Shown one piece after another: positions 1-64,000 of a stretch of 64,000 nucleotides of DNA. Each line of letters opens with the position of its first letter. Positions within the stretch are counted from its first letter, which is position 1. This stretch comes from Chryseobacterium sp. SORGH_AS_0447 (lineage in GTDB: Bacteria; Bacteroidota; Bacteroidia; Flavobacteriales; Weeksellaceae). Location of the stretch: contig NZ_JAUTAR010000001.1 in NCBI RefSeq assembly GCF_030818695.1, forward strand, positions 3,714,501 to 3,778,500, in the 5' to 3' direction. The notes under the pieces are model-generated. The model was not told the origin of the DNA, made no database searches, and saw only the letters and a program-made list of their open reading frames with translations. The translations under genes were made by a program, and so were the position numbers.

Positions 1-426
1 TTCCAGCACTTCAAACGTTTCATCAAAGCTTTCCCGGGTATGGATAACGATCGGCAGGTCTTTTTCAATGGCCCAGTCGATTTGCTGCTCAAAAGCTCTC
101 ACCTGGATATCTAAGGTGGATTGATCCCAATACAGATCGATTCCGATCTCTCCGACGGCAGGAAACGCTCTCTCATCAAGGTAATTTTTTACTATTTCCA
201 GTTCTTTTTCCCAGGTTTCCGGTTTTACGTAGCACGGGTGCAGTCCCATCATTGAAAAGACCTTTCCGGGATATTCCGCTTCGAGCTGAAGCATTTTTGC
301 ATGGGATTCCGAATCGATGGCCGGAAGGTAAAATCCGGTTATTCCTTTATCCAAAGCCCTCTGAATGGCTTCTTTTCGGTCTTCATCAAATTCTTCTGCG
401 TATAAATGGGTATGCGTATCAATCAT
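1..426 (-). CDS. TatD family metal-dependent hydrolase (3' end outside window)
   Basis: Open frame of 142 codons from ATG at 426 that runs off the left edge, so only the N-terminal half is present. The start MIDTHTHLYAEEFDED carries the HxH metal-binding pair of the TatD amidohydrolase fold. Further on are GLHPCYVK, VGEIGIDLYWD (the conserved metal-ligand Glu region) and IVIHTRES (a further ligand His). TatD enzymes are cytosolic metal-dependent 3'-5' nucleases linked to DNA repair and RNA quality control. The gene starts four bases after the stop of the DUF4269 gene and appears to be the last gene of a compact minus-strand operon with GSCFA and DUF4269. Family assignment is firm; the exact substrate is not. 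Confidence 0.9.
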   Translation of the reverse strand, partial: MIDTHTHLYAEEFDEDRKEAIQRALDKGITGFYLPAIDSESHAKMLQLEAEYPGKVFSMMGLHPCYVKPETWEKELEIVKNYLDERAFPAVGEIGIDLYWDQSTLDIQVRAFEQQIDWAIEKDLPIVIHTRESFDETFEVLE

Positions 427-430
427 TTCT

Positions 431-943
431 TTACAATTTCAATAGATATTCATAAGGGTTCTCAAGTCCCAGCAATTGTCCGAAAGCCGGCTCTGTCTTG
501 AAACCTTGTTTTTTTAATGCGATTATTTCCTGTTTAAAATCTTCACCTCTTTCCTGTAATATTCTATATTCGGCGATCATGTGGCGGTAAGCATTCTGTT
601 CAGTAACCGGTTGATCCTGGCCAAAAATTTCGACAGGAAATTCTTCTACCGTAAAATTACCGGTGATAACTTCCCTTCCGTTTATGACAAGTTCCTCGAT
701 ATGTATATTGAATTCAGAAAAAACGTCCGTCAGTAGCCTTTTAAATTCAGCCTTATCCTTCACCTCACAGATGACATCCAGATCGCTTTCTTCAATATCA
801 ATTTCTATGGGAATGGTTCCGGCCAATACCGGGGAATATTCTTTTAATTTTTCAAGAATCAGATGTTTGGAAAGAAGTTCGTATGCTCTTTTTTGTCTGT
901 CATTTCCGTTTTTGAGATAATCAATGGCTGTAAAATCAATCAT
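431..943 (-). CDS. DUF4269 protein, nucleotidyltransferase-like
   Basis: 170 residues from ATG at 943. The N-terminus (DFTAIDYLKNGNDRQKRAY) and the segment LAGTIPIEIDIEESDLDVIC match my recollection of the DUF4269 family. That segment resembles the G(S/T)-x-D-x-D core of minimal nucleotidyltransferases, with acidic pairs in ESDLDV. The substrate is unknown. The start overlaps the end of the upstream GSCFA gene by 8 bases and the stop is 4 bases before tatD, so the three are probably translated from one message. No signal peptide or membrane segment is visible, so it should be cytoplasmic. The nucleotidyltransferase role is inference from the motif only. Confidence 0.85.
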   Translation of the reverse strand: MIDFTAIDYLKNGNDRQKRAYELLSKHLILEKLKEYSPVLAGTIPIEIDIEESDLDVICEVKDKAEFKRLLTDVFSEFNIHIEELVINGREVITGNFTVEEFPVEIFGQDQPVTEQNAYRHMIAEYRILQERGEDFKQEIIALKKQGFKTEPAFGQLLGLENPYEYLLKL

Positions 944-1895
944 CTGGAAATATTTTATGCTTTACTTTTTTGCGCTGAACCTCAATTCTTTCATTCAGTT
1001 TCTCTTTAAACTGAATGTATTTGGGATCTTTTTCATCACTGGTGCGGTGTTCCAACGCCTTGGAAATTTTAAAATTCTCTTTGATAAACTCTTTCGTTTC
1101 TTCAGAAAAATAAGCGTTGCCGAATTTTTCAAAAATGTAATTAACGGCCTGTTCCGTAGGATGAATCATGTCTTCCTTATAGAAACGGTAATCGCGCAGA
1201 TCGTCCATCAGTATTTCATAAACAGGAAGATAATGGCAATAGTCCAGCTCTTCAGTCATTTCATGGATGGAGGTAATTAATTTTGATTTGCTCAGCTGGT
1301 TTTCGGCCATCCCGTCTTTCGTATGACGCACCGGAGACACCGTGAACAAGATCTGTACATCGTCTTTACAGATATCTTTTAAGTTTAAAATAGTATTGTA
1401 AATGGAATCGGTAAGTTCCTGATGCGTTAGTAACCTTTTCTGAAAGAACTTCTGCGGGATTTTATGGCAGTTGGCCACGAGTTTGTTTTTAGGGCCAAAT
1501 TCGTAGATAAATGAAGTTCCATAGGTAATGATCACCCAATTGCTTTCCTGAAGAAATTGGTTCCCTTCTGTGATCCTGGAGTTGATCTTATCTAACGTCT
1601 GATGGATGTACCGGGTATCAAAACTTGTGTGATGATCCAGCGAAATAAAGGTTTCATCAAAAGTGATCAGCTCCTCTTCTTCATAAAATTCGGAATCGTG
1701 GAGCCTTTTGATGGAATTGCTGATCGAGAACGGGTTAAAGATGGTTCCGAAAGGATTGTTCACGGTCTGTAACTGTCCCTGATGAAACAGGTCTGACATT
1801 TCTGAAGCAAAACATGATCCTATTGAAAATATTTTATCTTCAACCTCAATCTTCTTCTTCGATTCTTTAATATCAACTTCTGTCCGGAATTTCAT
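936..1895 (-). CDS. GSCFA domain protein
   Basis: 319 residues. I choose ATG at 1895 (MKFRTEVDIKES); the frame could open one codon earlier at TTG. Residues around 25-32 read SIGSCFASE, the signature that names the GSCFA family, which belongs to the SGNH/GDSL-like hydrolase superfamily. A later DMIHPTEQA block supplies the usual Asp-x-x-His pair of that fold. GSCFA proteins are common in Bacteroidota and some act on surface glycans as acyl-hydrolase or acyltransferase-like enzymes, but no substrate can be read here. There is no signal peptide. The 3' end overlaps DUF4269 by 8 bases, suggesting translational coupling. Confidence 0.9.
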   Translation of the reverse strand: MKFRTEVDIKESKKKIEVEDKIFSIGSCFASEMSDLFHQGQLQTVNNPFGTIFNPFSISNSIKRLHDSEFYEEEELITFDETFISLDHHTSFDTRYIHQTLDKINSRITEGNQFLQESNWVIITYGTSFIYEFGPKNKLVANCHKIPQKFFQKRLLTHQELTDSIYNTILNLKDICKDDVQILFTVSPVRHTKDGMAENQLSKSKLITSIHEMTEELDYCHYLPVYEILMDDLRDYRFYKEDMIHPTEQAVNYIFEKFGNAYFSEETKEFIKENFKISKALEHRTSDEKDPKYIQFKEKLNERIEVQRKKVKHKIFPDD

Positions 1896-1915
1896 CAACT
1901 CAGTTTAAATTTGAA

Positions 1916-1950
1916 AATGGGCCAATCTGAAAATTCTGAATTGACCCATT
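1916..1950 (-). terminator. hairpin downstream of the polyprenyl synthetase gene
   Basis: AATGGGCCAAT at 1916-1926 pairs with ATTGACCCATT at 1940-1950 with one mismatch. On the minus strand it is followed by a short T-rich stretch. It lies just after the polyprenyl synthetase stop and before GSCFA, so it may end transcription partly or completely. Confidence 0.5.
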
Positions 1951-1955
1951 ATGTA

Positions 1956-2927
1956 TTAACTTTCTCTTCTCAACAGATAATTAGCCAGTTCTGCAAAAGG
2001 CTTTTTCTTTTCCTCCGGAATATCGATTTTCTGAAGGTAGCTCTGCCCGATTTCGTTATGTTTCTCGATTAAACGCAATGCCTTCTCGTCTACTTTCGTT
2101 CTTCTGAAGATCTTTTCTACGCCGTATACTTTATCAATATTATCCGTCTTTTTAGAATACCAGTAATCGAGTTCTTTTCTTTCTTCATCTGTAGCATGTT
2201 CTCTCGCCATCAGGTAAAGAACCGTCTTTTTATTTTCATAAATATCCCCGGCATGCTTCTTTCCGAACTGTGCCTGATCACCGAATACATCCAGGTAATC
2301 GTCCATAATCTGGAAGGCAATCCCAATATGTTTTCCAAAGTTGAAAATGGCTTTGGCATCTTTGAAGTTTGCTTTTGCGATCAAAGCCCCTATTTCGAAT
2401 GAAGACGCGCTTAATACTCCTGTTTTGTAGGTGATCATCCGGATGTAATCGTCGAACGTTACATTTTCCTGGGTTTCGAAATTGATGTCGTACTGTTGGC
2501 CTTCGCATAAAAGAAGCCCGGTATGGGTAAAAATCCGGATACATGCCTTGAAAATTTCAGGCTCAAGATCCTCAAAAAATTTGTAGGCTTTCAGCATCAG
2601 GCCGTCCCCGGAAAGGATTCCTACATTGATCCCGTGAAGTGTATGGATGGTCGGCTTGTTTCTTCTCAACGGAGCTTCATCCATAATATCATCATGGATC
2701 AGGGTAAAATTATGGAAGAATTCGATGGCCAGCGCAGGCTTTATGGCCTCCTTCAGATCACCGCCGAACAGATCGCATGCCATAAGAACCATGATCGGAC
2801 GAAGACGCTTCCCGCCGTGGGAAATGATGTAGTTCATCGGTTCATATAATTCCGCAGGTTTGTCTTTAAAAGTATATTTGGCAATGGCATCCGCAACAAT
2901 CTGCTGGTATCGGTCTAAAAATTCCAT
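1956..2927 (-). CDS. Polyprenyl synthetase (GGPP/FPP-type isoprenyl diphosphate synthase)
   Basis: 323 residues from ATG at 2927 (MEFLDRYQQIV); the frame is open for 27 codons upstream but that extension does not look like family sequence. The first Asp-rich motif is HDDIMD, with no two-residue insertion, and the second is DDYLDVFGD; GGKRLRP near residue 45 is the IPP-binding region. Five residues before the first motif is Phe (FTLIHDD), the position that limits chain length, so I infer a C15-C20 product such as farnesyl or geranylgeranyl diphosphate rather than a long quinone tail. These feed carotenoid, quinone or undecaprenyl synthesis. Soluble, cytoplasmic. Followed by a weak terminator and the GSCFA gene. 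Confidence 0.93.
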   Translation of the reverse strand: MEFLDRYQQIVADAIAKYTFKDKPAELYEPMNYIISHGGKRLRPIMVLMACDLFGGDLKEAIKPALAIEFFHNFTLIHDDIMDEAPLRRNKPTIHTLHGINVGILSGDGLMLKAYKFFEDLEPEIFKACIRIFTHTGLLLCEGQQYDINFETQENVTFDDYIRMITYKTGVLSASSFEIGALIAKANFKDAKAIFNFGKHIGIAFQIMDDYLDVFGDQAQFGKKHAGDIYENKKTVLYLMAREHATDEERKELDYWYSKKTDNIDKVYGVEKIFRRTKVDEKALRLIEKHNEIGQSYLQKIDIPEEKKKPFAELANYLLRRES

Positions 2928-3000
2928 AAATTCTAATAGTTTAAGCAAAAATACAATTTTTTGGAGGATGTAAAACAACTCTCCCCAACATTTAAAAAAT

Positions 3001-3025
3001 AAAAGCATCCTCTAAAGAATGCTTT
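3001..3025 (-). terminator. Rho-independent terminator of the surface-protein gene
   Basis: AAAGCAT at 3002-3008 and ATGCTTT at 3019-3025 form a stem. On the minus strand a T-rich run follows. It lies between the stop of the gene at 3074 and the start of the polyprenyl synthetase. Confidence 0.65.
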
Positions 3026-3073
3026 CATTAACGGGATCACCGTTCGGTTTATTTAAATTTATCAGCCAGGAAA

Positions 3074-3943
3074 TTAAAGCTCCTGAATCAATACTGCAGT
3101 TTCAGCATAAGGGTCTGCAATCGATGTCGTCACCACATTCGCATCATTTCTTTTTGCCGTAATACGAAGTTTGATATTTTTCGCAGACGTTCCTGTATTT
3201 ATAACGCATAGCGCAGGTCCGCCTGAGGAGTCATTATTGGTCTCGGTAGAAGGCTCATTATAGCCTCTTGAAGCTACGATGCAGGTTGATGAATTGTTGA
3301 GGGCAGCATCTACAATTTCGTATCTTGCCCAGCTTTGGGTACTGTTTGAAGTAGATCCTATCGCCAAATATCCTGTAACCAGGAATGTTTTTCCTGCCGG
3401 AAGGGTAATAATGGCATTGTTTACCGAAACTCCTGTACCCTGTCCTGAAGTTGTGTCGAAAGTAATATCCCCTGATGTATCAGCCGTAGGAATCGTCTGG
3501 TTCGTATTCTTACGGACAATCTGGAAAATCTTTGCACTCGGTGCTACCGGCACTAAAGACTCCCATTGAACACCCGAATAGTAATAAAACTGACTTAATG
3601 TGGTATCGTATACCATTGTTCCGGCTGTAGGTGAAGTAATATTCTGACGCTGAGTTGTCGTCATTCTTGGCGGGATAAATCCACCGGTCACACTCTGTAC
3701 ATCCAAAGCTCCTGCAGGTGATTCTGTTCCTATCCCTACATTACCTGCAGAAGTTACGACGAAATCATTGCTTTGCTGAGCAGCAGAAGGAGTACCTGTA
3801 GCAGGGTTGTCTTTCGCTCCGTCAACATGTAAAATGGCTCTTGGGTTAGCCGTGTTGATGCCTACCTGAGCGTAGGAAAACGTACCGAAAGCCAGCATAG
3901 CGGTTAAGGCAATTCTTTTCTGCCCTTTTTTAAAATTTGTCAT
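3074..3943 (-). CDS. Secreted surface protein with VGIxTxxP repeats
   Basis: 289 residues from ATG at 3943. A Sec signal peptide is clear (KKGQKRIALTAMLAFGTFSYAQ). Immediately after it come two copies of a flavobacterial surface motif, VGINTANPRAILHVDG and VGIGTESPAGALDVQS, followed by GGFIPPRMTTTQRQNI and MVYDTTLSQFYYYSG. This pattern is common in tail-fibre-like or adhesin-like exported proteins of Chryseobacterium and Flavobacterium, where many paralogues differ only in the C-terminal part. The rest (about residues 140-289) is a beta-rich, Thr/Ser-rich domain I do not recognise. No enzymatic motif is visible. A long AT-rich leader precedes it and a terminator follows, so it is probably a single-gene unit. 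Confidence 0.8.
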   Translation of the reverse strand: MTNFKKGQKRIALTAMLAFGTFSYAQVGINTANPRAILHVDGAKDNPATGTPSAAQQSNDFVVTSAGNVGIGTESPAGALDVQSVTGGFIPPRMTTTQRQNITSPTAGTMVYDTTLSQFYYYSGVQWESLVPVAPSAKIFQIVRKNTNQTIPTADTSGDITFDTTSGQGTGVSVNNAIITLPAGKTFLVTGYLAIGSTSNSTQSWARYEIVDAALNNSSTCIVASRGYNEPSTETNNDSSGGPALCVINTGTSAKNIKLRITAKRNDANVVTTSIADPYAETAVLIQEL

Positions 3944-4290
3944 GTTCCTTTATATTTAATTTATTAGGTGAAGCAATACACTCAGAAAGTATACCTATTA
4001 AATTTTGTGATGGGCGGAAATCAAGAAAGTGGAACAACGTAATGGTAGCATGATATTTAATACAAATTATATTAGTCATCAAGCGCCACCTGTGCTTCCT
4101 GTATTTTGTTTTCGATAGCAAATATATAAATTAAATCATCATAAATAGATAAAATTTCATAAAACTTAACAAATACCACACCTATATTAATATTATGATA
4201 ATATGTAAGTAATTATATATTCAAAAAATTACATTTTCATTAAAATAACATCAAGGTCAAAAAGAAAATCTTATCAACCTTATAAAACAA
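3944..4290. other. AT-rich intergenic region upstream of the surface-protein gene
   Basis: About 350 bases, strongly AT-rich. A 63-codon frame on the minus strand (3930-4121) overlaps the start of the surface-protein gene and has no protein-like character. It probably holds the promoter and 5' leader of that gene. I see no convincing RNA structure apart from the terminator at 4291-4318. Confidence 0.5.
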
Positions 4291-4318
4291 AAAACTTTGC
4301 CCGAATGAGCAAAGTTTT
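4291..4318 (-). terminator. Rho-independent terminator after the PiT gene
   Basis: AAAACTTTGC at 4291-4300 pairs perfectly with GCAAAGTTTT at 4309-4318. On the minus strand it is followed by TTGTTTTAT, just downstream of the phosphate transporter stop. Confidence 0.85.
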
Positions 4319-4338
4319 ATATATGATTTAAGAGTATC

Positions 4339-5481
4339 TTACGATAAAAATGTCACGGCAAGATAAGTGATTCCTGCAACAATAGCTGAAATCGGGATGG
4401 TAAGTACCCAAGCCCAAAGAAGGCTTACAGTGATTCCCCATCTTACGGCGGAAACCCTTTTCGTCAGTCCTACCCCGATGATCGAACCGGTAATGGTATG
4501 CGTCGTGGAAACAGGAATTCCGAAGTGATCGGTAATGAATAAAGTAATCGCTCCTGCTGTTTCAGCACTTACCCCTTCCAGAGAAGTTACTTTGGTAATC
4601 TTAGTACCCATGGTTTTGATGATCTTCCAGCCTCCGCTCATGGTACCCAAAGCGATCGCGATGAAGGAAACCAAAGGAACCCAGATGTAATGCTGTGCGA
4701 AATAATCAAAACGGTCTGCAGAAGCAACCTTCAGATATTCCGGATCCTGAAGCATATTGACGTGGTAATAAATTACCGCTGCCCCGATAATCCCCATTAC
4801 TTTCTGAGCATCATTAAGACCGTGCCCCAAACTGAATAAAGCAGAAGAAGCCAGCTGTAATTTCTTAAATGACTGATCGGCTTTATGAGGATTCGATTTT
4901 TTATAGAGGTGAACGATAATTAAGGTAATAATGATTGAAATAATCATCCCGATGATCGGCGCCATAAAAATGAACAGGAAAATAGGAATTACCTTATCAA
5001 ATTTTACGACACTCTGATGCGTCACCTGGCTGAAGGCTTCTTTCATCGTTCCCCAAGCTCCCAAACCGGGCTGGGCTGCTGCCACGTCATGATAATCCAT
5101 CATAAAGGCATGCATCAGGGCTGCTCCCAAAAATCCTCCGATCAGTGTATGCGAAGAGGAAGAAGGGATACCGAACCACCACGTCAGAAGGTTCCAGGCA
5201 ATGGCCGCAACCAGACCTGAGAAAATTACTTCAAGGGTGATAAAGTTTTCGTTAACGGTTTTGGCAATCGTATTACCAATCTTAAATTCTCCGATAATGT
5301 AAGCGGCAATAAAGAAAGCGGCAAAATTCCAGAGTGCTGCCCAAAGAACAGCCTGGAACGGAGTTAAAACTTTTGTAGAAACAATAGTCGCAATTGAGTT
5401 GGCGGCATCATGGAAACCATTGATGTAATCGAATATTAACGCCAATGCAATAATAACTATAAGTAAAATCGGAAATTCCAT
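4339..5481 (-). CDS. PiT-family inorganic phosphate transporter
   Basis: 380 residues, polytopic. The duplicated PiT signature is present: near the N-terminus DYINGFHDAANSIATIVST, and in the second half SLGHGLNDAQKVMGIIGAA. GIPSSSSHTLIGGFLGA and FGIPVSTTHTITGSIIG are the two paired membrane-embedded family motifs. PiT proteins are low-affinity, proton- or sodium-coupled transporters of phosphate (usually as metal phosphate) in the inner membrane. The upstream neighbour, 20 bases away, encodes a DUF47/PhoU-like protein, the standard partner in bacterial pit operons. The gene ends with a strong terminator. ATG start at 5481. Confidence 0.95.
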   Translation of the reverse strand: MEFPILLIVIIALALIFDYINGFHDAANSIATIVSTKVLTPFQAVLWAALWNFAAFFIAAYIIGEFKIGNTIAKTVNENFITLEVIFSGLVAAIAWNLLTWWFGIPSSSSHTLIGGFLGAALMHAFMMDYHDVAAAQPGLGAWGTMKEAFSQVTHQSVVKFDKVIPIFLFIFMAPIIGMIISIIITLIIVHLYKKSNPHKADQSFKKLQLASSALFSLGHGLNDAQKVMGIIGAAVIYYHVNMLQDPEYLKVASADRFDYFAQHYIWVPLVSFIAIALGTMSGGWKIIKTMGTKITKVTSLEGVSAETAGAITLFITDHFGIPVSTTHTITGSIIGVGLTKRVSAVRWGITVSLLWAWVLTIPISAIVAGITYLAVTFLS

Positions 5482-5501
5482 TGTTTAATTATAATTATTA
5501 A

Positions 5502-6140
5502 TTAAGCGTATTTAATCATGATGTTCTCAATCGTATTGGCAACATCTTCTGCCTTATCGGTTACTACTTCAAGATAATTAAGTACGGATGAAACTTTGAT
5601 AATGTTAATCGCGTCGTTTGTTTCAAATAATTCCACCATGGAATTAGACAGCAAATCGTCGGCAATATTTTCAATAGAGTTTACTTTGATACAAGCTTCT
5701 TTTACCTGCTCCATATTTTTAAACCCTTTCAGGTTTTTCATGGCGTTCTGGATCTCAAGACATGCTTTGTGGATAAGCAGTGAGAAATCCGAATAAGCCT
5801 TCATTTCAGGCGATTTGTATAAGAAAATATATTTTGTGGATGCGTAGATATAATCTGCGATATCATCCAATCCTGTCGCTAAAGTGTGGATATCTTCTCT
5901 GTCGAAGGGAGTAATGAAATTTTTCCCCAACTCTACGAAGATCTCGTGGGTTAGTTCATCATTTTTGTGTTCAAAGTCGCTCATCTTTTTCAACATGGAA
6001 TCGTCGTTAAGATCGAAATCTTTGATTCCGTGGTTGAACTCCTCAGACATTGCTACAAGGTTTTCTGTTACTTTTTCGAAAAGCACAAAGAAGATTTTAT
6101 CTTTCGGTTGAAAAGCGTGGAAAATATTACCAATTCCCAT
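5502..6140 (-). CDS. DUF47 / PhoU-like regulator of the Pit transporter
   Basis: 212 residues from ATG at 6140 (MGIGNIFHAFQPKDKIFF); an in-frame ATG nine codons upstream is less likely because family members begin with this segment. The protein is all-helical and acidic with heptad-like patterning, containing DREDIHTLATGLDDIADYIY and IENIADDL, which match the metal-binding E/DxxxD repeats of PhoU/DUF47 proteins. It is first in a two-gene operon with the PiT transporter (20-base gap). Known relatives tune phosphate uptake; whether it gates transport directly is inference. Confidence 0.92.
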   Translation of the reverse strand: MGIGNIFHAFQPKDKIFFVLFEKVTENLVAMSEEFNHGIKDFDLNDDSMLKKMSDFEHKNDELTHEIFVELGKNFITPFDREDIHTLATGLDDIADYIYASTKYIFLYKSPEMKAYSDFSLLIHKACLEIQNAMKNLKGFKNMEQVKEACIKVNSIENIADDLLSNSMVELFETNDAINIIKVSSVLNYLEVVTDKAEDVANTIENIMIKYA

Positions 6141-6249
6141 TGTAAAGTTTTTATAATTCGTGTGCAAATTTCTTAAAAAACCCCCTTACCTGAAACAATA
6201 CAACATTAAGTTTTGTTAACATTAGCTTAAGTCCTGATTATCAAATAAA

Positions 6250-6273
6250 AAAACCGGCAATAATGCCGGTTTT
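6250..6273 (-). terminator. Rho-independent terminator of the DEAD-box helicase gene
   Basis: AAAACCGGCA (6250-6259) pairs with TGCCGGTTTT (6264-6273) across a 4-base loop. On the minus strand a T-run follows. It lies just after the helicase stop. Confidence 0.85.
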
Positions 6274-6292
6274 ATATCATTTCTGGAAGGAA

Positions 6293-7978
6293 TTAATTGG
6301 CCTCTTCAGCACGCATATCCTTTCCTCTGAATTTCATTGTCGAAATGTTGCTCAGAAGATCTCCTTTAAACGACTTTTCGATTTCAAAGAAAGAGAATTT
6401 TTCTAAGATTTCGATATCGCCGATTTCTGCTCTTTTCTTGGTTTTGCCGTTGGATGTCGCTTTGTTGATGATATCCAAGACGTCAAGCTTCTTCAATTGG
6501 TCTTTTTTACCGAGATTAAAGAAGAATCTTACCATATTTTCATTCTTTTTTCTTGGTTTTCCGCCACGCTCTCTTCGGTCTCCTCTTTCGCTTCGGTCAC
6601 GGTCTCTTCCTCTGTCGCGGTCTCTTCTGGAACCTCTGTCGTCATCTCTGCTGCTCAGCTTCTGCTCCATAAGATCATGTCTGTCTTTGTAATACAATGC
6701 AAGATCTTTCAGCTGGAACTGAAGTAATTTGTGAGCAAGTTCTTCTTTCGTGAATGCGGATAAATCCGGAATCAAAGAATCGTCAAACTCAAAGAAATCT
6801 TCGTGGATCTCGAAAAGGCTTTCGAAAACACCTCCTACCTGAGCCTTGATGATATCTTCTCCGGTTGGGATTTTACCTTCGTTCATCTCGATTTTAGTTA
6901 CCGATTTGATCTGCTTCAGTTTTCTGCTTTCTTCAGGCTTGATCAGCGCGATAGAGATACCGTCTTTTCCGGCTCTACCCGTTCTTCCGCTTCGGTGAAC
7001 GAATACTTCCGGATCATCAGGCAATGAATAATGGATTACGTGCGTCAGTGAATTCACATCCAGTCCTCTTGCCGCAACATCTGTCGCTACCAGGATATCG
7101 ATGTTTTTCAGTCTGAACTTCTTCATTACCGTGTCCCTCTGTGCCTGGGATAAATCTCCGTGAAGCGCATCGGCTGCATATCCGTTCTGCATTAAGAAAT
7201 CGGCAACCTCCTGGGTTTCCATTCTTGTTCTGCAGAAGATAATGGAATATTGGTTAGGGTTTGAATCGATCAGTCTCTTCAAAGCCTCTTTTTTCTGACG
7301 GTAACCTGCTACATAATATTCGTGCTTGATGTTCTTCTTAACTTCGTTAATAGAACCCACTGAAATTCTGTGAGGTTTAGTAAGATAATTTTTGGAAATT
7401 CTTTCCACTTCCTTATTCATCGTTGCAGAGAACAGGAAAGTCTGTTTGGTTTCCGGCGTTTCGCTGAGGATGGTTTCCAATTCGTCTTTAAAGCCCATGG
7501 AAAGCATTTCGTCTGCCTCATCCAATACCAACCAATGAATAGCAGAAAAATCAAGTGCTTTTCTGTTGATCAGGTCGATTACCCTTCCCGGAGTTCCCAC
7601 AATAATCTGCGGTTTATCCTTAAGCGATCTCATCTGGTCCATAATACTGCTTCCACCGTAAACTGCTGTCGTTTTGATGTCTTTCATGTATTTGGAATAG
7701 TTTTTTATGTCCTTCGCAATCTGAAGGCATAATTCCCGTGTCGGACAAAGCACCAAAAGCTGGATTTTGCGACTCGTTTCGTCAATCATATCCAAAATCG
7801 GAAGCGAAAATGCTGCTGTTTTGCCTGTCCCCGTCTGCGCAAGTGCGATCAAGTCGCGAATATCTGAAAGAATAAAAGGGATAGTCTGTTTTTGGATTTC
7901 TGTCGGGCTTTCGTAGCCCAGTTCGCCAATTGCCTTAAGAATATCAGGACTTAAATTGGTCTCCGTAAATAAATTCAT
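6293..7978 (-). CDS. DEAD-box ATP-dependent RNA helicase with DbpA-like RNA-binding domain
   Basis: 561 residues from ATG at 7978 (MNLFTETNLSPD). All helicase motifs are visible in order: Q-motif around PTEIQKQTIP, Walker A AQTGTGKT, PTRELCLQ, TPGR, DEAD, SAT, IIFCRTR, TDVAARGLD and HRSGRTGRAG. After the two RecA domains comes an Arg/Asp/Glu-rich low-complexity linker (RDDDRGSRRDRDRGR). A C-terminal domain beginning MVRFFFNLGKKD resembles the DbpA/CsdA RNA-binding fold (PF03880 type). Such proteins remodel structured RNA in ribosome assembly, cold adaptation and RNA decay. It stands alone, with its own terminator and a long AT-rich upstream region shared with the divergent DUF2461 gene. Confidence 0.95.
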   Translation of the reverse strand: MNLFTETNLSPDILKAIGELGYESPTEIQKQTIPFILSDIRDLIALAQTGTGKTAAFSLPILDMIDETSRKIQLLVLCPTRELCLQIAKDIKNYSKYMKDIKTTAVYGGSSIMDQMRSLKDKPQIIVGTPGRVIDLINRKALDFSAIHWLVLDEADEMLSMGFKDELETILSETPETKQTFLFSATMNKEVERISKNYLTKPHRISVGSINEVKKNIKHEYYVAGYRQKKEALKRLIDSNPNQYSIIFCRTRMETQEVADFLMQNGYAADALHGDLSQAQRDTVMKKFRLKNIDILVATDVAARGLDVNSLTHVIHYSLPDDPEVFVHRSGRTGRAGKDGISIALIKPEESRKLKQIKSVTKIEMNEGKIPTGEDIIKAQVGGVFESLFEIHEDFFEFDDSLIPDLSAFTKEELAHKLLQFQLKDLALYYKDRHDLMEQKLSSRDDDRGSRRDRDRGRDRDRSERGDRRERGGKPRKKNENMVRFFFNLGKKDQLKKLDVLDIINKATSNGKTKKRAEIGDIEILEKFSFFEIEKSFKGDLLSNISTMKFRGKDMRAEEAN

Positions 7979-8295
7979 TAAATATTTTAAAATTTTTGCA
8001 AAGATACAATAAATATTGATTTGTTTTTGAATAATTTTCAAATATGTAAACTTAAATTCAGAATCCTTTAATACTTTTCTGATTTTTTAAAAATTTACTG
8101 CAAAAAAAGGCACTCCATGTTAAAAAGATGTTAACCATTATTTTTTTTTATTACATAAGATTAAATTTATCATTGTGGTTTATCCGTTCTAATAAATTAG
8201 ATAAAATAGTTTTTGTAATTTTGAATGATCGCACCGCCGGAGCCTCAATCCCTGATGCAGTCCGGTTTGGTTAAAACCAATAAAAAACAAAACTA
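7979..8295. promoter_or_regulatory. Divergent intergenic region with a -7-type promoter element
   Basis: 317 bases between the divergent helicase and DUF2461 genes, very AT-rich. TAATTTTG at 8216-8223 fits the Bacteroidota -7 consensus TAnnTTTG and points to the plus-strand DUF2461 gene 73 bases downstream. A matching TTTG at -33 is not obvious. No coding or RNA feature is visible in the rest. Confidence 0.45.
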
Positions 8296-8973
8296 ATGTC
8301 GGCAACACTTTCTCCTGAAGTTTTCGGATTTTTAAAAACGCTTAATACCAACAACAACCGCGAGTGGTTTACCGAACATAAAAACCTGTATGTTGAATCG
8401 CAGCAGAACGTGATTGCCTTCCTGGAAGACCTGATCAACGAAATGGCTGGATTTGATGAAGATCTCGCAAAGATCGATGCGAAAAAGGCGCTCTTCAGAA
8501 TTTACCGCGATACCCGGTTTTCCAAAGATAAAATTCCATACAAAACCAATTTCGGAGCGTCGCTCGGGATGGGTAAAGGCAGCCAGAAAGGCGGCTATTA
8601 TCTTCATCTGGAACCGGGGAAATCTTTCATTGCCGGAGGGATCTATATGCCCGAAGCTTCCGTTTTGAAAGAACTGAGAAAAGAAATTTCTTTATATGCC
8701 GAAGATTTCCTTGCCGTCATCAACAATCAGGAGTTTAAAAAACATTTTCCGGAACTGGATCAGGATGATAAACTGAAAAAGGTTCCGCAGGGCTTTGAAA
8801 AAGAAGATCCGATGGCAGAATACCTCAAGCTTAAAAATTTTATCGTCGTGTATAACCTGAAAGACGAAGAAGTTTTAGATAAAAATGCCGTAAAAAAGCT
8901 GACCGGAATTTTTAAACTGATGAAACCGCTGAATGATTTCCTGAATGCGCCGTTGGGGCAAGGGAGTGGTTGA
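8296..8973 (+). CDS. DUF2461 domain protein
   Basis: 225 residues from ATG at 8296. The family pattern is clear: FLKTLNTNNNREWFTEHK at the N-terminus, IDAKKALFRIYRDTRFSKDK in the first third, then PYKTNFGASLG and GGYYLHLEPGKSFIAGGIY. DUF2461 (TIGR02453) proteins are widespread and have no established activity. There is no signal peptide or membrane helix. The stop is followed at once by a degenerate heptamer repeat array, so the gene is probably monocistronic. Confidence 0.9.
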   Translation: MSATLSPEVFGFLKTLNTNNNREWFTEHKNLYVESQQNVIAFLEDLINEMAGFDEDLAKIDAKKALFRIYRDTRFSKDKIPYKTNFGASLGMGKGSQKGGYYLHLEPGKSFIAGGIYMPEASVLKELRKEISLYAEDFLAVINNQEFKKHFPELDQDDKLKKVPQGFEKEDPMAEYLKLKNFIVVYNLKDEEVLDKNAVKKLTGIFKLMKPLNDFLNAPLGQGSG

Positions 8974-8977
8974 TCGG

Positions 8978-9085
8978 TGATGGTGTATGGTTAATGGTTA
9001 ATGGTTGATGGTTGATGGTTGATGGTCAATGGTTAATAGCTGATGGTTGATAGTTGCTGGTTGTTGGTTAACGGTCAGTTGGTTG
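8978..9085. repeat. Degenerate heptamer tandem array (GGTTGAT/GGTTAAT type)
   Basis: About 110 bases of imperfect 7-base units such as GGTTAAT, GGTTGAT and GGTCAAT in tandem, beginning just after the DUF2461 stop. Related arrays occur at 39101-39167 and, arranged as an inverted pair, at 47832-47939. There is no coding capacity. Confidence 0.85.
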
Positions 9086-9187
9086 GAGTGGTATCTGATT
9101 TTTCCATAAATGCGATTAATTAAATTAAACACTGAACATCAAACAGTTACAATTCTAAATTTTTAACAATAGTTTAACATTTTTGCT

Positions 9188-9195
9188 TATATTTG
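9188..9195 (+). promoter_or_regulatory. Putative -7 element upstream of the FkbM gene
   Basis: TATATTTG matches the Bacteroidota -7 consensus TAnnTTTG, 22 bases before the ATG at 9218. About 20 bases upstream is only an imperfect -33 (TTTTAAC at 9161). Confidence 0.55.
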
Positions 9196-9217
9196 CTGAT
9201 TAGTCAAAAAGCCTGCA

Positions 9218-10012
9218 ATGTCGCTGTACCAAAGAATCGCCGAAAAGCTGCAATATATCAGCCCGAAATTTTATAAGGAAAGGTATTTTAAAAGTTTACA
9301 TCATCTTACCAAAGATAATTTTTCTGCCAGAAATGTAGAGCCGGAACTGGTATGGATCAAAGATTTTTTGCCGGAGAATGCAGTAATTCTGGATATCGGC
9401 GCCAATGTAGGAACTTTCCTGTACCAGCTGGAAAATAAGCTGGACCATGAAGCCATTTATGCTTTTGAGCCGAATAAAAAACTGTACAGCCGACTAAAAA
9501 GAATCTTTCCAACGATGAGGGTCCTTCCTTTGGCACTTTCCGATGAAAATACAACTGCAGAATTTAAAGTTCCGGTAATCAACGGGAAAACAGTGGCTTC
9601 CCGGGGAACACTTAACACCGGGTACAAGGAAAAAGGCGAAGAGAAAAGCCATACCGAAAAAGTAAAGGTAATAAAGCTGGACGACTGGGCAGCGACTGAA
9701 CATTTCCACAGGCTGGATTTCATCAAGATCGATGTGGAAGGCAACGAAATGAAAACGCTTTTCGGAGCCCGTGAAATTATCCGCCAGTTTGCGCCGACGC
9801 TGATGGTGGAAATGGAGCAAAGGCATCACGAAACCCCGATCTGGAAGGAAATTTCCGAAGTGGAATCCTGGGGCTATGATGCCAAATACCTGAACAGGCA
9901 TCAATTTGAGCTTGAAAAGCTGACGGAAGAGATTCTTCTGAAAAACACAGCCGACGAAAAAAATAAAACGGAATACATCAACAATATTATTTTTATTCCT
10001 AAAAGCCAATAA
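9218..10012 (+). CDS. FkbM family SAM-dependent methyltransferase
   Basis: 264 residues. ILDIGANVGTFLYQLE is the glycine-rich SAM-binding motif I of class I methyltransferases, FEPNKKLY supplies the acidic end of strand 2, and DFIKIDVEGNEMKTLFGA is the hallmark FkbM block. FkbM enzymes O-methylate sugars or small molecules. The next gene, a flippase, starts 3 bases after the stop, and two glycosyltransferases converge from the other side, so methylation of a surface glycan is the likely role (inference from context). No signal peptide; cytosolic. Confidence 0.92.
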   Translation: MSLYQRIAEKLQYISPKFYKERYFKSLHHLTKDNFSARNVEPELVWIKDFLPENAVILDIGANVGTFLYQLENKLDHEAIYAFEPNKKLYSRLKRIFPTMRVLPLALSDENTTAEFKVPVINGKTVASRGTLNTGYKEKGEEKSHTEKVKVIKLDDWAATEHFHRLDFIKIDVEGNEMKTLFGAREIIRQFAPTLMVEMEQRHHETPIWKEISEVESWGYDAKYLNRHQFELEKLTEEILLKNTADEKNKTEYINNIIFIPKSQ

Positions 10013-10015
10013 AAC

Positions 10016-11494
10016 ATGAGTGTAGTAGCGAGACAGGGGTTTAAATATTCTATTATTGGCTATATCGGTTTTCTGCTGGGTACGGTCTCAGCCATCTTTA
10101 TTTTTCCAAACGATTTCGAATTTTACGGCAAGCTGCGGTACAGTATGCAGACCGCGGAAATGCTGGTTCCTTTCGTGGTATTCGGTATCTCGTATGCGAA
10201 TGTGAAATTTTTCCACAGTGTACAGAAGGACGGAAAAAACCAGAATATGCTGTCCTTATCCCTGCTCACGGTCGTCATCAATTTTCTGATCTTCTGCGGA
10301 ATATTTTTTATCCTCCCCTATTTTTATCCCAAGTTCCTGAAAACACAGGCCTGGAATATCAAAGGGATCATTCTGCCACTGATCCTGGTATTATCGTTGT
10401 GCGCCATCTTCAATAAGTACACTTCCAATTATAAACGCATCGTTGTTTCCAATATTTTCGATAATCTTTTTCCAAAAATAGCCAATCTGGGAGCTTTCTG
10501 CCTGTTTTTCTATTTTGCCATGTCGCAGCAGATCGCCCTGTCCTTTTTCTTCGGGATCTTTACCCTGATGCTTTTCGGATATATCTATTACACCAATAAG
10601 CTGGAAAAGATCAACCTGGATTTCAATACTGATTATTTTAAGAAAAACAACTTCTGGAAAGAGTTTACCAATTACAGTTTCTTCGGGTTTTTAGGAACTT
10701 TCGGGAATTACCTGGCAATCAACAGCTTTATGATCGGCGAATATATGGGTATGGAAGAAAACGGGATTTATTCCACATTGTACGCCCTGATTTCCTTAAT
10801 TTCCATTCCACAGCTCGGCCTGTTCAATATCTCTGCTCCGATTATCAGCCAACACCTGGCGGACGGCGATATGGAAGGGCTGGACCGGTTCCATAAGAAA
10901 ACATCACTTTCTTTATATTTCCTTGGAGCAGTCCTGTTTTCCTGCATTATGGTCGGGTTTCCTTACCTTACGCATTTTATGCCGAAAAATGGGATGATGC
11001 TGCGCGAGTATGAACCGGTAGTCTGGATCTGGGGTTCCGCAGTTCTTGTTGACCTGGCCACGGGATTTAACGGAAATATCATTTCGCTTTCAAAGTACTA
11101 CAAATTCAATATCCTGGTGATGCTCCTGCTGGCAGGACTAACCATTGCGCTGAACTTTTACTTCCTGAAAAATACAGACCTGAAATTGATCGGGATCGCC
11201 CTTTCAACGGCTATTTCCCTGACGACCTACAATGTAGTAAAAATCGTATTTAATTATTTTATGTTCAAGGTTTCGCCGCTGACGATTGAAATGATTTTTG
11301 TTTCGATTATCTGTACGCTGGCGATCACGGTAGCCATTGTCCTGCCGAATTTCAATAACAATTTCATTAACCTTGTGTACAAGCCGGCCGTGGTTCTTCT
11401 ATTGATTTTTGTCGGGAATTATTTTACCAAAATCTTTCCGGTTGAAGATTACCTGAACAGGAATTTTATCAAGAGTATTTTTAAGTTTAAATAA
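10016..11494 (+). CDS. Polysaccharide flippase (Wzx-like, MOP superfamily)
   Basis: 492 residues with about 12-14 hydrophobic segments spread evenly along the chain and few charged loops, as in Wzx/RfbX-type flippases. The N-terminus GFKYSIIGYIGFLLGTVSAI and the central GTFGNYLAINSFMIGEYMG fit the MOP/MATE-like fold. Such proteins move undecaprenyl-linked oligosaccharide units across the inner membrane. The gene follows the FkbM gene by 3 bases and is followed by an interspersed repeat, so the pair forms a two-gene operon. The substrate cannot be predicted. Confidence 0.88.
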   Translation: MSVVARQGFKYSIIGYIGFLLGTVSAIFIFPNDFEFYGKLRYSMQTAEMLVPFVVFGISYANVKFFHSVQKDGKNQNMLSLSLLTVVINFLIFCGIFFILPYFYPKFLKTQAWNIKGIILPLILVLSLCAIFNKYTSNYKRIVVSNIFDNLFPKIANLGAFCLFFYFAMSQQIALSFFFGIFTLMLFGYIYYTNKLEKINLDFNTDYFKKNNFWKEFTNYSFFGFLGTFGNYLAINSFMIGEYMGMEENGIYSTLYALISLISIPQLGLFNISAPIISQHLADGDMEGLDRFHKKTSLSLYFLGAVLFSCIMVGFPYLTHFMPKNGMMLREYEPVVWIWGSAVLVDLATGFNGNIISLSKYYKFNILVMLLLAGLTIALNFYFLKNTDLKLIGIALSTAISLTTYNVVKIVFNYFMFKVSPLTIEMIFVSIICTLAITVAIVLPNFNNNFINLVYKPAVVLLLIFVGNYFTKIFPVEDYLNRNFIKSIFKFK

Positions 11495-11507
11495 TTACAG
11501 GTTACTA

Positions 11508-11543
11508 GGCTGGATGAGGGAAGCCAGATGCTGGGAGTTTTTC
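11508..11543 (+). repeat. Interspersed purine-rich repeat, copy A
   Basis: GGCTGGATGAGGGAAGCC followed by a GATGCTGGGAGTTTTT tail. It is one of five copies of the same roughly 33-base motif in this window (also 24920, 40145, 46843 and, inverted, 54685), each in an intergenic region. Confidence 0.8.
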
Positions 11544-11593
11544 TGTAAATATAGCAGCTGGTGACTTTATTTAAATGATGTTGTTCCACCTAT

Positions 11594-12655
11594 TTATAAG
11601 AATTCATTTAAAAGCTTTTCAAGTCTTTTCTGGACTGCTGATTTGTTATAATTTACCTGAAAATCGTAAGGCGTGTTTTTAAGCCTTTCAAACTGACTGA
11701 TGATATCCTCCTGTTCCGGGACGATAAAATCTAATTTGGATCGATAATTTGCAGGGAATATGGCCCATTTCCCGAACTTTATGGCGTCGCCCAGGTTTCC
11801 CGTCATTTTGGTTTTACCGTAGATTTCCTGCTGACTGAAAAATTCCGTTTCCTGCTGAATCGGACACCAGAGAACATCGGCTTTCTGCATCCACTCATCA
11901 AAAGCTGAAGGAGAAACTCTTTCTGAAAAATAAGTAATGTTTACATATTGCAAGGAACGTTCTAAATCGACAATGTTTTTCAATTCTTCATTTTTGGCGC
12001 GTCCTAGAAAGACAAATTCAATTGATTTATTATCGATAACAGAATTTCTGATAAGGTTTTCAATCGTATTGATCGTTGAAATAACTTTTGTATAATCCCT
12101 TCTTTTTTGAGATACGCCTCCGGGAATAACAATGGTGAGAACTTTATTTTCCGGCTTACTAAAAGTCTTGGTATAGAAAAGCGGCAGGAACCTGAATGGC
12201 TCAGCACTTAATTTTTCATCCAACACCAGCAAATGTCCAGCCTCCCGGTATACTTCCCGGGATCTTAATAAATCTTCTTTCCACCAGAGTTTTAAGCGGT
12301 AGATCCGGTCTTTTTTAAAGATGCTTTTTATCAGCTCCATTTTGGAAGCTCCGGTAAAATTCATATTGTGGACAATCACGGCAGTATGATATTGGGCAAC
12401 AATAGCCTGAAACGTATTGAAATACCGGTGAACCGTTCCGATAATGATGAGGTCATACCTTTTATCCTTCAGCTGATCCTGAATCATGGAACTGTCTGAT
12501 AAAATGATGGTTTCACCATGATCTGCCACCTGGCCTCTGATTTTTTTTGAAAAATAATAATCCACTGAAAAAGACGGGGAATCTTCCATGATTTCCATGA
12601 AAGACTGCGCAATTTCCGCATGGGTATCGATTTCAATGTAGGCGATTTTTTTCAC
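11594..12655 (-). CDS. Glycosyltransferase-like protein (GT-B type, group 1)
   Basis: 353 residues if translation begins at the GTG at 12655 (VKKIAYIEIDTHAEIAQ). The frame opens 16 codons further upstream at TTG, but that extension (PKDKNQTGFSQNL) looks unlike protein-family sequence and no ATG is available before residue 17. The pattern of an N-terminal Rossmann-like half and a C-terminal half with LTIVIPGGVSQKRRDYTK, FVFLGRAKNEEL and ADVLWCPIQQETEFFS resembles GT-B glycosyltransferases of group 1, though the usual EX7E motif is not obvious. It is in the glycan cluster, 130 bases upstream of nothing on its own strand except the GT2 gene start at 13640. Acceptor and sugar are unknown. Confidence 0.75.
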   Translation of the reverse strand: MKKIAYIEIDTHAEIAQSFMEIMEDSPSFSVDYYFSKKIRGQVADHGETIILSDSSMIQDQLKDKRYDLIIIGTVHRYFNTFQAIVAQYHTAVIVHNMNFTGASKMELIKSIFKKDRIYRLKLWWKEDLLRSREVYREAGHLLVLDEKLSAEPFRFLPLFYTKTFSKPENKVLTIVIPGGVSQKRRDYTKVISTINTIENLIRNSVIDNKSIEFVFLGRAKNEELKNIVDLERSLQYVNITYFSERVSPSAFDEWMQKADVLWCPIQQETEFFSQQEIYGKTKMTGNLGDAIKFGKWAIFPANYRSKLDFIVPEQEDIISQFERLKNTPYDFQVNYNKSAVQKRLEKLLNEFL

Positions 12656-12785
12656 TGTGGATAAGTTTTGGCTGAAGCCGGTTTGATTTTTATCTTTGGG
12701 CAAGCGGGATTTTCTTCGGCAAGCTCAGGATGCCATTGCCTGTTCCCTATTGATGTTTATGGCAAATAAAATAATATTCGGCTAA

Positions 12786-13640
12786 TTATATTTTCAGCCA
12801 TTTTTTCTTCAACATTTTCCAGCGCTGCCCGTTAATGATTTTTTGTTCCTCTTTTGAAATTTTTAATTCTAATTTTTCAGAACGGCAATGTTCATACGAT
12901 TTTACAATGGCAAAGAAAAAAGAGACCGATCTGCTTTTCAGGGCTTCTTTTGATGCTGCAATATAAGCCAGCAGCCTCCGCAATCCTAAAAAGTAGAAAT
13001 ACCGGCCGTAATAATCCGCAGGCCGAATGGTGTAATCTGCCCCTTTCACCTTGATGAGCTTGACGTGCAATTCCGGCAGCACCACTTCTCTCCAGCCCAG
13101 ATTTTCCAGTAAAACCGCATCGATATTATCCCATCCCAACGTCTCGCGAAGCCCCTTCATCTGGAGAAACCCTTCTTTCCGGTAGGCTTTCATCGGACCG
13201 CGGACATGATGCCTGTTGGAATTGCCTTCATACACCCACCCGCCGTCTTTTTCCACATACAGTAGACCGCCGATCAGTCCGTGTTGCGGATTCTTCTGAA
13301 AAGAATTTTTAACGGTTTCAAGATAATCTTCAGGTAAAATAATATCGGCATCGAATTTACAAATAATGTCGAACTTTTCCATTTCCTGTGTCTGAAGGCC
13401 TTTGTTAAAAGCATTTACCACTTTTGATCCGGGCTGGTGCGCCGATTTTTCAAGATTAATAGTAGCAAATCTGGAATCCAGATCCGTATATCTTTTCACG
13501 ACCTCCCGGGTTCCGTCCGTTGAACCGTCGTTAACGACCACGATTTTAAAATCCCTGTAAGTCTGATGAAGTAAGGAATCAAGGGTAAACGGAAGGTTGT
13601 TTTCCTCGTTATGGGCAGGAATGATGATTAAAAATTTCAA
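12786..13640 (-). CDS. Family 2 glycosyltransferase
   Basis: 284 residues. The start appears to be TTG at 13640, giving KFLIIIPAHNEENNLPFTL as the N-terminus, which matches where GT2 proteins normally begin; no upstream ATG is in frame. IVVVNDGSTDGT supplies the nucleotide-binding Asp, and FDIICKFDADIILPEDYL contains the DxD metal-binding motif (DAD). A GWDNIDAVL segment lies where the catalytic acid region is expected. It is a GT-A enzyme without membrane segments, so it probably acts on a lipid-linked acceptor at the cytosolic membrane face. It precedes the second glycosyltransferase on the same strand (131-base gap). Confidence 0.9.
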   Translation of the reverse strand: MKFLIIIPAHNEENNLPFTLDSLLHQTYRDFKIVVVNDGSTDGTREVVKRYTDLDSRFATINLEKSAHQPGSKVVNAFNKGLQTQEMEKFDIICKFDADIILPEDYLETVKNSFQKNPQHGLIGGLLYVEKDGGWVYEGNSNRHHVRGPMKAYRKEGFLQMKGLRETLGWDNIDAVLLENLGWREVVLPELHVKLIKVKGADYTIRPADYYGRYFYFLGLRRLLAYIAASKEALKSRSVSFFFAIVKSYEHCRSEKLELKISKEEQKIINGQRWKMLKKKWLKI

Positions 13641-13693
13641 GAAATTATTTATTTAATTATTCTATAAACCTGAAAATTGTAATTTAAACGCAT

Positions 13694-13730
13694 AAGAGAC
13701 AAAAGATAATTAGAGTATTTTTTGTCTCTT
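13694..13730 (-). terminator. Hairpin between the aspartase and GT2 genes
   Basis: AAGAGACAAAA (13694-13704) pairs with TTTTGTCTCTT (13720-13730), an 11-base perfect stem. A T-run follows on the plus strand, where no gene reads towards it. On the minus strand it would sit after the aspartase gene. The orientation is therefore uncertain. A short heptamer-like run (ATCACTT units) lies nearby at 13806-13831. Confidence 0.5.
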
Positions 13731-13835
13731 TTTTGGTTGGTAAAAATTTTAAACCGACAGATTTGTAAGCAGTGATCAACAATTTAAATCTGAAAGTATC
13801 TTTCATCAGCCATCAATTATCACTTATCACTTATA

Positions 13836-15236
13836 TTATTTGTTGTGTGGTTTCAGCATATTCTTAGGATCGAGGATCTCGTCCAGCTTTTCCTGGGAAA
13901 GAATTCCTTTTTCGAGTACCAGATTATAAACGCTTTTCCCTGTTTCGAGGGCTTCTTTAGCAATGGCGGTAGAATGTTTGTATCCGATATAAGGATTCAG
14001 AGCTGTCACAATTCCAATGCTGTGCTTCACCATATTCAGGCAGATCTCCTTATTCGCCGTAATGCCAATAATGCATTTTTCACGGAGGGTATCCAGCGCA
14101 TTACCCAGGAAATGAATATTTTCCATAATCGCGTGGGAAAGGACCGGCTCCATGACATTCAGCTGTAATTGTCCGGCCTCTGCAGCAAATGTTACGGTAA
14201 GATCGTTTCCGAAAACTTTAAAGCAAACCTGGTTTACGACTTCCGGAATTACGGGGTTTACTTTCCCCGGCATGATCGACGACCCCGGCTGCATCGGCGG
14301 AAGATTGATCTCCGAAAGCCCGGCCCGCGGTCCTGAAGCCAATAGTCTCAAGTCGTTACAGATTTTTGATAATTTTACCGCCAGACGTTTCATGGCCGAT
14401 GAATAAATTACATACGAACCGGTGTCCGGCGTTGCTTCAACCAGGTCCGGTGCCGAAACTACCGGAAATCCCGTAAGCTCAGCTAAATTTTTCGCACAAA
14501 GTGTTGCATATCCTACCGGAGCATTAATTCCGGTACCGATCGCCGTAGCACCCATATTGACTTCTACAAAAAGGTCGGCATTGCTGTTAAGTTTGGAAAT
14601 ATCTTCTTCAAGGGTTGCGGCAAATGCTTCAAATTCCTGGCCCAGTGTCATAGGAACGGCATCTTGAAGCTGCGTTCTTCCCATTTTGATTACATCCTGG
14701 AATTCCCGGCCTTTTGCACGGAAAGCCTCAACGATTTTCTCCAGCTTTTCAACCAGCGTAACATTCATCTCCAGCAGTCCCATTTTAATGGCTGTGGGAT
14801 ACGCATCGTTGGTCGACTGAGAAAGGTTGACGTGGTCATTTGGCGAGCAGAATTCATACTGTCCTTTATGCTTACCTAATTTTTCAAGCACGCGGTTGGC
14901 GATAACTTCATTGGCGTTCATATTAATTGAAGTTCCTGCTCCTCCCTGGATCATATCTACCGGAAACTGGTCGTGCAATTCGCCATTGATCAGCTCATCA
15001 CAGACCTCCGCAATGGCAAAATATAAATTTTCATCCAGCAGTCCCAGTTCATAATTGGTTTTTGCCGCGGCCTTTTTCACAAACGCCAGTCCACGTATAA
15101 ATTCCGGGTAGGATGATAAAAGCTGTCCTGAAATTTTAAAATTATCGATCGCCCGCTGAGTTTGTACTCCATAGTAAGCATTAATCGGGACATTTAATTC
15201 GCCCAATAAATCGCTTTCTTTTCTGAAATCTTCCAT
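13836..15236 (-). CDS. aspA: Aspartate ammonia-lyase (aspartase)
   Basis: 466 residues, the standard length for the family. The fumarase/aspartase signature is GSSIMPGKVNPVIPEVVNQV; the continuation VIPEVVNQVCFKVFGND and AAEAGQLQLNVMEP is the aspartase version rather than class II fumarase (which has NPTQCEA here). Other conserved blocks are STNDAYPTAI, GRTQLQDAVPMTLGQEF and GAGTSINMNANEVIANR. The enzyme converts L-aspartate to fumarate and ammonia in the cytosol, linking amino-acid catabolism to the TCA cycle. It is separated from neighbours on both sides and probably transcribed alone. Confidence 0.95.
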   Translation of the reverse strand: MEDFRKESDLLGELNVPINAYYGVQTQRAIDNFKISGQLLSSYPEFIRGLAFVKKAAAKTNYELGLLDENLYFAIAEVCDELINGELHDQFPVDMIQGGAGTSINMNANEVIANRVLEKLGKHKGQYEFCSPNDHVNLSQSTNDAYPTAIKMGLLEMNVTLVEKLEKIVEAFRAKGREFQDVIKMGRTQLQDAVPMTLGQEFEAFAATLEEDISKLNSNADLFVEVNMGATAIGTGINAPVGYATLCAKNLAELTGFPVVSAPDLVEATPDTGSYVIYSSAMKRLAVKLSKICNDLRLLASGPRAGLSEINLPPMQPGSSIMPGKVNPVIPEVVNQVCFKVFGNDLTVTFAAEAGQLQLNVMEPVLSHAIMENIHFLGNALDTLREKCIIGITANKEICLNMVKHSIGIVTALNPYIGYKHSTAIAKEALETGKSVYNLVLEKGILSQEKLDEILDPKNMLKPHNK

Positions 15237-15340
15237 ACTTTTTTAATTAATATACCAATATAACCATGTACCAGTTTAACAATAAAAAAAGGTTGTTAGA
15301 CTGCTACATTGATCCATTGTTACATTTTAAATTGTTGTTT

Positions 15341-16369
15341 TTATTTTACAGAATATTTCTGATTTAATGCCTGCAGGATAGAATATGTTTCCGCATCCAT
15401 AATCCCGTCGTAGTTCTGCGGACGGAAATGGTACTGGAAAGCCTCGATTGTTTTTTTGGTCGCGTCATCCCATTTTCCCGTCAGATCCAAAGCATAACCG
15501 AATTTCTGAAGCTGTGACTGGACATTCAGGATAAAAGCTGCATCATTATACGTGGCCTGGTAATCCGTAGAAGTAGCCAGATCGTAATATCCCTGCTTAA
15601 TCGCATCTTCGTACCACATCCCGATCTGATACTCGTCGTATAGTTTTTTCCATGGGAACAACGGCCCCGGATCCTGCTTTCTGGTAGGAGCGATATCCGA
15701 ATGGGCAAGAACATTGGTTGCCGGAATGTTGTATCTCGTCACAATGTCTTTTACCAAAGCAGCCACTTTCCTTACCTGAGCGTCGTCAAAAGGCATAAAA
15801 ATTCTTTTCCCCGAAGCATCGGTGGTAAATCCTGAATTCACGATTTCGATCCCGATAGAATTATCGTTCAGGTTGCGGTCGTTTCTCCAGGCGCTTACCC
15901 CTGCGTGGTAGGCACGTTTGTTTTCGTCCACCAACTGGTAGATTTCGTTATCGCCGGTATTGTTTACCAAATAGTGGGCACTCACCGCTTGTTGGGAAAG
16001 CACGGTGATGGATTTATCGTCCGGTAATGCCGTGTAGTGTAAAATAAGATATCGCTGTCTGAAATTCTGCGCAATGGCCGGGAAATAAGTCTTGACCACT
16101 TTGTAGCCCGCAGGCTTTGCAGAAACAATGGAACCGTAGCTTGCCGTGTTGTCATTTTTTGTAATATCGGCAATATTGGTGGTGAAAAACTCAACACCAT
16201 GATCGGTAGTAACTTTCGGTTTCGGCTTATCGCCCGTTTGTGTTTTTCCTGCCGTTTTCGGCTGTACCACAGGCGTTCTCGGGATGTACTGTTTTTTTTT
16301 AGCATTCTGCTGCGAGGTACAGGAAAAAACAAGGGTGCTTAATCCGATGATATATAATGTATTACGCAT
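15341..16369 (-). CDS. N-acetylmuramoyl-L-alanine amidase lipoprotein with peptidoglycan-binding domain
   Basis: 342 residues. The N-terminus is a lipoprotein signal (LYIIGLSTLVFSC, lipidated Cys near residue 17), followed by a Pro/Lys/Thr-rich linker. The amidase_2 (PGRP-like) zinc domain spans roughly residues 105-250: RYLILHYTALP gives the first His ligand, and VLAHSDIAPTRKQDPGPLFPW gives the second His and the conserved KxDPG segment. The C-terminus (ILNVQSQLQKFGYALDLTG and onwards) is a PG_binding_1 helical domain. This is the AmiD-like arrangement: an outer-membrane-anchored amidase that cleaves the lactyl-amide bond of peptidoglycan fragments for recycling. Single gene; ATG at 16369. 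Confidence 0.92.
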   Translation of the reverse strand: MRNTLYIIGLSTLVFSCTSQQNAKKKQYIPRTPVVQPKTAGKTQTGDKPKPKVTTDHGVEFFTTNIADITKNDNTASYGSIVSAKPAGYKVVKTYFPAIAQNFRQRYLILHYTALPDDKSITVLSQQAVSAHYLVNNTGDNEIYQLVDENKRAYHAGVSAWRNDRNLNDNSIGIEIVNSGFTTDASGKRIFMPFDDAQVRKVAALVKDIVTRYNIPATNVLAHSDIAPTRKQDPGPLFPWKKLYDEYQIGMWYEDAIKQGYYDLATSTDYQATYNDAAFILNVQSQLQKFGYALDLTGKWDDATKKTIEAFQYHFRPQNYDGIMDAETYSILQALNQKYSVK

Positions 16370-16428
16370 GAGTTATTTTTTTTAGTCGTTTATTACCTCA
16401 AAAATACGGAAATTTTTCTTGAAAAATA

Positions 16429-16460
16429 TTTGGTAAATAAAGAAATCTGTTCTATATTTG
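16429..16460 (+). promoter_or_regulatory. Promoter of the tRNA-Ser/Pro/Arg cluster
   Basis: TTTG at 16429-16432 and TATATTTG at 16453-16460 are separated by 20 bases, a textbook match to the Bacteroidota -33/-7 promoter (TTTG, TAnnTTTG). The tRNA-Ser gene starts 46 bases downstream. A similar TATATTTGCAC element precedes the second tRNA cassette at 34150-34157. Confidence 0.8.
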
Positions 16461-16506
16461 CACTCGCAATAACGGAGTAACGATCATTAAAAAACAAAGA
16501 TAAACA

Positions 16507-16591
16507 GGAGGGTTGCCGGAGTGGTTAACGGAGCAGTTTGCTAAACTGTCGACGCGAAAGTGTCGCAAGGGTTCGAATCCCTTACCCTCCG
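16507..16591 (+). tRNA. tRNA-Ser (GCU)
   Basis: Acceptor GGAGGGT (16507-16513) pairs with ACCCTCC (16584-16590), with G as the discriminator base. The anticodon arm GCAGT/ACTGT carries loop TTGCTAA, anticodon GCT at 16540-16542. A long class II variable arm (around GACGCGAAAGTGTC) is present and the T-arm is GGGTTCGAATCCC. CCA is not encoded. Confidence 0.95.
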
Positions 16592-16609
16592 CTTTCTTAT
16601 ATATCTTTT

Positions 16610-16684
16610 CGGGGCGTAGCGTAGTCCGGTCATCGCGCCTGGTTTGGGACCAGGAGGTCGCAGGTTCGAATCCTGCCGCCCCGA
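16610..16684 (+). tRNA. tRNA-Pro (UGG)
   Basis: Acceptor CGGGGCG (16610-16616) pairs with CGCCCCG (16677-16683). The anticodon loop TTTGGGA lies within CCTGG/CCAGG, anticodon TGG. The T-arm contains GGTTCGAATCC. Sequence is identical to the copy at 34203-34277. Confidence 0.95.
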
Positions 16685-16734
16685 CTTTTTTTAACGCGCT
16701 TATTTACTAACTAAGCGGGAATCAACTTTACAAT

Positions 16735-16808
16735 GGGTGCGTAGCTCAGCTGGATAGAGCATCTGCCTTCTAAGCAGACGGTCAAAGGTTCGAATCCTTT
16801 CGCGCTCA
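16735..16808 (+). tRNA. tRNA-Arg (UCU)
   Basis: Acceptor GGGTGCG (16735-16741) pairs with CGCGCTC (16801-16807) using two G-U pairs. The anticodon arm TCTGC/GCAGA encloses CTTCTAA, anticodon TCT. The T-arm is AAAGGTTCGAATCCTTT. Sequence is identical to the copy at 34296-34369. It is the apparent parent of the decayed tRNA-like units that follow. Confidence 0.95.
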
Positions 16809-16811
16809 CTT

Positions 16812-16847
16812 AAAAACCTTACAACTTCTGTTGTGAGGTTTTTTGTT
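16812..16847 (+). terminator. Terminator after tRNA-Arg
   Basis: AAAAACCTTACAAC (16812-16825) pairs with GTTGTGAGGTTTTT (16830-16843) with one G-U pair, then a T-rich tract. Near-identical copies follow the tRNA-like unit at 17240 and the second tRNA-Arg at 34296. Confidence 0.9.
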
Positions 16848-16859
16848 TTACTGAATAAG

Positions 16860-16952
16860 GCTCATCGGACAGAGCATCCCGATTTTAATCGTGCCCCTCA
16901 GAAGTTGAAAGTCAAAGATTCAATAGAATAAAATCAAATCCTTTCGTGTCCA
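16860..16952 (+). pseudogene. Decayed tRNA-Arg-like unit R1
   Basis: GCTC...AGAGCATC (D-arm) and CCTTTCG...TCCAC (3' T-stem and acceptor) match tRNA-Arg, but the anticodon region is replaced by CCCGATTTTAATCG and the T-loop holds a diverged insertion. It is the most degraded of the four related units in the window. It lies between the tRNA-Arg terminator and the GIY-YIG gene. Confidence 0.75.
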
Positions 16953-16975
16953 CTAAACTTTGCAGTTTTTTGTAA

Positions 16976-17325
<350 letters not shown>

Positions 17326-17327
17326 TT

Positions 17328-17365
17328 AAAAACCTTGCAACTTCTGTTGTGAGGTTTTTTGCTTT
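17328..17365 (+). terminator. Second copy of the tRNA-Arg terminator
   Basis: The stem AACCTTGCAAC/GTTGTGAGGTT is followed by a T-tract. It differs by only a few bases from the terminator at 16812, and stands in the same place relative to the tRNA-like unit. Confidence 0.85.
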
Positions 17366-17376
17366 TACTGAATTAG

Positions 17377-17455
17377 GCTTATGGGACAGAGCATCCCGAT
17401 TTTCAAATCGGTATATGGTCAAAGATTTGAAATCGGAGATTCGATGAAGTCAGCT
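17377..17455 (+). pseudogene. Decayed tRNA-Arg-like unit R3
   Basis: It follows the second terminator copy with the same spacing as R1 follows the first. It shares GGGACAGAGCATCCCGATTTT and the GATTCGATG segment of the T-loop insertion, then loses similarity before the 3' acceptor strand. The rest of the region to 17491 shows nothing recognisable. Confidence 0.65.
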
Positions 17456-17491
17456 ATTTAACAGTCAAGTTGAATCAATAATTGTCCGTTT

Positions 17492-17863
17492 TTAAAGAAG
17501 GCAGTTTTGAAATCCTTTTATTTTAAATAAAGATTCAATAAGATTATAATGTACGGTTACTCTCAGACATTTTTTATCATTCTTGATGTAAATAACCTTG
17601 TTCTGAAAAACATAGAAATAGTCTTTTCTTACAAGAAAACTGCACTCATCAACATTTACTTTTATAAGTTCCCGTTTCAAATGTTCACCAATATTCTCGA
17701 TTTTATATTTATAAAAATTTTTATTGGATGCATGTTCCAGATCCCGAATATTATCAATTTTCAGGTAGTGAAAAGTATGATTTAACTTTTGTTCAATGTA
17801 AAAGTTGATGCTAAAAGAAACAATGAGAAATCCCAAAATCAACCGGAAAATTTTATTTTTCAT
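17492..17863 (-). CDS. Hypothetical membrane-anchored protein
   Basis: 123 residues from ATG at 17863 (a GTG one codon upstream is possible). The N-terminus KNKIFRLILGFLIVSFSINF is a signal anchor or uncleaved signal peptide; the remainder is basic and rich in Lys, Asn, Phe and Tyr, with two cysteines (CSFL and CLRV). I recognise no domain. Codon composition is more AT-rich than in the neighbouring regulator genes, which fits an accessory or recently acquired gene beside the tRNA cluster. It may equally be a small lineage-specific gene. Confidence 0.55.
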   Translation of the reverse strand: MKNKIFRLILGFLIVSFSINFYIEQKLNHTFHYLKIDNIRDLEHASNKNFYKYKIENIGEHLKRELIKVNVDECSFLVRKDYFYVFQNKVIYIKNDKKCLRVTVHYNLIESLFKIKGFQNCLL

Positions 17864-17910
17864 CACTAATACGTAAATTTAAAACAAATTCGATCGTTTG
17901 ATATCGTCAC

Positions 17911-18540
17911 TTATATTAATCCCATCTTTACAGCAGACATAATAAGCTCCGCTAAATTCTTTACTCCAAATTTCCGGATCAGGTTCCGGCGATGGGTATC
18001 TACCGTAAGGGAACTTAGAAATAGTTCCTCTCCGATCATCCGGCTTGTTTTTCCTTCTGCCAAAAGGGCAAGAATCTGTTTTTCGCGACGGGTAAGCTTT
18101 AGATGGCTGTCTGATCCGTTTTTGGAAGGACGGCTGATAATTTCGATAACCTCACGGCTGTAACAGATATTACCTTCCAATGCACCGGCAATACAGTTCC
18201 TTAGTTCATGAAGCGAACTATTTTTAAGCAGGTAGCCGCTCGCCCCGTTCTGGATCGTCTGCAGAATAATACTACGCTCCGTATGATTGCTGAGAACGAT
18301 AACAATAGTGTTTTCGGATATTTCTTTTATCATCAGGCAAAGATCTATCCCACTGATGTCCGGTAAGGTGATATCCAACAGGATAAGATCAACACGGTTG
18401 TTTTTTAAAAATCCCAGCAGTTCATTGCCGTTGCAAAATCCTTTGAGAATTTCGAGATTGGTCTCATGAGAAAGGAGGTTTTTAAGACCTTCAATCACAA
18501 TAGGATGATCATCAACAATTACGGTACGTAATTTATTCAT
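17911..18540 (-). CDS. NarL/LuxR-type response regulator
   Basis: 209 residues from ATG at 18540 (MNKLRTVIVDDHP). Receiver domain about residues 3-120 with the acidic pair D10/D11, the phospho-acceptor Asp in LILLDITLPD (about residue 56) and Lys in GYLLKNSS. LuxR/GerE helix-turn-helix near the C-terminus: LTRREKQILALLAEGKTS and LSSLTVDTHRRNLIRKFGV. Its start overlaps the stop of the upstream histidine kinase by 8 bases (ATGAATAA), so the two are translationally coupled and surely form one two-component system. Targets are unknown; the divergently placed secreted-protein genes at 20924 are candidates. Confidence 0.93.
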   Translation of the reverse strand: MNKLRTVIVDDHPIVIEGLKNLLSHETNLEILKGFCNGNELLGFLKNNRVDLILLDITLPDISGIDLCLMIKEISENTIVIVLSNHTERSIILQTIQNGASGYLLKNSSLHELRNCIAGALEGNICYSREVIEIISRPSKNGSDSHLKLTRREKQILALLAEGKTSRMIGEELFLSSLTVDTHRRNLIRKFGVKNLAELIMSAVKMGLI

Positions 18541-20563
18541 CGGTAACAGTATTAAGTTCAATATTAACCGTTGTTCCTTCCCCGGGTGCAGAAATGATCT
18601 CCAACTGTCCCTTCAGGTAGGCAATCCGGTTTTTCAGGTTTTCGAGGCCCATTCCATTGCTGTTCCTGAACGAGGCAGGATCGAACCCTGCTCCATCGTC
18701 CTCAAAAGTAATAAAAATAAAAGACTCGTTCTGGCTGCACTGCACCAGGATCCGGGTAGCATCTGCATGACGTATGGAGTTGGAGACGAGTTCCTGGATA
18801 ATGCGGTAAATATTCAATTGTATAGTCAACGGAATATCCTTCCGTATATCAAAAAATTCATAGGAAATTTCCAGCCCTTCCCGCATATAAAATTCGCAAA
18901 GGTCTTTCAGGGCGGTTTCCATACCGAATTTCAAAAGGGTTTCGGGAACCATATTCCGGGCAATGCGCCGAAGCTCACTGACAGCGGAATCCAGCTGATC
19001 GACCGTTTTCCTGAAGCTTTTATCTTCCCATACCTGAGACTGATCTCCGGCCCATGAAGAAAGGTTGATCTTTACGCCGGCAAGCATTCCGCCCAATCCG
19101 TCATGCAGATCACGGGCAACGCGCTCACGTTCACATTCTTCTCCATCCAGCATGGCCTTAGTGATTTTCAGCTGCTGTTTTCTTTCCAATTCTTCGAGTT
19201 GCTGCCGGTAATTGATTTCTTTCTGTTCAGCCAGCCTTCGCTTGCTGCGGGCATTGAGAATAGCAAAACCGAGTATTACAAATAACAGGAGACATCCAAT
19301 GGCCAAAATACCGCTATACAGCCGTTCGTTTTTCGAATTCAGCGCAGCTTGGCGGTTCTGCGACTGAAGGGCCAGAATTCTTCGCCTGTTTTCAGCTGTG
19401 CGGTAGCGGGTTTCCAGCTCATTGATTTTTATTCTGCTTTCACCGGTATTAATGCTATCGTTCAATTTCTTCTGTACCTCCAGCCAGGAATAAGCCGATG
19501 GGTAATCTTTCAGGGCGGCACTTGTCCTGGCAAGTTCACCGTAGATCATGGCTTTATCAATAGGATTGCGCATGAGTGTCTGATCTTTAACGATATCCAA
19601 CAGGAGATTACGGGCATTCCGAAAATCTTTCTGCCGCCTGTAGATATCGTATTTTCTGAACAACAGCTGCTGAACCATCTGGTCCTGATGATACTTTCCT
19701 GCCATAAGAATTCCCAGATCTGCACTTGCCAAAGCTTTATCCAGATCATTAACCGTCGTATAATATAAAGTTTCATTATAATAATACAGGGTATTGTTCA
19801 CCGAGTCCGGATATGGCGCCAACAGCTTTTTTGCCTTGTGAAGCAGGTACCGTGCTTTTTCGCTCTGCTCCGTATAACAGCAGATACTTACCCCGTTCAG
19901 ATAGGCAAACAGCAAGGTGCTGGATTTCGGAGCCGTTTTTTCAAGTATGGCAACAGCCTTCTGATTATACATCAGGGATTTGGAAAACTGGGCATTATTC
20001 ATAAGTATGGTAGCCAGCTGAGTATAATAGTGACCGACCATCACTTTATTATGGGCACGCTCTGCATATGGAATAGCTTTTTCCAGGGTGATTTTCATGA
20101 TGAAATCATATCCTTTCGCATCTTTATTCATCAGGGCGTAATTGTACCAGGCGGCCGCCAGTTTTTCATAAGCTCTTTTATCATGGAAAGGAGTCAATTT
20201 ACTGATCGCTTTTTTAAATGCTGCCGATGCTTTTCCCGGATTTGAATTGTAATAATACTGTCCTTCATAAAAGGGAATGACAGCCTGCTGATAAAGAGAT
20301 GTTGTTGTTAACTTTTTTCCTGCCGTCAGATGGGTTTTGCTTTTTAAAGTATCCTTAAATTTCCAATAATCCACCAGCATGAAGTGTGCTTCGGCTTTCA
20401 ACGTATCGGCCCTATCCGATAATAAAACATGCTCCAAGCTGTCGACATATCTTTTTTCATCGAGCGGGATCTGTTGCTGCGCGCACAACCCGAAAGGAAA
20501 GCAAAGGCAGATCAAAATCCGGTAATGGTTTATTAATTTTATTTTTTTAGTACTCCTGAACAT
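18533..20563 (-). CDS. TPR-containing sensor histidine kinase (HisKA_3 type)
   Basis: 676 residues from ATG at 20563 (MFRSTKKIKLINHY); the frame is open 27 codons further upstream. A signal peptide (ILICLCFPFGLCAQ) is followed by about 350 residues of helical TPR-like repeats, presumably periplasmic. One transmembrane helix (SGILAIGCLLLFVILGFAIL) follows, then a coiled coil. The kinase core has the NarX/DegS-type H-box ERERVARDLHDGLGGMLAG and N-box QELVSNSIRHADA, ending in a HATPase_c domain (DDGAGFDP and GMGLENLKNR). It should phosphorylate the overlapping LuxR-type regulator. The ligand of the TPR sensor is not predictable. Confidence 0.92.
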   Translation of the reverse strand: MFRSTKKIKLINHYRILICLCFPFGLCAQQQIPLDEKRYVDSLEHVLLSDRADTLKAEAHFMLVDYWKFKDTLKSKTHLTAGKKLTTTSLYQQAVIPFYEGQYYYNSNPGKASAAFKKAISKLTPFHDKRAYEKLAAAWYNYALMNKDAKGYDFIMKITLEKAIPYAERAHNKVMVGHYYTQLATILMNNAQFSKSLMYNQKAVAILEKTAPKSSTLLFAYLNGVSICCYTEQSEKARYLLHKAKKLLAPYPDSVNNTLYYYNETLYYTTVNDLDKALASADLGILMAGKYHQDQMVQQLLFRKYDIYRRQKDFRNARNLLLDIVKDQTLMRNPIDKAMIYGELARTSAALKDYPSAYSWLEVQKKLNDSINTGESRIKINELETRYRTAENRRRILALQSQNRQAALNSKNERLYSGILAIGCLLLFVILGFAILNARSKRRLAEQKEINYRQQLEELERKQQLKITKAMLDGEECERERVARDLHDGLGGMLAGVKINLSSWAGDQSQVWEDKSFRKTVDQLDSAVSELRRIARNMVPETLLKFGMETALKDLCEFYMREGLEISYEFFDIRKDIPLTIQLNIYRIIQELVSNSIRHADATRILVQCSQNESFIFITFEDDGAGFDPASFRNSNGMGLENLKNRIAYLKGQLEIISAPGEGTTVNIELNTVTDE

Positions 20564-20923
20564 ATGAGCATATTTATACATAAAAGGTAATCGCAGAAAC
20601 AGGTGCAGATCAGAATTTTTGATCATCAATTTAAATCTGATCATCTGTTAAACCTATAATTTCTTTTAAATTTTAAACGCAAATACGTTTTAAAATTAGT
20701 GTTAAATTTTAATCATAGGAGCGATACAAAGAAAGGCGCCCATTCATGACTGACATTAACTTTCATGTAAATATGCAGCAAAAATTAATATCATCTCTCA
20801 TTTTCATGCTTTTAATAAAAAAACTACTCAAAAACCAGTAGAAAAAATTACATATAAACGGGTATTTTATGTCGTTTTTCAACAGCTTAATTTTGTATAC
20901 ACCTAATCCAAATACGCAAAAGT
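20564..20923. promoter_or_regulatory. Divergent intergenic region, kinase versus secreted lipoprotein
   Basis: 360 AT-rich bases between divergent genes. TAATTTTG at 20888-20895 fits the -7 consensus for the plus-strand lipoprotein gene (ATG at 20924). No clear terminator, repeat or extra reading frame is visible. It could hold the binding site of the adjacent response regulator (inference). Confidence 0.45.
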
Positions 20924-21475
20924 ATGAATGCAGTTTCTTTTACCAGCAGGGTATGCAAAGTCTTTCTCCTGCTGATTTTATTAAGTATGGGAGCATCTTC
21001 CTGTTCGAACGGTGATGATATTTCGGATCATCCGCAAAACTATTATTTCAGGGCATCTTTAGACAACAGAAAGGTAGATTTCCATTCCGTGATATTTCAG
21101 GGCAGCGGCAATGATAACCGCTGGGAGCATATCGTAGTTGGAGGAAATGAAAAATCCACTCCTACCGATGGCAGCCTGCCCTCGCCTTCGCTCGATTTCG
21201 AAATATGGAGACAGGGTGGCGACATCAAAGCAGGTACCTATACGACTCCGGCAGAAGAGGGAATGATTGCCCGGTATGCTGTACAAACCAACAACGGAAC
21301 ATTAATTTATAATACTTCTGTAACTGATGATGTTTTCACACTTCATATAGAATCCATCGGTAAAGACGGCATCAAAGGGACCTTTTCAGGAAAAGTGAGA
21401 TCAATGGAAGGCCAGGTCATCGATGTTACAGAAGGATCTTTCAATCTTCCTTATGATGAAATTATCAATCCTTAA
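20924..21475 (+). CDS. Hypothetical lipoprotein
   Basis: 183 residues. The lipoprotein signal is clear (VFLLLILLSMGASSCSNGDD, lipidated Cys after ASS). The mature part is beta-rich with no cysteine pairs: YYFRASLDNRKVDFHSVIF, then DFEIWRQGGDIKAGTYTTP and SIGKDGIKGTFSGKV. The last block resembles small Bacteroidota surface lipoproteins of unknown function. First of three successive plus-strand genes for exported proteins; the next starts 13 bases after the stop, so the first two are probably cotranscribed. No enzymatic motif. Confidence 0.8.
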   Translation: MNAVSFTSRVCKVFLLLILLSMGASSCSNGDDISDHPQNYYFRASLDNRKVDFHSVIFQGSGNDNRWEHIVVGGNEKSTPTDGSLPSPSLDFEIWRQGGDIKAGTYTTPAEEGMIARYAVQTNNGTLIYNTSVTDDVFTLHIESIGKDGIKGTFSGKVRSMEGQVIDVTEGSFNLPYDEIINP

Positions 21476-21488
21476 TAAAAACCAGATT

Positions 21489-22106
21489 ATGGAAAAGATA
21501 CTTTTAATCCTGATCGCCGCTGCAGGCACTGCCTCTCCCCTGCCTGCGCAATACAAAGAACCGGAGAAAAAAGATAAGAAAGAAGTTTTTTATCCTCAAA
21601 CCGTTTTCGATTCCCTTGGAGCCAAGAAAATGCTCGCCAGGGGTAAATCTACCATTAAAGGAGTAGCATTTACAAAAACACGCAATAATATGGGCATTAA
21701 GGCCGGAAACCGTATTTACGCCAATCAGATCAAAGTGATACTGCTTCCGGTAACTCCTTATTTTAATGCATGGTACCAGCTGAGAAAGGAAAAAGAGAAT
21801 TTCAGGAAAAGACGGTACGTCTATCTTTCGGACAATGCTTACCGGTACAGGCTGGAAGCTGTTACCAACAGTGACGGAGAGTTTACTTTTCCGGAAATGA
21901 AACCGGGAAAATATTTTCTGCAGGGCTTTCTTCCCTACACTAAAAATGGATACTACCATGAGTACACCGGTGCAGGATACAACAGCTACGGAGGCCGTAC
22001 CAACTATTATGAGCTTAAACAATATGCAGTTAACCATGAAGACCGGATTGAAGAGTTTGTTGAAGTAAAAGAAGATGGAGAAGTCGTAAAAGTACGGCTG
22101 CACTAA
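21489..22106 (+). CDS. Exported protein with carboxypeptidase-regulatory-like fold
   Basis: 205 residues from ATG at 21489 (MEKILLILIAAAGTASPLPA), which gives a proper signal peptide; an in-frame start 22 codons upstream would sit inside the preceding gene. The mature part contains GVAFTKTRNNMGIKAGNRIY, VILLPVTPYFNAWYQLRKE and, near the end, SDGEFTFPEMKPGKYFLQG, the typical end of a transthyretin-like carboxypeptidase-regulatory beta-sandwich. This domain is usually structural or binding. Thirteen bases after the lipoprotein gene. Confidence 0.78.
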   Translation: MEKILLILIAAAGTASPLPAQYKEPEKKDKKEVFYPQTVFDSLGAKKMLARGKSTIKGVAFTKTRNNMGIKAGNRIYANQIKVILLPVTPYFNAWYQLRKEKENFRKRRYVYLSDNAYRYRLEAVTNSDGEFTFPEMKPGKYFLQGFLPYTKNGYYHEYTGAGYNSYGGRTNYYELKQYAVNHEDRIEEFVEVKEDGEVVKVRLH

Positions 22107-22256
22107 AAGTTGCTCATCATTCTTTTTCAATCTAGTTTATTGCCGATTGCGCAGATCTTATTACTAAAATCTGCGCAACAGGCAAGCCTAATTATTTTAC
22201 CACACCATCACCTCATATATTTTAGTTAAATCTCAAACACCAAATCACATTTATTT

Positions 22257-23039
22257 ATGTTACATCGAAAGTTTTCAATCTGTTTCCTGTGTGTACCGTT
22301 TACCCTTCTATCTCTGAATTCTCAGGCACAGCCAAGAGAATTGTGGAATAAAGCAAAGGAAAAAACAGAGAAGACCGTGGATCAGCTGACCACTAAAAAA
22401 AACAGTCAACGTGTTGAAGAAGTCCAGGCTGCTGACGATTTCACGATGGGAGATATTCCGCTTTTTTCTGAAGATTTTTCAGCTTACCAAGCAGGTTCTT
22501 CCGTTTCTTCGATAAAGAGCAACGGATTGGCTGCCGTAAGCATCTTAAAAGGCTATCCCGGAAAATGGATGATTCTTGAAGACAAAGCAACGTATAAACT
22601 TTCAAAAGCATTGTCCTTGCCTGATCATTTTACCGTAACATTCGACCTTCTTGCAGCAGGAGACCAGATTAAAGATATCGCACCGCTATCATTCGGCTTT
22701 GCCCCGGACAACAGTACGAAAGAATACCTCGGCATTTCCGGTGCGTATGTAGAACTGCAGTATTATGACAGCGATATGGTAAATACCGGAAGCAAAAACC
22801 CTGAAAAATATGCCAATCACACATTCGATCTTGAACCTTATCTCAATAAAATCCTGCATGTAAGCCTTGAGGTAAAAGGAGAAAGGATGACCATTTACCT
22901 CAATAACCGTAAACTGGCAGATGGAATTTTCTTTGTGCCTTCGGCCGCTAAGCATTTCTACCTGTCTGCTCCCTGGGAATACCATAACGGTGCAAAAGTG
23001 TTTCTGGGAAACATTAAGATTTCAGGCTTCAGTAAGTAA
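22257..23039 (+). CDS. Exported protein with jelly-roll (LamG-like) domain
   Basis: 260 residues with signal peptide (SICFLCVPFTLLSLNSQAQ). A short helical, charged segment (KAKEKTEKTVDQLTTKK) precedes a beta-sandwich region, LFSEDFSAYQAGS through LSLPDHFTVTFDLLAAG and YLNKILHVSLEVKGERMTIYL. This resembles the N-terminal part of flavobacterial OmpA-family proteins that carry a concanavalin-like domain, but no OmpA domain follows. The frame stays open for 98 codons beyond the TAA stop, with protein-like composition, so the gene may have been longer (see next feature). Confidence 0.72.
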   Translation: MLHRKFSICFLCVPFTLLSLNSQAQPRELWNKAKEKTEKTVDQLTTKKNSQRVEEVQAADDFTMGDIPLFSEDFSAYQAGSSVSSIKSNGLAAVSILKGYPGKWMILEDKATYKLSKALSLPDHFTVTFDLLAAGDQIKDIAPLSFGFAPDNSTKEYLGISGAYVELQYYDSDMVNTGSKNPEKYANHTFDLEPYLNKILHVSLEVKGERMTIYLNNRKLADGIFFVPSAAKHFYLSAPWEYHNGAKVFLGNIKISGFSK

Positions 23040-23336
23040 ATTCCACTATTTTCCAGACTTTTTTATGTAAGTACTTACGATTCGGACCTCGGCCAAGGTC
23101 TTATATCTGAAATTATTAAGGTACTTGAACCTGCTATAAAACAACATAGCTTCGTTCCCGGATGTGGAATACCGCGGCAAGAGTCTGTTCCGAAACAATT
23201 CAATTCGACTCTTTCCGAAGGCAAGATAAGTTCTTTTTCAGAATGGATAAAATCAATGGACATCGGACGGAATAAGTCAGGCTGTTTAAAGGATATCCCT
23301 CAGTACATTTACAAGATATTAAAGCCTGATAAATAA
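23040..23336 (+). pseudogene. In-frame open segment after the stop, possible gene remnant
   Basis: Directly after the TAA at 23037, the same frame runs 98 codons to a second TAA at 23334. The translation includes YDSDLGQGLISEIIKVLEP, ending in DIPQYIYKILKPDK. The only ATG is 26 codons from the end. I do not recognise the sequence. It may be the 3' part of a decayed gene or a readthrough extension of the preceding CDS. Confidence 0.4.
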
Positions 23337-23643
23337 CCACATCTATTTAATAATTAACTCATTAAAAGATATCATTCATTATTCTAATTCGTGCTTATGA
23401 AAATAAGATAATGGTTGTGAAAAAAGTGTCTGTCGTTTTATTATATTGATTCACAGCAACAGGTAGTAGATTACATCTAATTTCCTCTTGATCAAACAGC
23501 AACTTTATGACAAAAATTTCTGTTGTTATTACTGAAAATATGGTACAAATAAATTCTCACTTACCCTTTTCCCTATTCAAAAGTTCAATATATTTGTAAT
23601 TAAGACAAATACCTTTACACTATAAACCAAAACGCTCCATTTC
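23337..23643 (+). promoter_or_regulatory. Upstream region of the YaiO-type gene
   Basis: About 300 AT-rich bases without coding potential. TATATTTG at 23589-23596 matches the -7 consensus, 48 bases before the ATG at 23644. No -33 TTTG is seen at the expected distance. Confidence 0.5.
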
Positions 23644-24879
23644 ATGAAAACATTTCTTGGTTCTTTAGTTTTATTTATTTTCCTTCCATTACAGATATAC
23701 AGCCAGCAGACTTTATCAGCTGATGACTTATTTCTAAAAGCAAGAACGGCAGCATTTGAAAATAAAGACTATCCTACTTCTATTGCACTGGCTAAAGAAG
23801 CGCTGGAAAAGGCACCCAACTATACCGATATCTCTGTTTTTTTGGGAAGAGTGTATACATGGAACAAAGATCCAGAATCTGCAAGAGCTGTTTTTGAAGG
23901 GCTTTCCAAAAGAGGAGTTCAGGACGAGGATTATTTCATAGCCTACGCTTCCCTGGAGTACTGGAACGATCAGTATACGAAATCCATTGAGATCCTGGAT
24001 CAGGGATTGTCTTACCATCCCCAGTCTGAGGCACTCCTGCTTCTGAAAGCGAAGGTTTATTTTGCCGACAAGCAATACGCAGAAGCCGAAAATGCAGTAA
24101 AAAAAGTTCTTGAAATCAATAACAAAAATACCGAAGCGGTTAACCTGGCCGTCCGGATCAATGAGCTTAATTCCAAAAATGCCATCGGTATTACCTACAA
24201 TTATTCTCATTTCGATAAGCAGTTCGACCATGACTGGCATATTGTAGGCGTAAGCTATAAAAGAGTAACACCTATCGGTTCGGTGATCCTCAGAGGAAAT
24301 TATGCCAGTAAATTCGGGCAGAGCGGTACCCAGCTGGAGCTGGAAGCCTATCCCAGATTATCGCCCATGTTTTACCTGTATGTAGGCGGCGCCTATTCCG
24401 GTGATGTCGGTATATTTCCGAAGTACCGTACCGGTGTTTCGCTGAATGCCAATCTTCCGCACAGTTTTGAAGCAGAAATCGGTTACCGTCAGCTGTACTT
24501 TACCGATAACATCTGGTTGTATACTGCTTCCGTGGGTAAATATTACAAAAACTTCTGGTTTAATCTCCGTGCTTACCTTACACCGGATAACAGCAATATT
24601 TCCCAATCCTATACGGCAACCGTAAGATACTATACCAGAAGCGCACAGGACTATTTTGCTTTTCAGATCGGATCGGGGATCAGTCCGGAAGAAAACCGCA
24701 ATAATCTTCTTGGCAATGATGCTTATAAGCTTAAAACATTTAAAATTGGGGCGGAATACAATTTCTCAGTCAAATCAAACCTCTTTTCGATCGGTACGAT
24801 GTATTACAACCAAGAATATCTTCCCCATACAACAGGAAGCCAGTTTGATGTGAATTTAGGCTATACGGTGAAGTTTTAA
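23644..24879 (+). CDS. YaiO-family outer-membrane beta-barrel protein with TPR domain
   Basis: 411 residues. Signal peptide (LGSLVLFIFLPLQIYSQQ), then TPR repeats over about residues 20-175 (SIALAKEALEKAPNYTDIS, SIEILDQGLSYHPQSEALL, YAEAENAVKKVLEINNKN), then an antiparallel beta-barrel of about 230 residues that ends in Phe (LGYTVKF), as outer-membrane proteins do. This is the YaiO family layout. In exopolysaccharide systems a TPR-plus-barrel protein commonly forms the export portal (compare PgaA and BcsC). It converges on the GT2/LtaS-like fusion operon, 208 bases away, so a role as portal for that product is plausible but inferred. Confidence 0.88.
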   Translation: MKTFLGSLVLFIFLPLQIYSQQTLSADDLFLKARTAAFENKDYPTSIALAKEALEKAPNYTDISVFLGRVYTWNKDPESARAVFEGLSKRGVQDEDYFIAYASLEYWNDQYTKSIEILDQGLSYHPQSEALLLLKAKVYFADKQYAEAENAVKKVLEINNKNTEAVNLAVRINELNSKNAIGITYNYSHFDKQFDHDWHIVGVSYKRVTPIGSVILRGNYASKFGQSGTQLELEAYPRLSPMFYLYVGGAYSGDVGIFPKYRTGVSLNANLPHSFEAEIGYRQLYFTDNIWLYTASVGKYYKNFWFNLRAYLTPDNSNISQSYTATVRYYTRSAQDYFAFQIGSGISPEENRNNLLGNDAYKLKTFKIGAEYNFSVKSNLFSIGTMYYNQEYLPHTTGSQFDVNLGYTVKF

Positions 24880-24919
24880 GACCTGTTTAAATTTAATCTG
24901 AAATAATCCGATTAACTCT

Positions 24920-24959
24920 GCTGGATGAAGAAAGCTGGAAGTTTTCCAGTCAATATTCT
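24920..24959 (+). repeat. Interspersed purine-rich repeat, copy B
   Basis: GCTGGATGAAGAAAGCTGG followed by AAGTTTTCCAGTCAATATT. It is a shortened copy of the motif at 40145, with which it shares the GTCAATATT tail. It lies between the convergent YaiO and GT2 genes. Confidence 0.7.
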
Positions 24960-25087
24960 ATATAACCAACCGCTCAAAGTATTACATAATATTGCCTGTT
25001 AATCTATTGAAATTTAAGTATTCGGACTTGTTATTTATTAATAATTTGAATTTAATCCTTTGATATTAATGGTTTTAAAATCTATTA

Positions 25088-28000
25088 TTATTTTTTATCT
25101 TTAAAAAAATTAGCGATGACAGCATCCGGCATGAGTTTTCCGGAAGCATAAAAGCTTGCATTCATATTTTTAAACCGGTTAAATCTTTGACTGACTTCTT
25201 TTAACGTTGATTCATTCTGATAAGGATCCGAACCATATTCATTAATGATCAGCAGTTCAGAATCATGAATATAATGCTTTCCTGAAACGAAATCGATCAT
25301 CATGTCTTTGCTCTGCATGATCGGAACATCAACTTTATTCCTGTCCGAATCCGGTGAAAATCCTCTTCCTACCCAGGCAACCGTCGCAGGAGTCTTCAAC
25401 TGATAATTATTCCTGTAATAAGCTAAGAGAGAAGGAGCCACATCAAAGTGACTCGCGGTTTTCTGAAAGCGCTTCGGTTCTTTTAGCAAAGGAGAATAAA
25501 TCATCAGGGGCACATGGAAACGGTCGATATGAGATTCCAGGGTAATTTCCGGCATACTGTGGTCTCCCGTAATCATAAAAATGGTATTTGCAAAATCCGG
25601 ACGTTTGCGGTAGTTTTCAAAAAACTGTCTCAAGGCGTCATCAGCGTTGATTACTGAGATCAGTTGATTTTTAAACGCTCCCGCCATCTTTTTCTGTTCC
25701 GGAGACAAGATATTGGATTGCAGCCTTTTATTGTAAAGGCTTTCGTAATAACTGCTTTTATTAATTAAAAACGGATTGTGCGTGGAAAGCGTAAGAACCA
25801 TATTGAAATAGGGTTGTTGCTGAGGCTTCTGGATATCAAGCATTTTACTGAAAACGGCCTGGTCTTCATATCCCCAGCTCGATCCGTTATGGGCCGGAAG
25901 CTTTTGGTAAGGACTGCCGAATGAAGATTCATCTACAATATGATCAACCCGGCTGTATTCCAGGAACTCCCGGTAACGGTCGAATGAGACATCGCCCCCG
26001 TAATAAAATCCGGTTTCAAAACCGTTATGTTTCAGGATATTGAAAAGATTAAAGTTCTCCGGCGTCTGGCCTATTTCCAGGAAGCCGTTCCTGCCGAAAG
26101 GAAGTGACCCGGTAAGCGAAGGGAGCGCACCGAAGGTTCGTCCCGCCGAACTCAGGCCATTTTCCCAGTACAGACTTTGCCGGGACAAAGAATCCAGGAA
26201 AGGGGTAAAATTCCCGATGTAACCCTTAGGAGAAGTATAAGCATGGCCGAACCCCTCCAAAACGACAAAAACAAGATTAGGCGTTTCAGCGGAACGGTTG
26301 AAGTAAGCACCTAAAAAGTCCGGTGTATTTTCTTTACGCCAGAACGGGAATGCTTTATCCAGGGTTTCCGCACTTGCAGCAAAGCTTTCCCGATCCTCAA
26401 ACAGATCCCTGATTTCCGGATGGTCATTTAAAAAGTTATCTTCATTGGATTTAAAGAAATAGGCCCACTTGCTTTTGGCAGCGGTCCGGCTGAAGAGATT
26501 GGTATCATCTGATCCTCCGGACAAGATACCATCCGGAATAAAAAATGAAAGCAGACCGATACCTAAGAATCCTATTCCGACATACATGGATTTAAAGGTC
26601 GATTTCCCCGCCATCCATAAAGGCACCACTGTCGCGCCGGCCAGAATTATCAGTAATGCTAAGTTTTTAATGCTCAGCATTCCGCTGGCCTGTAATGTTT
26701 CTTTAATTTCTTCTTTGCTGTAATACAGGACATCTGCTCCGAGCATATTCTGGGTTTCCGAGAAATACAAAAACAGAATATACTGCATGATGGCCACCAG
26801 TGCAAATGCGACCAAGGCTATAAATCTTGCCCAGCTCTCCTTTATACAGTTGATGATCAGATAAATGATTCCTATTCCGAATATCATTCTAAAGGCAAAT
26901 AAGATATTTCCAAGAAACAATCCGCTCGCGATACGGCTTGTATCCAATCCGGGAAGATAATACCTGTACCAAAGCCATTCAGCGGTTACCCCTACCATAA
27001 ACAGGAGCAGAAAAACCGAAGAAATGACTCCCCATTTTTTGAGACCATTCTGAAGAATTGCTGAAATCCTGGCTTTAAAAGGCAAGTTCTCAACGGTCTG
27101 GCTGAAGCCCTGCCTTTTCATTTCTCCCCAGCCATGAGATTTTTTAAAGTAATCGATAAACCCGTTGACTCCCGCCTTCACCACGATCGGATGAAAATAG
27201 AAGGGTTCTGAAAATGCCGTTCCAATCAAACTTAGGAAGTCTTTTTTCTTTGTATATACTTTGTAGCTTACAAGATCCACCAGGATCCCGTAAATTGAAT
27301 ACAGGAAGCCCAATGAAATTACCAACGCAGCAAGAATCATGAAAAAAGGCCAGTTGATGATGCCCAGAAAAAGGAAAACAATAAAAATGATATATCCTAA
27401 AAACTCAACCAAAGGACCCAAAAATTCAAAAAAGAACCAATACGGAAGACTTACCATCCCCAGTTTTCCATATTTTGGGTTGAACATCAGCTTGCGGTGC
27501 TTCCACAGGGTTTCCATAGTTCCCCGCATCCATCTGTTTCTCTGTTTTCTGAGGATGTCTTTGCTTTCCGGAACTTCCGTCCAGCATAAAGGATCAGGAA
27601 TCGTAGCGACCTGATAAGGTTCTTTCTGCTCTTCCATATATTTCCTCATCCGCACTACCAGCTCCATATCCTCTCCTACCGTATTCCGGTCATAACCGCC
27701 ACACTCCAATACAATTTTCCGGTCAAAGACACCGAAAGCACCGGAAATCAGGATCAGTCCGGATGCCCTTGACCAGGCCATCCGACCCAGTACGAAAGCC
27801 CTGATATATTCCAAAGCCTGTGTTCTGCCCAACAGCGTCCGGGGCATATTTACACTGACCACTTTCCCGTCTTCGATCACACAATTATTGGCAAGGCGGA
27901 TAATCCCGCCACAGGCAATTATTTTTTTATCAGTCTGTTCCAGAAAAGGTTTTGCCAGCTTTAAGATGGCATCCTGCTCCAGGATACAGTCGACATCGAT

Positions 28001-28513
28001 GCAAACCAGATATTCTCCCGACGATACATTGATCCCTACATTTAAGGCATCAGCTTTTCCTCCGTTTTCCTTATCAACGATGATGAGCTTTTTAAAAGCC
28101 GGATTTTTACTTTTATAAATTCCCCTTACCTTATTGGTTTCAATGGTACCCTGAACAAAAAAAGACACCCATTCCAGCTCGTAGGCTTCTATTAATTTCT
28201 GTAAAGAATCGTCTTTACTCCCATCATTCACGATTATAATTTCCAGATTATGGTAATAAAGAGATAGCAGGGACCTCACATTTTCCACAATCGTCATTCC
28301 TTCATTATAAGCCGGTGCAATAATACTGAAAACCGGAGCATTCGGATTGGCAGCGATGATGCTGTAGTCGGTAAATGTATTTACTTTTTTATAGCGGATT
28401 ACCGCTCCCAGCGCATAGATTCCGATCCAGCCGTAAATAAGAGCTACGGCTGCACCATACAACAGGAACAACCATATCACAATTTCGTAGATGATGTGCG
28501 AAAATTCTGTCAT
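25088..28513 (-). CDS. Fusion of GT2 glycan synthase and LTA-synthase-like phosphotransferase
   Basis: 1141 residues. Residues 1-450 are a processive membrane GT2 synthase of the BcsA/PgaC type: VND near 95-97, DVD at 173-175, ED at 281-282 and QRNRW at 324-328, flanked by membrane helices. Residues about 490-665 carry five or so more membrane helices. Residues about 740-1070 form an alkaline-phosphatase/sulfatase domain like LtaS: VVLEGFG (Glu753), AGRTFG (Thr793, candidate nucleophile) and TGDHSMP (Asp984, His985). The order and spacing agree with LtaS Glu255, Thr300, Asp475 and His476. I infer that it polymerises a glycan and transfers phosphoglycerol or another phospho-group from a lipid to it. 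Last gene of a four-gene operon; the start overlaps the HEAT gene by 4 bases. Confidence 0.9.
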   Translation of the reverse strand: MTEFSHIIYEIVIWLFLLYGAAVALIYGWIGIYALGAVIRYKKVNTFTDYSIIAANPNAPVFSIIAPAYNEGMTIVENVRSLLSLYYHNLEIIIVNDGSKDDSLQKLIEAYELEWVSFFVQGTIETNKVRGIYKSKNPAFKKLIIVDKENGGKADALNVGINVSSGEYLVCIDVDCILEQDAILKLAKPFLEQTDKKIIACGGIIRLANNCVIEDGKVVSVNMPRTLLGRTQALEYIRAFVLGRMAWSRASGLILISGAFGVFDRKIVLECGGYDRNTVGEDMELVVRMRKYMEEQKEPYQVATIPDPLCWTEVPESKDILRKQRNRWMRGTMETLWKHRKLMFNPKYGKLGMVSLPYWFFFEFLGPLVEFLGYIIFIVFLFLGIINWPFFMILAALVISLGFLYSIYGILVDLVSYKVYTKKKDFLSLIGTAFSEPFYFHPIVVKAGVNGFIDYFKKSHGWGEMKRQGFSQTVENLPFKARISAILQNGLKKWGVISSVFLLLFMVGVTAEWLWYRYYLPGLDTSRIASGLFLGNILFAFRMIFGIGIIYLIINCIKESWARFIALVAFALVAIMQYILFLYFSETQNMLGADVLYYSKEEIKETLQASGMLSIKNLALLIILAGATVVPLWMAGKSTFKSMYVGIGFLGIGLLSFFIPDGILSGGSDDTNLFSRTAAKSKWAYFFKSNEDNFLNDHPEIRDLFEDRESFAASAETLDKAFPFWRKENTPDFLGAYFNRSAETPNLVFVVLEGFGHAYTSPKGYIGNFTPFLDSLSRQSLYWENGLSSAGRTFGALPSLTGSLPFGRNGFLEIGQTPENFNLFNILKHNGFETGFYYGGDVSFDRYREFLEYSRVDHIVDESSFGSPYQKLPAHNGSSWGYEDQAVFSKMLDIQKPQQQPYFNMVLTLSTHNPFLINKSSYYESLYNKRLQSNILSPEQKKMAGAFKNQLISVINADDALRQFFENYRKRPDFANTIFMITGDHSMPEITLESHIDRFHVPLMIYSPLLKEPKRFQKTASHFDVAPSLLAYYRNNYQLKTPATVAWVGRGFSPDSDRNKVDVPIMQSKDMMIDFVSGKHYIHDSELLIINEYGSDPYQNESTLKEVSQRFNRFKNMNASFYASGKLMPDAVIANFFKDKK

Positions 28514-29574
28514 ATTCTTTCTTGGAGCGCGTGTTTAATAATTTGAACCAATTCTTCAGGAGCATCCTCATCCTGTTCCAGCCGGATCAGGTAATCGTGA
28601 TACCCTAAGGAAAAAAGGGCTTCTGCGGCGTGAATTTTAATAGCCGGAAAAGGGTTCTCCAATAATTCTTTCTTTAATAAATCCGTGATGCTCCGGTCTT
28701 TTGAAACTTTCATGGCCCGAAGAATTTCGATCCGTACTTCAAGAGGCTGATGCGGATAAATTTCCATAAGATCACCTACAGTAGAAGGATTATCCAGTGA
28801 CAGAAGCGTCTGTACCACCTGTATCCTGACTTCGGAAGAGGCATGTTCCAGCAGTCCCATTACTTCTTGATAGAAAGAAAGCAGCTGAAATTTTCTGATC
28901 AGCTTTAAAGTGAAAATAATGACGGAATCATTGGTACTGGTAAGCCACTTTTCAATGGAAGATCCTGAATCTTCGGGAATACTCGTTATGGAAAGCAGAA
29001 GCCTGAGCTGCTGCCATTCTGAAATCCTCCCTTCTGCGGTGTCAAGGAAACTCAATCCTTCAAATCCTTTTAAACTTACCATCGCATACTGAGCTTCCTG
29101 ATAAACCTCTGATGAAGCATGTGAAAGAAAACCGGAAATCCGGGGAAGAGCATCTGCGGAATCCATTACAGTAAGCTCCTGTATGCCTCCCGCAATCAGG
29201 AAAGCTTTCTTCTGGCCCAGCTTCTTTTCCGCTTCACGATGAAGACCATATTTGTTAAATAAATCTTTAATCTTGTCTTTCGCCATCCCCGAAAATTTCT
29301 TTTCCGAGTCTACCAGCCTCTGTAAAAGCAGGTTTCTGAAAGAAGGATTGGCCGAAAACTGTTGGAAAGCAGGATTATCCGGCTGATCCGGTTCGTCATA
29401 TACAATGACTTCCGATATTTTCTCATTGATGATTTGTAACCACCCGGACAGGCGCACAGTTTCTCTGTACTGAAAAAAACCGTAGAGAAGCACTCCTATG
29501 ATCAGTAACACCACCAGCAGCAATATCGCGAGCAATACCAGCACAAAGAAGTGCACAGAAGTGATTGTCTCCAT
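28510..29574 (-). CDS. Membrane-anchored HEAT-repeat protein
   Basis: 354 residues. One N-terminal transmembrane helix (FFVLVLLAILLLVVLLIIGVLLYG, about residues 9-33), a linker, then alpha-helical HEAT/armadillo-like repeats to the C-terminus, for example ALPRISGFLSHASSEVYQ, VMGLLEHASSEVRIQVVQTL, IYPHQPLEVRIEILRAM and ENPFPAIKIHAAEALFSLG. Such scaffolds bind partner proteins. The stop shares ATGA with the start of the GT2/phosphotransferase gene, and the receiver-domain gene is 7 bases upstream. I infer a link between the regulator and the synthase, perhaps binding the phosphorylated receiver. No catalytic motif. Confidence 0.85.
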   Translation of the reverse strand: METITSVHFFVLVLLAILLLVVLLIIGVLLYGFFQYRETVRLSGWLQIINEKISEVIVYDEPDQPDNPAFQQFSANPSFRNLLLQRLVDSEKKFSGMAKDKIKDLFNKYGLHREAEKKLGQKKAFLIAGGIQELTVMDSADALPRISGFLSHASSEVYQEAQYAMVSLKGFEGLSFLDTAEGRISEWQQLRLLLSITSIPEDSGSSIEKWLTSTNDSVIIFTLKLIRKFQLLSFYQEVMGLLEHASSEVRIQVVQTLLSLDNPSTVGDLMEIYPHQPLEVRIEILRAMKVSKDRSITDLLKKELLENPFPAIKIHAAEALFSLGYHDYLIRLEQDEDAPEELVQIIKHALQERI

Positions 29575-29581
29575 ATCGATT

Positions 29582-29938
29582 TCAGTTTTTCATAAACCTT
29601 TTAATTCTCAGTATCAGCTCATTAGGACTAAAAGGTTTTACAATAAAATCCGAAGCACCCAAATCGAAAGCATTCAGCACCACTTCTTCCTGCCCCATGC
29701 TCGACAGCATAATTACAGGGATCTGTTTTCCCATAGACTGTATGGCAGAGAGGATTTCAATTCCTGAAGCAAAAGGCATCATAATATCGGTAATGGCCAG
29801 ATCTACCTCTTCTTCTCTTAATTTTTCGATGGCTTCTTTGCCATTTCGGGTTAAAATAACTTCATGCCCTTCTTTCAGCAATTTATGCTCTATCGTTTTT
29901 AAAATCAGTTCATCATCTTCTGCAATCAGAATCAGCAT
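29582..29938 (-). CDS. Single-domain response regulator (CheY-like)
   Basis: 118 residues, nothing but a receiver domain: acidic pair EDD near residues 8-10, phospho-acceptor Asp51 in LAITDIMMPFASG, Ser in VIMLSSMG, and Lys in FIVKPFSPNELI. No output domain, so it must act by protein contact or phosphorelay. It lies 13 bases after the hybrid kinase gene, whose HPt domain is a natural donor, and 7 bases before the HEAT-repeat gene. ATG at 29938. Confidence 0.92.
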   Translation of the reverse strand: MLILIAEDDELILKTIEHKLLKEGHEVILTRNGKEAIEKLREEEVDLAITDIMMPFASGIEILSAIQSMGKQIPVIMLSSMGQEEVVLNAFDLGASDFIVKPFSPNELILRIKRFMKN

Positions 29939-29951
29939 AGCTTTTATTTTT

Positions 29952-32900
29952 TTATTTAATCAAAGATTTAATCATGTTTAATCCAACGGTTATTTCGCCG
30001 ATAATTTCCTTTTGCAGGGAAAGAAAATCGATTTCCTGATCTTTTTTTTCTTCCCAATGCAAGGCTGTTTTGGCGAGTTTCACCAATCCGGCCGTACCTG
30101 CAGTTCCCCTGAGTTTATGAAGTATTCTTCCCAATTCGCCGGCATTTTTTTCTGCAACGGCTGTTTGGATACTGCTTTCCGCCTGGCTGATCTCGCTCAT
30201 TACCAACTGTAAAAACATTTGTTTAAAATCCTCATCATCTCCGGTCTGTTCATGAAGGAGATTCATATCAATAATCCCTTCCGTATTTACACTATTTTCT
30301 GCCTCAGCATTTTCCTTAGTCAGGTATTTTTGCAGCATTTCCAAAAGATCGGCTTGGCGCAATGGTTTGGGAAGGAAATCATCCATCCCCGAGGCCAGGC
30401 ATTTTTCTTTTTCGCCGGCTATCGTTCCGGCCGTTACTCCAATAATCGGCACTTCTTCATAGCCCGGAAGCTGACGAATTCTCTTTGTTGCTTCCATACC
30501 ATCCATTACCGGCATCTGAACGTCCATCAGGATAATAGAAAAATTCCCGCTTTTGCACTGTTCCAAGGCTTCCAGACCATTTACGGCTTCTGTAAGTTTT
30601 GCATCAGGCACCAGCGAGGTCATCATTTTATGGTTAAGGATCATGTTTACCGGATTATCATCCACCAACAGCACCTGAAGTTCAGGAATAGCCAAAACCT
30701 GCTCTTCCGTATTTTGAGGAGTCAGTCCCGGAAGTTCTTTTTCATTATTGTCCACCGCTTTTCTGAGGGTTCTGTACAATTCTTCCGATTTAATAGGCTT
30801 TAGCAGGAAATAAGAGTTTTCTTCCTGACGGAAAGAATTGATGACATCGTGCTCTTCCGAAGAAGTATGGAGAACCACGAGCGGAGAGGTTTCGTTCTGC
30901 TTACTGAACAAAGCCTTGATCTTTTCTATCGTTTCCAGTCCTGAAATTACCGGCATATGATAATCCATAAGAATAATATCGAAACGTTCACCGGACAGCA
31001 AGATCTGTAATGCTTCCATTCCGTTCGCTGCCAGTTTGGAATCAATGTTTTTATAGGCGAGCATGTGCTGAAGGATAATTCTGTTTGCTTCGTTATCATC
31101 TACTACCAGTGCTCTTTTTATTTTCAGATCCTCATCACCGTTTATTTCAGAGAATTCAAAAGGCACTTCAATATCAAAATAAAACACGGAACCTTTGTTC
31201 GGAGCACTGTTTAGCTGAAGATGGGTTCCCATGTATCCCAGGATATTGTTGGAAATGGTGAGTCCAAGCCCTGTTCCGCCATAACGCTTACTGATCGAGC
31301 TGTTTTCCTGGGTAAAAGCATTAAAGATATACTGCTGTTTTTCTTCTGCAATCCCAACGCCCGTATCCCGTACGGCAAAACGGAGTTTTATTTTTTCTTC
31401 GTGTATGTGCAGTTTCTCTACTTTAAGTTCGATCTCGCCCTGTTCCGTAAACTTCACGGCATTCCCTAAAAGGTTGATCAGGATCTGTTTCAGTCTGGAT
31501 TCATCGATCCATAATGTTTTAGGCAGTCCTGGCTCGATATTCAGTAACAGTTCAATATTTTTCTTCTGGGACTGATAAAGAATAACGTTGATCACCTGGT
31601 TTACCAGATCATACACATTGCATTTCTCAATAACAAGTTCCATTTTACCGGATTCGATTTTAGAAAAATCGAGGATATCGTTGATGATGGTCAGTAAGTT
31701 TTCTCCTGATTCGTTGATGTAGTTAAGATATTGTTTCTGGGTTTCATTAAGCGGTGTTTTGAGCAGAAGATCCGAAAAGCCGATCACCCCGTTCAGCGGC
31801 GTCCGTATTTCATGGCTCATATTCGCCAGGAATTCAGATTTCGCCTTGCTTGCAATATCGGCCATCTTTTTGGCTTCCTTCAGTTCGTTGTTGGTTTTTA
31901 CCTTATTCGTGATGTTCTGTACCGAAACAATAACACCGCCGATTACACCATCCGACAAATACCACGGCCTTACTTCAAGGTCATAATGTTGCTCCTCCTC
32001 TTTATGGCTGACTTTAAGTATAAAATCATCGTTTTTGTAAGCTTTACCGCTTATGGCATTCCGGTAAATGGATTGGATTTCGTCGGAAACGTTTGGTGAA
32101 ACGGCAAAGATGTTTTCACCTACAAGTTCCAGGTCGTTCATATTAAACTCGTCCTTCCAGCAATTACTGGCCGACAGGTAATTCAGGTTTTTGTCGAACA
32201 TCGCTACGGCAACCGGAGCATACGCTACAAAAGACTGCAGCATCGCTTCTTTTTTCGACAGTTCAAGGTAAAGCTTTTTAAATGCATCGATATCCTGAAT
32301 AATTCCAAAAACCCTGACACAGACGTCACCCTCAAACTCAGGGATTGCTTTTACCCTCACCCAGATCATAACGCCGTCCTGCCGTACCAGCTGGAATTCT
32401 TCATCGTACCCTACTCCTTCAGATATCGTCCTGCCGAATAAAAACTCTACTTTTGCCCGGTCTTCTTCGCGGTAAAAACGCACCGCCTCCTGGAACTCAG
32501 GCTGATAATCCGGGGATACTTTGTGGATTTCCTTAGTGGTCTGCGACCAGAATACGGTTTGGTTCTTAAGATCTACTTCCCATCCTCCAACCTGGGCTGC
32601 GGCACTGGTCTGTTCCAGGATTTTCTTTGTATACAGAAGATCTTTTTCCAGCAGCATCCTTTCTGTTATATTCAGGGCTGTACTCAGAACATAAGGATTT
32701 CCCTCTTTATCATACTCAACACGGTTGTGGTACATCCAGATCAGTTCTTCACCTTCCTTTGTTTTCAGGATCATCGTTCCCAGATGCTCCTTATTTTGGT
32801 TGATATACTGCAAATACTCCTGAAGCCCTTTGTGATTTTTTTCAGGAACCAAGTCTTTTAAATTGAGCCCTTCAACCTCTTCTTCCGAATAATGCAGGGT

Positions 32901-33857
32901 TTCCCTTCCTTTTTTGTTTACTTCGAGAATATTGCCCTCCATATCATGCATACTCATCAAACCGATTGCATTTTCAAAAAAGCGTCTGAAACGGCGTTCG
33001 GAGCTTTCCAGCTGCATTTTCTCTTCAGTATGCTGGGTAATATTGGTTCCGAAGCAAAAGATTTCAGAATGATTATCATTATGCGTCATATACCATTCGA
33101 TGATCACATTATGGGCACCATTTATTTTGGAAGAAGTGGTCACCATCAGTTCTTCATCATTTTCAATAAAATGGTTGATTTTTTCGCTAATATCGTTAGG
33201 CTGATCTCCCAAGACATCCATAAAATGCTTTGCAGCAAGCTGATTCCGGCCTATTAGAAAGGCCTGTTCGAAAGCGGGATTAATATCTTTCAGCACCAGC
33301 TTATCGCTCAGGACACAAATCGGGTTGTTTGAAACATCGAAGATTTGCTGAAAGTATTCGGCCTGAATATTTTTTCTCTTGGCAATAAGCAATTTGGTAA
33401 CCGCTTCTCCTAATTTTTTGAGCGTAGAAATTTGCTCTTCCGATAAAATTTTCGGTTCATTGTTAAGAACACATAGAGTACCAAGGGCAAATCCTTCGTC
33501 ATCAACAAGCGGAACGCCTGCGTAAAAACGGATTCCTGCTTCGAGAACCACCGAATTTCCGGAGGACCGTTCATCAAGCAAGGTATCTTCGATAATTACC
33601 ATCTGTCCGGTAGCTACAGGATAATGACAGATTGCATCTTTTCTTTCAAGAACATCGATAGAGGCTCCGATACAGCTCTTGACCGTATGGGTCTCACTTC
33701 CCATAATGGCGATAAAAGAAATCTGACACCCGGAAATCAGACGTGCCGTTTCGGTAAAGATATCCAACTGAGGATCTTTAGAGAGGTTTAATAAATCTAG
33801 GAGCTCGAGCCTTTTGATTCTCTCTTTTTCATTATCTGGAATCGGATAAATATTCAT
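29952..33857 (-). CDS. Hybrid sensor histidine kinase (GAF, multiple PAS, HisKA, HATPase, two REC, HPt)
   Basis: 1301 residues, no obvious membrane segment, so cytoplasmic. Order: GAF about 20-160 (ACVPL-like stretch FYAGVPLVDDEGFALGTLCV); four PAS domains about 165-275, 288-400, 410-525 and 540-650; HisKA with His682 in SHEIRTPLNG; HATPase with N799 region INLLGNAVKF, DTGVG and GTGLG; receiver 1 with Asp965 (ILMDYHMPV); receiver 2 with Asp1112 (ILMDVQMPV); and a C-terminal HPt domain with His1247 (ILHKLRGTAG). This is a complete BarA-like phosphorelay in one chain. The HPt can pass phosphate to the single-domain receiver 13 bases downstream. The GAF and PAS domains suggest small-molecule or redox sensing; the signal is unknown. 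Confidence 0.95.
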   Translation of the reverse strand: MNIYPIPDNEKERIKRLELLDLLNLSKDPQLDIFTETARLISGCQISFIAIMGSETHTVKSCIGASIDVLERKDAICHYPVATGQMVIIEDTLLDERSSGNSVVLEAGIRFYAGVPLVDDEGFALGTLCVLNNEPKILSEEQISTLKKLGEAVTKLLIAKRKNIQAEYFQQIFDVSNNPICVLSDKLVLKDINPAFEQAFLIGRNQLAAKHFMDVLGDQPNDISEKINHFIENDEELMVTTSSKINGAHNVIIEWYMTHNDNHSEIFCFGTNITQHTEEKMQLESSERRFRRFFENAIGLMSMHDMEGNILEVNKKGRETLHYSEEEVEGLNLKDLVPEKNHKGLQEYLQYINQNKEHLGTMILKTKEGEELIWMYHNRVEYDKEGNPYVLSTALNITERMLLEKDLLYTKKILEQTSAAAQVGGWEVDLKNQTVFWSQTTKEIHKVSPDYQPEFQEAVRFYREEDRAKVEFLFGRTISEGVGYDEEFQLVRQDGVMIWVRVKAIPEFEGDVCVRVFGIIQDIDAFKKLYLELSKKEAMLQSFVAYAPVAVAMFDKNLNYLSASNCWKDEFNMNDLELVGENIFAVSPNVSDEIQSIYRNAISGKAYKNDDFILKVSHKEEEQHYDLEVRPWYLSDGVIGGVIVSVQNITNKVKTNNELKEAKKMADIASKAKSEFLANMSHEIRTPLNGVIGFSDLLLKTPLNETQKQYLNYINESGENLLTIINDILDFSKIESGKMELVIEKCNVYDLVNQVINVILYQSQKKNIELLLNIEPGLPKTLWIDESRLKQILINLLGNAVKFTEQGEIELKVEKLHIHEEKIKLRFAVRDTGVGIAEEKQQYIFNAFTQENSSISKRYGGTGLGLTISNNILGYMGTHLQLNSAPNKGSVFYFDIEVPFEFSEINGDEDLKIKRALVVDDNEANRIILQHMLAYKNIDSKLAANGMEALQILLSGERFDIILMDYHMPVISGLETIEKIKALFSKQNETSPLVVLHTSSEEHDVINSFRQEENSYFLLKPIKSEELYRTLRKAVDNNEKELPGLTPQNTEEQVLAIPELQVLLVDDNPVNMILNHKMMTSLVPDAKLTEAVNGLEALEQCKSGNFSIILMDVQMPVMDGMEATKRIRQLPGYEEVPIIGVTAGTIAGEKEKCLASGMDDFLPKPLRQADLLEMLQKYLTKENAEAENSVNTEGIIDMNLLHEQTGDDEDFKQMFLQLVMSEISQAESSIQTAVAEKNAGELGRILHKLRGTAGTAGLVKLAKTALHWEEKKDQEIDFLSLQKEIIGEITVGLNMIKSLIK

Positions 33858-34202
33858 ACTATTAACAATAAATCGTTATGCTGATAAATATAATAATAAA
33901 ATTGATATAAAAAGCATTTTTCCTTACTAACACATACCATATTTCACGAAATAGAGACTATAAATTTTTAGGCGATTTTGGATATTACTCTATGCACCTT
34001 TATGAAGCAGTAAGAATTATTTATTGTTTTAAATTTTACAATCGTGTTAATTTAATGATTATGAATACGGTAAATTCAGAAAAAAGATTTTCCGAACATT
34101 ACGTGAAAAAATTATTATCATTTTATTTTTATAATTCAAAAAAAAATTCTATATTTGCACCCACAAAAAACAAGGTAATTCTTGTTATAAGATGACCTCA
34201 AT
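33858..34202. promoter_or_regulatory. Intergenic region with promoter of the second tRNA cassette
   Basis: 345 very AT-rich bases between the divergent hybrid kinase and tRNA-Pro. TATATTTG at 34150-34157 followed by CAC matches the element upstream of the first tRNA cluster, 46 bases before tRNA-Pro. The -33 box is imperfect. A 67-codon frame at 33992-34195 overlaps this promoter and does not look like protein. Confidence 0.6.
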
Positions 34203-34277
34203 CGGGGCGTAGCGTAGTCCGGTCATCGCGCCTGGTTTGGGACCAGGAGGTCGCAGGTTCGAATCCTGCCGCCCCGA
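34203..34277 (+). tRNA. tRNA-Pro (UGG), second copy
   Basis: Acceptor CGGGGCG/CGCCCCG, anticodon TGG within CCTGG TTTGGGA CCAGG. Identical over its full 75 bases to the copy at 16610-16684. Confidence 0.95.
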
Positions 34278-34295
34278 CATCAAAAAGACATTTTA

Positions 34296-34369
34296 GGGTG
34301 CGTAGCTCAGCTGGATAGAGCATCTGCCTTCTAAGCAGACGGTCAAAGGTTCGAATCCTTTCGCGCTCA
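34296..34369 (+). tRNA. tRNA-Arg (UCU), second copy
   Basis: Anticodon TCT, 74 bases, identical to the copy at 16735-16808, including the two G-U pairs of the acceptor stem. The spacer to tRNA-Pro (18 bases) is shorter than and unrelated to the 50-base spacer of the first cassette. Confidence 0.95.
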
Positions 34370-34375
34370 CTTTAA

Positions 34376-34406
34376 GCCTCACAACTTTTGTTGTGAGGTT
34401 TTTTGT
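34376..34406 (+). terminator. Terminator after the second tRNA-Arg
   Basis: CCTCACAAC (34377-34385) pairs perfectly with GTTGTGAGG (34390-34398), then a T-tract. It is a close relative of the terminators at 16812 and 17328. Confidence 0.9.
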
Positions 34407-34420
34407 TTTCACTGAACAAG

Positions 34421-34510
34421 GCTCATCAGACAGAGCATCCCGATTTTTAAATCGGGACTGGCAAAGGCTCGAAATCGGAGATTCGATGGAATCAATCCTT
34501 TCGCGCTCAC
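34421..34510 (+). pseudogene. tRNA-Arg-like unit R4
   Basis: It starts GCTCATCAGACAGAGCATC and ends with the tRNA-Arg 3' sequence CCTTTCGCGCTCAC. It contains CCCGATTTTTAAATCGGG in place of the anticodon arm and the same T-loop insertion as R2 with a few base changes. A T-rich decayed terminator (AAGCCTTATAATCTTTG and a T-run) follows to about 34545. The rest to 34612 shows nothing. Confidence 0.8.
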
Positions 34511-34612
34511 TTTAAGCCTTATAATCTTTGTTTTTTTTGTTTTTAACGAGACTAAATATCCTAATTTTTAGCATAAGCCTAAAAACAGAATCAATGAATT
34601 CAGTTGATAAAT

Positions 34613-34645
34613 AAACCTAACGGGTTTTTGAAACCCGTTAGGTTT
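34613..34645. repeat. Perfect 15-base inverted repeat
   Basis: AAACCTAACGGGTTT (34613-34627) and AAACCCGTTAGGTTT (34631-34645) are perfect complements around a TTG loop. It is about 70 bases after the GNAT stop (minus strand) and could end transcription, but it lacks a strong T-run. It looks like a mobile palindromic intergenic repeat. Confidence 0.75.
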
Positions 34646-34713
34646 GTGACCGTTAATTCATTATCAAAAGAATTCCGATTATGATCTGAAACAAGAGGTC
34701 AGGAAATAAACTC

Positions 34714-35274
34714 TTAAATCCGGTTTAGTTTAGCATACATCTCAAGACTGATCAATTTACCGTCTTTTATTTCGCAATCCCTCATTACCCTTTCAAGTTC
34801 AAAGCCCAGTTGCGTCATTATTTTTTTGCTGTTGGCATTTTCCGTTTCTATTAAGGCTTCGATCCGGTGGACCGACATCTTTTGAAAAGCGTATTCGCAG
34901 ACGGCGAGGCCTGCTTCCCTGATTATTCCGGAACCCCAAAACTCAGGCAGCAGCCAGTAGCCCATCTCAATTTTCCGGTTTTCTTTGCTCCAGTTGTTGA
35001 ATCCGATGGCTCCGAGGAAGGTTTGATCCTGTTTGTTGCAGACTGCCCACCAGATTCCTCTTTCTTCTTTTTCAATTGCCGCAAACCAATCCATCTGTTC
35101 CTGCGTAGCTTCGAGGCTGGTATAGCTTACTCCGTAATATTTGATAACTTCAGGATGAGACAAACCTCTGTAGACCGATTCTATATCATCCGGCTGAAAT
35201 CTCCGCAGCAGCAGTCTTTCGGTGGTTAAAATTGGAAAAGGGTTTTCGTTACCCTGGCTTGTATTCTTTTTCAT
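34714..35274 (-). CDS. GNAT N-acetyltransferase (RimJ/RimL-like)
   Basis: 186 residues. Family layout is clear: LTTERLLLRRFQPDDIESVY at the N-terminus, GAIGFNNWSKENRKIEMGYW in the middle, WGSGIIREAGLAVCEYAF (acetyl-CoA-binding helix region) and HRIEALIETENANSKKIM near the end. This is the Acetyltransf_3 group, which acetylates ribosomal-protein N-termini or small amines; the acceptor cannot be predicted. Cytosolic. It precedes nothing on its strand before the tRNA cassette and follows the SH3-protein gene by 24 bases, so it may share its transcript. Confidence 0.88.
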   Translation of the reverse strand: MKKNTSQGNENPFPILTTERLLLRRFQPDDIESVYRGLSHPEVIKYYGVSYTSLEATQEQMDWFAAIEKEERGIWWAVCNKQDQTFLGAIGFNNWSKENRKIEMGYWLLPEFWGSGIIREAGLAVCEYAFQKMSVHRIEALIETENANSKKIMTQLGFELERVMRDCEIKDGKLISLEMYAKLNRI

Positions 35275-35298
35275 TAGTCCTGTTTTGGAGTTACGGGT

Positions 35299-36138
35299 TT
35301 ATTTCAGTCGGTAAGTAACTCCGTCCCAAAGGTAAGTTTTCGAAGCTTTCTTCTTTTTCTCGCGGTCTTTTTCATCTTTTTCCATTTCCTTCATTTTGTA
35401 CACGAACGCATTGGGGATCCCTCCTTTGTCATTGGGGAAAATAAATTCTTCGTGATGGTAATAGACATCGGCATCTCCTACACTCATCAATTGAGGCAGG
35501 GCAATGAGTTTTTTACCGGTAAACAAAATGTATTGGTCATACCCGGGAATTCCGCATGCTTCCCCGGAAACGGTGGCTCTTAAAGTAAATTCGACATTTT
35601 TGAGTTTGTGATTGCCTTCTACCGTGAAACTTCCATAGCTTAAACTTTCTCCAGAGCCCGTTTCAAAGGAAACCTCATCGATTACGGTATTGCCCTCCAT
35701 CATTTTGACGGCAGCGATGTTCTGCTGAATGGTTTCGGTGGGAAAGTGTGGATCTTTTTTAGTAATGGTCTTTGTAAGACCCAGCAGGAAATCATAGCCG
35801 CTTTTATTCCGATAGCCTGTGCAGAGGTTCCCGCCCCAAATATAACCCTCGGAATTCCGGCCGTTTTTATCGTAAGAGATTTTATACCAGTTGGCCGCCC
35901 TTTCGCCCAGTTTCAGGACTGTTTCCTCTTTTTTAAGGATGAATACCTGCTGATTGGCCTGTAACGAATCCAGCACCGGCGCATTCACACCGGGAGACTG
36001 GCGGATCCTCGTACCGGTGGTAAATATTTTCTGAGCCTTGTTCTCTTCGAAATTAAAGATTCCATCGGCGTATACTTCCTCCTGCGCAGGCAAAAGTTGT
36101 ATGATGAGCAGCAATAAGGCGGTAAAAAAGGTTTTCAT
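35299..36138 (-). CDS. Exported bacterial SH3-domain protein
   Basis: 279 residues with signal peptide (TFFTALLLLIIQLLPAQEE). Residues about 35-110 form an SH3b domain: GTRIRQSPGVNAPVLDSLQ, then QQVFILKKEETV and NWYKISYDKNGRNSEGYIWGG. The remaining 170 residues (from DFLLGLTKTI) are beta-rich and end in a Lys/Asp/Glu-rich tail before KTYLWDGVTYRLK. SH3b modules usually bind peptidoglycan or other wall components; no catalytic residues are evident, so a binding or sensor role in the periplasm is likely. Twenty bases after prmA. Confidence 0.8.
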   Translation of the reverse strand: MKTFFTALLLLIIQLLPAQEEVYADGIFNFEENKAQKIFTTGTRIRQSPGVNAPVLDSLQANQQVFILKKEETVLKLGERAANWYKISYDKNGRNSEGYIWGGNLCTGYRNKSGYDFLLGLTKTITKKDPHFPTETIQQNIAAVKMMEGNTVIDEVSFETGSGESLSYGSFTVEGNHKLKNVEFTLRATVSGEACGIPGYDQYILFTGKKLIALPQLMSVGDADVYYHHEEFIFPNDKGGIPNAFVYKMKEMEKDEKDREKKKKASKTYLWDGVTYRLK

Positions 36139-36157
36139 ATTAATATTTTGTGGGCAT

Positions 36158-36985
36158 TTATTTTTCGAGAAGCAGACTCACCCACTCTTCCCGCTGAAGC
36201 TGTTTTTTAAGCTCCAGGCCGTTTTCTTTGCAGACTTCCAGAATATCGTCCACATCGAAGAAGCACAATCCGGAAAGCAAAAGTTTTCCTCCGTCATTTA
36301 ATACGGTTACATAGGTCGGGATATCGGAAATCAGGATGTTCCTGTTGATGTTGGCCAGGATAATATCATAGTTTTCGTTTCCAAGATTTTCAGCGGTTCC
36401 CAGCTCGATGTCCAACTCTACGTTATTCCGGACAGCATTTTCTTTTGAATTTTCTACCGACCATTCGTCAATATCGATGGCTTTGGTTTCTCCGGCACCG
36501 TTCTGTTTGGCATAAATGGCCAATACGGAAGTCCCGCAGCCCATATCCAACACCTTTTTTCCTTGAAAATCGATATCCATCATCTGTTGGATCATCAGGT
36601 GCGTGGTTGGGTGATGCCCCGTTCCGAAAGACATTTTAGGCTGGATAACAATCTCGTGCATTCCCGGAACCGATTCGTGGAATTCGGCACGGATCAGCAC
36701 TTTATCATCGATGTTGATCGGCTCAAAGTTCTTTTCCCATTCTTCATTCCAGTTGATGTTGGGCATTTCTTTGAAGGTATATTCGATTTTTACTTCTTCA
36801 TTTTCAAAAAGCGGCAGTGCCTTCAGTTCTTCTTCATTAAAAAGGTCTTTCTGGATATATCCTAAGATCCCTTCCAGCTCTTCGGTGAAACTGTCGAAAC
36901 CGATCTGGATCAGCTCGGCCATCAGGATCTCGTTCCACGGCTGAAGCGGGGTAATTTTGAAATCGAATTCTAAATAATTTTGCAT
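36158..36985 (-). CDS. prmA: Ribosomal protein L11 methyltransferase
   Basis: 275 residues from ATG at 36985 (MQNYLEFDFKITPLQPWNE); the frame is open 17 codons upstream, but homologues start here. PrmA hallmarks: FGTGHHPTTHLMIQQM, then SAM motif I VLDMGCGTSVLAIYAK, AIDIDEWSVENSKENA and the catalytic-site region YDIILANINRNIL. It trimethylates lysines and the N-terminus of ribosomal protein L11 in the cytosol. First gene of a likely operon with the SH3 protein and GNAT genes downstream. Confidence 0.95.
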   Translation of the reverse strand: MQNYLEFDFKITPLQPWNEILMAELIQIGFDSFTEELEGILGYIQKDLFNEEELKALPLFENEEVKIEYTFKEMPNINWNEEWEKNFEPINIDDKVLIRAEFHESVPGMHEIVIQPKMSFGTGHHPTTHLMIQQMMDIDFQGKKVLDMGCGTSVLAIYAKQNGAGETKAIDIDEWSVENSKENAVRNNVELDIELGTAENLGNENYDIILANINRNILISDIPTYVTVLNDGGKLLLSGLCFFDVDDILEVCKENGLELKKQLQREEWVSLLLEK

Positions 36986-37656
36986 GTGAATAATTTGTTG
37001 CAAAAATAAATATTTAAAAAATTGAAATGTCAACATTGCTTGGATAAGGTTTAATAAATATTGCGGAGGGTGAATTTGGCTAGCATATAACTTTTAATTT
37101 ATCAACTTCATAAAATTTGACACATAAGACACATTAGATTTAGATTGCTCTACTTTGAAAATATTTTAGAGCACATTAGAAAGAAAATCAAAGATTTTCA
37201 TTGATGGTGCTTTCCATTTTATTGATTATTTTGAGTCTGCGGTTTCAGTGGAAATCTTTCCTCATGATTCTCTGATACTATGTTGAGATCCCTGCGGGAT
37301 GGACAAATGAGGTGACTAGACCTTTGATTTAGTTTACTATACTGTATCCAATATGCACAAAAATCTGTAAAAATCTGTGTACATCGGTGGTTAAAATGAT
37401 CAAAAAATTCAACCACAAAAGAGGCAAAAGACATTGGTGCTGTATAAAAAAGCTGAATGATTCATGCTGAAGAAAGCGCACATAAGTTTTTTAAAAATCA
37501 GAGATTTTTTGTGTGGTATACCAGAAGAAATCTCACGATCCATGTTTATCTCTAATACTATATTGAGATTCCTACGGGATGGACAAACAAGGTGGTTAAA
37601 ACCTATAAAATTAATTCAAAGGTCAAAATATACGTAATCATCCGTGAAAATCTGTG
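36986..37656. repeat. Repeat-mosaic intergenic region with two related blocks
   Basis: About 670 bases without a gene. Two related blocks (about 37270-37320 and 37549-37600) share CTCTRATACTATRTTGAGAT, then a CCTRCGGGATGGACAAA segment. Each is preceded by a palindrome around AAAATCAAAGATTTT or its variant (about 37185 and 37495) and followed by text with ATCTGTG. This suggests an old tandem duplication of a roughly 280-base unit, later interrupted by the IS110 element. A 71-codon frame here (37219-37434) is not protein-like. Confidence 0.65.
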
Positions 37657-37660
37657 TATT

Positions 37661-38662
37661 CTAAGACATATGCAAATTATATCTTATTAAATTTACAAAA
37701 GGTTCATCTCTTTTTATCACCGCAAATATCCGGTATACTAATTTACAGCAAACCGCATTAATAATTGATTTATGTGGCTTTCCCTGCTGTTTTTTTCTTT
37801 TATAATAAGCTTTTAGTTCCTCATCATGGATGACAGCAGCATTGGCTCCACTGAAGAGAATGGTTTTTATTGTTTTATTTCTAAGCTTACAGGTTTGCGT
37901 TTTACCTTTGATACTTGATCCTGAGCTGTGCTCAAAAGGGGCAAGGCCGGCATAACAGTTGAATTTCCTTGGATTTTTAAAACTTGTAAAATTATCAGTC
38001 AGTACGACCATATAAGCTGCTGTAAGAAAGCCTACTCCTTTTATTTTAGTTATCTTTTCGAAATTCTTACTGATATCTTCACTGTTTTCAATCTCATCCT
38101 GTATTTCTTTTTCTGTTGAGGCAATGTCTTTATTAAGCTGTTCTATATAGGCTGTTATGTGCTTTGTCTGGTAACTTACATCCGCAACCTCTCCAGCATG
38201 TTGAAAAGACTTTTTCTGATTTTTAAATTGGGTTCTGATCTTTACCAGATGATTCCTGTAAGTGAGAAGATGCTTTACTTTAAGAAGACCTTTCTTAGGA
38301 AGCCGGGAAGCAACAAGCTCATCGGAATGAACCTTGGCATAACGGGCTATCCTGAAGGCATCCGTTTTATCATTCTTACCCCGCTGGATTCCCTGACTTA
38401 GCTTTATAGCAAGGGCCGGAACCTGATAATACGTTTTCTCATTCTGCTCAAGCACGCCTGCTAAAAGTAAACCATAGTTCCCTGTATTTTCAAAACAATA
38501 CCGAAGTTCACCATCTTCACAAAAAGTCTTATCCAGTATACTTTCTATTCCTTTTACCGTATTTTCCACCGTAAAGAAAATTTCCTGCTTGTCCGAATCA
38601 TTAATCATACAGATATCCAATGTGTTTTTGGAAATATCTATTCCAATAAAATAAGTTTTCAT
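37661..38662 (-). CDS. IS110-family transposase (DEDD recombinase)
   Basis: 333 residues, full length for the family. N-terminal RuvC-like DEDD domain: TYFIGIDISKNTLDI (first Asp), CFENTGNYG (Glu), KNDKTDAFRIARYA (the Asp pair). C-terminal Transposase_20 domain: KIKGVGFLTAAYMVVL (helix-hairpin-helix-like) and YAGLAPFEHSSGSSIKG (conserved Ser region now known to form the covalent bond with DNA). No frameshift is seen, so it may be active. The stop lies 4 bases from the proposed right end, which leaves the long non-coding left end upstream of the start for the guide RNA. Confidence 0.95.
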   Translation of the reverse strand: MKTYFIGIDISKNTLDICMINDSDKQEIFFTVENTVKGIESILDKTFCEDGELRYCFENTGNYGLLLAGVLEQNEKTYYQVPALAIKLSQGIQRGKNDKTDAFRIARYAKVHSDELVASRLPKKGLLKVKHLLTYRNHLVKIRTQFKNQKKSFQHAGEVADVSYQTKHITAYIEQLNKDIASTEKEIQDEIENSEDISKNFEKITKIKGVGFLTAAYMVVLTDNFTSFKNPRKFNCYAGLAPFEHSSGSSIKGKTQTCKLRNKTIKTILFSGANAAVIHDEELKAYYKRKKQQGKPHKSIINAVCCKLVYRIFAVIKRDEPFVNLIRYNLHMS

Positions 38663-38895
38663 AAATTTGGATTTAGGATTGATCCTGATGAACCAATTTG
38701 AATCATGCTGAAACCTTTAATAAGCCGCAATGCTTAATATTCTAAATGGCAGAAATTCAAAAGAGAAAATAAAGTCTGATACACAGAATAGTTCTGTTCT
38801 AGAAATCTGTTTAGTTCACTTTATTTTCTCTGGTTCTTCAGAATATAATTTATACTCTAATTTAATACTAAATCCTTTTGCAAATCTAAAGGCAG
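38663..38895 (-). ncRNA. Candidate IS110 bridge RNA region (left end)
   Basis: This 233-base non-coding segment lies directly upstream of the transposase start, where IS110 elements encode the bridge RNA. It contains a perfect 14-base inverted repeat, AGAGAAAATAAAGT (38762-38775) and ACTTTATTTTCTCT (38818-38831), enclosing 42 bases with an inner hairpin ACAGAA/TTCTGT (38783-38797). Such a long stem with an internal loop is what a guide loop should look like. That the RNA exists is inference. Confidence 0.5.
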
Positions 38896-39014
38896 ATCTG
38901 TGGTCAACAAAAATCAATAGTCATTCAACATCCTGCTTCCAGCAAATCCGTGGAAGAATTAACGTGGTTGCTGATTTACGCCATAATGTCGAACCTTACT
39001 ACCCATTCCCTAGC

Positions 39015-39068
39015 CCCGATTGCCGTGGAAATCCTTTTTTGAAAAAAAAGATTGCAACAGAAAGCGGG
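39015..39068. repeat. Imperfect inverted repeat with T/A-rich tip
   Basis: CCCGATTGCCGTGG followed by AAATCCTTTTTT mirrors GAAAAAAAAGATTGC and CGGG on the other arm. It looks like one of the palindromic intergenic elements that are scattered in flavobacterial genomes (from memory, unchecked). No gene is present between 38903 and 39298. Confidence 0.55.
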
Positions 39069-39100
39069 AAAAAGCTCAAAAAAAACATGAATGAGAGTCG

Positions 39101-39167
39101 ATGGACAATGATTGATGAATGATAATTGATGGTTGATGATTGATTGATTATGGTTGATAGTTAATAG
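39101..39167. repeat. Degenerate heptamer array, second site
   Basis: Units such as GATTGAT, GGTTGAT and GGTTAAT-like repeats in tandem, the same family as 8978-9085. Non-coding. Confidence 0.75.
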
Positions 39168-39219
39168 CGTGTTGATAGCCTTAGTGGCTTTGCTTTATCT
39201 AAAGACATATTCATAAAAT

Positions 39220-39239
39220 AAGCGGGCCGGAGCCCGCTT
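39220..39239 (-). terminator. Terminator of the SDR gene
   Basis: AAGCGGGC (39220-39227) pairs with GCCCGCTT (39232-39239) around a CGGA loop; T-rich sequence follows on the minus strand. Confidence 0.8.
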
Positions 39240-39298
39240 TACATATATAATCTGGTTTAAGGTAAAACTTTGAACCTGAAAATTTAAACTTCAATCCC

Positions 39299-40012
39299 TT
39301 ACGGATTGGTCGAGAAGATAGAACCGTTGGCAATCAGTGCGCGTCGGTTCATTTTCAGGATGTCCCGTACCCATTCTGCGAAATCTTCCGGCTGAAGGAC
39401 TTTTTCAGGGTTTCCGTCCGTTAATCCGCCCTGGATCGACATATCCGAAGCGATGGTACTCGGCGTCAGTGTAATCACCCGAATGTTCTGCTTTCTCCAT
39501 TCCGCCATCATTGATTGCGACAGAGAAACCACAGCTGCTTTGGATGCTGCATAAGCCGACATGTTTGGTCCGCCTTTCAACCCTGCTGTTGAAGCAACAT
39601 TGACAATATCTCCCTCGCCTTTTGCCTTCATGAACGGATGAGCCGCTTTTGCCGCATAATATACGCCGAAAAGATTGGTCTTAATCACCTGCTCCCAGGT
39701 TTCGGAAGGCATGTCCTCAATGGATCCGAAATCTCCGATTCCCGCGTTGTTGATCAGGATATCGATTCCTCCCAACTGTTCCGCAATCGATTCGATACCG
39801 GCTTTTACATGGATTTCATTATCGATGCTGAAAACCGCGTATGCTGCTTTCACGCCAAGCTTCTGAATTTCATCAACCGTCATTTTCAGGTTTTCTTCAT
39901 TTCTTCCCGTAATTCCGATGTTGACCCCTTCTGCTGCCAGTGCCAGTGCTACGGCTTTTCCCAATCCTCTTCCACCTCCTGTAACGATGGCATTTTTTCC
40001 GTTGATATTCAT
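39299..40012 (-). CDS. Short-chain dehydrogenase/reductase (FabG-like)
   Basis: 237 residues. Classical SDR motifs: NAIVTGGGRGLGKAVALAL (TGxxxGxG NAD(P)-binding), DILINNAGIGDFGS (NNAG), an active-site Ser in IVNVASTAGL and YAASKAAV (YxxxK). The sequence is close to 3-oxoacyl-ACP reductases, but many such proteins act on other ketones, so I do not name it fabG. NAD versus NADP preference cannot be read. Cytosolic. Transcribed alone, with a terminator downstream; the upstream 377 bases hold only an interspersed repeat and the terminator of the next gene. Confidence 0.92.
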   Translation of the reverse strand: MNINGKNAIVTGGGRGLGKAVALALAAEGVNIGITGRNEENLKMTVDEIQKLGVKAAYAVFSIDNEIHVKAGIESIAEQLGGIDILINNAGIGDFGSIEDMPSETWEQVIKTNLFGVYYAAKAAHPFMKAKGEGDIVNVASTAGLKGGPNMSAYAASKAAVVSLSQSMMAEWRKQNIRVITLTPSTIASDMSIQGGLTDGNPEKVLQPEDFAEWVRDILKMNRRALIANGSIFSTNP

Positions 40013-40144
40013 TTTTTAGAATTTTTTATTCGTGTCAGCAAATTTACGAAAGATGATCCGGAAATACAGACCTCAAGTGATATGGTAATGATTGATATAA
40101 TAAATTTTTAGAGTTTAGATTTAATGTGAACTCGAAGTACAACA

Positions 40145-40192
40145 GGCTGGAAGAAGGAAGCTGGATGCCGGAAGCTTCTCTTGTCAATATTA
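40145..40192 (+). repeat. Interspersed purine-rich repeat, copy C
   Basis: GGCTGGAAGAAGGAAGCTGG followed by ATGCCGGAAGC and a TTGTCAATATT tail. The surrounding region 40013-40336 contains nothing else that I recognise. Confidence 0.8.
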
Positions 40193-40336
40193 TTACCAAA
40201 GGCATCAATTGAATCGTGTATTACTTATCAATGGAAAATTATTTAAAATCCTGACTATCGAAATGAAACCTAATCTTCATTTAAATAAGCGACTGCAATA
40301 AATTAAATACAGTTAATTCATTTTAGGTTAAAATTA

Positions 40337-40362
40337 AAACCGGCCCAAAAGCGGGCCGGTTT
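40337..40362 (-). terminator. Terminator of the SusC/SusD/phosphoesterase operon
   Basis: AAACCGGCCC (40337-40346) and GGGCCGGTTT (40353-40362) form a perfect 10-base stem, with a T-rich run on the minus strand. Confidence 0.85.
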
Positions 40363-40389
40363 CTTTGAAAGTATAGTAATAAATGAAAA

Positions 40390-41973
40390 TTAAGGAATAA
40401 GGATTGGGTCCTGGACATCAAATTCTTCCGTTGCGGAGAATGGGTTTCCATACATATCCGTTGCTCTTACCTCAACCTTATGTTTTCCTAAGGAAAGTTT
40501 TTTCGGGAATTCCCCTGTCCAGATGTGTTTGGACATTTCCGGATTGGAAGGCCTTCTGCCCGCCAGCATGGTCTCGGTAGTATCCCATTTGAAAACCGAC
40601 ATGGCAAAACTCGGGTCTACGGTTTCGTCGTACTGCATGTCTTCCCATTTGCCACCGTCGATCCTGTATTCCACCTTGTCTTTTCTGCTTCCCATAAAGA
40701 AGTTGGCCAATACTTTTGCCGAAGTTTTTGAAGGGAACGGAATGATTTTCGGAACGTATAAGTTGATCTGGTAATCTTCCGGTTTTCCGGCCGTTTTGTA
40801 TTTTACTTTGTATTCGTTATCGCTGAAGCTGATGAAGGAATATCCTTTGGCCGTACCGTCTCTCATGGTAGAGGTCGGTAATCCCAGATTATCGGAAGTT
40901 CCGGACCACCAGTCGCCGCAGGTTGTCCCGACATTGTATTCGTGAAGGTCTTTGGAACCGTTCCAGCCCGCTTCTTTCCCGTAGAATAATTGCTGCTGGA
41001 TGTGGGTGTGTGCCGATAAAAGCAAAGCATTTTTAAAAGGCGCCAGGAAATCGAATAGTTTCTGACGGTCGGAATTCCTGAAATTATCTTCGTTGGTATG
41101 CTCTAAAGGAATGTGGAAAGAAACGACGATCAATTTATTTTTATCCACCAGCTTCAGGTCGTTCTCAATAAATTTCAGCTGGTCTTCGCGGAAACCGCCC
41201 CAGTAGCCTTTTCCGTCGCGCGGATCCGGATACAGGATATCATCCAGCACCATAAAGTGAACGTTTCCGTAATTGAACGAATAGTTGGCCGGGCCAAAAT
41301 TGGATTCGAATGTTTCGTCGGAAAGCAGGTCTTCTTTGGCTTCGTAATTCATGTCGTGGTTGCCCATCACGTTATACCAAGGTAGTCCAACTTCTTTCAT
41401 CACATCCGCATAAGGCTTTTGTAAGCTGAGGTTGTCCCCTACCAAATCTCCCAGGCTGATTCCCAATACCGCATTTTTCTTGGTTCCTTTTACTTCGTTT
41501 ACGATGGCTCTCCTGAAATAATCCAGCTGCTTTTCCGTATAAGGCTGCGGATCTCCGAAAACCAGGATATCGAAATTCTTGCTTTCATTCTGCCTGTTCA
41601 AGGCAAAGTTTATTTCTTTCGGAAGCTCTCCCGTCGGTGCGGAACCTTTGTATTTGAAGTCCGCCGGCGACCCTTTCGGTTTGTACTGATAATAATATTG
41701 CGGAAGGTTATTTCCGTTTACGGGCGTCATGTATCCGGAAGGCTTGATCACGAAAATCGTCTGCCCCTCCTGAACCGGCAGGCTGTACCTCCCGTTTTTA
41801 TCCGTAAGTACGACCTGGGCTCCGTTAGAGACCGCTACGCCTTCGATGCCTTTTTCCCGGTTTTCCTTCTTCTGGTTTTTATTACCGTCTTCATACACAT
41901 ATCCTGAAACGGAAGCCTGTGAAAATGCCATGGCCGAGATCAGCAGGCAGGGCATTAAAAATTTTATATTCAT
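40390..41973 (-). CDS. Exported calcineurin-like metallophosphoesterase
   Basis: 527 residues with signal peptide (MPCLLISAMAFSQ). N-terminal carboxypeptidase-regulatory-like domain (GYVYEDGNKNQKKENREKGI to residue about 110), central metallophosphoesterase domain with FDILVFGDPQPY, LGISLGDLVGDN, YNVMGNHDMNY, VVSFHIPLEH and LLSAHTHIQQ (all metal ligands present), then a C-terminal beta-domain of the MetallophosC type (KVEYRIDGGKWEDMQYD). The substrate is probably an extracellular phosphomonoester or phosphodiester. It is downstream of SusD by 146 bases with no terminator in between, so it is the enzyme of this SusCD locus, acting in the periplasm or at the surface. Confidence 0.92.
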   Translation of the reverse strand: MNIKFLMPCLLISAMAFSQASVSGYVYEDGNKNQKKENREKGIEGVAVSNGAQVVLTDKNGRYSLPVQEGQTIFVIKPSGYMTPVNGNNLPQYYYQYKPKGSPADFKYKGSAPTGELPKEINFALNRQNESKNFDILVFGDPQPYTEKQLDYFRRAIVNEVKGTKKNAVLGISLGDLVGDNLSLQKPYADVMKEVGLPWYNVMGNHDMNYEAKEDLLSDETFESNFGPANYSFNYGNVHFMVLDDILYPDPRDGKGYWGGFREDQLKFIENDLKLVDKNKLIVVSFHIPLEHTNEDNFRNSDRQKLFDFLAPFKNALLLSAHTHIQQQLFYGKEAGWNGSKDLHEYNVGTTCGDWWSGTSDNLGLPTSTMRDGTAKGYSFISFSDNEYKVKYKTAGKPEDYQINLYVPKIIPFPSKTSAKVLANFFMGSRKDKVEYRIDGGKWEDMQYDETVDPSFAMSVFKWDTTETMLAGRRPSNPEMSKHIWTGEFPKKLSLGKHKVEVRATDMYGNPFSATEEFDVQDPILIP

Positions 41974-42119
41974 TTAATTTTGATTAATTTGTTTGTGACT
42001 GCCGGTTTTTAACGCTACGTCCGCAAAGGATTTTGTTTAAAACCGTTAATTTTTTTCGTTCGTAAGGGTGTTACCAATCAGCAATGGATTAATGATAATT
42101 ACTTAATTTTATTATTTAA

Positions 42120-43571
42120 TTATGGTTTATTCCACCATACTTTTACGTTGATGTTGTCTCCGCCCATTTGCTGTACGGCAGCCTGATAATTGGACGTATT
42201 CAATACTCTCGGGTTTGGCGGATACATAAGTCTTGACGGCATGATTCCGTTGTTCAGCAGGCCCCCGTTGTTGGGAAGTACCGGAAATCCGGTTCTTCTT
42301 TTTTCAAACCACTGCTGCTGATCGACGAAGAATAAAGCAACATATTTCTGAAGCATGATCCTTTCCAGGGTTCCGTTGTAAGCCACATTGGCATTGCTAA
42401 AATAATTGGATGGCATCGTAGCACCCCACTGTTCTATGGCTGCCTTTACCCCGCTTTCATAATAAGTCTGGGCACTTCCGGGAATAACTCCTTTGAAAGC
42501 CAGCTCAGAAAGAATGAATTGCAGCTCCGCATACGGATACACCAGGATATTCAGCGGCGCTTTAGCCAGGTTCTGGTTCATATTGGACGGCTGGTAATCG
42601 AAGGTGGTTCCATAAGCATAACCGGAAGGTGCTCCTTTATACCCGATATTCACATTGGAAAGATTTTTTGCCTGACTGAAAAACATAGACATCCGCGGAT
42701 CGTTATTCGCTTTTAAAGTTTCCAGGAAAAAGGTCGAAGCAGCCCTTCCTGTTGTGAAATCCTGAGGTCTCGTGATCGGAGGAAGAAGCGGCGCCACTCC
42801 CGTTACCGCTACTTTTGCAGTTTCCGAATTGCTTTGAAAGATCGGATACGTTGTCGGATTGCTGATAATTTCCTGAATTCTTTCCTTTACATTTACCTCA
42901 CCGTCTTTGCTCAGGATCCTGGTTAACAGACGCAATGAAAGGGAATTGCAGAATTTCTTCCAGTTGGTGATTCCGTTAGCGTCACTTTCCGCTTTATAAA
43001 AAATATCCGGTCCACTCAGTGTCTTTGTTGTTACAAAAAGGGAATTGGCAGTTTTTAAATCGTTCAGCAATTTAACATAGATATCTTTCTGACGATCAAA
43101 TTTGGGCTGGGAAATAACCTCCTCCAGGCTGGAAGCTTCAGAGAACGGCACATCACCATAGGTATCGGTAAGATTGGAATAGATCCAGGCATTCAGCACC
43201 ATTGAAATGGCCAGGTAATTGGGATCGTTGTCACGTTCTGCGGCAAACTTCATGTCTTTTACCTGCTTGATCCATTTGTAGCTGTTGTTCCAGAATCCGG
43301 CACCCGTGTTTTCGGTGATGTTGTACCGGCTCAGGGTATTTCCTTCATTCGGAAAATCCAGGGAAACCTGCATCAGGTCGAAGGTGAAATCGTTGGCCCT
43401 CATATAGTTTACAGCAGACATATTATACTGAACCGGTACCAGCAGTTTTGAAGCCACAGGCTCGCTGATCCGGCTGTTGTCAGTATTTACCTCATCAAGC
43501 GTCCTGCTGCATGAAACCGGAATTAAACCGATTCCTGCAACCAATAGGATATTTAAAAGTAATTTTTTCAT
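42120..43571 (-). CDS. SusD/RagB-family nutrient-binding lipoprotein (SusD-like_2)
   Basis: 483 residues. Lipoprotein signal (LLNILLVAGIGLIPVSCSRTLDE, lipidated Cys after PVS). TPR-like SusD features are present: LNAWIYSNLTDTYGDVPFSEA, the conserved ITRPQDFTTGRAASTFF and AELQFILSELAFKG, and the end MPSRLMYPPNPRVLNTSNY with the usual QMGGDNINVKVWW. It matches the SusD/RagB group PF12771. Surface-exposed lid of a SusCD uptake complex. The SusC gene is 11 bases upstream. The associated phosphoesterase suggests an organophosphate ligand rather than a starch-like glycan. Confidence 0.93.
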   Translation of the reverse strand: MKKLLLNILLVAGIGLIPVSCSRTLDEVNTDNSRISEPVASKLLVPVQYNMSAVNYMRANDFTFDLMQVSLDFPNEGNTLSRYNITENTGAGFWNNSYKWIKQVKDMKFAAERDNDPNYLAISMVLNAWIYSNLTDTYGDVPFSEASSLEEVISQPKFDRQKDIYVKLLNDLKTANSLFVTTKTLSGPDIFYKAESDANGITNWKKFCNSLSLRLLTRILSKDGEVNVKERIQEIISNPTTYPIFQSNSETAKVAVTGVAPLLPPITRPQDFTTGRAASTFFLETLKANNDPRMSMFFSQAKNLSNVNIGYKGAPSGYAYGTTFDYQPSNMNQNLAKAPLNILVYPYAELQFILSELAFKGVIPGSAQTYYESGVKAAIEQWGATMPSNYFSNANVAYNGTLERIMLQKYVALFFVDQQQWFEKRRTGFPVLPNNGGLLNNGIMPSRLMYPPNPRVLNTSNYQAAVQQMGGDNINVKVWWNKP

Positions 43572-43582
43572 GTTGTAAGATT

Positions 43583-46558
43583 TTAAAATTTAACATTAAG
43601 CTGAATCCCCACGGTTCTTGCCGTTGGCAGCTGTCCGATTTCGACGCCCGGAGTGATCTGGTTGTCATTCAGGGTAGCGGCTTCCGGATCAAAGAGCGGG
43701 AACTTCGTCCACATCCACAAGTTTCTTCCGAATAGCGCCAGGGTAAGATCGGTAAGTTTCAGCTCTTCGGTTACGCTTCTCGGAAAGGTGTAGGAAATAC
43801 GGGCATCTCTGAGTTTAATGAATGAAGTATCAAACGTATTGGTTTCCACGTTGGCCCTTCTGTAATAATCGGCGTAGTAAGCTGATAACAAAATAGGTTT
43901 CGTATTGGGCGAGAATGATCCGTCCGGATTCTGTACAACGCCGCTTCCGATAATCATCCCGTTCGGATTTTCTCTTCCTGCTAACGTATGCTCCAGTTTT
44001 CCCTGCTCGGTCATTTTATGATGAGACTGCGAATAGGCCATTCCTTTGTACTGACCGTCGAAGGAGAAGCTTACGGTAAATCCTTTATACCTAAACTCAT
44101 TCTGAAGTCCTGCTCTCCACTCCGGATAAGCGTTTCCGATTCTTTTCATCTGCGTCGGTTTTGCCGTCAATCCGTCTGTTGAATTGAAAATTACCTGCCC
44201 GTCCGGGGAATACATCAGCCCGTAACCGTACATATCCCCAAGAGAGCCGCCTACATAAGCATTAAAGTAAACGACCCCTCCTACGCTGCCCATTGTGTAA
44301 GGTTCGCCGTTGAACTCTTCAGGAAGCGAAAGGATTTTATTCCTGTTCATCGACCAGTTGGCGTTGATGGCCCAAGAGAAATTCTTGTTCTTTACCGGGA
44401 AAGCATTCAGGGTAACTTCCAGTCCGCGGTTCCTCACTTCTCCGGCGTTGATCACTTTGCTGCTGAATCCGGTTTCCCAAAGGGTCGGAATTCGTACGAT
44501 CTGGTCTTTGGAGTTGTTCTGGTAAGCCGTTACCGTAGAACTTATTCTGTTTTTCAGGATGCTGAAATCCATTCCCGCTTCGATACTGGTAATCATATTC
44601 GGACGAAGGTTCGGATTCGGATATAGAGAAGGTGATTCTACGGAACCCTGGAAATCGCTGTTGTTATAATATTTGATCAGCTGATAAGGATCTGAATCGT
44701 TTCCTACACGGGACCATGATGCTCTCAGCTTCCAGAAGTTGAAACGGTCGGAAGTCAGCTTGAAAATATCGGAAAGGATGAACGAGGTAGCCGCCGAAGG
44801 ATAGAAATACGATCGGTTCTGTTCCGGAAGCGTACTGCTCCAGTCGTTTCTCGCCGTAAGATCCAGGAATATTTTGTTCTGATAGCCTAGCGTTGCCAAA
44901 GCATAGGCACTATTCACCTGTTTATCGTTTGGCCTGGCAAATTTATTAATGTTCGAGATTCCGTTCGGTAAAGTATAAACTCCCGGCTTTAGAAGACCTT
45001 CCGCAATATAATCATTCATCACATATTCCATATAGCGGATATTGCCCCCGGCTGATGCGCTGAAATCGAAATCGTTGAATTTGTTTTTATAGGTAAACAA
45101 CACATCGTTGTTCATGTCCATCAGTTTCACATACTGCTCCCGGTACATTCCCTGAAGGTAGTTGGCGGAATTCCACGGTCTTTTCTGGGTACGGAGTTCA
45201 TTGGTAAGTTCCATCCCGGAGCGCACCATCACTTCAAAGTTTTTGGTAATTTTATAATTGAGATTTACGTTTCCGGTAATGAAATTCTTATCGACCCCAT
45301 TCAGCATTTCATAAGCGATGAGGTAAGGGTTGTCGATAAATGAACTGAACGGGTGAATCTGCTCCACCTGGTCTTTTCCGGCTTTCCAGATCGGCCGGTA
45401 CCATGAAAGGTCGACGTTCGGGTTTTGGAAAATCATGAAATAAGAAATCGATTGATTGCTGTATCCCGTTGCCGGAAGGTTGTCGCTTTTCGTCTTGCTG
45501 TAATTGAGCTTGATTCCGAATTTCAGCTTTTCATTTAATTTGTGATCAACGGAGAAAGCGGCCGTGAACCTGTCAAAACCGGTATTCGGCATCATCCATT
45601 CATTTTTAAGATAAGTTAAAGATGATCTGAAAGAGGTATTGTCATTGGAAGCTTCCAAAGCAATATTATTGGAGAAGGTCGCTCCGGTTTCCCAGAATCC
45701 TTTGATGTTGTCTTTGTAGGGTCTCCACAACTGACGCTCCTTACTTTGCCCTTCGATTGTGGGATCATATTGAAAATAGGATTGCCCGGCAAACTTAGGA
45801 CCGAAAGCACTGCTGGTAGATCCGGTGTTTACTCCGTCTGCCGATGCTCCGTAGGAATAATAAAAATTCCCTTTGGCATCTTTCTGCAATGTTCCCTGTC
45901 CGTACTCATACTGGTAATCCGGCCATTTTAATACGGTATCATAGCTGGAATAAGAGTTTAAAGTCACCTGTACCTTTCCTTTTTTGCTTTTTCCTGATTT
46001 TGTGGTAATCATAATCGCTCCGCCTGCTCCTCTGGATCCGTAGAGAGCCGATGCCGTGGCTCCTTTCAGTACCGTGATGGATTCGATATCATCAGGGTTA
46101 ATCGTATTGATCCCGTTTCCGTAATCGATCGGAAGGTCTGCTTTAGACCCTGCTCCGTACGCGGAAAAACCGGTACCGGTCGTATTGTTGTTCAACGGAA
46201 TTCCGTCTACTACGATCAGGGCATTATTCTGATCGGGATTCATGGAGATGTCTCCTCTCAGCTTGATAATCGAACTTCCCAACGGTCCGGCTCCGGCGGT
46301 CTGGATTTTCAGACCGGCCACCTTTCCTTCAAGTGCCTGCGACCAGTTGTTGTTCTGGGTTCTTAACAATTCTTCGGATTTAATGGTTTCTGCCACATAT
46401 CCCAATGACTTGTCGTGCCTTTTGATTCCTAAAGCCGTTACTACAACCTCGTCGATATTTTTGATGGTGTCTTTTTTGGCCCTCTGCTGGGCTGCCATTT
46501 CTACACTGACGAGTCCTAATAATGATAAGATGAGTACTTTTTGTGTTGCTTTACGCAT
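43583..46558 (-). CDS. SusC/RagA-family TonB-linked outer-membrane transporter
   Basis: 991 residues from ATG at 46558 (MRKATQKVLILSLL). Signal peptide ends near AAQQRAKKD, then the TonB-box-like DEVVVTALGIKRHDKSLGY and the plug (KVAGLKIQTAGAGPLGSS, LIVVDGIPLNNN, SITVLKGATASALYGSRGA, the SusC signature). A 22-strand barrel follows, ending VGIQLNVKF with a terminal Phe. Unlike many SusC proteins it lacks the N-terminal carboxypeptidase-regulatory domain; the plug starts about 30 residues after the signal. It imports a ligand bound by the adjacent SusD, energised by TonB. Head of the operon. Confidence 0.94.
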   Translation of the reverse strand: MRKATQKVLILSLLGLVSVEMAAQQRAKKDTIKNIDEVVVTALGIKRHDKSLGYVAETIKSEELLRTQNNNWSQALEGKVAGLKIQTAGAGPLGSSIIKLRGDISMNPDQNNALIVVDGIPLNNNTTGTGFSAYGAGSKADLPIDYGNGINTINPDDIESITVLKGATASALYGSRGAGGAIMITTKSGKSKKGKVQVTLNSYSSYDTVLKWPDYQYEYGQGTLQKDAKGNFYYSYGASADGVNTGSTSSAFGPKFAGQSYFQYDPTIEGQSKERQLWRPYKDNIKGFWETGATFSNNIALEASNDNTSFRSSLTYLKNEWMMPNTGFDRFTAAFSVDHKLNEKLKFGIKLNYSKTKSDNLPATGYSNQSISYFMIFQNPNVDLSWYRPIWKAGKDQVEQIHPFSSFIDNPYLIAYEMLNGVDKNFITGNVNLNYKITKNFEVMVRSGMELTNELRTQKRPWNSANYLQGMYREQYVKLMDMNNDVLFTYKNKFNDFDFSASAGGNIRYMEYVMNDYIAEGLLKPGVYTLPNGISNINKFARPNDKQVNSAYALATLGYQNKIFLDLTARNDWSSTLPEQNRSYFYPSAATSFILSDIFKLTSDRFNFWKLRASWSRVGNDSDPYQLIKYYNNSDFQGSVESPSLYPNPNLRPNMITSIEAGMDFSILKNRISSTVTAYQNNSKDQIVRIPTLWETGFSSKVINAGEVRNRGLEVTLNAFPVKNKNFSWAINANWSMNRNKILSLPEEFNGEPYTMGSVGGVVYFNAYVGGSLGDMYGYGLMYSPDGQVIFNSTDGLTAKPTQMKRIGNAYPEWRAGLQNEFRYKGFTVSFSFDGQYKGMAYSQSHHKMTEQGKLEHTLAGRENPNGMIIGSGVVQNPDGSFSPNTKPILLSAYYADYYRRANVETNTFDTSFIKLRDARISYTFPRSVTEELKLTDLTLALFGRNLWMWTKFPLFDPEAATLNDNQITPGVEIGQLPTARTVGIQLNVKF

Positions 46559-46574
46559 ATCCTTATTGTTTGCG

Positions 46575-46582
46575 CAAAAATA
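46575..46582 (-). promoter_or_regulatory. Putative -7 element upstream of susC
   Basis: On the minus strand TATTTTTG (plus CAAAAATA) fits TAnnTTTG, about 17 bases before the SusC ATG. No clear -33 box. Confidence 0.4.
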
Positions 46583-46842
46583 AAACGACAATATGAGTAT
46601 AGCTTTAACATGATTTTAACAGATATTAAAGAATTATTAAACGGTTTATTAATTTATGTTTAACAAGAATAGATACACTTTTGGTTAACAGCCCGTTAAA
46701 GCCGTTACGTATTTTTAATATGATAAGGTGGTTTTATTTACGTATTTTTATTGTCTTTTTATGAGATATTAAAATATACCACATGAATACCACGAAGCAT
46801 GCTTATATAGGAATTAATATGTATTTAACAAAACGAATTATG

Positions 46843-46885
46843 GGCTGGAAGAGGGAAGCTGGATGCTGAAAGTTTTTATTTTCTA
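46843..46885 (+). repeat. Interspersed purine-rich repeat, copy D
   Basis: GGCTGGAAGAGGGAAGCTGG followed by ATGCTGAAAGTTTTT. It lies in the 466-base space between SusC and the glycerophosphodiesterase gene, the rest of which is AT-rich without features other than the promoter and terminator listed. Confidence 0.8.
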
Positions 46886-46969
46886 CACAAAATCCAATAG
46901 GAATTAATCCCCTGATGATACTATTTTGTTATTAAATCCTATCTAAAATTCCGTTATCATATAAAAAAA

Positions 46970-46995
46970 CAGCCTGCCTCAAATGAGACAGGCTG
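46970..46995 (-). terminator. Terminator of the glycerophosphodiesterase gene
   Basis: AGCCTGCCTC (46971-46980) pairs with GAGACAGGCT (46985-46994) with one mismatch; a T-run follows on the minus strand. Confidence 0.8.
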
Positions 46996-47024
46996 CTTAT
47001 TTTTAAGGTTAAATATAACCGGAT

Positions 47025-47768
47025 TTACTTTTTAAGCTGATCCGGGATGTTGGTGGTGATAAAACCGATCCCCTGCTTTTTCAGTTCGTCGGCAACGGCT
47101 ATATCATTTACCGTCCAGGCATTGGTAATCAGTCCTAAAGCTTTTGCATCGGCAATCCAAGTCGGATTTTTCTGGAAAATGCTGTAATGATAATCGATCC
47201 CGTCCAATCCTTCATCTTTGATCTGCTCCGGAGAAAGCTCACCTTTCAGATACTGTACTTTAAAGGAAGGTTCAAGCTTTTTGATTTCCTTACAGATATT
47301 TAAGCTAAAAGAAATAAACTCACATTGGGCTCCCAGCTTCATATCCTTGATCATTTTAATCGTCTTAGCCGTCAACTCGTCTTCTTTTTCCTTTGTTTTG
47401 TCAGGCTTTATTTCAACGATAAGTTTCAACGCCTTATCTTTCTTTCCCTGTTTCAGATAATCTTTTAAGGTAGGAAAGTCTTCGCCGTTGGATAGTTTTA
47501 CTTTCTCCAGGTCTTTAAAATCGGTCTCGGAGATTTCCATTTTTGCGTGATGCTCGTCATGATTTACGACCAGAACCCCGTCTTTCGTCATCCGTACATC
47601 GAACTCGGAACCGTAAATCTTTAACTTCTGTGCATTCTCCAGCGACTTCAGGGAATTTTCCGTCGTCGGCGGCTGAGTCTGCCAGTACCCTCTATGGGCA
47701 ATAACTTGGGTTTGTGCCTTCATAACCACTGTGCTTAAAACTGCTAACCCTAAGATAAAATTTTTCAT
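47025..47768 (-). CDS. Exported glycerophosphodiester phosphodiesterase
   Basis: 247 residues. Signal peptide (NFILGLAVLSTVVMKAQTQ). GDPD TIM barrel: QVIAHRGYWQTQPPTTENS (His-Arg of the HRG motif and catalytic Glu/Asn), YGSEFDVRMTKDGVLVVNHD (ExD and the second His), LIVEIKPD near the middle and TNAWTVNDI near the end. The enzyme hydrolyses deacylated phospholipid headgroups to glycerol 3-phosphate and an alcohol, in the periplasm. It lies upstream of the SusC/SusD/phosphoesterase operon on the same strand with its own terminator, so functionally it may serve the same phosphate-scavenging purpose. Confidence 0.93.
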   Translation of the reverse strand: MKNFILGLAVLSTVVMKAQTQVIAHRGYWQTQPPTTENSLKSLENAQKLKIYGSEFDVRMTKDGVLVVNHDEHHAKMEISETDFKDLEKVKLSNGEDFPTLKDYLKQGKKDKALKLIVEIKPDKTKEKEDELTAKTIKMIKDMKLGAQCEFISFSLNICKEIKKLEPSFKVQYLKGELSPEQIKDEGLDGIDYHYSIFQKNPTWIADAKALGLITNAWTVNDIAVADELKKQGIGFITTNIPDQLKK

Positions 47769-47831
47769 ATTATAAATTAAATATTAAACTCAAAAGCTTT
47801 TCAACTTTCAGATAAAGGTAACCAAATTTAA

Positions 47832-47939
47832 GTGAATGGTCAATTTGCTTTGCAAGTCAATGGTGAATTTGATTAATTTACTTTTTAAAATTTCATTGTT
47901 AAACATTCACCATTCACTATTGACCATTCACCATTCACG
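47832..47939. repeat. Inverted pair of heptamer arrays
   Basis: GTGAATGGTCAAT (47832-47844) is the perfect complement of ATTGACCATTCAC (47919-47931), with further complementary heptamer units inside (ATGGTGAAT and ATTCACCAT). It forms a long potential hairpin between the receptor and glycerophosphodiesterase genes. Confidence 0.8.
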
Positions 47940-47942
47940 TTA

Positions 47943-50900
47943 TCAGAACGTGTACTTTGCTCCGATCTGGATCTGGTACGGATTTCCTGTTAACGGTTCC
48001 AGTCCGCTGGTATTCAGGTTATATTTAAACTGCTTGGTCGTCTGGTCAAATCCTGTAATTCTGTACAGCGACATATTGCTATAGGATTTGTTGACCCCCC
48101 ATTCTTTATTCAGCAGGTTGGCTACATTGAAGATATCCACTGAAAGTTCAAAGGCTCCGATCTTTTCAAATTTGATCTTCTTCGCCACCCGAACATCCCA
48201 TATTCCGTAGAAGCCGTTCTTTCCGCCGTTTCTTTCCGCAATTTTATTGTTGTAATCGGTAATGTAATTTTTCAGTGCCGTTCCAACTTCGGGATTATCA
48301 ATCAAAGTCTGGGTAAGGTTCGGGAAAATATAGGCCAGGTCATTGGAATCCACAAAATCCCCGTTTACATTTCCTCCCGCCAGTACGGAGAAACGGGTTC
48401 CGCCCATTCCTGCATATCTGATCCCGAGGGTAAATCCGGCAATCGTCGGTGAATTTCCGTAAATCACCACTTTATTCCTGAACTGGTTATCAGAATAAGA
48501 CATTCTCAGATTTCTCGGATCACTTGCCACTGGTGTGGATAATGTCGCCGAGTTGGCTACGTTTCCGTTGTAGGAAGTATTGTCCTTAATATCCGCCCAG
48601 GTATAACTCGCCGTAATTTCCCCGTCTTTCCAGTACCGGTAACTGGTATCCACTACAAAAGAATACTGGTTTACTTTTCCGTCGCTTACCAATTCCAATA
48701 CTCTTCCAAAGTTTTTGTTGATTCTTCCTTCTTTCCAGTTTAGAGTTCCGTTGGCGGCGATGGTTGCTGCCGGAACAAATACCCCTCTTCCGCCTTCATT
48801 ATCCAGCGTGAAATTGGGATTGGCCACCATATTCCTGTCGTAATAGAAATAGTTGTTTCTTCCCAAGGCCATGTAAGCGGCAACTCCTGCCCTGAATCTT
48901 TCGTTGAAGAAATGCGTGTAGGAAATATTTGCTTTATAAACTACCGGAATTTTTGCATCTTTTCCGGTATAATTGATGGTCGGAAGCTGATACTGGGAAA
49001 GGGTTGGAACTGTTCCGTAATCGTTTCGGTAGCTGATGAAATCCGGTTTCAGGCCGATTTGTGAAGGATTCACATCTACGGTTGCCAAATGTCTTCCATC
49101 AAATACCAAGTTATTGATGATCATATAGTTGTTGATGTCAGATGAGAAAATACCGGCTCCGAATTTTAAGAAGTCCTTATTTCCTTCATTGATGTTCCAG
49201 TCAAACTGGAATCTTGGCTGAATGATGAACGATTTGATCTGGTTATCGGTTCGGATTCCCATTTCATCATACAGCTTCTGGTTGAATCCGGCTTTAGGAT
49301 AACCGCCGTAATCCAATCGTAAGCCGGCCATTAAATCAAGTCCTTTAGCCACTTTCGTTTGGAGTTGACCGTATACCCCAAGGTTGTAAATATTCGATTT
49401 TACAGACGGGTCATCCATCAGAGGAACTTCCCTGTAAAACCGGTAAGCAATCTGGTTGTTGAAATTATACAGGTTATCGCCGGTCTGCGCAGGATTCTCC
49501 CTGAAATGAAACCTTCCGTTCACTTCACTTCCGTAAACCGATCTGGCCATGGTGTACATCAGATCCGCCCCGAAAGTATATTTAATTTTATCGGTATTAT
49601 AATATAAATTATCTACCAGCTGGAATACATTGTTTCTGAAGCTTTCCTGCGCGAAACGGTGTCCCCCGATCTGGATGTTGGTTGCCCTATCTTTTCCTTC
49701 GATACTCGTAACAATATTTTCCACAATAGCTCTCGGTACCGGATGTCCCAGCTGATCGTTCTGGTAACTGTCCTGGGACGTGTAAAGATACTGCGCCTTC
49801 AATTCATTGGTCATATTCGGCTTCAAGTTGGATCTCAACGTCAACAATAAACTGTTGTCCAGGTTTTTATCATTTCCATACGATTCAAATGCAGTGATGG
49901 CGGTGTTGTCTGCCAACCCGTTTTTATTTAAATCATAGGTAAAATTGTTTCTCAGCGTCAATAAGTTTTTCTCATTGATCTGCCAGTCTAAACGTAAAAA
50001 GGCAGCATCGGAATTTCTTACCTTATCGAAGCTTCCGAACTGAGGGCTGTTGGATACGCCGTATTTCGCTCTGGCAACATCTAAAAATTTATTTAAAGTA
50101 GCTGTTGTGGTGTTCAGTCTCAATTCATCTTCATGCGATTGGATGTCTGCGATCTGTAACGGCCTGGAATCCAGCTGGTGGTCCCATGCAACGAAGAAGT
50201 GCAGTTTATTCTTAATGATCGGCCCGCCTAAAGAAAATCCGAACTGAGAAGTTGAGAAATCCACATTTCTCTTATTCCCCCGGATGTCATAAGGACTCGA
50301 AAGCCAGTTGGTTCTCAGGTATTCCCAGGCACTTCCCGAAAATTTGTTGGTCCCGGATTTTGTAACGGCACTGATGGTTCCACCCCCGCTTCTTCCCAAC
50401 GTAACATCATATTGGTTGGTAGTTACCTTAAATTCCCGCACCGCTTCAATGGAAATAGAAAACGGGGCACCGCTTCGGCTTGTTGTTGCACCGGCGGAAG
50501 TCGGGTTTTTGGCCGTCATCCGCGTCAATGGTAAAGTTCGTAGAAGAACCCAGCTGCCCGGAAATACTCCCGTTTTTACCGCTAAGAGGAGAAAGTTCAG
50601 CCAGGTTGGCGAAATTCCTTCCGTTCACCGGCAAAATCCCCATATTTTTTGTGGTGATTGCGGTAGCGGCTCCTAAATTTCCGATCTTATTCTTCAGGTT
50701 TCCTATGACCACTACTTCTTCAATGGATTTTTCGTTGCCAAGGTCCATATTTACCGTTACCTGGTCTCCGAAGTTCACGTTGTAGCCTTCTCTTTTTTCG
50801 TCATTTACGATTACGGTGTAAGGGCCGCCTAAAGGAATTTCCTTGAAGATGTACTCCCCTTTGGAATTCGTTTCCGTTTCTGTTCTGAACCCTGTGGATT

Positions 50901-51048
50901 CATTAATGATCGTTACTTTCAGTTTTTCCTGCGGTGCTTTGCCGATACCGGTTACTTTACCGGTAATGGAAGCCTGTGTAGTTTGCGCATACGCCAGTGT
51001 CCCGAAACTCAGGAACAACAGTCCCAATACAATTTTTACTCTTTTCAT
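47943..51048 (-). pseudogene. Oar-like TonB-dependent receptor split by a one-base frameshift
   Basis: Two overlapping frames together give one receptor of about 1034 residues. The first (ATG at 51048 to about 50520) holds the signal peptide (LGLLFLSFGTLAYAQ), a carboxypeptidase-regulatory domain and the start of the plug, up to SSTNFTID. The second frame resumes at once with MTAKNPTSAGATTSRSG, EAVREFKVTTNQYDVTLGRSG and the barrel to a terminal Phe (IQIGAKYTF). The break is in GACGCGGATG (about 50515-50528); removing one base gives TNFTIDGM or TNFTIDAM. Without readthrough the gene is not functional. A sequencing error is possible. In intact form it would be an Oar-type outer-membrane transporter. 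Confidence 0.88.
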
Positions 51049-51260
51049 TTTTTTCAAATTAGCTGCATGCAAAGGTATTTTGAGTTTCAGGATCCTCTGT
51101 TTAAGGGAGTTTTAACATTTTTTAAATTATATAGGAACATTATGTTAAATAAATTTTAACAACAAATTTATCCGGTAGATACTCAGCCGGTTGAAATATG
51201 TTACGTCTTTTTAATTTTCTCAGAATGGGTAATTGTCTTATTTTTTACGTCGGATTTAGT

Positions 51261-51268
51261 TATTTTTG
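51261..51268 (+). promoter_or_regulatory. Putative -7 element upstream of ligA
   Basis: TATTTTTG fits TAnnTTTG, 20 bases before the ATG at 51288. The -33 element is not clear. Confidence 0.45.
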
Positions 51269-51272
51269 CTGA

Positions 51273-53294
<2,022 letters not shown>

Positions 53295-53316
53295 AAGTTT
53301 AAACAATATATCAATA

Positions 53317-53344
53317 AAGACTGTCTTTCACAAGGCAGTCTTTT
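53317..53344 (+). terminator. Terminator of ligA
   Basis: AAAGACTGTCTT (53317-53328) pairs with AAGGCAGTCTTT (53333-53344), with one G-U pair, followed by T-rich sequence. Confidence 0.85.
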
Positions 53345-53420
53345 TTATCAAAAATAATTACAGTCATAAAACAACTGCTTTTTTTCATGTACCTTTAGGT
53401 GAGAAGTAAAGATTTTAACA

Positions 53421-54065
53421 ATGGAATTTTTAAATGATCATTCGATTCAGAACGAATTGCTGCTTATTTTCATTTCCGTGGTTCTCGGAATCCTGATCGG
53501 TGCCGAACGCGAATACCGGAATAAATCAGCTGGGCTGCGTACATTTATCCTGATCTGTTTCGGCTCCTGCCTTTTTACGGTTCTTTCAATCAAGATCGGT
53601 GTGGATGATCCCGACCGTATTGCGGCCAACATCATTACCGGAATCGGTTTTCTGGGGGCCGGCGTTATTTTTAAGGGAGATAATAAGATCGATGGGATCA
53701 CCACGGCAACCACGATCTGGGCAACGGCTTCCATCGGGATGGCGGTAGGTTCCGGCTATGTTTACCTGGCCGTTTTGGGAACGCTGCTGGTGCTGATCAT
53801 TTTAAGCTCTCTAACCCGCTTTGAAAAGCTGATTGACCGGGAACATAAAATCCGGGAGTATACCATAGCAATTGCGGATTATCATGACCTGAGCCATTGT
53901 GAAGCTATCTTTAAGAAATACCAGCTGAGGTTCATGATCTCAAAACAGAAATACGAGCAGGGAAAACTGACTACTTCCTGGATCATTGTCGGAAAAAATG
54001 CACACCATCAGGCTCTCACGGAAACCTTAATGGAGGACAAAAAAATCATCAGTTATGAATTTTAA
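53421..54065 (+). CDS. MgtC/SapB-family membrane protein
   Basis: 214 residues. Four or five hydrophobic segments fill the N-terminal 140 residues: LLIFISVVLGILIGAEREYRNKSAGLRTF, with the conserved ExE/RxxAGLRT motif, then NIITGIGFLGAGVIFKG and GITTATTIWATASIGMAVGSG. The C-terminal 70 residues form a small soluble ACT-like domain. MgtC proteins modulate ATP synthase, magnesium or virulence-associated adaptation in other bacteria; here the physiological role is not known. Inner membrane. A bidirectional terminator separates it from the convergent NlpE-like gene. Confidence 0.93.
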   Translation: MEFLNDHSIQNELLLIFISVVLGILIGAEREYRNKSAGLRTFILICFGSCLFTVLSIKIGVDDPDRIAANIITGIGFLGAGVIFKGDNKIDGITTATTIWATASIGMAVGSGYVYLAVLGTLLVLIILSSLTRFEKLIDREHKIREYTIAIADYHDLSHCEAIFKKYQLRFMISKQKYEQGKLTTSWIIVGKNAHHQALTETLMEDKKIISYEF

Positions 54066-54070
54066 TAAAA

Positions 54071-54089
54071 AAGAGGCCTCAAGCCTCTT
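54071..54089. terminator. Bidirectional terminator
   Basis: AAGAGGC (54071-54077) pairs with GCCTCTT (54083-54089). T-rich sequence on both sides serves the convergent mgtC-like and nlpE-like genes. Confidence 0.8.
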
Positions 54090-54092
54090 GTA

Positions 54093-54575
54093 TTATTTCT
54101 TTTTAAATACATATAAATCCTTATTCGGACCGTCGATCGGCTGACCGCTCATATCCAGCTGGGTTAAGGTATTTTCGCCCACTTTGTATTTGTAATTGGA
54201 ATCTTTTCCTTTCAGGGTAATCACTTTTCCGGCGGCATCCCATTCAAAGCTTCCTTTGTCCTGATTTTTGGAGTTTCGTTCGAGGTATTCTTCGGTAATG
54301 CTGAAGGTTTTATCTTTATTTAATGTTAAATCCGTTTTTATTCCCGGGCAGTCTGCGCATGGGACCACCGCTTCGTAGGTGCCCGCCCAGTCCAAAGCAT
54401 TTTCGGACGTATCGCCTTTTGCTGAAGTTGTCGTATCGGTACTGTCAACAGGAGCCTGGATTGCCATCGGATCCGACTTTGCCGTGACATCAATTTCCGG
54501 ATTTTTATCTTTCTGGGTACAGGAAGCTAAAAGTGTAATGGCAGCCATGCCTAGTATTTGCATCGGGTGTTTCAT
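54093..54575 (-). CDS. NlpE-like copper-resistance/envelope-stress lipoprotein
   Basis: 160 residues from ATG at 54575 (MKHPMQILGMAAITLLASC); 13 codons upstream are open but poor. Lipoprotein signal with lipidated Cys after LLAS. The mature domain starts after a Thr/Ser/Asp-rich spacer with ALDWAGTYEAVVPCADCPGIKTDLTLNKD, which contains the CADCPG motif (CxxC) of the NlpE N-terminal domain, and ends KYKVGENTLTQLDMSGQ. In enteric bacteria NlpE senses envelope and surface stress; Bacteroidota lack the Cpx partner, so the role here is open. Convergent with the mgtC-like gene. Confidence 0.88.
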   Translation of the reverse strand: MKHPMQILGMAAITLLASCTQKDKNPEIDVTAKSDPMAIQAPVDSTDTTTSAKGDTSENALDWAGTYEAVVPCADCPGIKTDLTLNKDKTFSITEEYLERNSKNQDKGSFEWDAAGKVITLKGKDSNYKYKVGENTLTQLDMSGQPIDGPNKDLYVFKKK

Positions 54576-54684
54576 AATGAGTGATTTTGGTGTTGAATGC
54601 TTTTTCAGCAGCAAAAATTAAGCCGGGGGAAAACGAAAAATTCAAAATTCAAGGTTCAAAATTCGGGCTAAGGTTCGAGCTATA

Positions 54685-54716
54685 AACTTCCAGCATCCAG
54701 CATCCCTCTTCCAGCC
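54685..54716 (-). repeat. Interspersed purine-rich repeat, copy E (inverted)
   Basis: On the minus strand it reads GGCTGGAAGAGGGATGCTGG followed by ATGCTGGAAGTT, the same motif as copies A-D. It is in the intergenic region between the NlpE-like and S46 peptidase genes. Confidence 0.85.
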
Positions 54717-54823
54717 TTTCAATCCGAAGTCTAAATCGAGTTCAGTTCATCTGTAAATTTAACCCGGAACTTTAACCTCTTAAAGCTGAAATTTTCTTCG
54801 TAAATTGGGACAAAATTTTGATT

Positions 54824-56962
54824 ATGACAAAAAAGATACTCTTATCTGTATTTCTTTTGCCGGCTGTAATGACGTTTGCACAGCAATACGGCGGAATGTG
54901 GATTCCGACAGAGCTTAATGAAAAGGAGATGAAAGATTTAGGAATGAAGATCTCGGCCAAAGACATTTTCAATCCGCAGAAACCCAGCATTAAAGATGCT
55001 GTAGTGCAGTTCAACGGCGGGTGTACGGCAGAAATTATTTCGCCTAAAGGTCTTCTGCTGACCAACCACCACTGCGGATACGGACAGATCCAGGCGCATT
55101 CTACGGTTCAGAACGACCTTTTATCCAATGGTTTCTGGGCTAAAAATATGACAGGCGAACTGTCGAATCCGGGATTGACAGTAGATTTTATTGTCGACAT
55201 CAAAGAAGTTACCCCTCAGATACTGCAGGGAACAGATAATCTTCAGGAGCCGGAACTGGCTAAGCAGATTGCCAAAAATATCGAGGTCTATAAAAACTCC
55301 CAGAAAACCGAGCCGTATCAGTCGATTTCCGTAAAGTCCATGTATTATGGGAATAAGTTTTACGCGTATACGATAGAAACATTCAAGGACATCCGTCTGG
55401 TGGGGGCACCGCCGCAAAGCATCGGAAAATTCGGTTCCGATACGGATAACTGGGTTTGGCCCAGACATACCGGGGATTTCTCCATGTTCAGGATTTATGC
55501 CGATAAAAACAACAAACCGGCAGAATATTCCAAAGATAACGTACCGTATGTTCCGAAGCACTACCTTCCGGTTTCCATCAAAGATAAAAATGAAAATGAT
55601 TTCACTTTTGTTTTCGGATTCCCGGGAAGAACTACGGAATACCTTCCGGCGATCGCCGTTGAAAAGATCATGACGGAAATTGATCCTGCCAGAATTGCAG
55701 TACGGGACGTTGCATTAAAAACACTGGATGAAAAAATGCGTACGGATGCTGCCACGCGGATCCAATATGCTTCAAAATATGCTTCAGTAGCCAATTACTG
55801 GAAAAAATGGATCGGTGAAGTGGAAGGATTGAAAAAATCCAATGCCGTACAGAAAAAAGTGGCGTATGAGAATTCGTTAGCTGCTAAAAATCCGGAGATC
55901 AAATCCACCATCGATCAGCTGAACAGGCTATACACGGAGCAGGCTCCTTATGCTTTAAACAATGCGTATTATTCTGAAACCATCAGAAATGCGGAAACAT
56001 TGATGCTGGCCAATCTGTACTACGGATACATTACCGCCGTGGAAGCCGGAAGAGCAGACGAAAAAAGTACAGCAGCATTCAAGAACAGGCTGACTTCTTT
56101 CTACAAAGATTACAATGCGGAGCTGGACGCTAAAGTAACAGCCAAATTACTGGCCCTTTACACCAATAAAACAGCACCACAATTCCTGCCGTCCGGATTT
56201 GATCAATATAAAAACGAGACCAAGAATATCCAGACCATCGAAGATATCTCCAAAAACTCCGTGATTACAGGAAGAAGCGAAGTAAATGGTGCTTCATTGA
56301 GCCAAGATATTGATAAGGCTTTCTCTAATCAGGACAAGCTAATCAAAACCATTAAAAAAGATCCTGTTTATCAGCTTTACCTGTCGATGAGAGACACGTA
56401 TATGACGAAAGCAGATCCGCAGTTTGCTTCATTGCAGACTAAAATTGATGCCCTGCAGAAAACCTATATGGCACAACAAATGAAGACGGATAAAGACCGA
56501 AAGTTCTTCCCGGATGCCAATTCTACCCTTCGGGTAACCTATGGAAAAGTAAAAGGTTCTTCACCGAGAGATGCCGTTTCCTACAACTATCAGACGCACC
56601 TGGCAGGGGTGATGGAAAAATATGTACCGGGAGATTACGAATTTGATGTTCCGAAGAAACTGATTGACTTGTACAGCAAAAAAGATTTCGGCGTGTATAA
56701 AGACAAAACAGGTGACGTTCCGGTAGGATTTACGGCGACCAACCATACCACCGGCGGAAACTCCGGAAGCCCGGCCCTTGATGCCTACGGAAACCTGGTA
56801 GGACTGAACTTCGACCGTCAGTGGGAAGGTACAATGAGCGATATCAATTACGATCCGCGATTCAGCCGGAACATTATGGTAGATACGAAGTATATTCTTT
56901 TCATCATCGATAAATTTGCCGATTCCAAATGGCTGGTGGATGAAATGAAGATTGTAAAGTAA
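54824..56962 (+). CDS. S46-family dipeptidyl-peptidase, DPP11-type
   Basis: 712 residues from ATG at 54824 (the frame opens two codons earlier at TTG). Signal peptide LLSVFLLPAVMTFAQQ. The S46 catalytic triad is visible: His in LLTNHHCGYGQ, Asp in WPRHTGDFSMFRIY and Ser647 in TGGNSGSPALDA. S46 enzymes remove dipeptides in the periplasm for amino-acid nutrition. Eighteen residues after the catalytic Ser stands Arg665 (NFDRQWEGTMSD); this is the same spacing as Ser655 and Arg673 of Porphyromonas DPP11, the residue known to select Asp/Glu at P1, whereas DPP7 has Gly. I therefore predict acidic-residue specificity. Followed by a perfect terminator. Confidence 0.93.
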   Translation: MTKKILLSVFLLPAVMTFAQQYGGMWIPTELNEKEMKDLGMKISAKDIFNPQKPSIKDAVVQFNGGCTAEIISPKGLLLTNHHCGYGQIQAHSTVQNDLLSNGFWAKNMTGELSNPGLTVDFIVDIKEVTPQILQGTDNLQEPELAKQIAKNIEVYKNSQKTEPYQSISVKSMYYGNKFYAYTIETFKDIRLVGAPPQSIGKFGSDTDNWVWPRHTGDFSMFRIYADKNNKPAEYSKDNVPYVPKHYLPVSIKDKNENDFTFVFGFPGRTTEYLPAIAVEKIMTEIDPARIAVRDVALKTLDEKMRTDAATRIQYASKYASVANYWKKWIGEVEGLKKSNAVQKKVAYENSLAAKNPEIKSTIDQLNRLYTEQAPYALNNAYYSETIRNAETLMLANLYYGYITAVEAGRADEKSTAAFKNRLTSFYKDYNAELDAKVTAKLLALYTNKTAPQFLPSGFDQYKNETKNIQTIEDISKNSVITGRSEVNGASLSQDIDKAFSNQDKLIKTIKKDPVYQLYLSMRDTYMTKADPQFASLQTKIDALQKTYMAQQMKTDKDRKFFPDANSTLRVTYGKVKGSSPRDAVSYNYQTHLAGVMEKYVPGDYEFDVPKKLIDLYSKKDFGVYKDKTGDVPVGFTATNHTTGGNSGSPALDAYGNLVGLNFDRQWEGTMSDINYDPRFSRNIMVDTKYILFIIDKFADSKWLVDEMKIVK

Positions 56963-56980
56963 ATTTTAACAACATATCTG

Positions 56981-57027
56981 AAGAATCTATTTAAATATTT
57001 CAACCATTTAAATAGATTCTTTTTTAT
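56981..57027 (+). terminator. Terminator of the S46 peptidase gene
   Basis: AAGAATCTATTTAAAT (56981-56996) and ATTTAAATAGATTCTT (57006-57021) form a perfect 16-base stem with a T-run after it. Confidence 0.9.
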
Positions 57028-57040
57028 TTTTAACATCTGA

Positions 57041-58027
57041 ATGAAAAACGGAATCATCAATTTTTTGTCAAATTTTGAAAGTGAAAATATTGCAGACACA
57101 TTTCCTCTGGACTATTGCCTGCCCGTTTACCATTGTGTTTCCGATGAAAACCTTCCACATCTTAGAAACATTATTCCGTATAAAAATACTAGACAGTTTG
57201 AGCAGGATCTTGATTTTTTAGGCAAACATTTCCAGTTTGTCAGCTGGGAGGAATTTAAAGATTTTGTGCATGGTAATTTCCGGCCTAAAAAGAAAATTGC
57301 ACTGCTTACATTTGATGACGGATTAAGGGAGTTTTATGAGGTTGTGATGCCCATTCTGGAACGGAAGGGCATCTATGCCACCAACTTTATCAACCCGGAA
57401 TTCATTGATAATAAAAATCTGATGTTCCGATGCAAGGCAAGCCTGCTGGCTGAAAATTTAAAGGACAGTAAAAAAATCAATCCTGAGATCTTCAAGGTTT
57501 TGCAATCTAAAAGCAACCCGACAAATCATATTTTGAAGATCGGTTATTTACAGCAGCACCTTTTGGACCGGCTGGCTGAAATTCTGGAAGTCGATTTCAG
57601 TACATTTTTGCAGCAGCAGCAACCATACCTGACTTTCAATCAGCTCGAAAGTCTGACCCAAAAAGGATTCGGCATCTCTTCCCACAGCTGGGATCACCCT
57701 TTGTATCACGAGCTATCCGTCGGCCAACAGCTGGAAACTACGGATAAAACATTTCGTTATCTGAAACAGCACCGATTCCTGTATGAAAGCTTTGCTTTTC
57801 CCTTCACCGATTTTGGAGTGAAAAAAGAATTTTTCGACCGTCTGTTTAAGAACAAAGATATCTTCTGCACTTTCGGATCTGCCGGCGTAAAACTCGATAG
57901 TGCGGAAAGAAACTTTCAGAGAGTTCCTATGGAAAACGGTAACCCGGCCGAATCGATTCTGAAAAAAGAAATCGCTTATTTCAGATTGAAAAAAATGTTG
58001 AATAAAAACAAAATTGTAAGACCATGA
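57041..58027 (+). CDS. NodB-type polysaccharide deacetylase
   Basis: 328 residues, no signal peptide, so cytosolic or membrane-associated. NodB motifs: LLTFDDGLREFYEVVMPIL (TFDDG, catalytic Asp and metal Asp) and GISSHSWDHPLYHELS (HSWDHP, metal His pair). Family enzymes remove N-acetyl groups from glycans or act on related amides. The gene shares ATGA with the following GNAT-type gene (overlap 58024-58027). This coupling suggests that the two modify the same sugar intermediate, one removing and one adding an acyl group (inference). Confidence 0.9.
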   Translation: MKNGIINFLSNFESENIADTFPLDYCLPVYHCVSDENLPHLRNIIPYKNTRQFEQDLDFLGKHFQFVSWEEFKDFVHGNFRPKKKIALLTFDDGLREFYEVVMPILERKGIYATNFINPEFIDNKNLMFRCKASLLAENLKDSKKINPEIFKVLQSKSNPTNHILKIGYLQQHLLDRLAEILEVDFSTFLQQQQPYLTFNQLESLTQKGFGISSHSWDHPLYHELSVGQQLETTDKTFRYLKQHRFLYESFAFPFTDFGVKKEFFDRLFKNKDIFCTFGSAGVKLDSAERNFQRVPMENGNPAESILKKEIAYFRLKKMLNKNKIVRP

Positions 58028-59104
58028 TCCATCTGAAAACGTTCAATAAAAAACAGCTCGAAGCATTTGTATCATCCGGCGATTACAAAAAATACGATTT
58101 TCTTCCGATAACTCAGCACCGCGCGGTTTCCCATATCAACAATCCGAAAGCAAACGAAGATCAGACATTACTGATCCTTGCTTTTGATGACGATAAATTG
58201 GCGGGCTACCTGGGCTGCTTTCCCGACCAGTTTGTAACAGAGGGAAAAACCTTCCGTTACGCCTGGCTGAGCACGCTGTTCATCAGCAATGAATTCCGCG
58301 GAAAAAGGATTGCCCAAAGCCTACTGAATAAAGCGTTTGAAGAGTATAACGGAAATATCGCCATCACCGAATTTACCAAAGAAGCAGAAGGCCTGTATAA
58401 TAAAATGGGCGTTTTTGAATATATACAGTCCAAGCACGGAAAAAGATATTATTTCAGAACGGATCTCGCGCATATAATTCCGTCTAAAAAGCCTAAGACA
58501 AAACCTGTACAGCCTGTTTTCCGGGGTTGCAGATTCACTGATCAATTCACTGGTTTCAGTGAAAAATAGTTTTGCTCAAAAACCGGATTTCCGGTTTGAA
58601 ATCCTGAACCGAATCGATGAGGAAAGCAACATTTTTATTTCTCAGTTTAAAAGCAACCGTAATGCGGCCGAAATAAACGGTCTCATCGACCATCCCTGGG
58701 TGCTCGAAGGAAAGCTGAAAGATGAGAACTACCTGTTTTCAAGTTATTCGGAGCAGTTCCGGTATTTCTGGATCAAAATCTTTAATGAAAATAATGAGCT
58801 GGTTACCGGTTCGCTTCTGCTTTTACGGGACGGCCATTTAAAAATCCCGTATGTCTTTTCAACAGCAGAGCCGGAACGATTTATCGATTTTCTCAGTTAT
58901 TATATCTTAAAAAATAAAGTGATAACACTGACCAGCTATCAGACTGATATAAACCGTCTTATCGAAACTTCAAAGAAATTCCCGGCCATTCATCAACGGG
59001 ATATCGAAAGAAGGTACATGTTCCACAAAAACCTCATCAGCCATCTTCCTGAAAACTTCAACCCCGGATTTCAGGACGGCGACGGCGACTGTGCCATGAC
59101 GTAA
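58024..59104 (+). pseudogene. GNAT-type acyltransferase split by a one-base frameshift
   Basis: The first frame (ATG 58024, stop at 58567) encodes a GNAT domain (AWLSTLFISNEFRGKRIAQS, AITEFTKEAEGLYNKMGV) and then PSKKPKTKPVQPVFRG. The second frame reads FSGVADSLINSLVSVKN from about 58517 and continues protein-like for 181 residues to 59104, with no ATG start. Removing one G from the GGGG at 58523-58526 gives PVQPVFRVADSLINSL and one protein of about 359 residues. The C-terminal half (HPWVLEGKLKDENYLFSSYSE) resembles the second domain of such GNAT proteins. Alternatively the second frame could begin at GTG 58559 as a separate gene. Coupled to the deacetylase gene. Confidence 0.8.
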
Positions 59105-59110
59105 AAAACA

Positions 59111-59134
59111 AAAGAGGCTTTTCCAAGCCTCTTT
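59111..59134. terminator. Terminator between the GNAT-type and M16 genes
   Basis: AAAGAGGCTT (59111-59120) and AAGCCTCTTT (59125-59134) form a 10-base perfect stem with a T-run on the plus strand and A-rich sequence upstream, so it can serve both convergent genes. Confidence 0.85.
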
Positions 59135-59136
59135 TT

Positions 59137-62004
59137 TTAATGTCCGAAGATATCCTTCAGACTTACTTCTTTAAACGTTCCCATCTTGTCGACGGCATCC
59201 CTGTTCAGGTTTTCTTTTTTACCTATGATAGCGGTATTGAAATCGACAGGTTTGATGTATTGGTTGTAAAATGTTTTTAAATCTTCAAATGTCAGACTTT
59301 CGATCTGATGATAAATATCTTTCCTGAAATCATGATGGATGTTCAGTTTTCTCAGCCTTAACGTATTGAAGAAAATATTGGTTCTCGTTACTCTTTGGGA
59401 AGCGATCTGCTTTAGGGCCGAATTTCTAGCATTTTCAAACTGCACCGGAACTTCAGGAAGTTCAGCCATCAGTTCCGTCATCGTATCTACGGCAATCTGA
59501 AGCTTATCCGGCTGTGTCCCCACATAAGTCGTAATATAATCCGGATGGTTCAGTTCCGAATTCGCAGCATAAGAAACATACGCAGAATACGCCAGGCTCT
59601 TGCTCTCACGGATTTCCTGAAAAACAATCGACGACAGCCCACGGCCGAAATACTCGTTGAATACATTGATTTTCCCAAAGTTTTCCGGAACCACTTCTTT
59701 CCCCTTTCCTACTTTGCTCATTTCCATCTGTACCATATCGTAATTGGTAAAATAGACATTCCCTCCGGTTTCCGGCTCGGGATATTTCCTCGGTTCAGGG
59801 ATCTGAAGCGTTTCCTGCTCTGTATATTCTCCAATGTATGCCGTGAAATTCTCAAAGTTTCTGCCATAAAAGAAAATCTCGTATGGAAATCTGAGTAACT
59901 TTTTTATCCGGTCGGTAAACACTTCAACACCGAAACTTTCCAGTTCCTCTTTGGAAATTACATCCGTAAAGCGGGAAAAAGCTCCCAGTTTCGTATAGTT
60001 CGTCAGTGCCGTCATGATCCTGCCTTTGTCCTTCTTCATGGCTGCCCGGTTTTCCAGGACCGTCTGCACGAAATCTTTGTAAATTTCCTGATCCGGCTGT
60101 ACATTTTCCATCCAATGCCGGAGAAGGGCAATTCCCGCCTCGATATTTTCTTCCAGTCCTGTTAAAGAGATTAGAAGCTGGTCATTGGTGGTTTTAAAAT
60201 CATTCGTCACTCCTATTTTGAAGAATTCTTTCTTCAGCTCTTCCGGAGCATACCGATCGGTTCCCAGGTATTGCAGCACCTGCATCGAGATTCCGAGATC
60301 ACGTTCATGGTCGCTTCCGAAAGGGAAAATAAAGTGCACCTGGGCAATATCATTGTACTTATTTTTAACGAAACTTATTTTCTTGCCTTTTACCGCATCG
60401 GTTTTAATTTCTTTCTGATAATCAATAAATGCCGGCTGAATATCCTCCGTTTTTTCCGCAAGGATTTCTTTCAAGAACTCCGATTGTGCTTCACGGTTTA
60501 TTTTGATCGGTGTAATACCCGGATTTTCCACCCGGATCAGCTTCTCATTAATGCCTTTTTCCTTATAAACAATCACATAATTTTCCTGAAAAAACTCATT
60601 GGCGAAGGCTACAACCTCTTCTTTCGTGAACTGTTCATAATCGTCCAGCTCATTCAGCTCCTGTTCCCACGTCCTGCCTTTGATGTAGGTATCGTAAAGA
60701 TTGGTAGCCAGTCCGTCCGCGGTTTCCAGGGACTTCATCCGTTGCAGTCTGAAATCGTTAATGATGGCAGGAAGCATCCAGTCCGGGAACTCCCCTTTTT
60801 TTACCAGCTCTACCTGCTCCAGTACCAATTCTTTTGCTTCGTCCAGCGTCTGGGTTTCCTTTGGAACGGCGACAATAGAAAAGTAGCCGTACTGTTTCAG
60901 CCCTACCGAATAAGCCTGTCCCCAAAGCAGTTTCTGGGTCTGGTTGATATTTAAATCCAATAATCCGGCTTCTCCCCTGTTGCTTAAAATATTGGCAACA
61001 ATATCGGCTAATATCGCTTCTCGGGTCCCGTAGCTCTCCGTTCTCCAAGCCAGCTGAACACGGGGTGTAGTCGGACTTTTTACCGTTCTTTTTACAATTC
61101 CGGTAATCGGCTGTTCGACAACAGGTGTTTTCTTCGGCAGTTCCCGGTAAGGAATTGCTCCGAAATACTGATCCACCAGCTGAATGGTTTCCTCGAAATC
61201 GAGGTCTCCTACCAGGACCATCGCATAATTATTGGGAACGTAATATTCATCAAAATATTTGTGAATGGCCTTCATGGAAGGATTTTTCAGGTGTTCCGCC
61301 TTTCCCAGGGTCGTCTGCTGCCCGTTCGCATGCGTCGGAAAAAGGGCATCCATCATTTCATACTGCACCAGTCTGGAATCGTTATCCTGTGCCCTGTTGA
61401 ACTCTTCGTATACCGATTCCAGCTCCGTGTGGAAAAGCCGTAAAGTAAGTTCCGAAAAACGTTCTTTTTCGATTTTCAGCCATTTTTCCAGCTCATTGTT
61501 CGGAACATTATTCTTATAAACGGTTTCATCGAACCAGGTATGGGCATTGGTTCCCGTTGCGCCCAGTGAAGAAATCGCCTTGTCATATTCATTCGCAATA
61601 GCATATTGGCTGGCTTCCTGTGAAATTTCATCGATCTTACGGTAAATTTCTTTCTTTTTCTCCGGATCCTGTTCTGCCTTATGGCTTTCATATAAATCTG
61701 AAATACGGTTCAGCAGTTCGCTTTCCTTCTCCCAGTTTTGGGTTCCCAGTTTTGAAGTCCCTTTGAACATCATATGCTCCAGGTAATGGGCCAGTCCGGT
61801 ATTATCAGCAGGATCGTTATTGCTTCCCGTTCTTACCGGGATGTAAGTCTGTATCCTCGGTGCGTCGGCATTTTGGGCAAGGAAAACCTTTAATCCGTTT
61901 TTTAAGGTGTAAATCCTTACTTTATTTTCGTCGTGGGAAACCGTTATATATTCGTAATTATTTTTATCTGTATGAATTTCTTCCTTGAACTTCTTTTCAA
62001 TCAT
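59137..62004 (-). CDS. M16-family zinc metallopeptidase
   Basis: 955 residues from ATG at 62004 (MIEKKFKEEIHTD). Inverzincin motif HYLEHMMFKGTSK (HxxEH) in NTGLAHYLEHMM, with the distal Glu region LESVYEEFNRAQDNDSRLV. The size and the second half (LGISMQVLQYLGTDRYAPEELK, IVFQEIRESKSLAYSAYVSY) indicate two tandem M16 repeats, the second inactive, as in pitrilysin or PreP. No signal peptide, so perhaps cytosolic, acting on small peptides. Convergent with the GNAT-type gene; probably transcribed alone. Confidence 0.94.
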   Translation of the reverse strand: MIEKKFKEEIHTDKNNYEYITVSHDENKVRIYTLKNGLKVFLAQNADAPRIQTYIPVRTGSNNDPADNTGLAHYLEHMMFKGTSKLGTQNWEKESELLNRISDLYESHKAEQDPEKKKEIYRKIDEISQEASQYAIANEYDKAISSLGATGTNAHTWFDETVYKNNVPNNELEKWLKIEKERFSELTLRLFHTELESVYEEFNRAQDNDSRLVQYEMMDALFPTHANGQQTTLGKAEHLKNPSMKAIHKYFDEYYVPNNYAMVLVGDLDFEETIQLVDQYFGAIPYRELPKKTPVVEQPITGIVKRTVKSPTTPRVQLAWRTESYGTREAILADIVANILSNRGEAGLLDLNINQTQKLLWGQAYSVGLKQYGYFSIVAVPKETQTLDEAKELVLEQVELVKKGEFPDWMLPAIINDFRLQRMKSLETADGLATNLYDTYIKGRTWEQELNELDDYEQFTKEEVVAFANEFFQENYVIVYKEKGINEKLIRVENPGITPIKINREAQSEFLKEILAEKTEDIQPAFIDYQKEIKTDAVKGKKISFVKNKYNDIAQVHFIFPFGSDHERDLGISMQVLQYLGTDRYAPEELKKEFFKIGVTNDFKTTNDQLLISLTGLEENIEAGIALLRHWMENVQPDQEIYKDFVQTVLENRAAMKKDKGRIMTALTNYTKLGAFSRFTDVISKEELESFGVEVFTDRIKKLLRFPYEIFFYGRNFENFTAYIGEYTEQETLQIPEPRKYPEPETGGNVYFTNYDMVQMEMSKVGKGKEVVPENFGKINVFNEYFGRGLSSIVFQEIRESKSLAYSAYVSYAANSELNHPDYITTYVGTQPDKLQIAVDTMTELMAELPEVPVQFENARNSALKQIASQRVTRTNIFFNTLRLRKLNIHHDFRKDIYHQIESLTFEDLKTFYNQYIKPVDFNTAIIGKKENLNRDAVDKMGTFKEVSLKDIFGH

Positions 62005-62140
62005 AAATCTCAATTTTCACCCATACAATTCAGAGTGAACACAAAGATAAGCAATCGTGAAGGAAGAATGTTTAATTTCCTTATTATTGCATCTATAGTT
62101 TTAATTAATAAATGTTCACCTGCTTAGAATTACAAAATTT

Positions 62141-62632
62141 ATGAACATCCAATACCGGAAACTGCTGCCGGAAGAAAGCAAAATGTACAGAACCGTACGC
62201 CTGGAAAGTTTACAGCAATTTCCTGAATCTTTTGGCGTAACATATGAAGAAGCCCTAAAATATGAAAAATTAAAAATGGAGCTGGATATTGAAAACCAAA
62301 CCAGGGAAAGATTTGTAATTGGGGCATTTAAAGGTCATCAGCTGATAGGAATCTGTACTTTCGTAAAGGACGAAAATGATATAGGTCATATTTATCAGAT
62401 GTATGTTAAAAGGAAGTTTCAGGGGAATAATATCGGAAATGGTCTGATACATAAAACTATTGAAGAAGCCTACCATCAATTTAAAGATCTTGATATTTAC
62501 CTGGAAGTAAAAAAAATCAATCTGAGCGCCTATTCCCTCTATAAAAAAATTGGATTTGCTGAAATCAATAAACCTTTATCTTATTCTGATGATTCGGTTA
62601 TCATCCTGAAACTTGAGAAAAAAGATCATTAG
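62141..62632 (+). CDS. GNAT N-acetyltransferase
   Basis: 163 residues. Classical Acetyltransf_1 profile: YRKLLPEESKMYRTVRLESL, GICTFVKDENDIGHIYQMYV, KFQGNNIGNGLIHKTIEEA (acetyl-CoA-binding R/Q-x-x-G-x-G/A region) and LSAYSLYKKIGFAEINK. Acceptor unknown. Cytosolic. A 136-base gap separates it from the divergent M16 gene; the 170 bases after its stop hold the promoter region of the sigma-54 activator. Confidence 0.9.
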   Translation: MNIQYRKLLPEESKMYRTVRLESLQQFPESFGVTYEEALKYEKLKMELDIENQTRERFVIGAFKGHQLIGICTFVKDENDIGHIYQMYVKRKFQGNNIGNGLIHKTIEEAYHQFKDLDIYLEVKKINLSAYSLYKKIGFAEINKPLSYSDDSVIILKLEKKDH

Positions 62633-62802
62633 TTTTAGCTTAAAAAAGATGTTTCATTTTAAACATGATGCCTGCAGAAATTTCCTTCTCTGTAAAGCGT
62701 TTTGTTTGTAAAGAATATCCGGGCCAAAGAATCTTGATCTTTTAAGTGACTTTAATCCAAAATAAATTCTATAAGTTTGTACCGGTTTTACAAAATCGCA
62801 CC

Positions 62803-64000
62803 ATGCACGGAAACATTCTGATCATCGATGATGAGATCAAACTCCTGAAATTATTAGGAATGATCCTTTCCCAGGAAAATTTTAACGTAAAAGAAGCCTC
62901 TACCGCACGCTCGGCTATGACAATGCTGGAGCAGCACGAATTTGATATCGTCCTGAGTGATGTCCGGCTGCCCGATGCTTTCGGAATTGATCTGGTAAAA
63001 TCCATCAAAACCAAATATCCGCACCTGGAAATTATTCTGATGACCGCTTTCGGGAATATCACCGATGCTGTTCAGGCGATGAAAAACGGAGCCTACGATT
63101 ACCTGGTGAAGGGTGACGACAACGATAAAATTATTCCGCTGGCCTATAAAGCAATGGAAAAGGCGAAGGACAACCGTTCTAAAATCATTCAGAAAGCCAC
63201 AAATAAAAAAGGTTTCGACAGCATCATCGGTACTTCTCCGCTGATCCTCCAGGCTAAAAAGCTGGCGGAAAAAGTAGCTTTAACCGACGCCACCGTTCTC
63301 CTGACCGGCGAAACAGGAACCGGGAAAGAGGTTTTTGCCAATGCCATCCACGAAGGCAGTGACCGGAAAAAAAACAGCTTTGTCGCCATCAACTGCTCTG
63401 CATTCAGCAAAGACATTCTGGAAAGCGAGCTTTTCGGGCATAAAGCCGGAGCCTTTACCGGAGCTGTTAAAGACAAAAAAGGTCTGATTGAGGAAGCCAA
63501 CGGAGGAACCCTGTTCCTGGACGAAATCGGTGAAATGCCGATCGAGCTTCAGGCCAAATTGCTGCGGGTCCTCGAAACCAGGGAATTTATCAAAATGGGA
63601 GAAACCAAGGTATCTAAATCCGATTTCCGGTTGATTGCCGCAACCAACCGTGACCTGGAGGAAGAAATCAGGCAGGGGAATTTCCGGGAAGACCTATATT
63701 TCAGGCTTAATATTTTTGAAATCCGGCTTCCTTCACTCAGAGAAAGAAAAGAAGACCTTAAAGCCTTGGCTAAAAATTTCGTAGAGGTATTCGTTCAGAA
63801 GCTGCATCTTTCCGATGTAGAGGTGAACCCGGATTATTACAAAACCCTCGAAAAAAACGACTGGAAAGGAAATATCCGCGAATTGAGAAACACCGTGGAA
63901 AGAAGCATGATCCTGATGAATGACCGTGTCCTGGATGCCGAAAGCCTTCCCCACTATTCTGAAAAAGTTCCGGCGGAAAAAGATTCATTAAGCATCAAAT
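62803..64000 (+). CDS. NtrC-type sigma-54-dependent response regulator (3' end outside window)
   Basis: 399 codons from ATG at 62803, running off the right edge. Receiver domain (about 1-120): ILIIDDEIKLLKLL, phospho-acceptor Asp in IVLSDVRLPDAFG, Lys in DYLVKGDD. AAA+ domain from about 140: Walker A TGETGTGKEVFANAI, the sigma-54-contacting GAFTGA loop in GHKAGAFTGAVKD, Walker B GGTLFLDEIGEM, and the sensor region FREDLYFRLNIFEIRLP. The Fis-type DNA-binding domain should lie beyond the edge. Such activators open sigma-54 promoters when phosphorylated. The partner kinase is not in the window. Confidence 0.95.
   Translation, partial: MHGNILIIDDEIKLLKLLGMILSQENFNVKEASTARSAMTMLEQHEFDIVLSDVRLPDAFGIDLVKSIKTKYPHLEIILMTAFGNITDAVQAMKNGAYDYLVKGDDNDKIIPLAYKAMEKAKDNRSKIIQKATNKKGFDSIIGTSPLILQAKKLAEKVALTDATVLLTGETGTGKEVFANAIHEGSDRKKNSFVAINCSAFSKDILESELFGHKAGAFTGAVKDKKGLIEEANGGTLFLDEIGEMPIELQAKLLRVLETREFIKMGETKVSKSDFRLIAATNRDLEEEIRQGNFREDLYFRLNIFEIRLPSLRERKEDLKALAKNFVEVFVQKLHLSDVEVNPDYYKTLEKNDWKGNIRELRNTVERSMILMNDRVLDAESLPHYSEKVPAEKDSLSIK

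Follow-up and report, generated by a model that had tools for sequence, protein, structure and literature searches.

Synthase-dependent exopolysaccharide systems such as PgaABCD (PNAG) combine a processive GT2 of the inner membrane, a TPR part with an outer-membrane barrel, and a non-catalytic membrane partner, which for the PNAG synthase is PgaD. In the yaiO-yaiX-yaiP stretch of E. coli K-12, yaiO likewise lies near a glycosyltransferase gene, yaiP. An excerpt of PMC12802240 states that post-translational control of synthase-made polysaccharides is known mainly via c-di-GMP, and reports that the single-domain receiver EpsW of Myxococcus xanthus stimulates an exopolysaccharide enzyme. According to a partial text of PMC11379886, BcsG, a five-TM membrane phosphotransferase acting on the glycan, sits with the cellulose synthase BcsA and adds pEtN. 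In the OpgB/OpgH system of periplasmic glucans, a membrane glucan synthase works with a head-group transferase adding phosphoglycerol (PMC3818809, in excerpt).

Here we describe a locus of Chryseobacterium sp. SORGH_AS_0447 in a window of 64,000 nt, the whole stretch analysed (contig NZ_JAUTAR010000001.1, 3,714,501 to 3,778,500), to which all coordinates refer. The core of its operon resembles a machinery for surface polysaccharide in which the control protein is of an unfamiliar type. Unlike PgaABCD, it has a one-helix HEAT solenoid as the partner and not PgaD, lacks a deacetylase, and has a receiver as the proposed signal. Its LtaS-like transferase is covalently fused to the synthase, in contrast to BcsG. 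Compared with OpgB/OpgH, it is again a fusion, it adds an outer-membrane barrel as well as HEAT and receiver, and the OpgB model matches weakly (1.1e-5, 23.7 vs 574 bits). LtaS and LtaP share the catalytic E, T, D and H, five predicted TM helices and the fold, whereas the enzyme found here is fused to a GT2 and adjoins a HEAT protein in a Gram-negative. EpsW-EpsZ offers a single-domain receiver in post-translational polysaccharide control, as proposed here, but it acts on the phosphoglycosyl transferase that initiates a Wzx/Wzy pathway, and the excerpt of PMC12802240 does not mention HEAT. E. coli YaiP is distantly related to the SORGH_AS_0447 GT2 (26% over 231 columns), while no HEAT, receiver or phosphotransferase is annotated within the 4-kb E. 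coli stretch. Searches of the open-access literature showed no description of such an operon, nor a co-mention of YaiO with HEAT repeat, or of HEAT repeat, response regulator, glycosyl transferase and Flavobacterium together. By term check, PMC7112194 lacks Bacteroid, HEAT repeat, YaiO, Flavobacter and response regulator, and PMC9601211 lacks YaiO.

Materials and methods

Neighbourhoods were compared at 97 anchors, defined as GT2 genes within the fetched Bacteroidota stretches. These take in the Chryseobacterium locus itself, nine named loci (L008-L016), one paralogue (L122), one stretch each from 14 genomes of the family sample, in which 33 genomes matched, and all GT2 places in the phylum sample minus G275 and the same-genus ones; some anchors are closely related to one another. 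Genes were labelled by profiles seeded with the SORGH_AS_0447 proteins and then enlarged on the same loci. The distances allowed around the GT2 were 3.5 kb for the receiver, 7 kb for the YaiO barrel and 9 kb for the LtaS-like enzyme.

Results

The original prediction described four same-strand genes with gaps of 13, 7 and -4 bases and a converging YaiO gene, and the ORF coordinates agree. The four ORFs, of 1301, 118, 354 and 1141 aa, all lie on the (-) strand at these computed distances. They encode, in operon order, a hybrid histidine kinase (29952..33857) with GAF, PAS, HisKA, HATPase_c, two receivers and HPt; a single-domain response regulator (29582..29938) with one receiver; a HEAT-repeat protein (28510..29574) with HEAT_2; and a fusion of a GT2 half (residues about 1-480, 27074..28513; Glycos_transf_2) with an LtaS-like half (residues about 490-1141, 25088..27046; Sulfatase). 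The gene of the YaiO-family protein (411 aa, 23644..24879, + strand; signal-like N-terminus, TPR and YaiO barrel) converges on the operon 208 bp past its last stop. All catalytic residues named for the fusion, that is DVD (173-175), ED (281-282), QRNRW (324-328), E753, T793, D984 and H985, were found and are well conserved in relatives.

As shown by the neighbourhood comparison, at 94 of the 97 anchors the HEAT gene lies directly upstream of the GT2 and shares its strand. The converse also holds: all 36 HEAT matches in 296 genomes adjoin this GT2 type, 32 of them within 400 bp and the other 4 within 1.9 kb. In the phylum sample alone, with 72 anchors, HEAT was found at 70, the receiver at 53, the LtaS-like enzyme at 23, and a YaiO-profile match at 53, a count that may include TPR stretches of LtaS-like proteins. 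The three anchors without HEAT are L120, which has a weak HEAT-profile match; L121, with a broken GT2 close to a contig end; and L122, the GH18-deacetylase-GT2 protein of the SORGH_AS_0447 genome itself, which has no HEAT neighbour. Within the genus the distribution is patchy, with at least 12 genomes with a match (our own included) and at least 8 without among the genomes listed. The neighbourhood recurs well outside close relatives, so that the first of the conditions named for refuting the original prediction, conservation among close relatives only, did not arise. HEAT and GT2 form its core; neither the kinase nor the LtaS-like half is found throughout.

The GT2 half carries the D,D,D,QxxRW motif and the membrane helices of processive enzymes. 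Q and W of QxxRW are kept in 97/98 sequences and R in 90/98, and the best membrane-synthase fold matches of the predicted model are hyaluronan synthases. Together the motifs and this fold support its identity as a polysaccharide synthase; the PgaC/IcaA equivalog cut-off TIGR03937 was not reached (129.1 vs 422.3 bits).

The HEAT protein has a single transmembrane helix at its N-terminus and then a solenoid, and its predicted model has a mean pLDDT of 95.7. An N-terminal hydrophobic helix is present in 92/94 HEAT proteins, and K/R are more numerous after the helix than before it in 88 of the 89 that were scored, 5 of the 94 being unscored. This distribution suggests that the solenoid is probably on the cytoplasmic side, so that the receiver could reach it. 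Pfam HEAT_2 was found in 46 of 49 HEAT proteins scanned, the fold search returned generic solenoids only, and the long HEAT proteins of L065 and L073 have no Pfam domain besides HEAT. No natural HEAT-synthase or receiver-HEAT fusion was seen in the fetched loci, and none appeared among 120 of 223 and 120 of 249 matches listed, where the length limit would hide a HEAT-synthase fusion; long ORFs seen in L108 and L113 proved to be frames that overlap.

An export barrel had been expected from the YaiO gene. The protein exceeds its NCBIfam cut-off, TIGR04390 (191.9 vs 32 bits), and 76/97 anchors have a YaiO barrel no more than 7 kb from the synthase, a count that requires the barrel and so avoids the TPR stretches of LtaS-like proteins; none was found within that distance at the other 21. 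The locus thus has the TPR-linked outer-membrane barrel typical of synthase-dependent exopolysaccharide systems, and we propose YaiO as the export portal.

At 76/97 anchors a receiver lies no further than 3.5 kb from the synthase, upstream and on the same strand at 73, and its gene ends no more than 150 bp upstream of HEAT at 62/94. The nearest receiver is shorter than 200 aa in 72/76, and D51 and K101 are kept in 71/76 and 74/76, respectively. In SORGH_AS_0447 it has the acidic residues, the phosphoacceptor Asp and the Lys of a single-domain response regulator, with no output domain. No receiver was found within 3.5 kb at 21/97 anchors, including the entire group L114-L119, and therefore HEAT can work without one. 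The kinase has H682, D965 and D1112 of its two receivers, and H1247 of HPt in intact motifs (numbers derived from motif start positions), and is predicted to be soluble because none of its segments counts as hydrophobic at the threshold applied. As a core component it was rejected, since it directly precedes only 31 of the 76 receivers.

The catalytic roles of residues E, T, D and H in LtaS are established. The LtaS-like half has all four, an LtaS-like fold and five predicted transmembrane helices, followed by a predicted periplasmic catalytic domain. Its profile matches include VP1736 (1.6e-49) and LtaS chains (best 3.6e-24), and by sequence it matches LtaS, LtaP, OpgB and YejM; the matches listed include neither an EptA nor a BcsG family. 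Residues, fold and profiles together sustain the earlier assignment to the LtaS-type phosphotransferases; the LtaS equivalog cut-off NF053595 was not reached (42.8 vs 970 bits). Formylglycine sulfatases use Cys/Ser as nucleophile, and this identity was rejected because position 793 is Thr; in 47 aligned relatives it is Thr in 41, Ser in 4, Asn in 1 and a gap in 1. The fold matches of the fusion model include LtaS/LtaP and, at lower rank, MCR-1, a pEtN transferase, so that a donor of pEtN is also a candidate, phosphoglycerol being the most likely head group.

Present at 43 anchors in all, the LtaS-like enzyme is fused to the GT2 at 24 (19 in the SORGH_AS_0447 family and 5 outside: L051, L052, L054, L055 and L056), is encoded by a neighbouring gene at 19, a figure that includes L045 with both parts in broken frames and counts L066 twice for one shared LtaS-like gene, and was not found within 9 kb at 54. 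Hence the fusion does not define the system, and the LtaS-like enzyme is accessory, not core. The phosphotransferase and kinase of the original prediction hold for the SORGH_AS_0447 operon and fail as general features, being lineage-specific. In the 296 genomes, 28 of 30 LtaS-half matches lie inside or within 10 kb of this type of GT2 gene, and one (G239:C41) has no GT2 place nearby. The YaiO profile recognises, through its TPR part, a C-terminal stretch in 14 LtaS-like proteins, and Pfam found TPR in the four stand-alone ones of these that were scanned, which ties these enzymes to export.

Discussion

We consider it somewhat more probable than otherwise that the locus is a synthase-dependent exopolysaccharide secretion system, in which HEAT serves as a regulatory subunit and a single-domain receiver reads it, with optional phosphoglycerol-type decoration. 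The hyaluronan-synthase/PgaC-like GT2 would polymerise the glycan and pass it across the inner membrane, and the fused LtaS-like half would place the head group of a phospholipid (phosphoglycerol is the likeliest) on the emerging chain, its putative acceptor, in the periplasm. The chain would then cross the outer membrane through the YaiO TPR/barrel. HEAT may sit beside the synthase, where c-di-GMP-controlled systems have PgaD or a PilZ domain. Phosphate would travel from the soluble hybrid kinase via its HPt to the lone receiver, whose binding to the HEAT solenoid would set synthase activity, whichever the sign of that regulation may be. More tentatively, and at somewhat below an even chance, we suggest that a whole family of Bacteroidota polysaccharide synthases has the HEAT membrane protein as its regulatory subunit, that phosphorylated receiver and not c-di-GMP gates synthesis via the solenoid, and that in the SORGH_AS_0447 family one polypeptide carries out both synthesis and phospho-decoration.

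Other readings differ mainly in what they ask of HEAT and the receiver. HEAT could be a constitutive assembly or localisation scaffold, with the receiver acting elsewhere, for example in a relay to a DNA-binding regulator, and the shared operon meaning co-expression only. The anchors at which HEAT stands without a nearby receiver, about a fifth, fit this, as does the C-terminal HPt of the kinase, which could phosphorylate several receivers. The close placement of the receiver before HEAT in many families, its short length and its conserved phosphorylation residues argue against it, and we regard it as rather unlikely. A cyclic dinucleotide bound by HEAT or the synthase, with the lone receiver a relic or modulator, seems improbable to us. 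On its side, Pfam finds a receiver-GGDEF protein in place of the lone receiver before HEAT in L089 and a GGDEF gene after the synthase in L116; the receivers before HEAT in L098, L100 and L101 are comparably long (520-546 aa), the Pfam scan of these four receivers covering the one of L089; and GGDEF-motif proteins follow the synthase in L114 and L117, by motif only. However, the four long receivers lack the canonical GGDEF motif, and Pfam found neither PilZ nor PgaD in the four SORGH_AS_0447 operon proteins or YaiO. Given the GGDEF proteins of L089 and L116, a plain phosphorelay does not provide the input everywhere, and in lineages with GGDEF domains the signal may be c-di-GMP.

The enzymes could also be read the other way round, with the GT2 making a glycolipid or short primer on which the LtaS-like half builds a glycerol-phosphate polymer, teichoic-acid-like, in a Gram-negative, and with no glycan decoration. 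By fold and by profile, LtaS and LtaP indeed rank among the best matches of the C-terminal half. Against this, the synthase half has the processive QxxRW and a hyaluronan-synthase-like fold, and at more than half of the anchors the GT2 has no LtaS-like partner in range, which makes this reading very improbable.

If control by HEAT and a lone receiver is correct, it would provide the first regulatory model for widespread Bacteroidota surface/biofilm polymers, and the tight HEAT-GT2 pair would be a marker for locating such systems. The fusion offers a single-chain model for coupling head-group decoration to chain emergence, whereas the cellulose system uses a separate complex.

As a separate observation, the matches listed in a search for divergent HEAT proteins came from Fodinibius/Aliifodinibius relatives, those with weaker scores being general HEAT proteins of other phyla.

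Results and discussion

ORF mapping placed a kinase (29952-33857), a receiver (29582-29938), a HEAT protein (28510-29574) and a 1141-residue GT2::LtaS-like fusion (25088-28513) on the minus strand, with a YaiO gene (23644-24879, +) converging on them, exactly as in the original prediction. The catalytic residues named there were all present and well conserved among relatives. According to Pfam and NCBIfam, the kinase comprises GAF-PAS-HisKA-HATPase-REC-REC-HPt, the second gene encodes a lone receiver, the third product matches HEAT_2, the fusion combines Glycos_transf_2 with Sulfatase, and the converging gene encodes TPR plus YaiO. The kinase should be soluble, since hydropathy, at the cut-off applied, revealed no hydrophobic segment in it. 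The chromosome is of Chryseobacterium type, its nearest named relatives being Chryseobacterium and a Weeksellaceae MAG. Ahead of the kinase gene is a gap of 856 bp that holds two tRNA genes (34203-34277 and 34296-34369, +; Rfam); further along are an IS110-type transposase (37661-38662, -) and, about 350 bp from it, a Flavo-1 RNA match (39008-39075, +; Rfam).

We then searched 148 family and 296 phylum genomes with the fusion protein, fetched the surroundings of the matches and mapped their genes. Matches were found in 33 of the 148 (E <= 1e-100) and 70 of the 296 (E <= 1e-70), many in the phylum sample spanning the GT2 half only. Distribution within the genus was patchy, with a match in 12 genomes, the window's own included, and 8 listed without. 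Among 97 GT2 anchors (GT2 genes in the fetched stretches, the window included, some being near relatives of each other), 94 had HEAT upstream in the same orientation and no more than 400 bp away, 76 a receiver within 3.5 kb, 76 a YaiO barrel within 7 kb (45 same strand, 31 opposite), and 43 an LtaS-like coding region, as a gene or as a domain, within 9 kb. The phylum sample alone (72 anchors) gave 70 HEAT, 53 receiver, 53 YaiO-profile and 23 LtaS-like hits. The R of QxxRW was kept in 90/98 GT2 sequences. Conversely, the window's HEAT protein found 36 places in 32/296 genomes, every one adjoining a GT2 place. The LtaS-like half found 30 places in 28/296 genomes (E <= 1e-45), 28 of them no more than 10 kb away from a GT2 place and 10 of these overlapping it. 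One of the other two lay on a short contig (L125) also bearing receiver and HEAT fragments; the last had no GT2 place nearby in the 296-genome sample. The gene arrangement described in the original prediction is real and conserved. A second polymer synthase of the same genome, a 1132-aa GH18-polysaccharide deacetylase-GT2 fusion (L122:8741-12139), had no HEAT neighbour, a single contrast.

Judged from gene order, the core of the system is HEAT followed by GT2. At 62 of the 94 HEAT genes, a receiver gene ended no more than 150 bp before the HEAT gene. The LtaS-like enzyme was fused to GT2 at 24 anchors, 19 of these in the window's family, and a separate neighbour at 19. Fourteen LtaS-like proteins carried a C-terminal stretch that the YaiO profile matched through its TPR portion rather than its barrel portion; Pfam found TPR repeats in all four stand-alone members scanned and none in the fused protein of locus L054. 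Locus L066 holds a tandem pair of HEAT-GT2 modules, with the LtaS-like gene beside the first. At L121 the GT2 gene is split into two pieces near a contig end, and the ORF upstream is presumably akin to an IS transposase.

The HEAT model (mean pLDDT 95.7) showed one long N-terminal helix followed by a solenoid. A hydrophobic N-terminal segment was present in 92 of 94 HEAT proteins. Of the 89 scored, 88 were richer in lysine and arginine behind this segment than ahead of it, which makes a cytoplasmic location of the solenoid probable. In the fusion (mean pLDDT 88.6, pTM 0.59), hydropathy gave one segment and next 359-417, which the model resolves into two helices; five more precede the catalytic domain of the LtaS-like half. 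Provided that the GT2 domain is cytoplasmic, this topology would leave the catalytic domain of the LtaS-like half on the periplasmic side. Among solved folds, the N-terminal half matched the hyaluronan synthases of Chlorella virus and Xenopus best, and the C-terminal half VP1736, LtaP and LtaS; the fold search also matched YejM, sulfatases and MCR-1 (rank 46). Sequence profiles agreed with the fold matches of the C-terminal half, and for the N-terminal half included chondroitin and heparosan synthases among the GT2 enzymes matched.

The system is best read as making a polysaccharide by a synthase-dependent route, with HEAT as a putative subunit and, in the window's lineage, with a phosphotransferase fused to the synthase. 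No earlier description was found in the open-access literature searched. Established systems of this type unite a synthase in the inner membrane with a TPR protein and a barrel in the outer membrane, and c-di-GMP, working via a site or a partner protein, frequently controls the synthase (PMC9601211, PMC12802240). Here the HEAT protein is the partner that stays constant, and the neighbour usually available to carry a signal is a lone receiver. In the simplest reading, HEAT would take its cue from the receiver and pass it on to the synthase. A precedent is EpsW, a receiver of this kind that stimulates a polysaccharide enzyme, apparently by contact (PMC12802240). As to the putative decoration, the LtaS-like half resembles glycerol-phosphate transferases most, and OpgB places phosphoglycerol on a periplasmic glucan (PMC3818809); phosphoglycerol is therefore the preferred candidate. 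The analogy of BcsG makes phosphoethanolamine a possible alternative (PMC11379886).

Accessory genes varied among lineages. In L054, L080, L082 and L088 the GT2 gene is followed by a YaiO gene, a ~740-aa gene (in L080, DUF4838 with a GH20b domain by Pfam) and a receiver. The gene immediately before HEAT in L114-L119 is of the epimerase family, and its L116 product has UDP-glucuronate decarboxylases as closest solved structures. Downstream of the synthase lie a GGDEF gene in L116 (Pfam) and proteins bearing the GGDEF motif in L114 and L117 (motif only). These neighbours hint at donor sugars and c-di-GMP input in those lineages. Directly upstream of HEAT, L089 encodes a receiver-GGDEF protein (L089:6167-7954; Pfam), in which a motif search did not find the canonical GGDEF motif. 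A ~390-aa family lies near the synthase in nine loci (L052, L053, L056, L057, L073-L075, L086 and L087), and an LtaS-like gene or domain is present in every one of these loci too. Pfam gave no match for the single member scanned (L052:6843-8030); the three sequences inspected each start with a hydrophobic segment.
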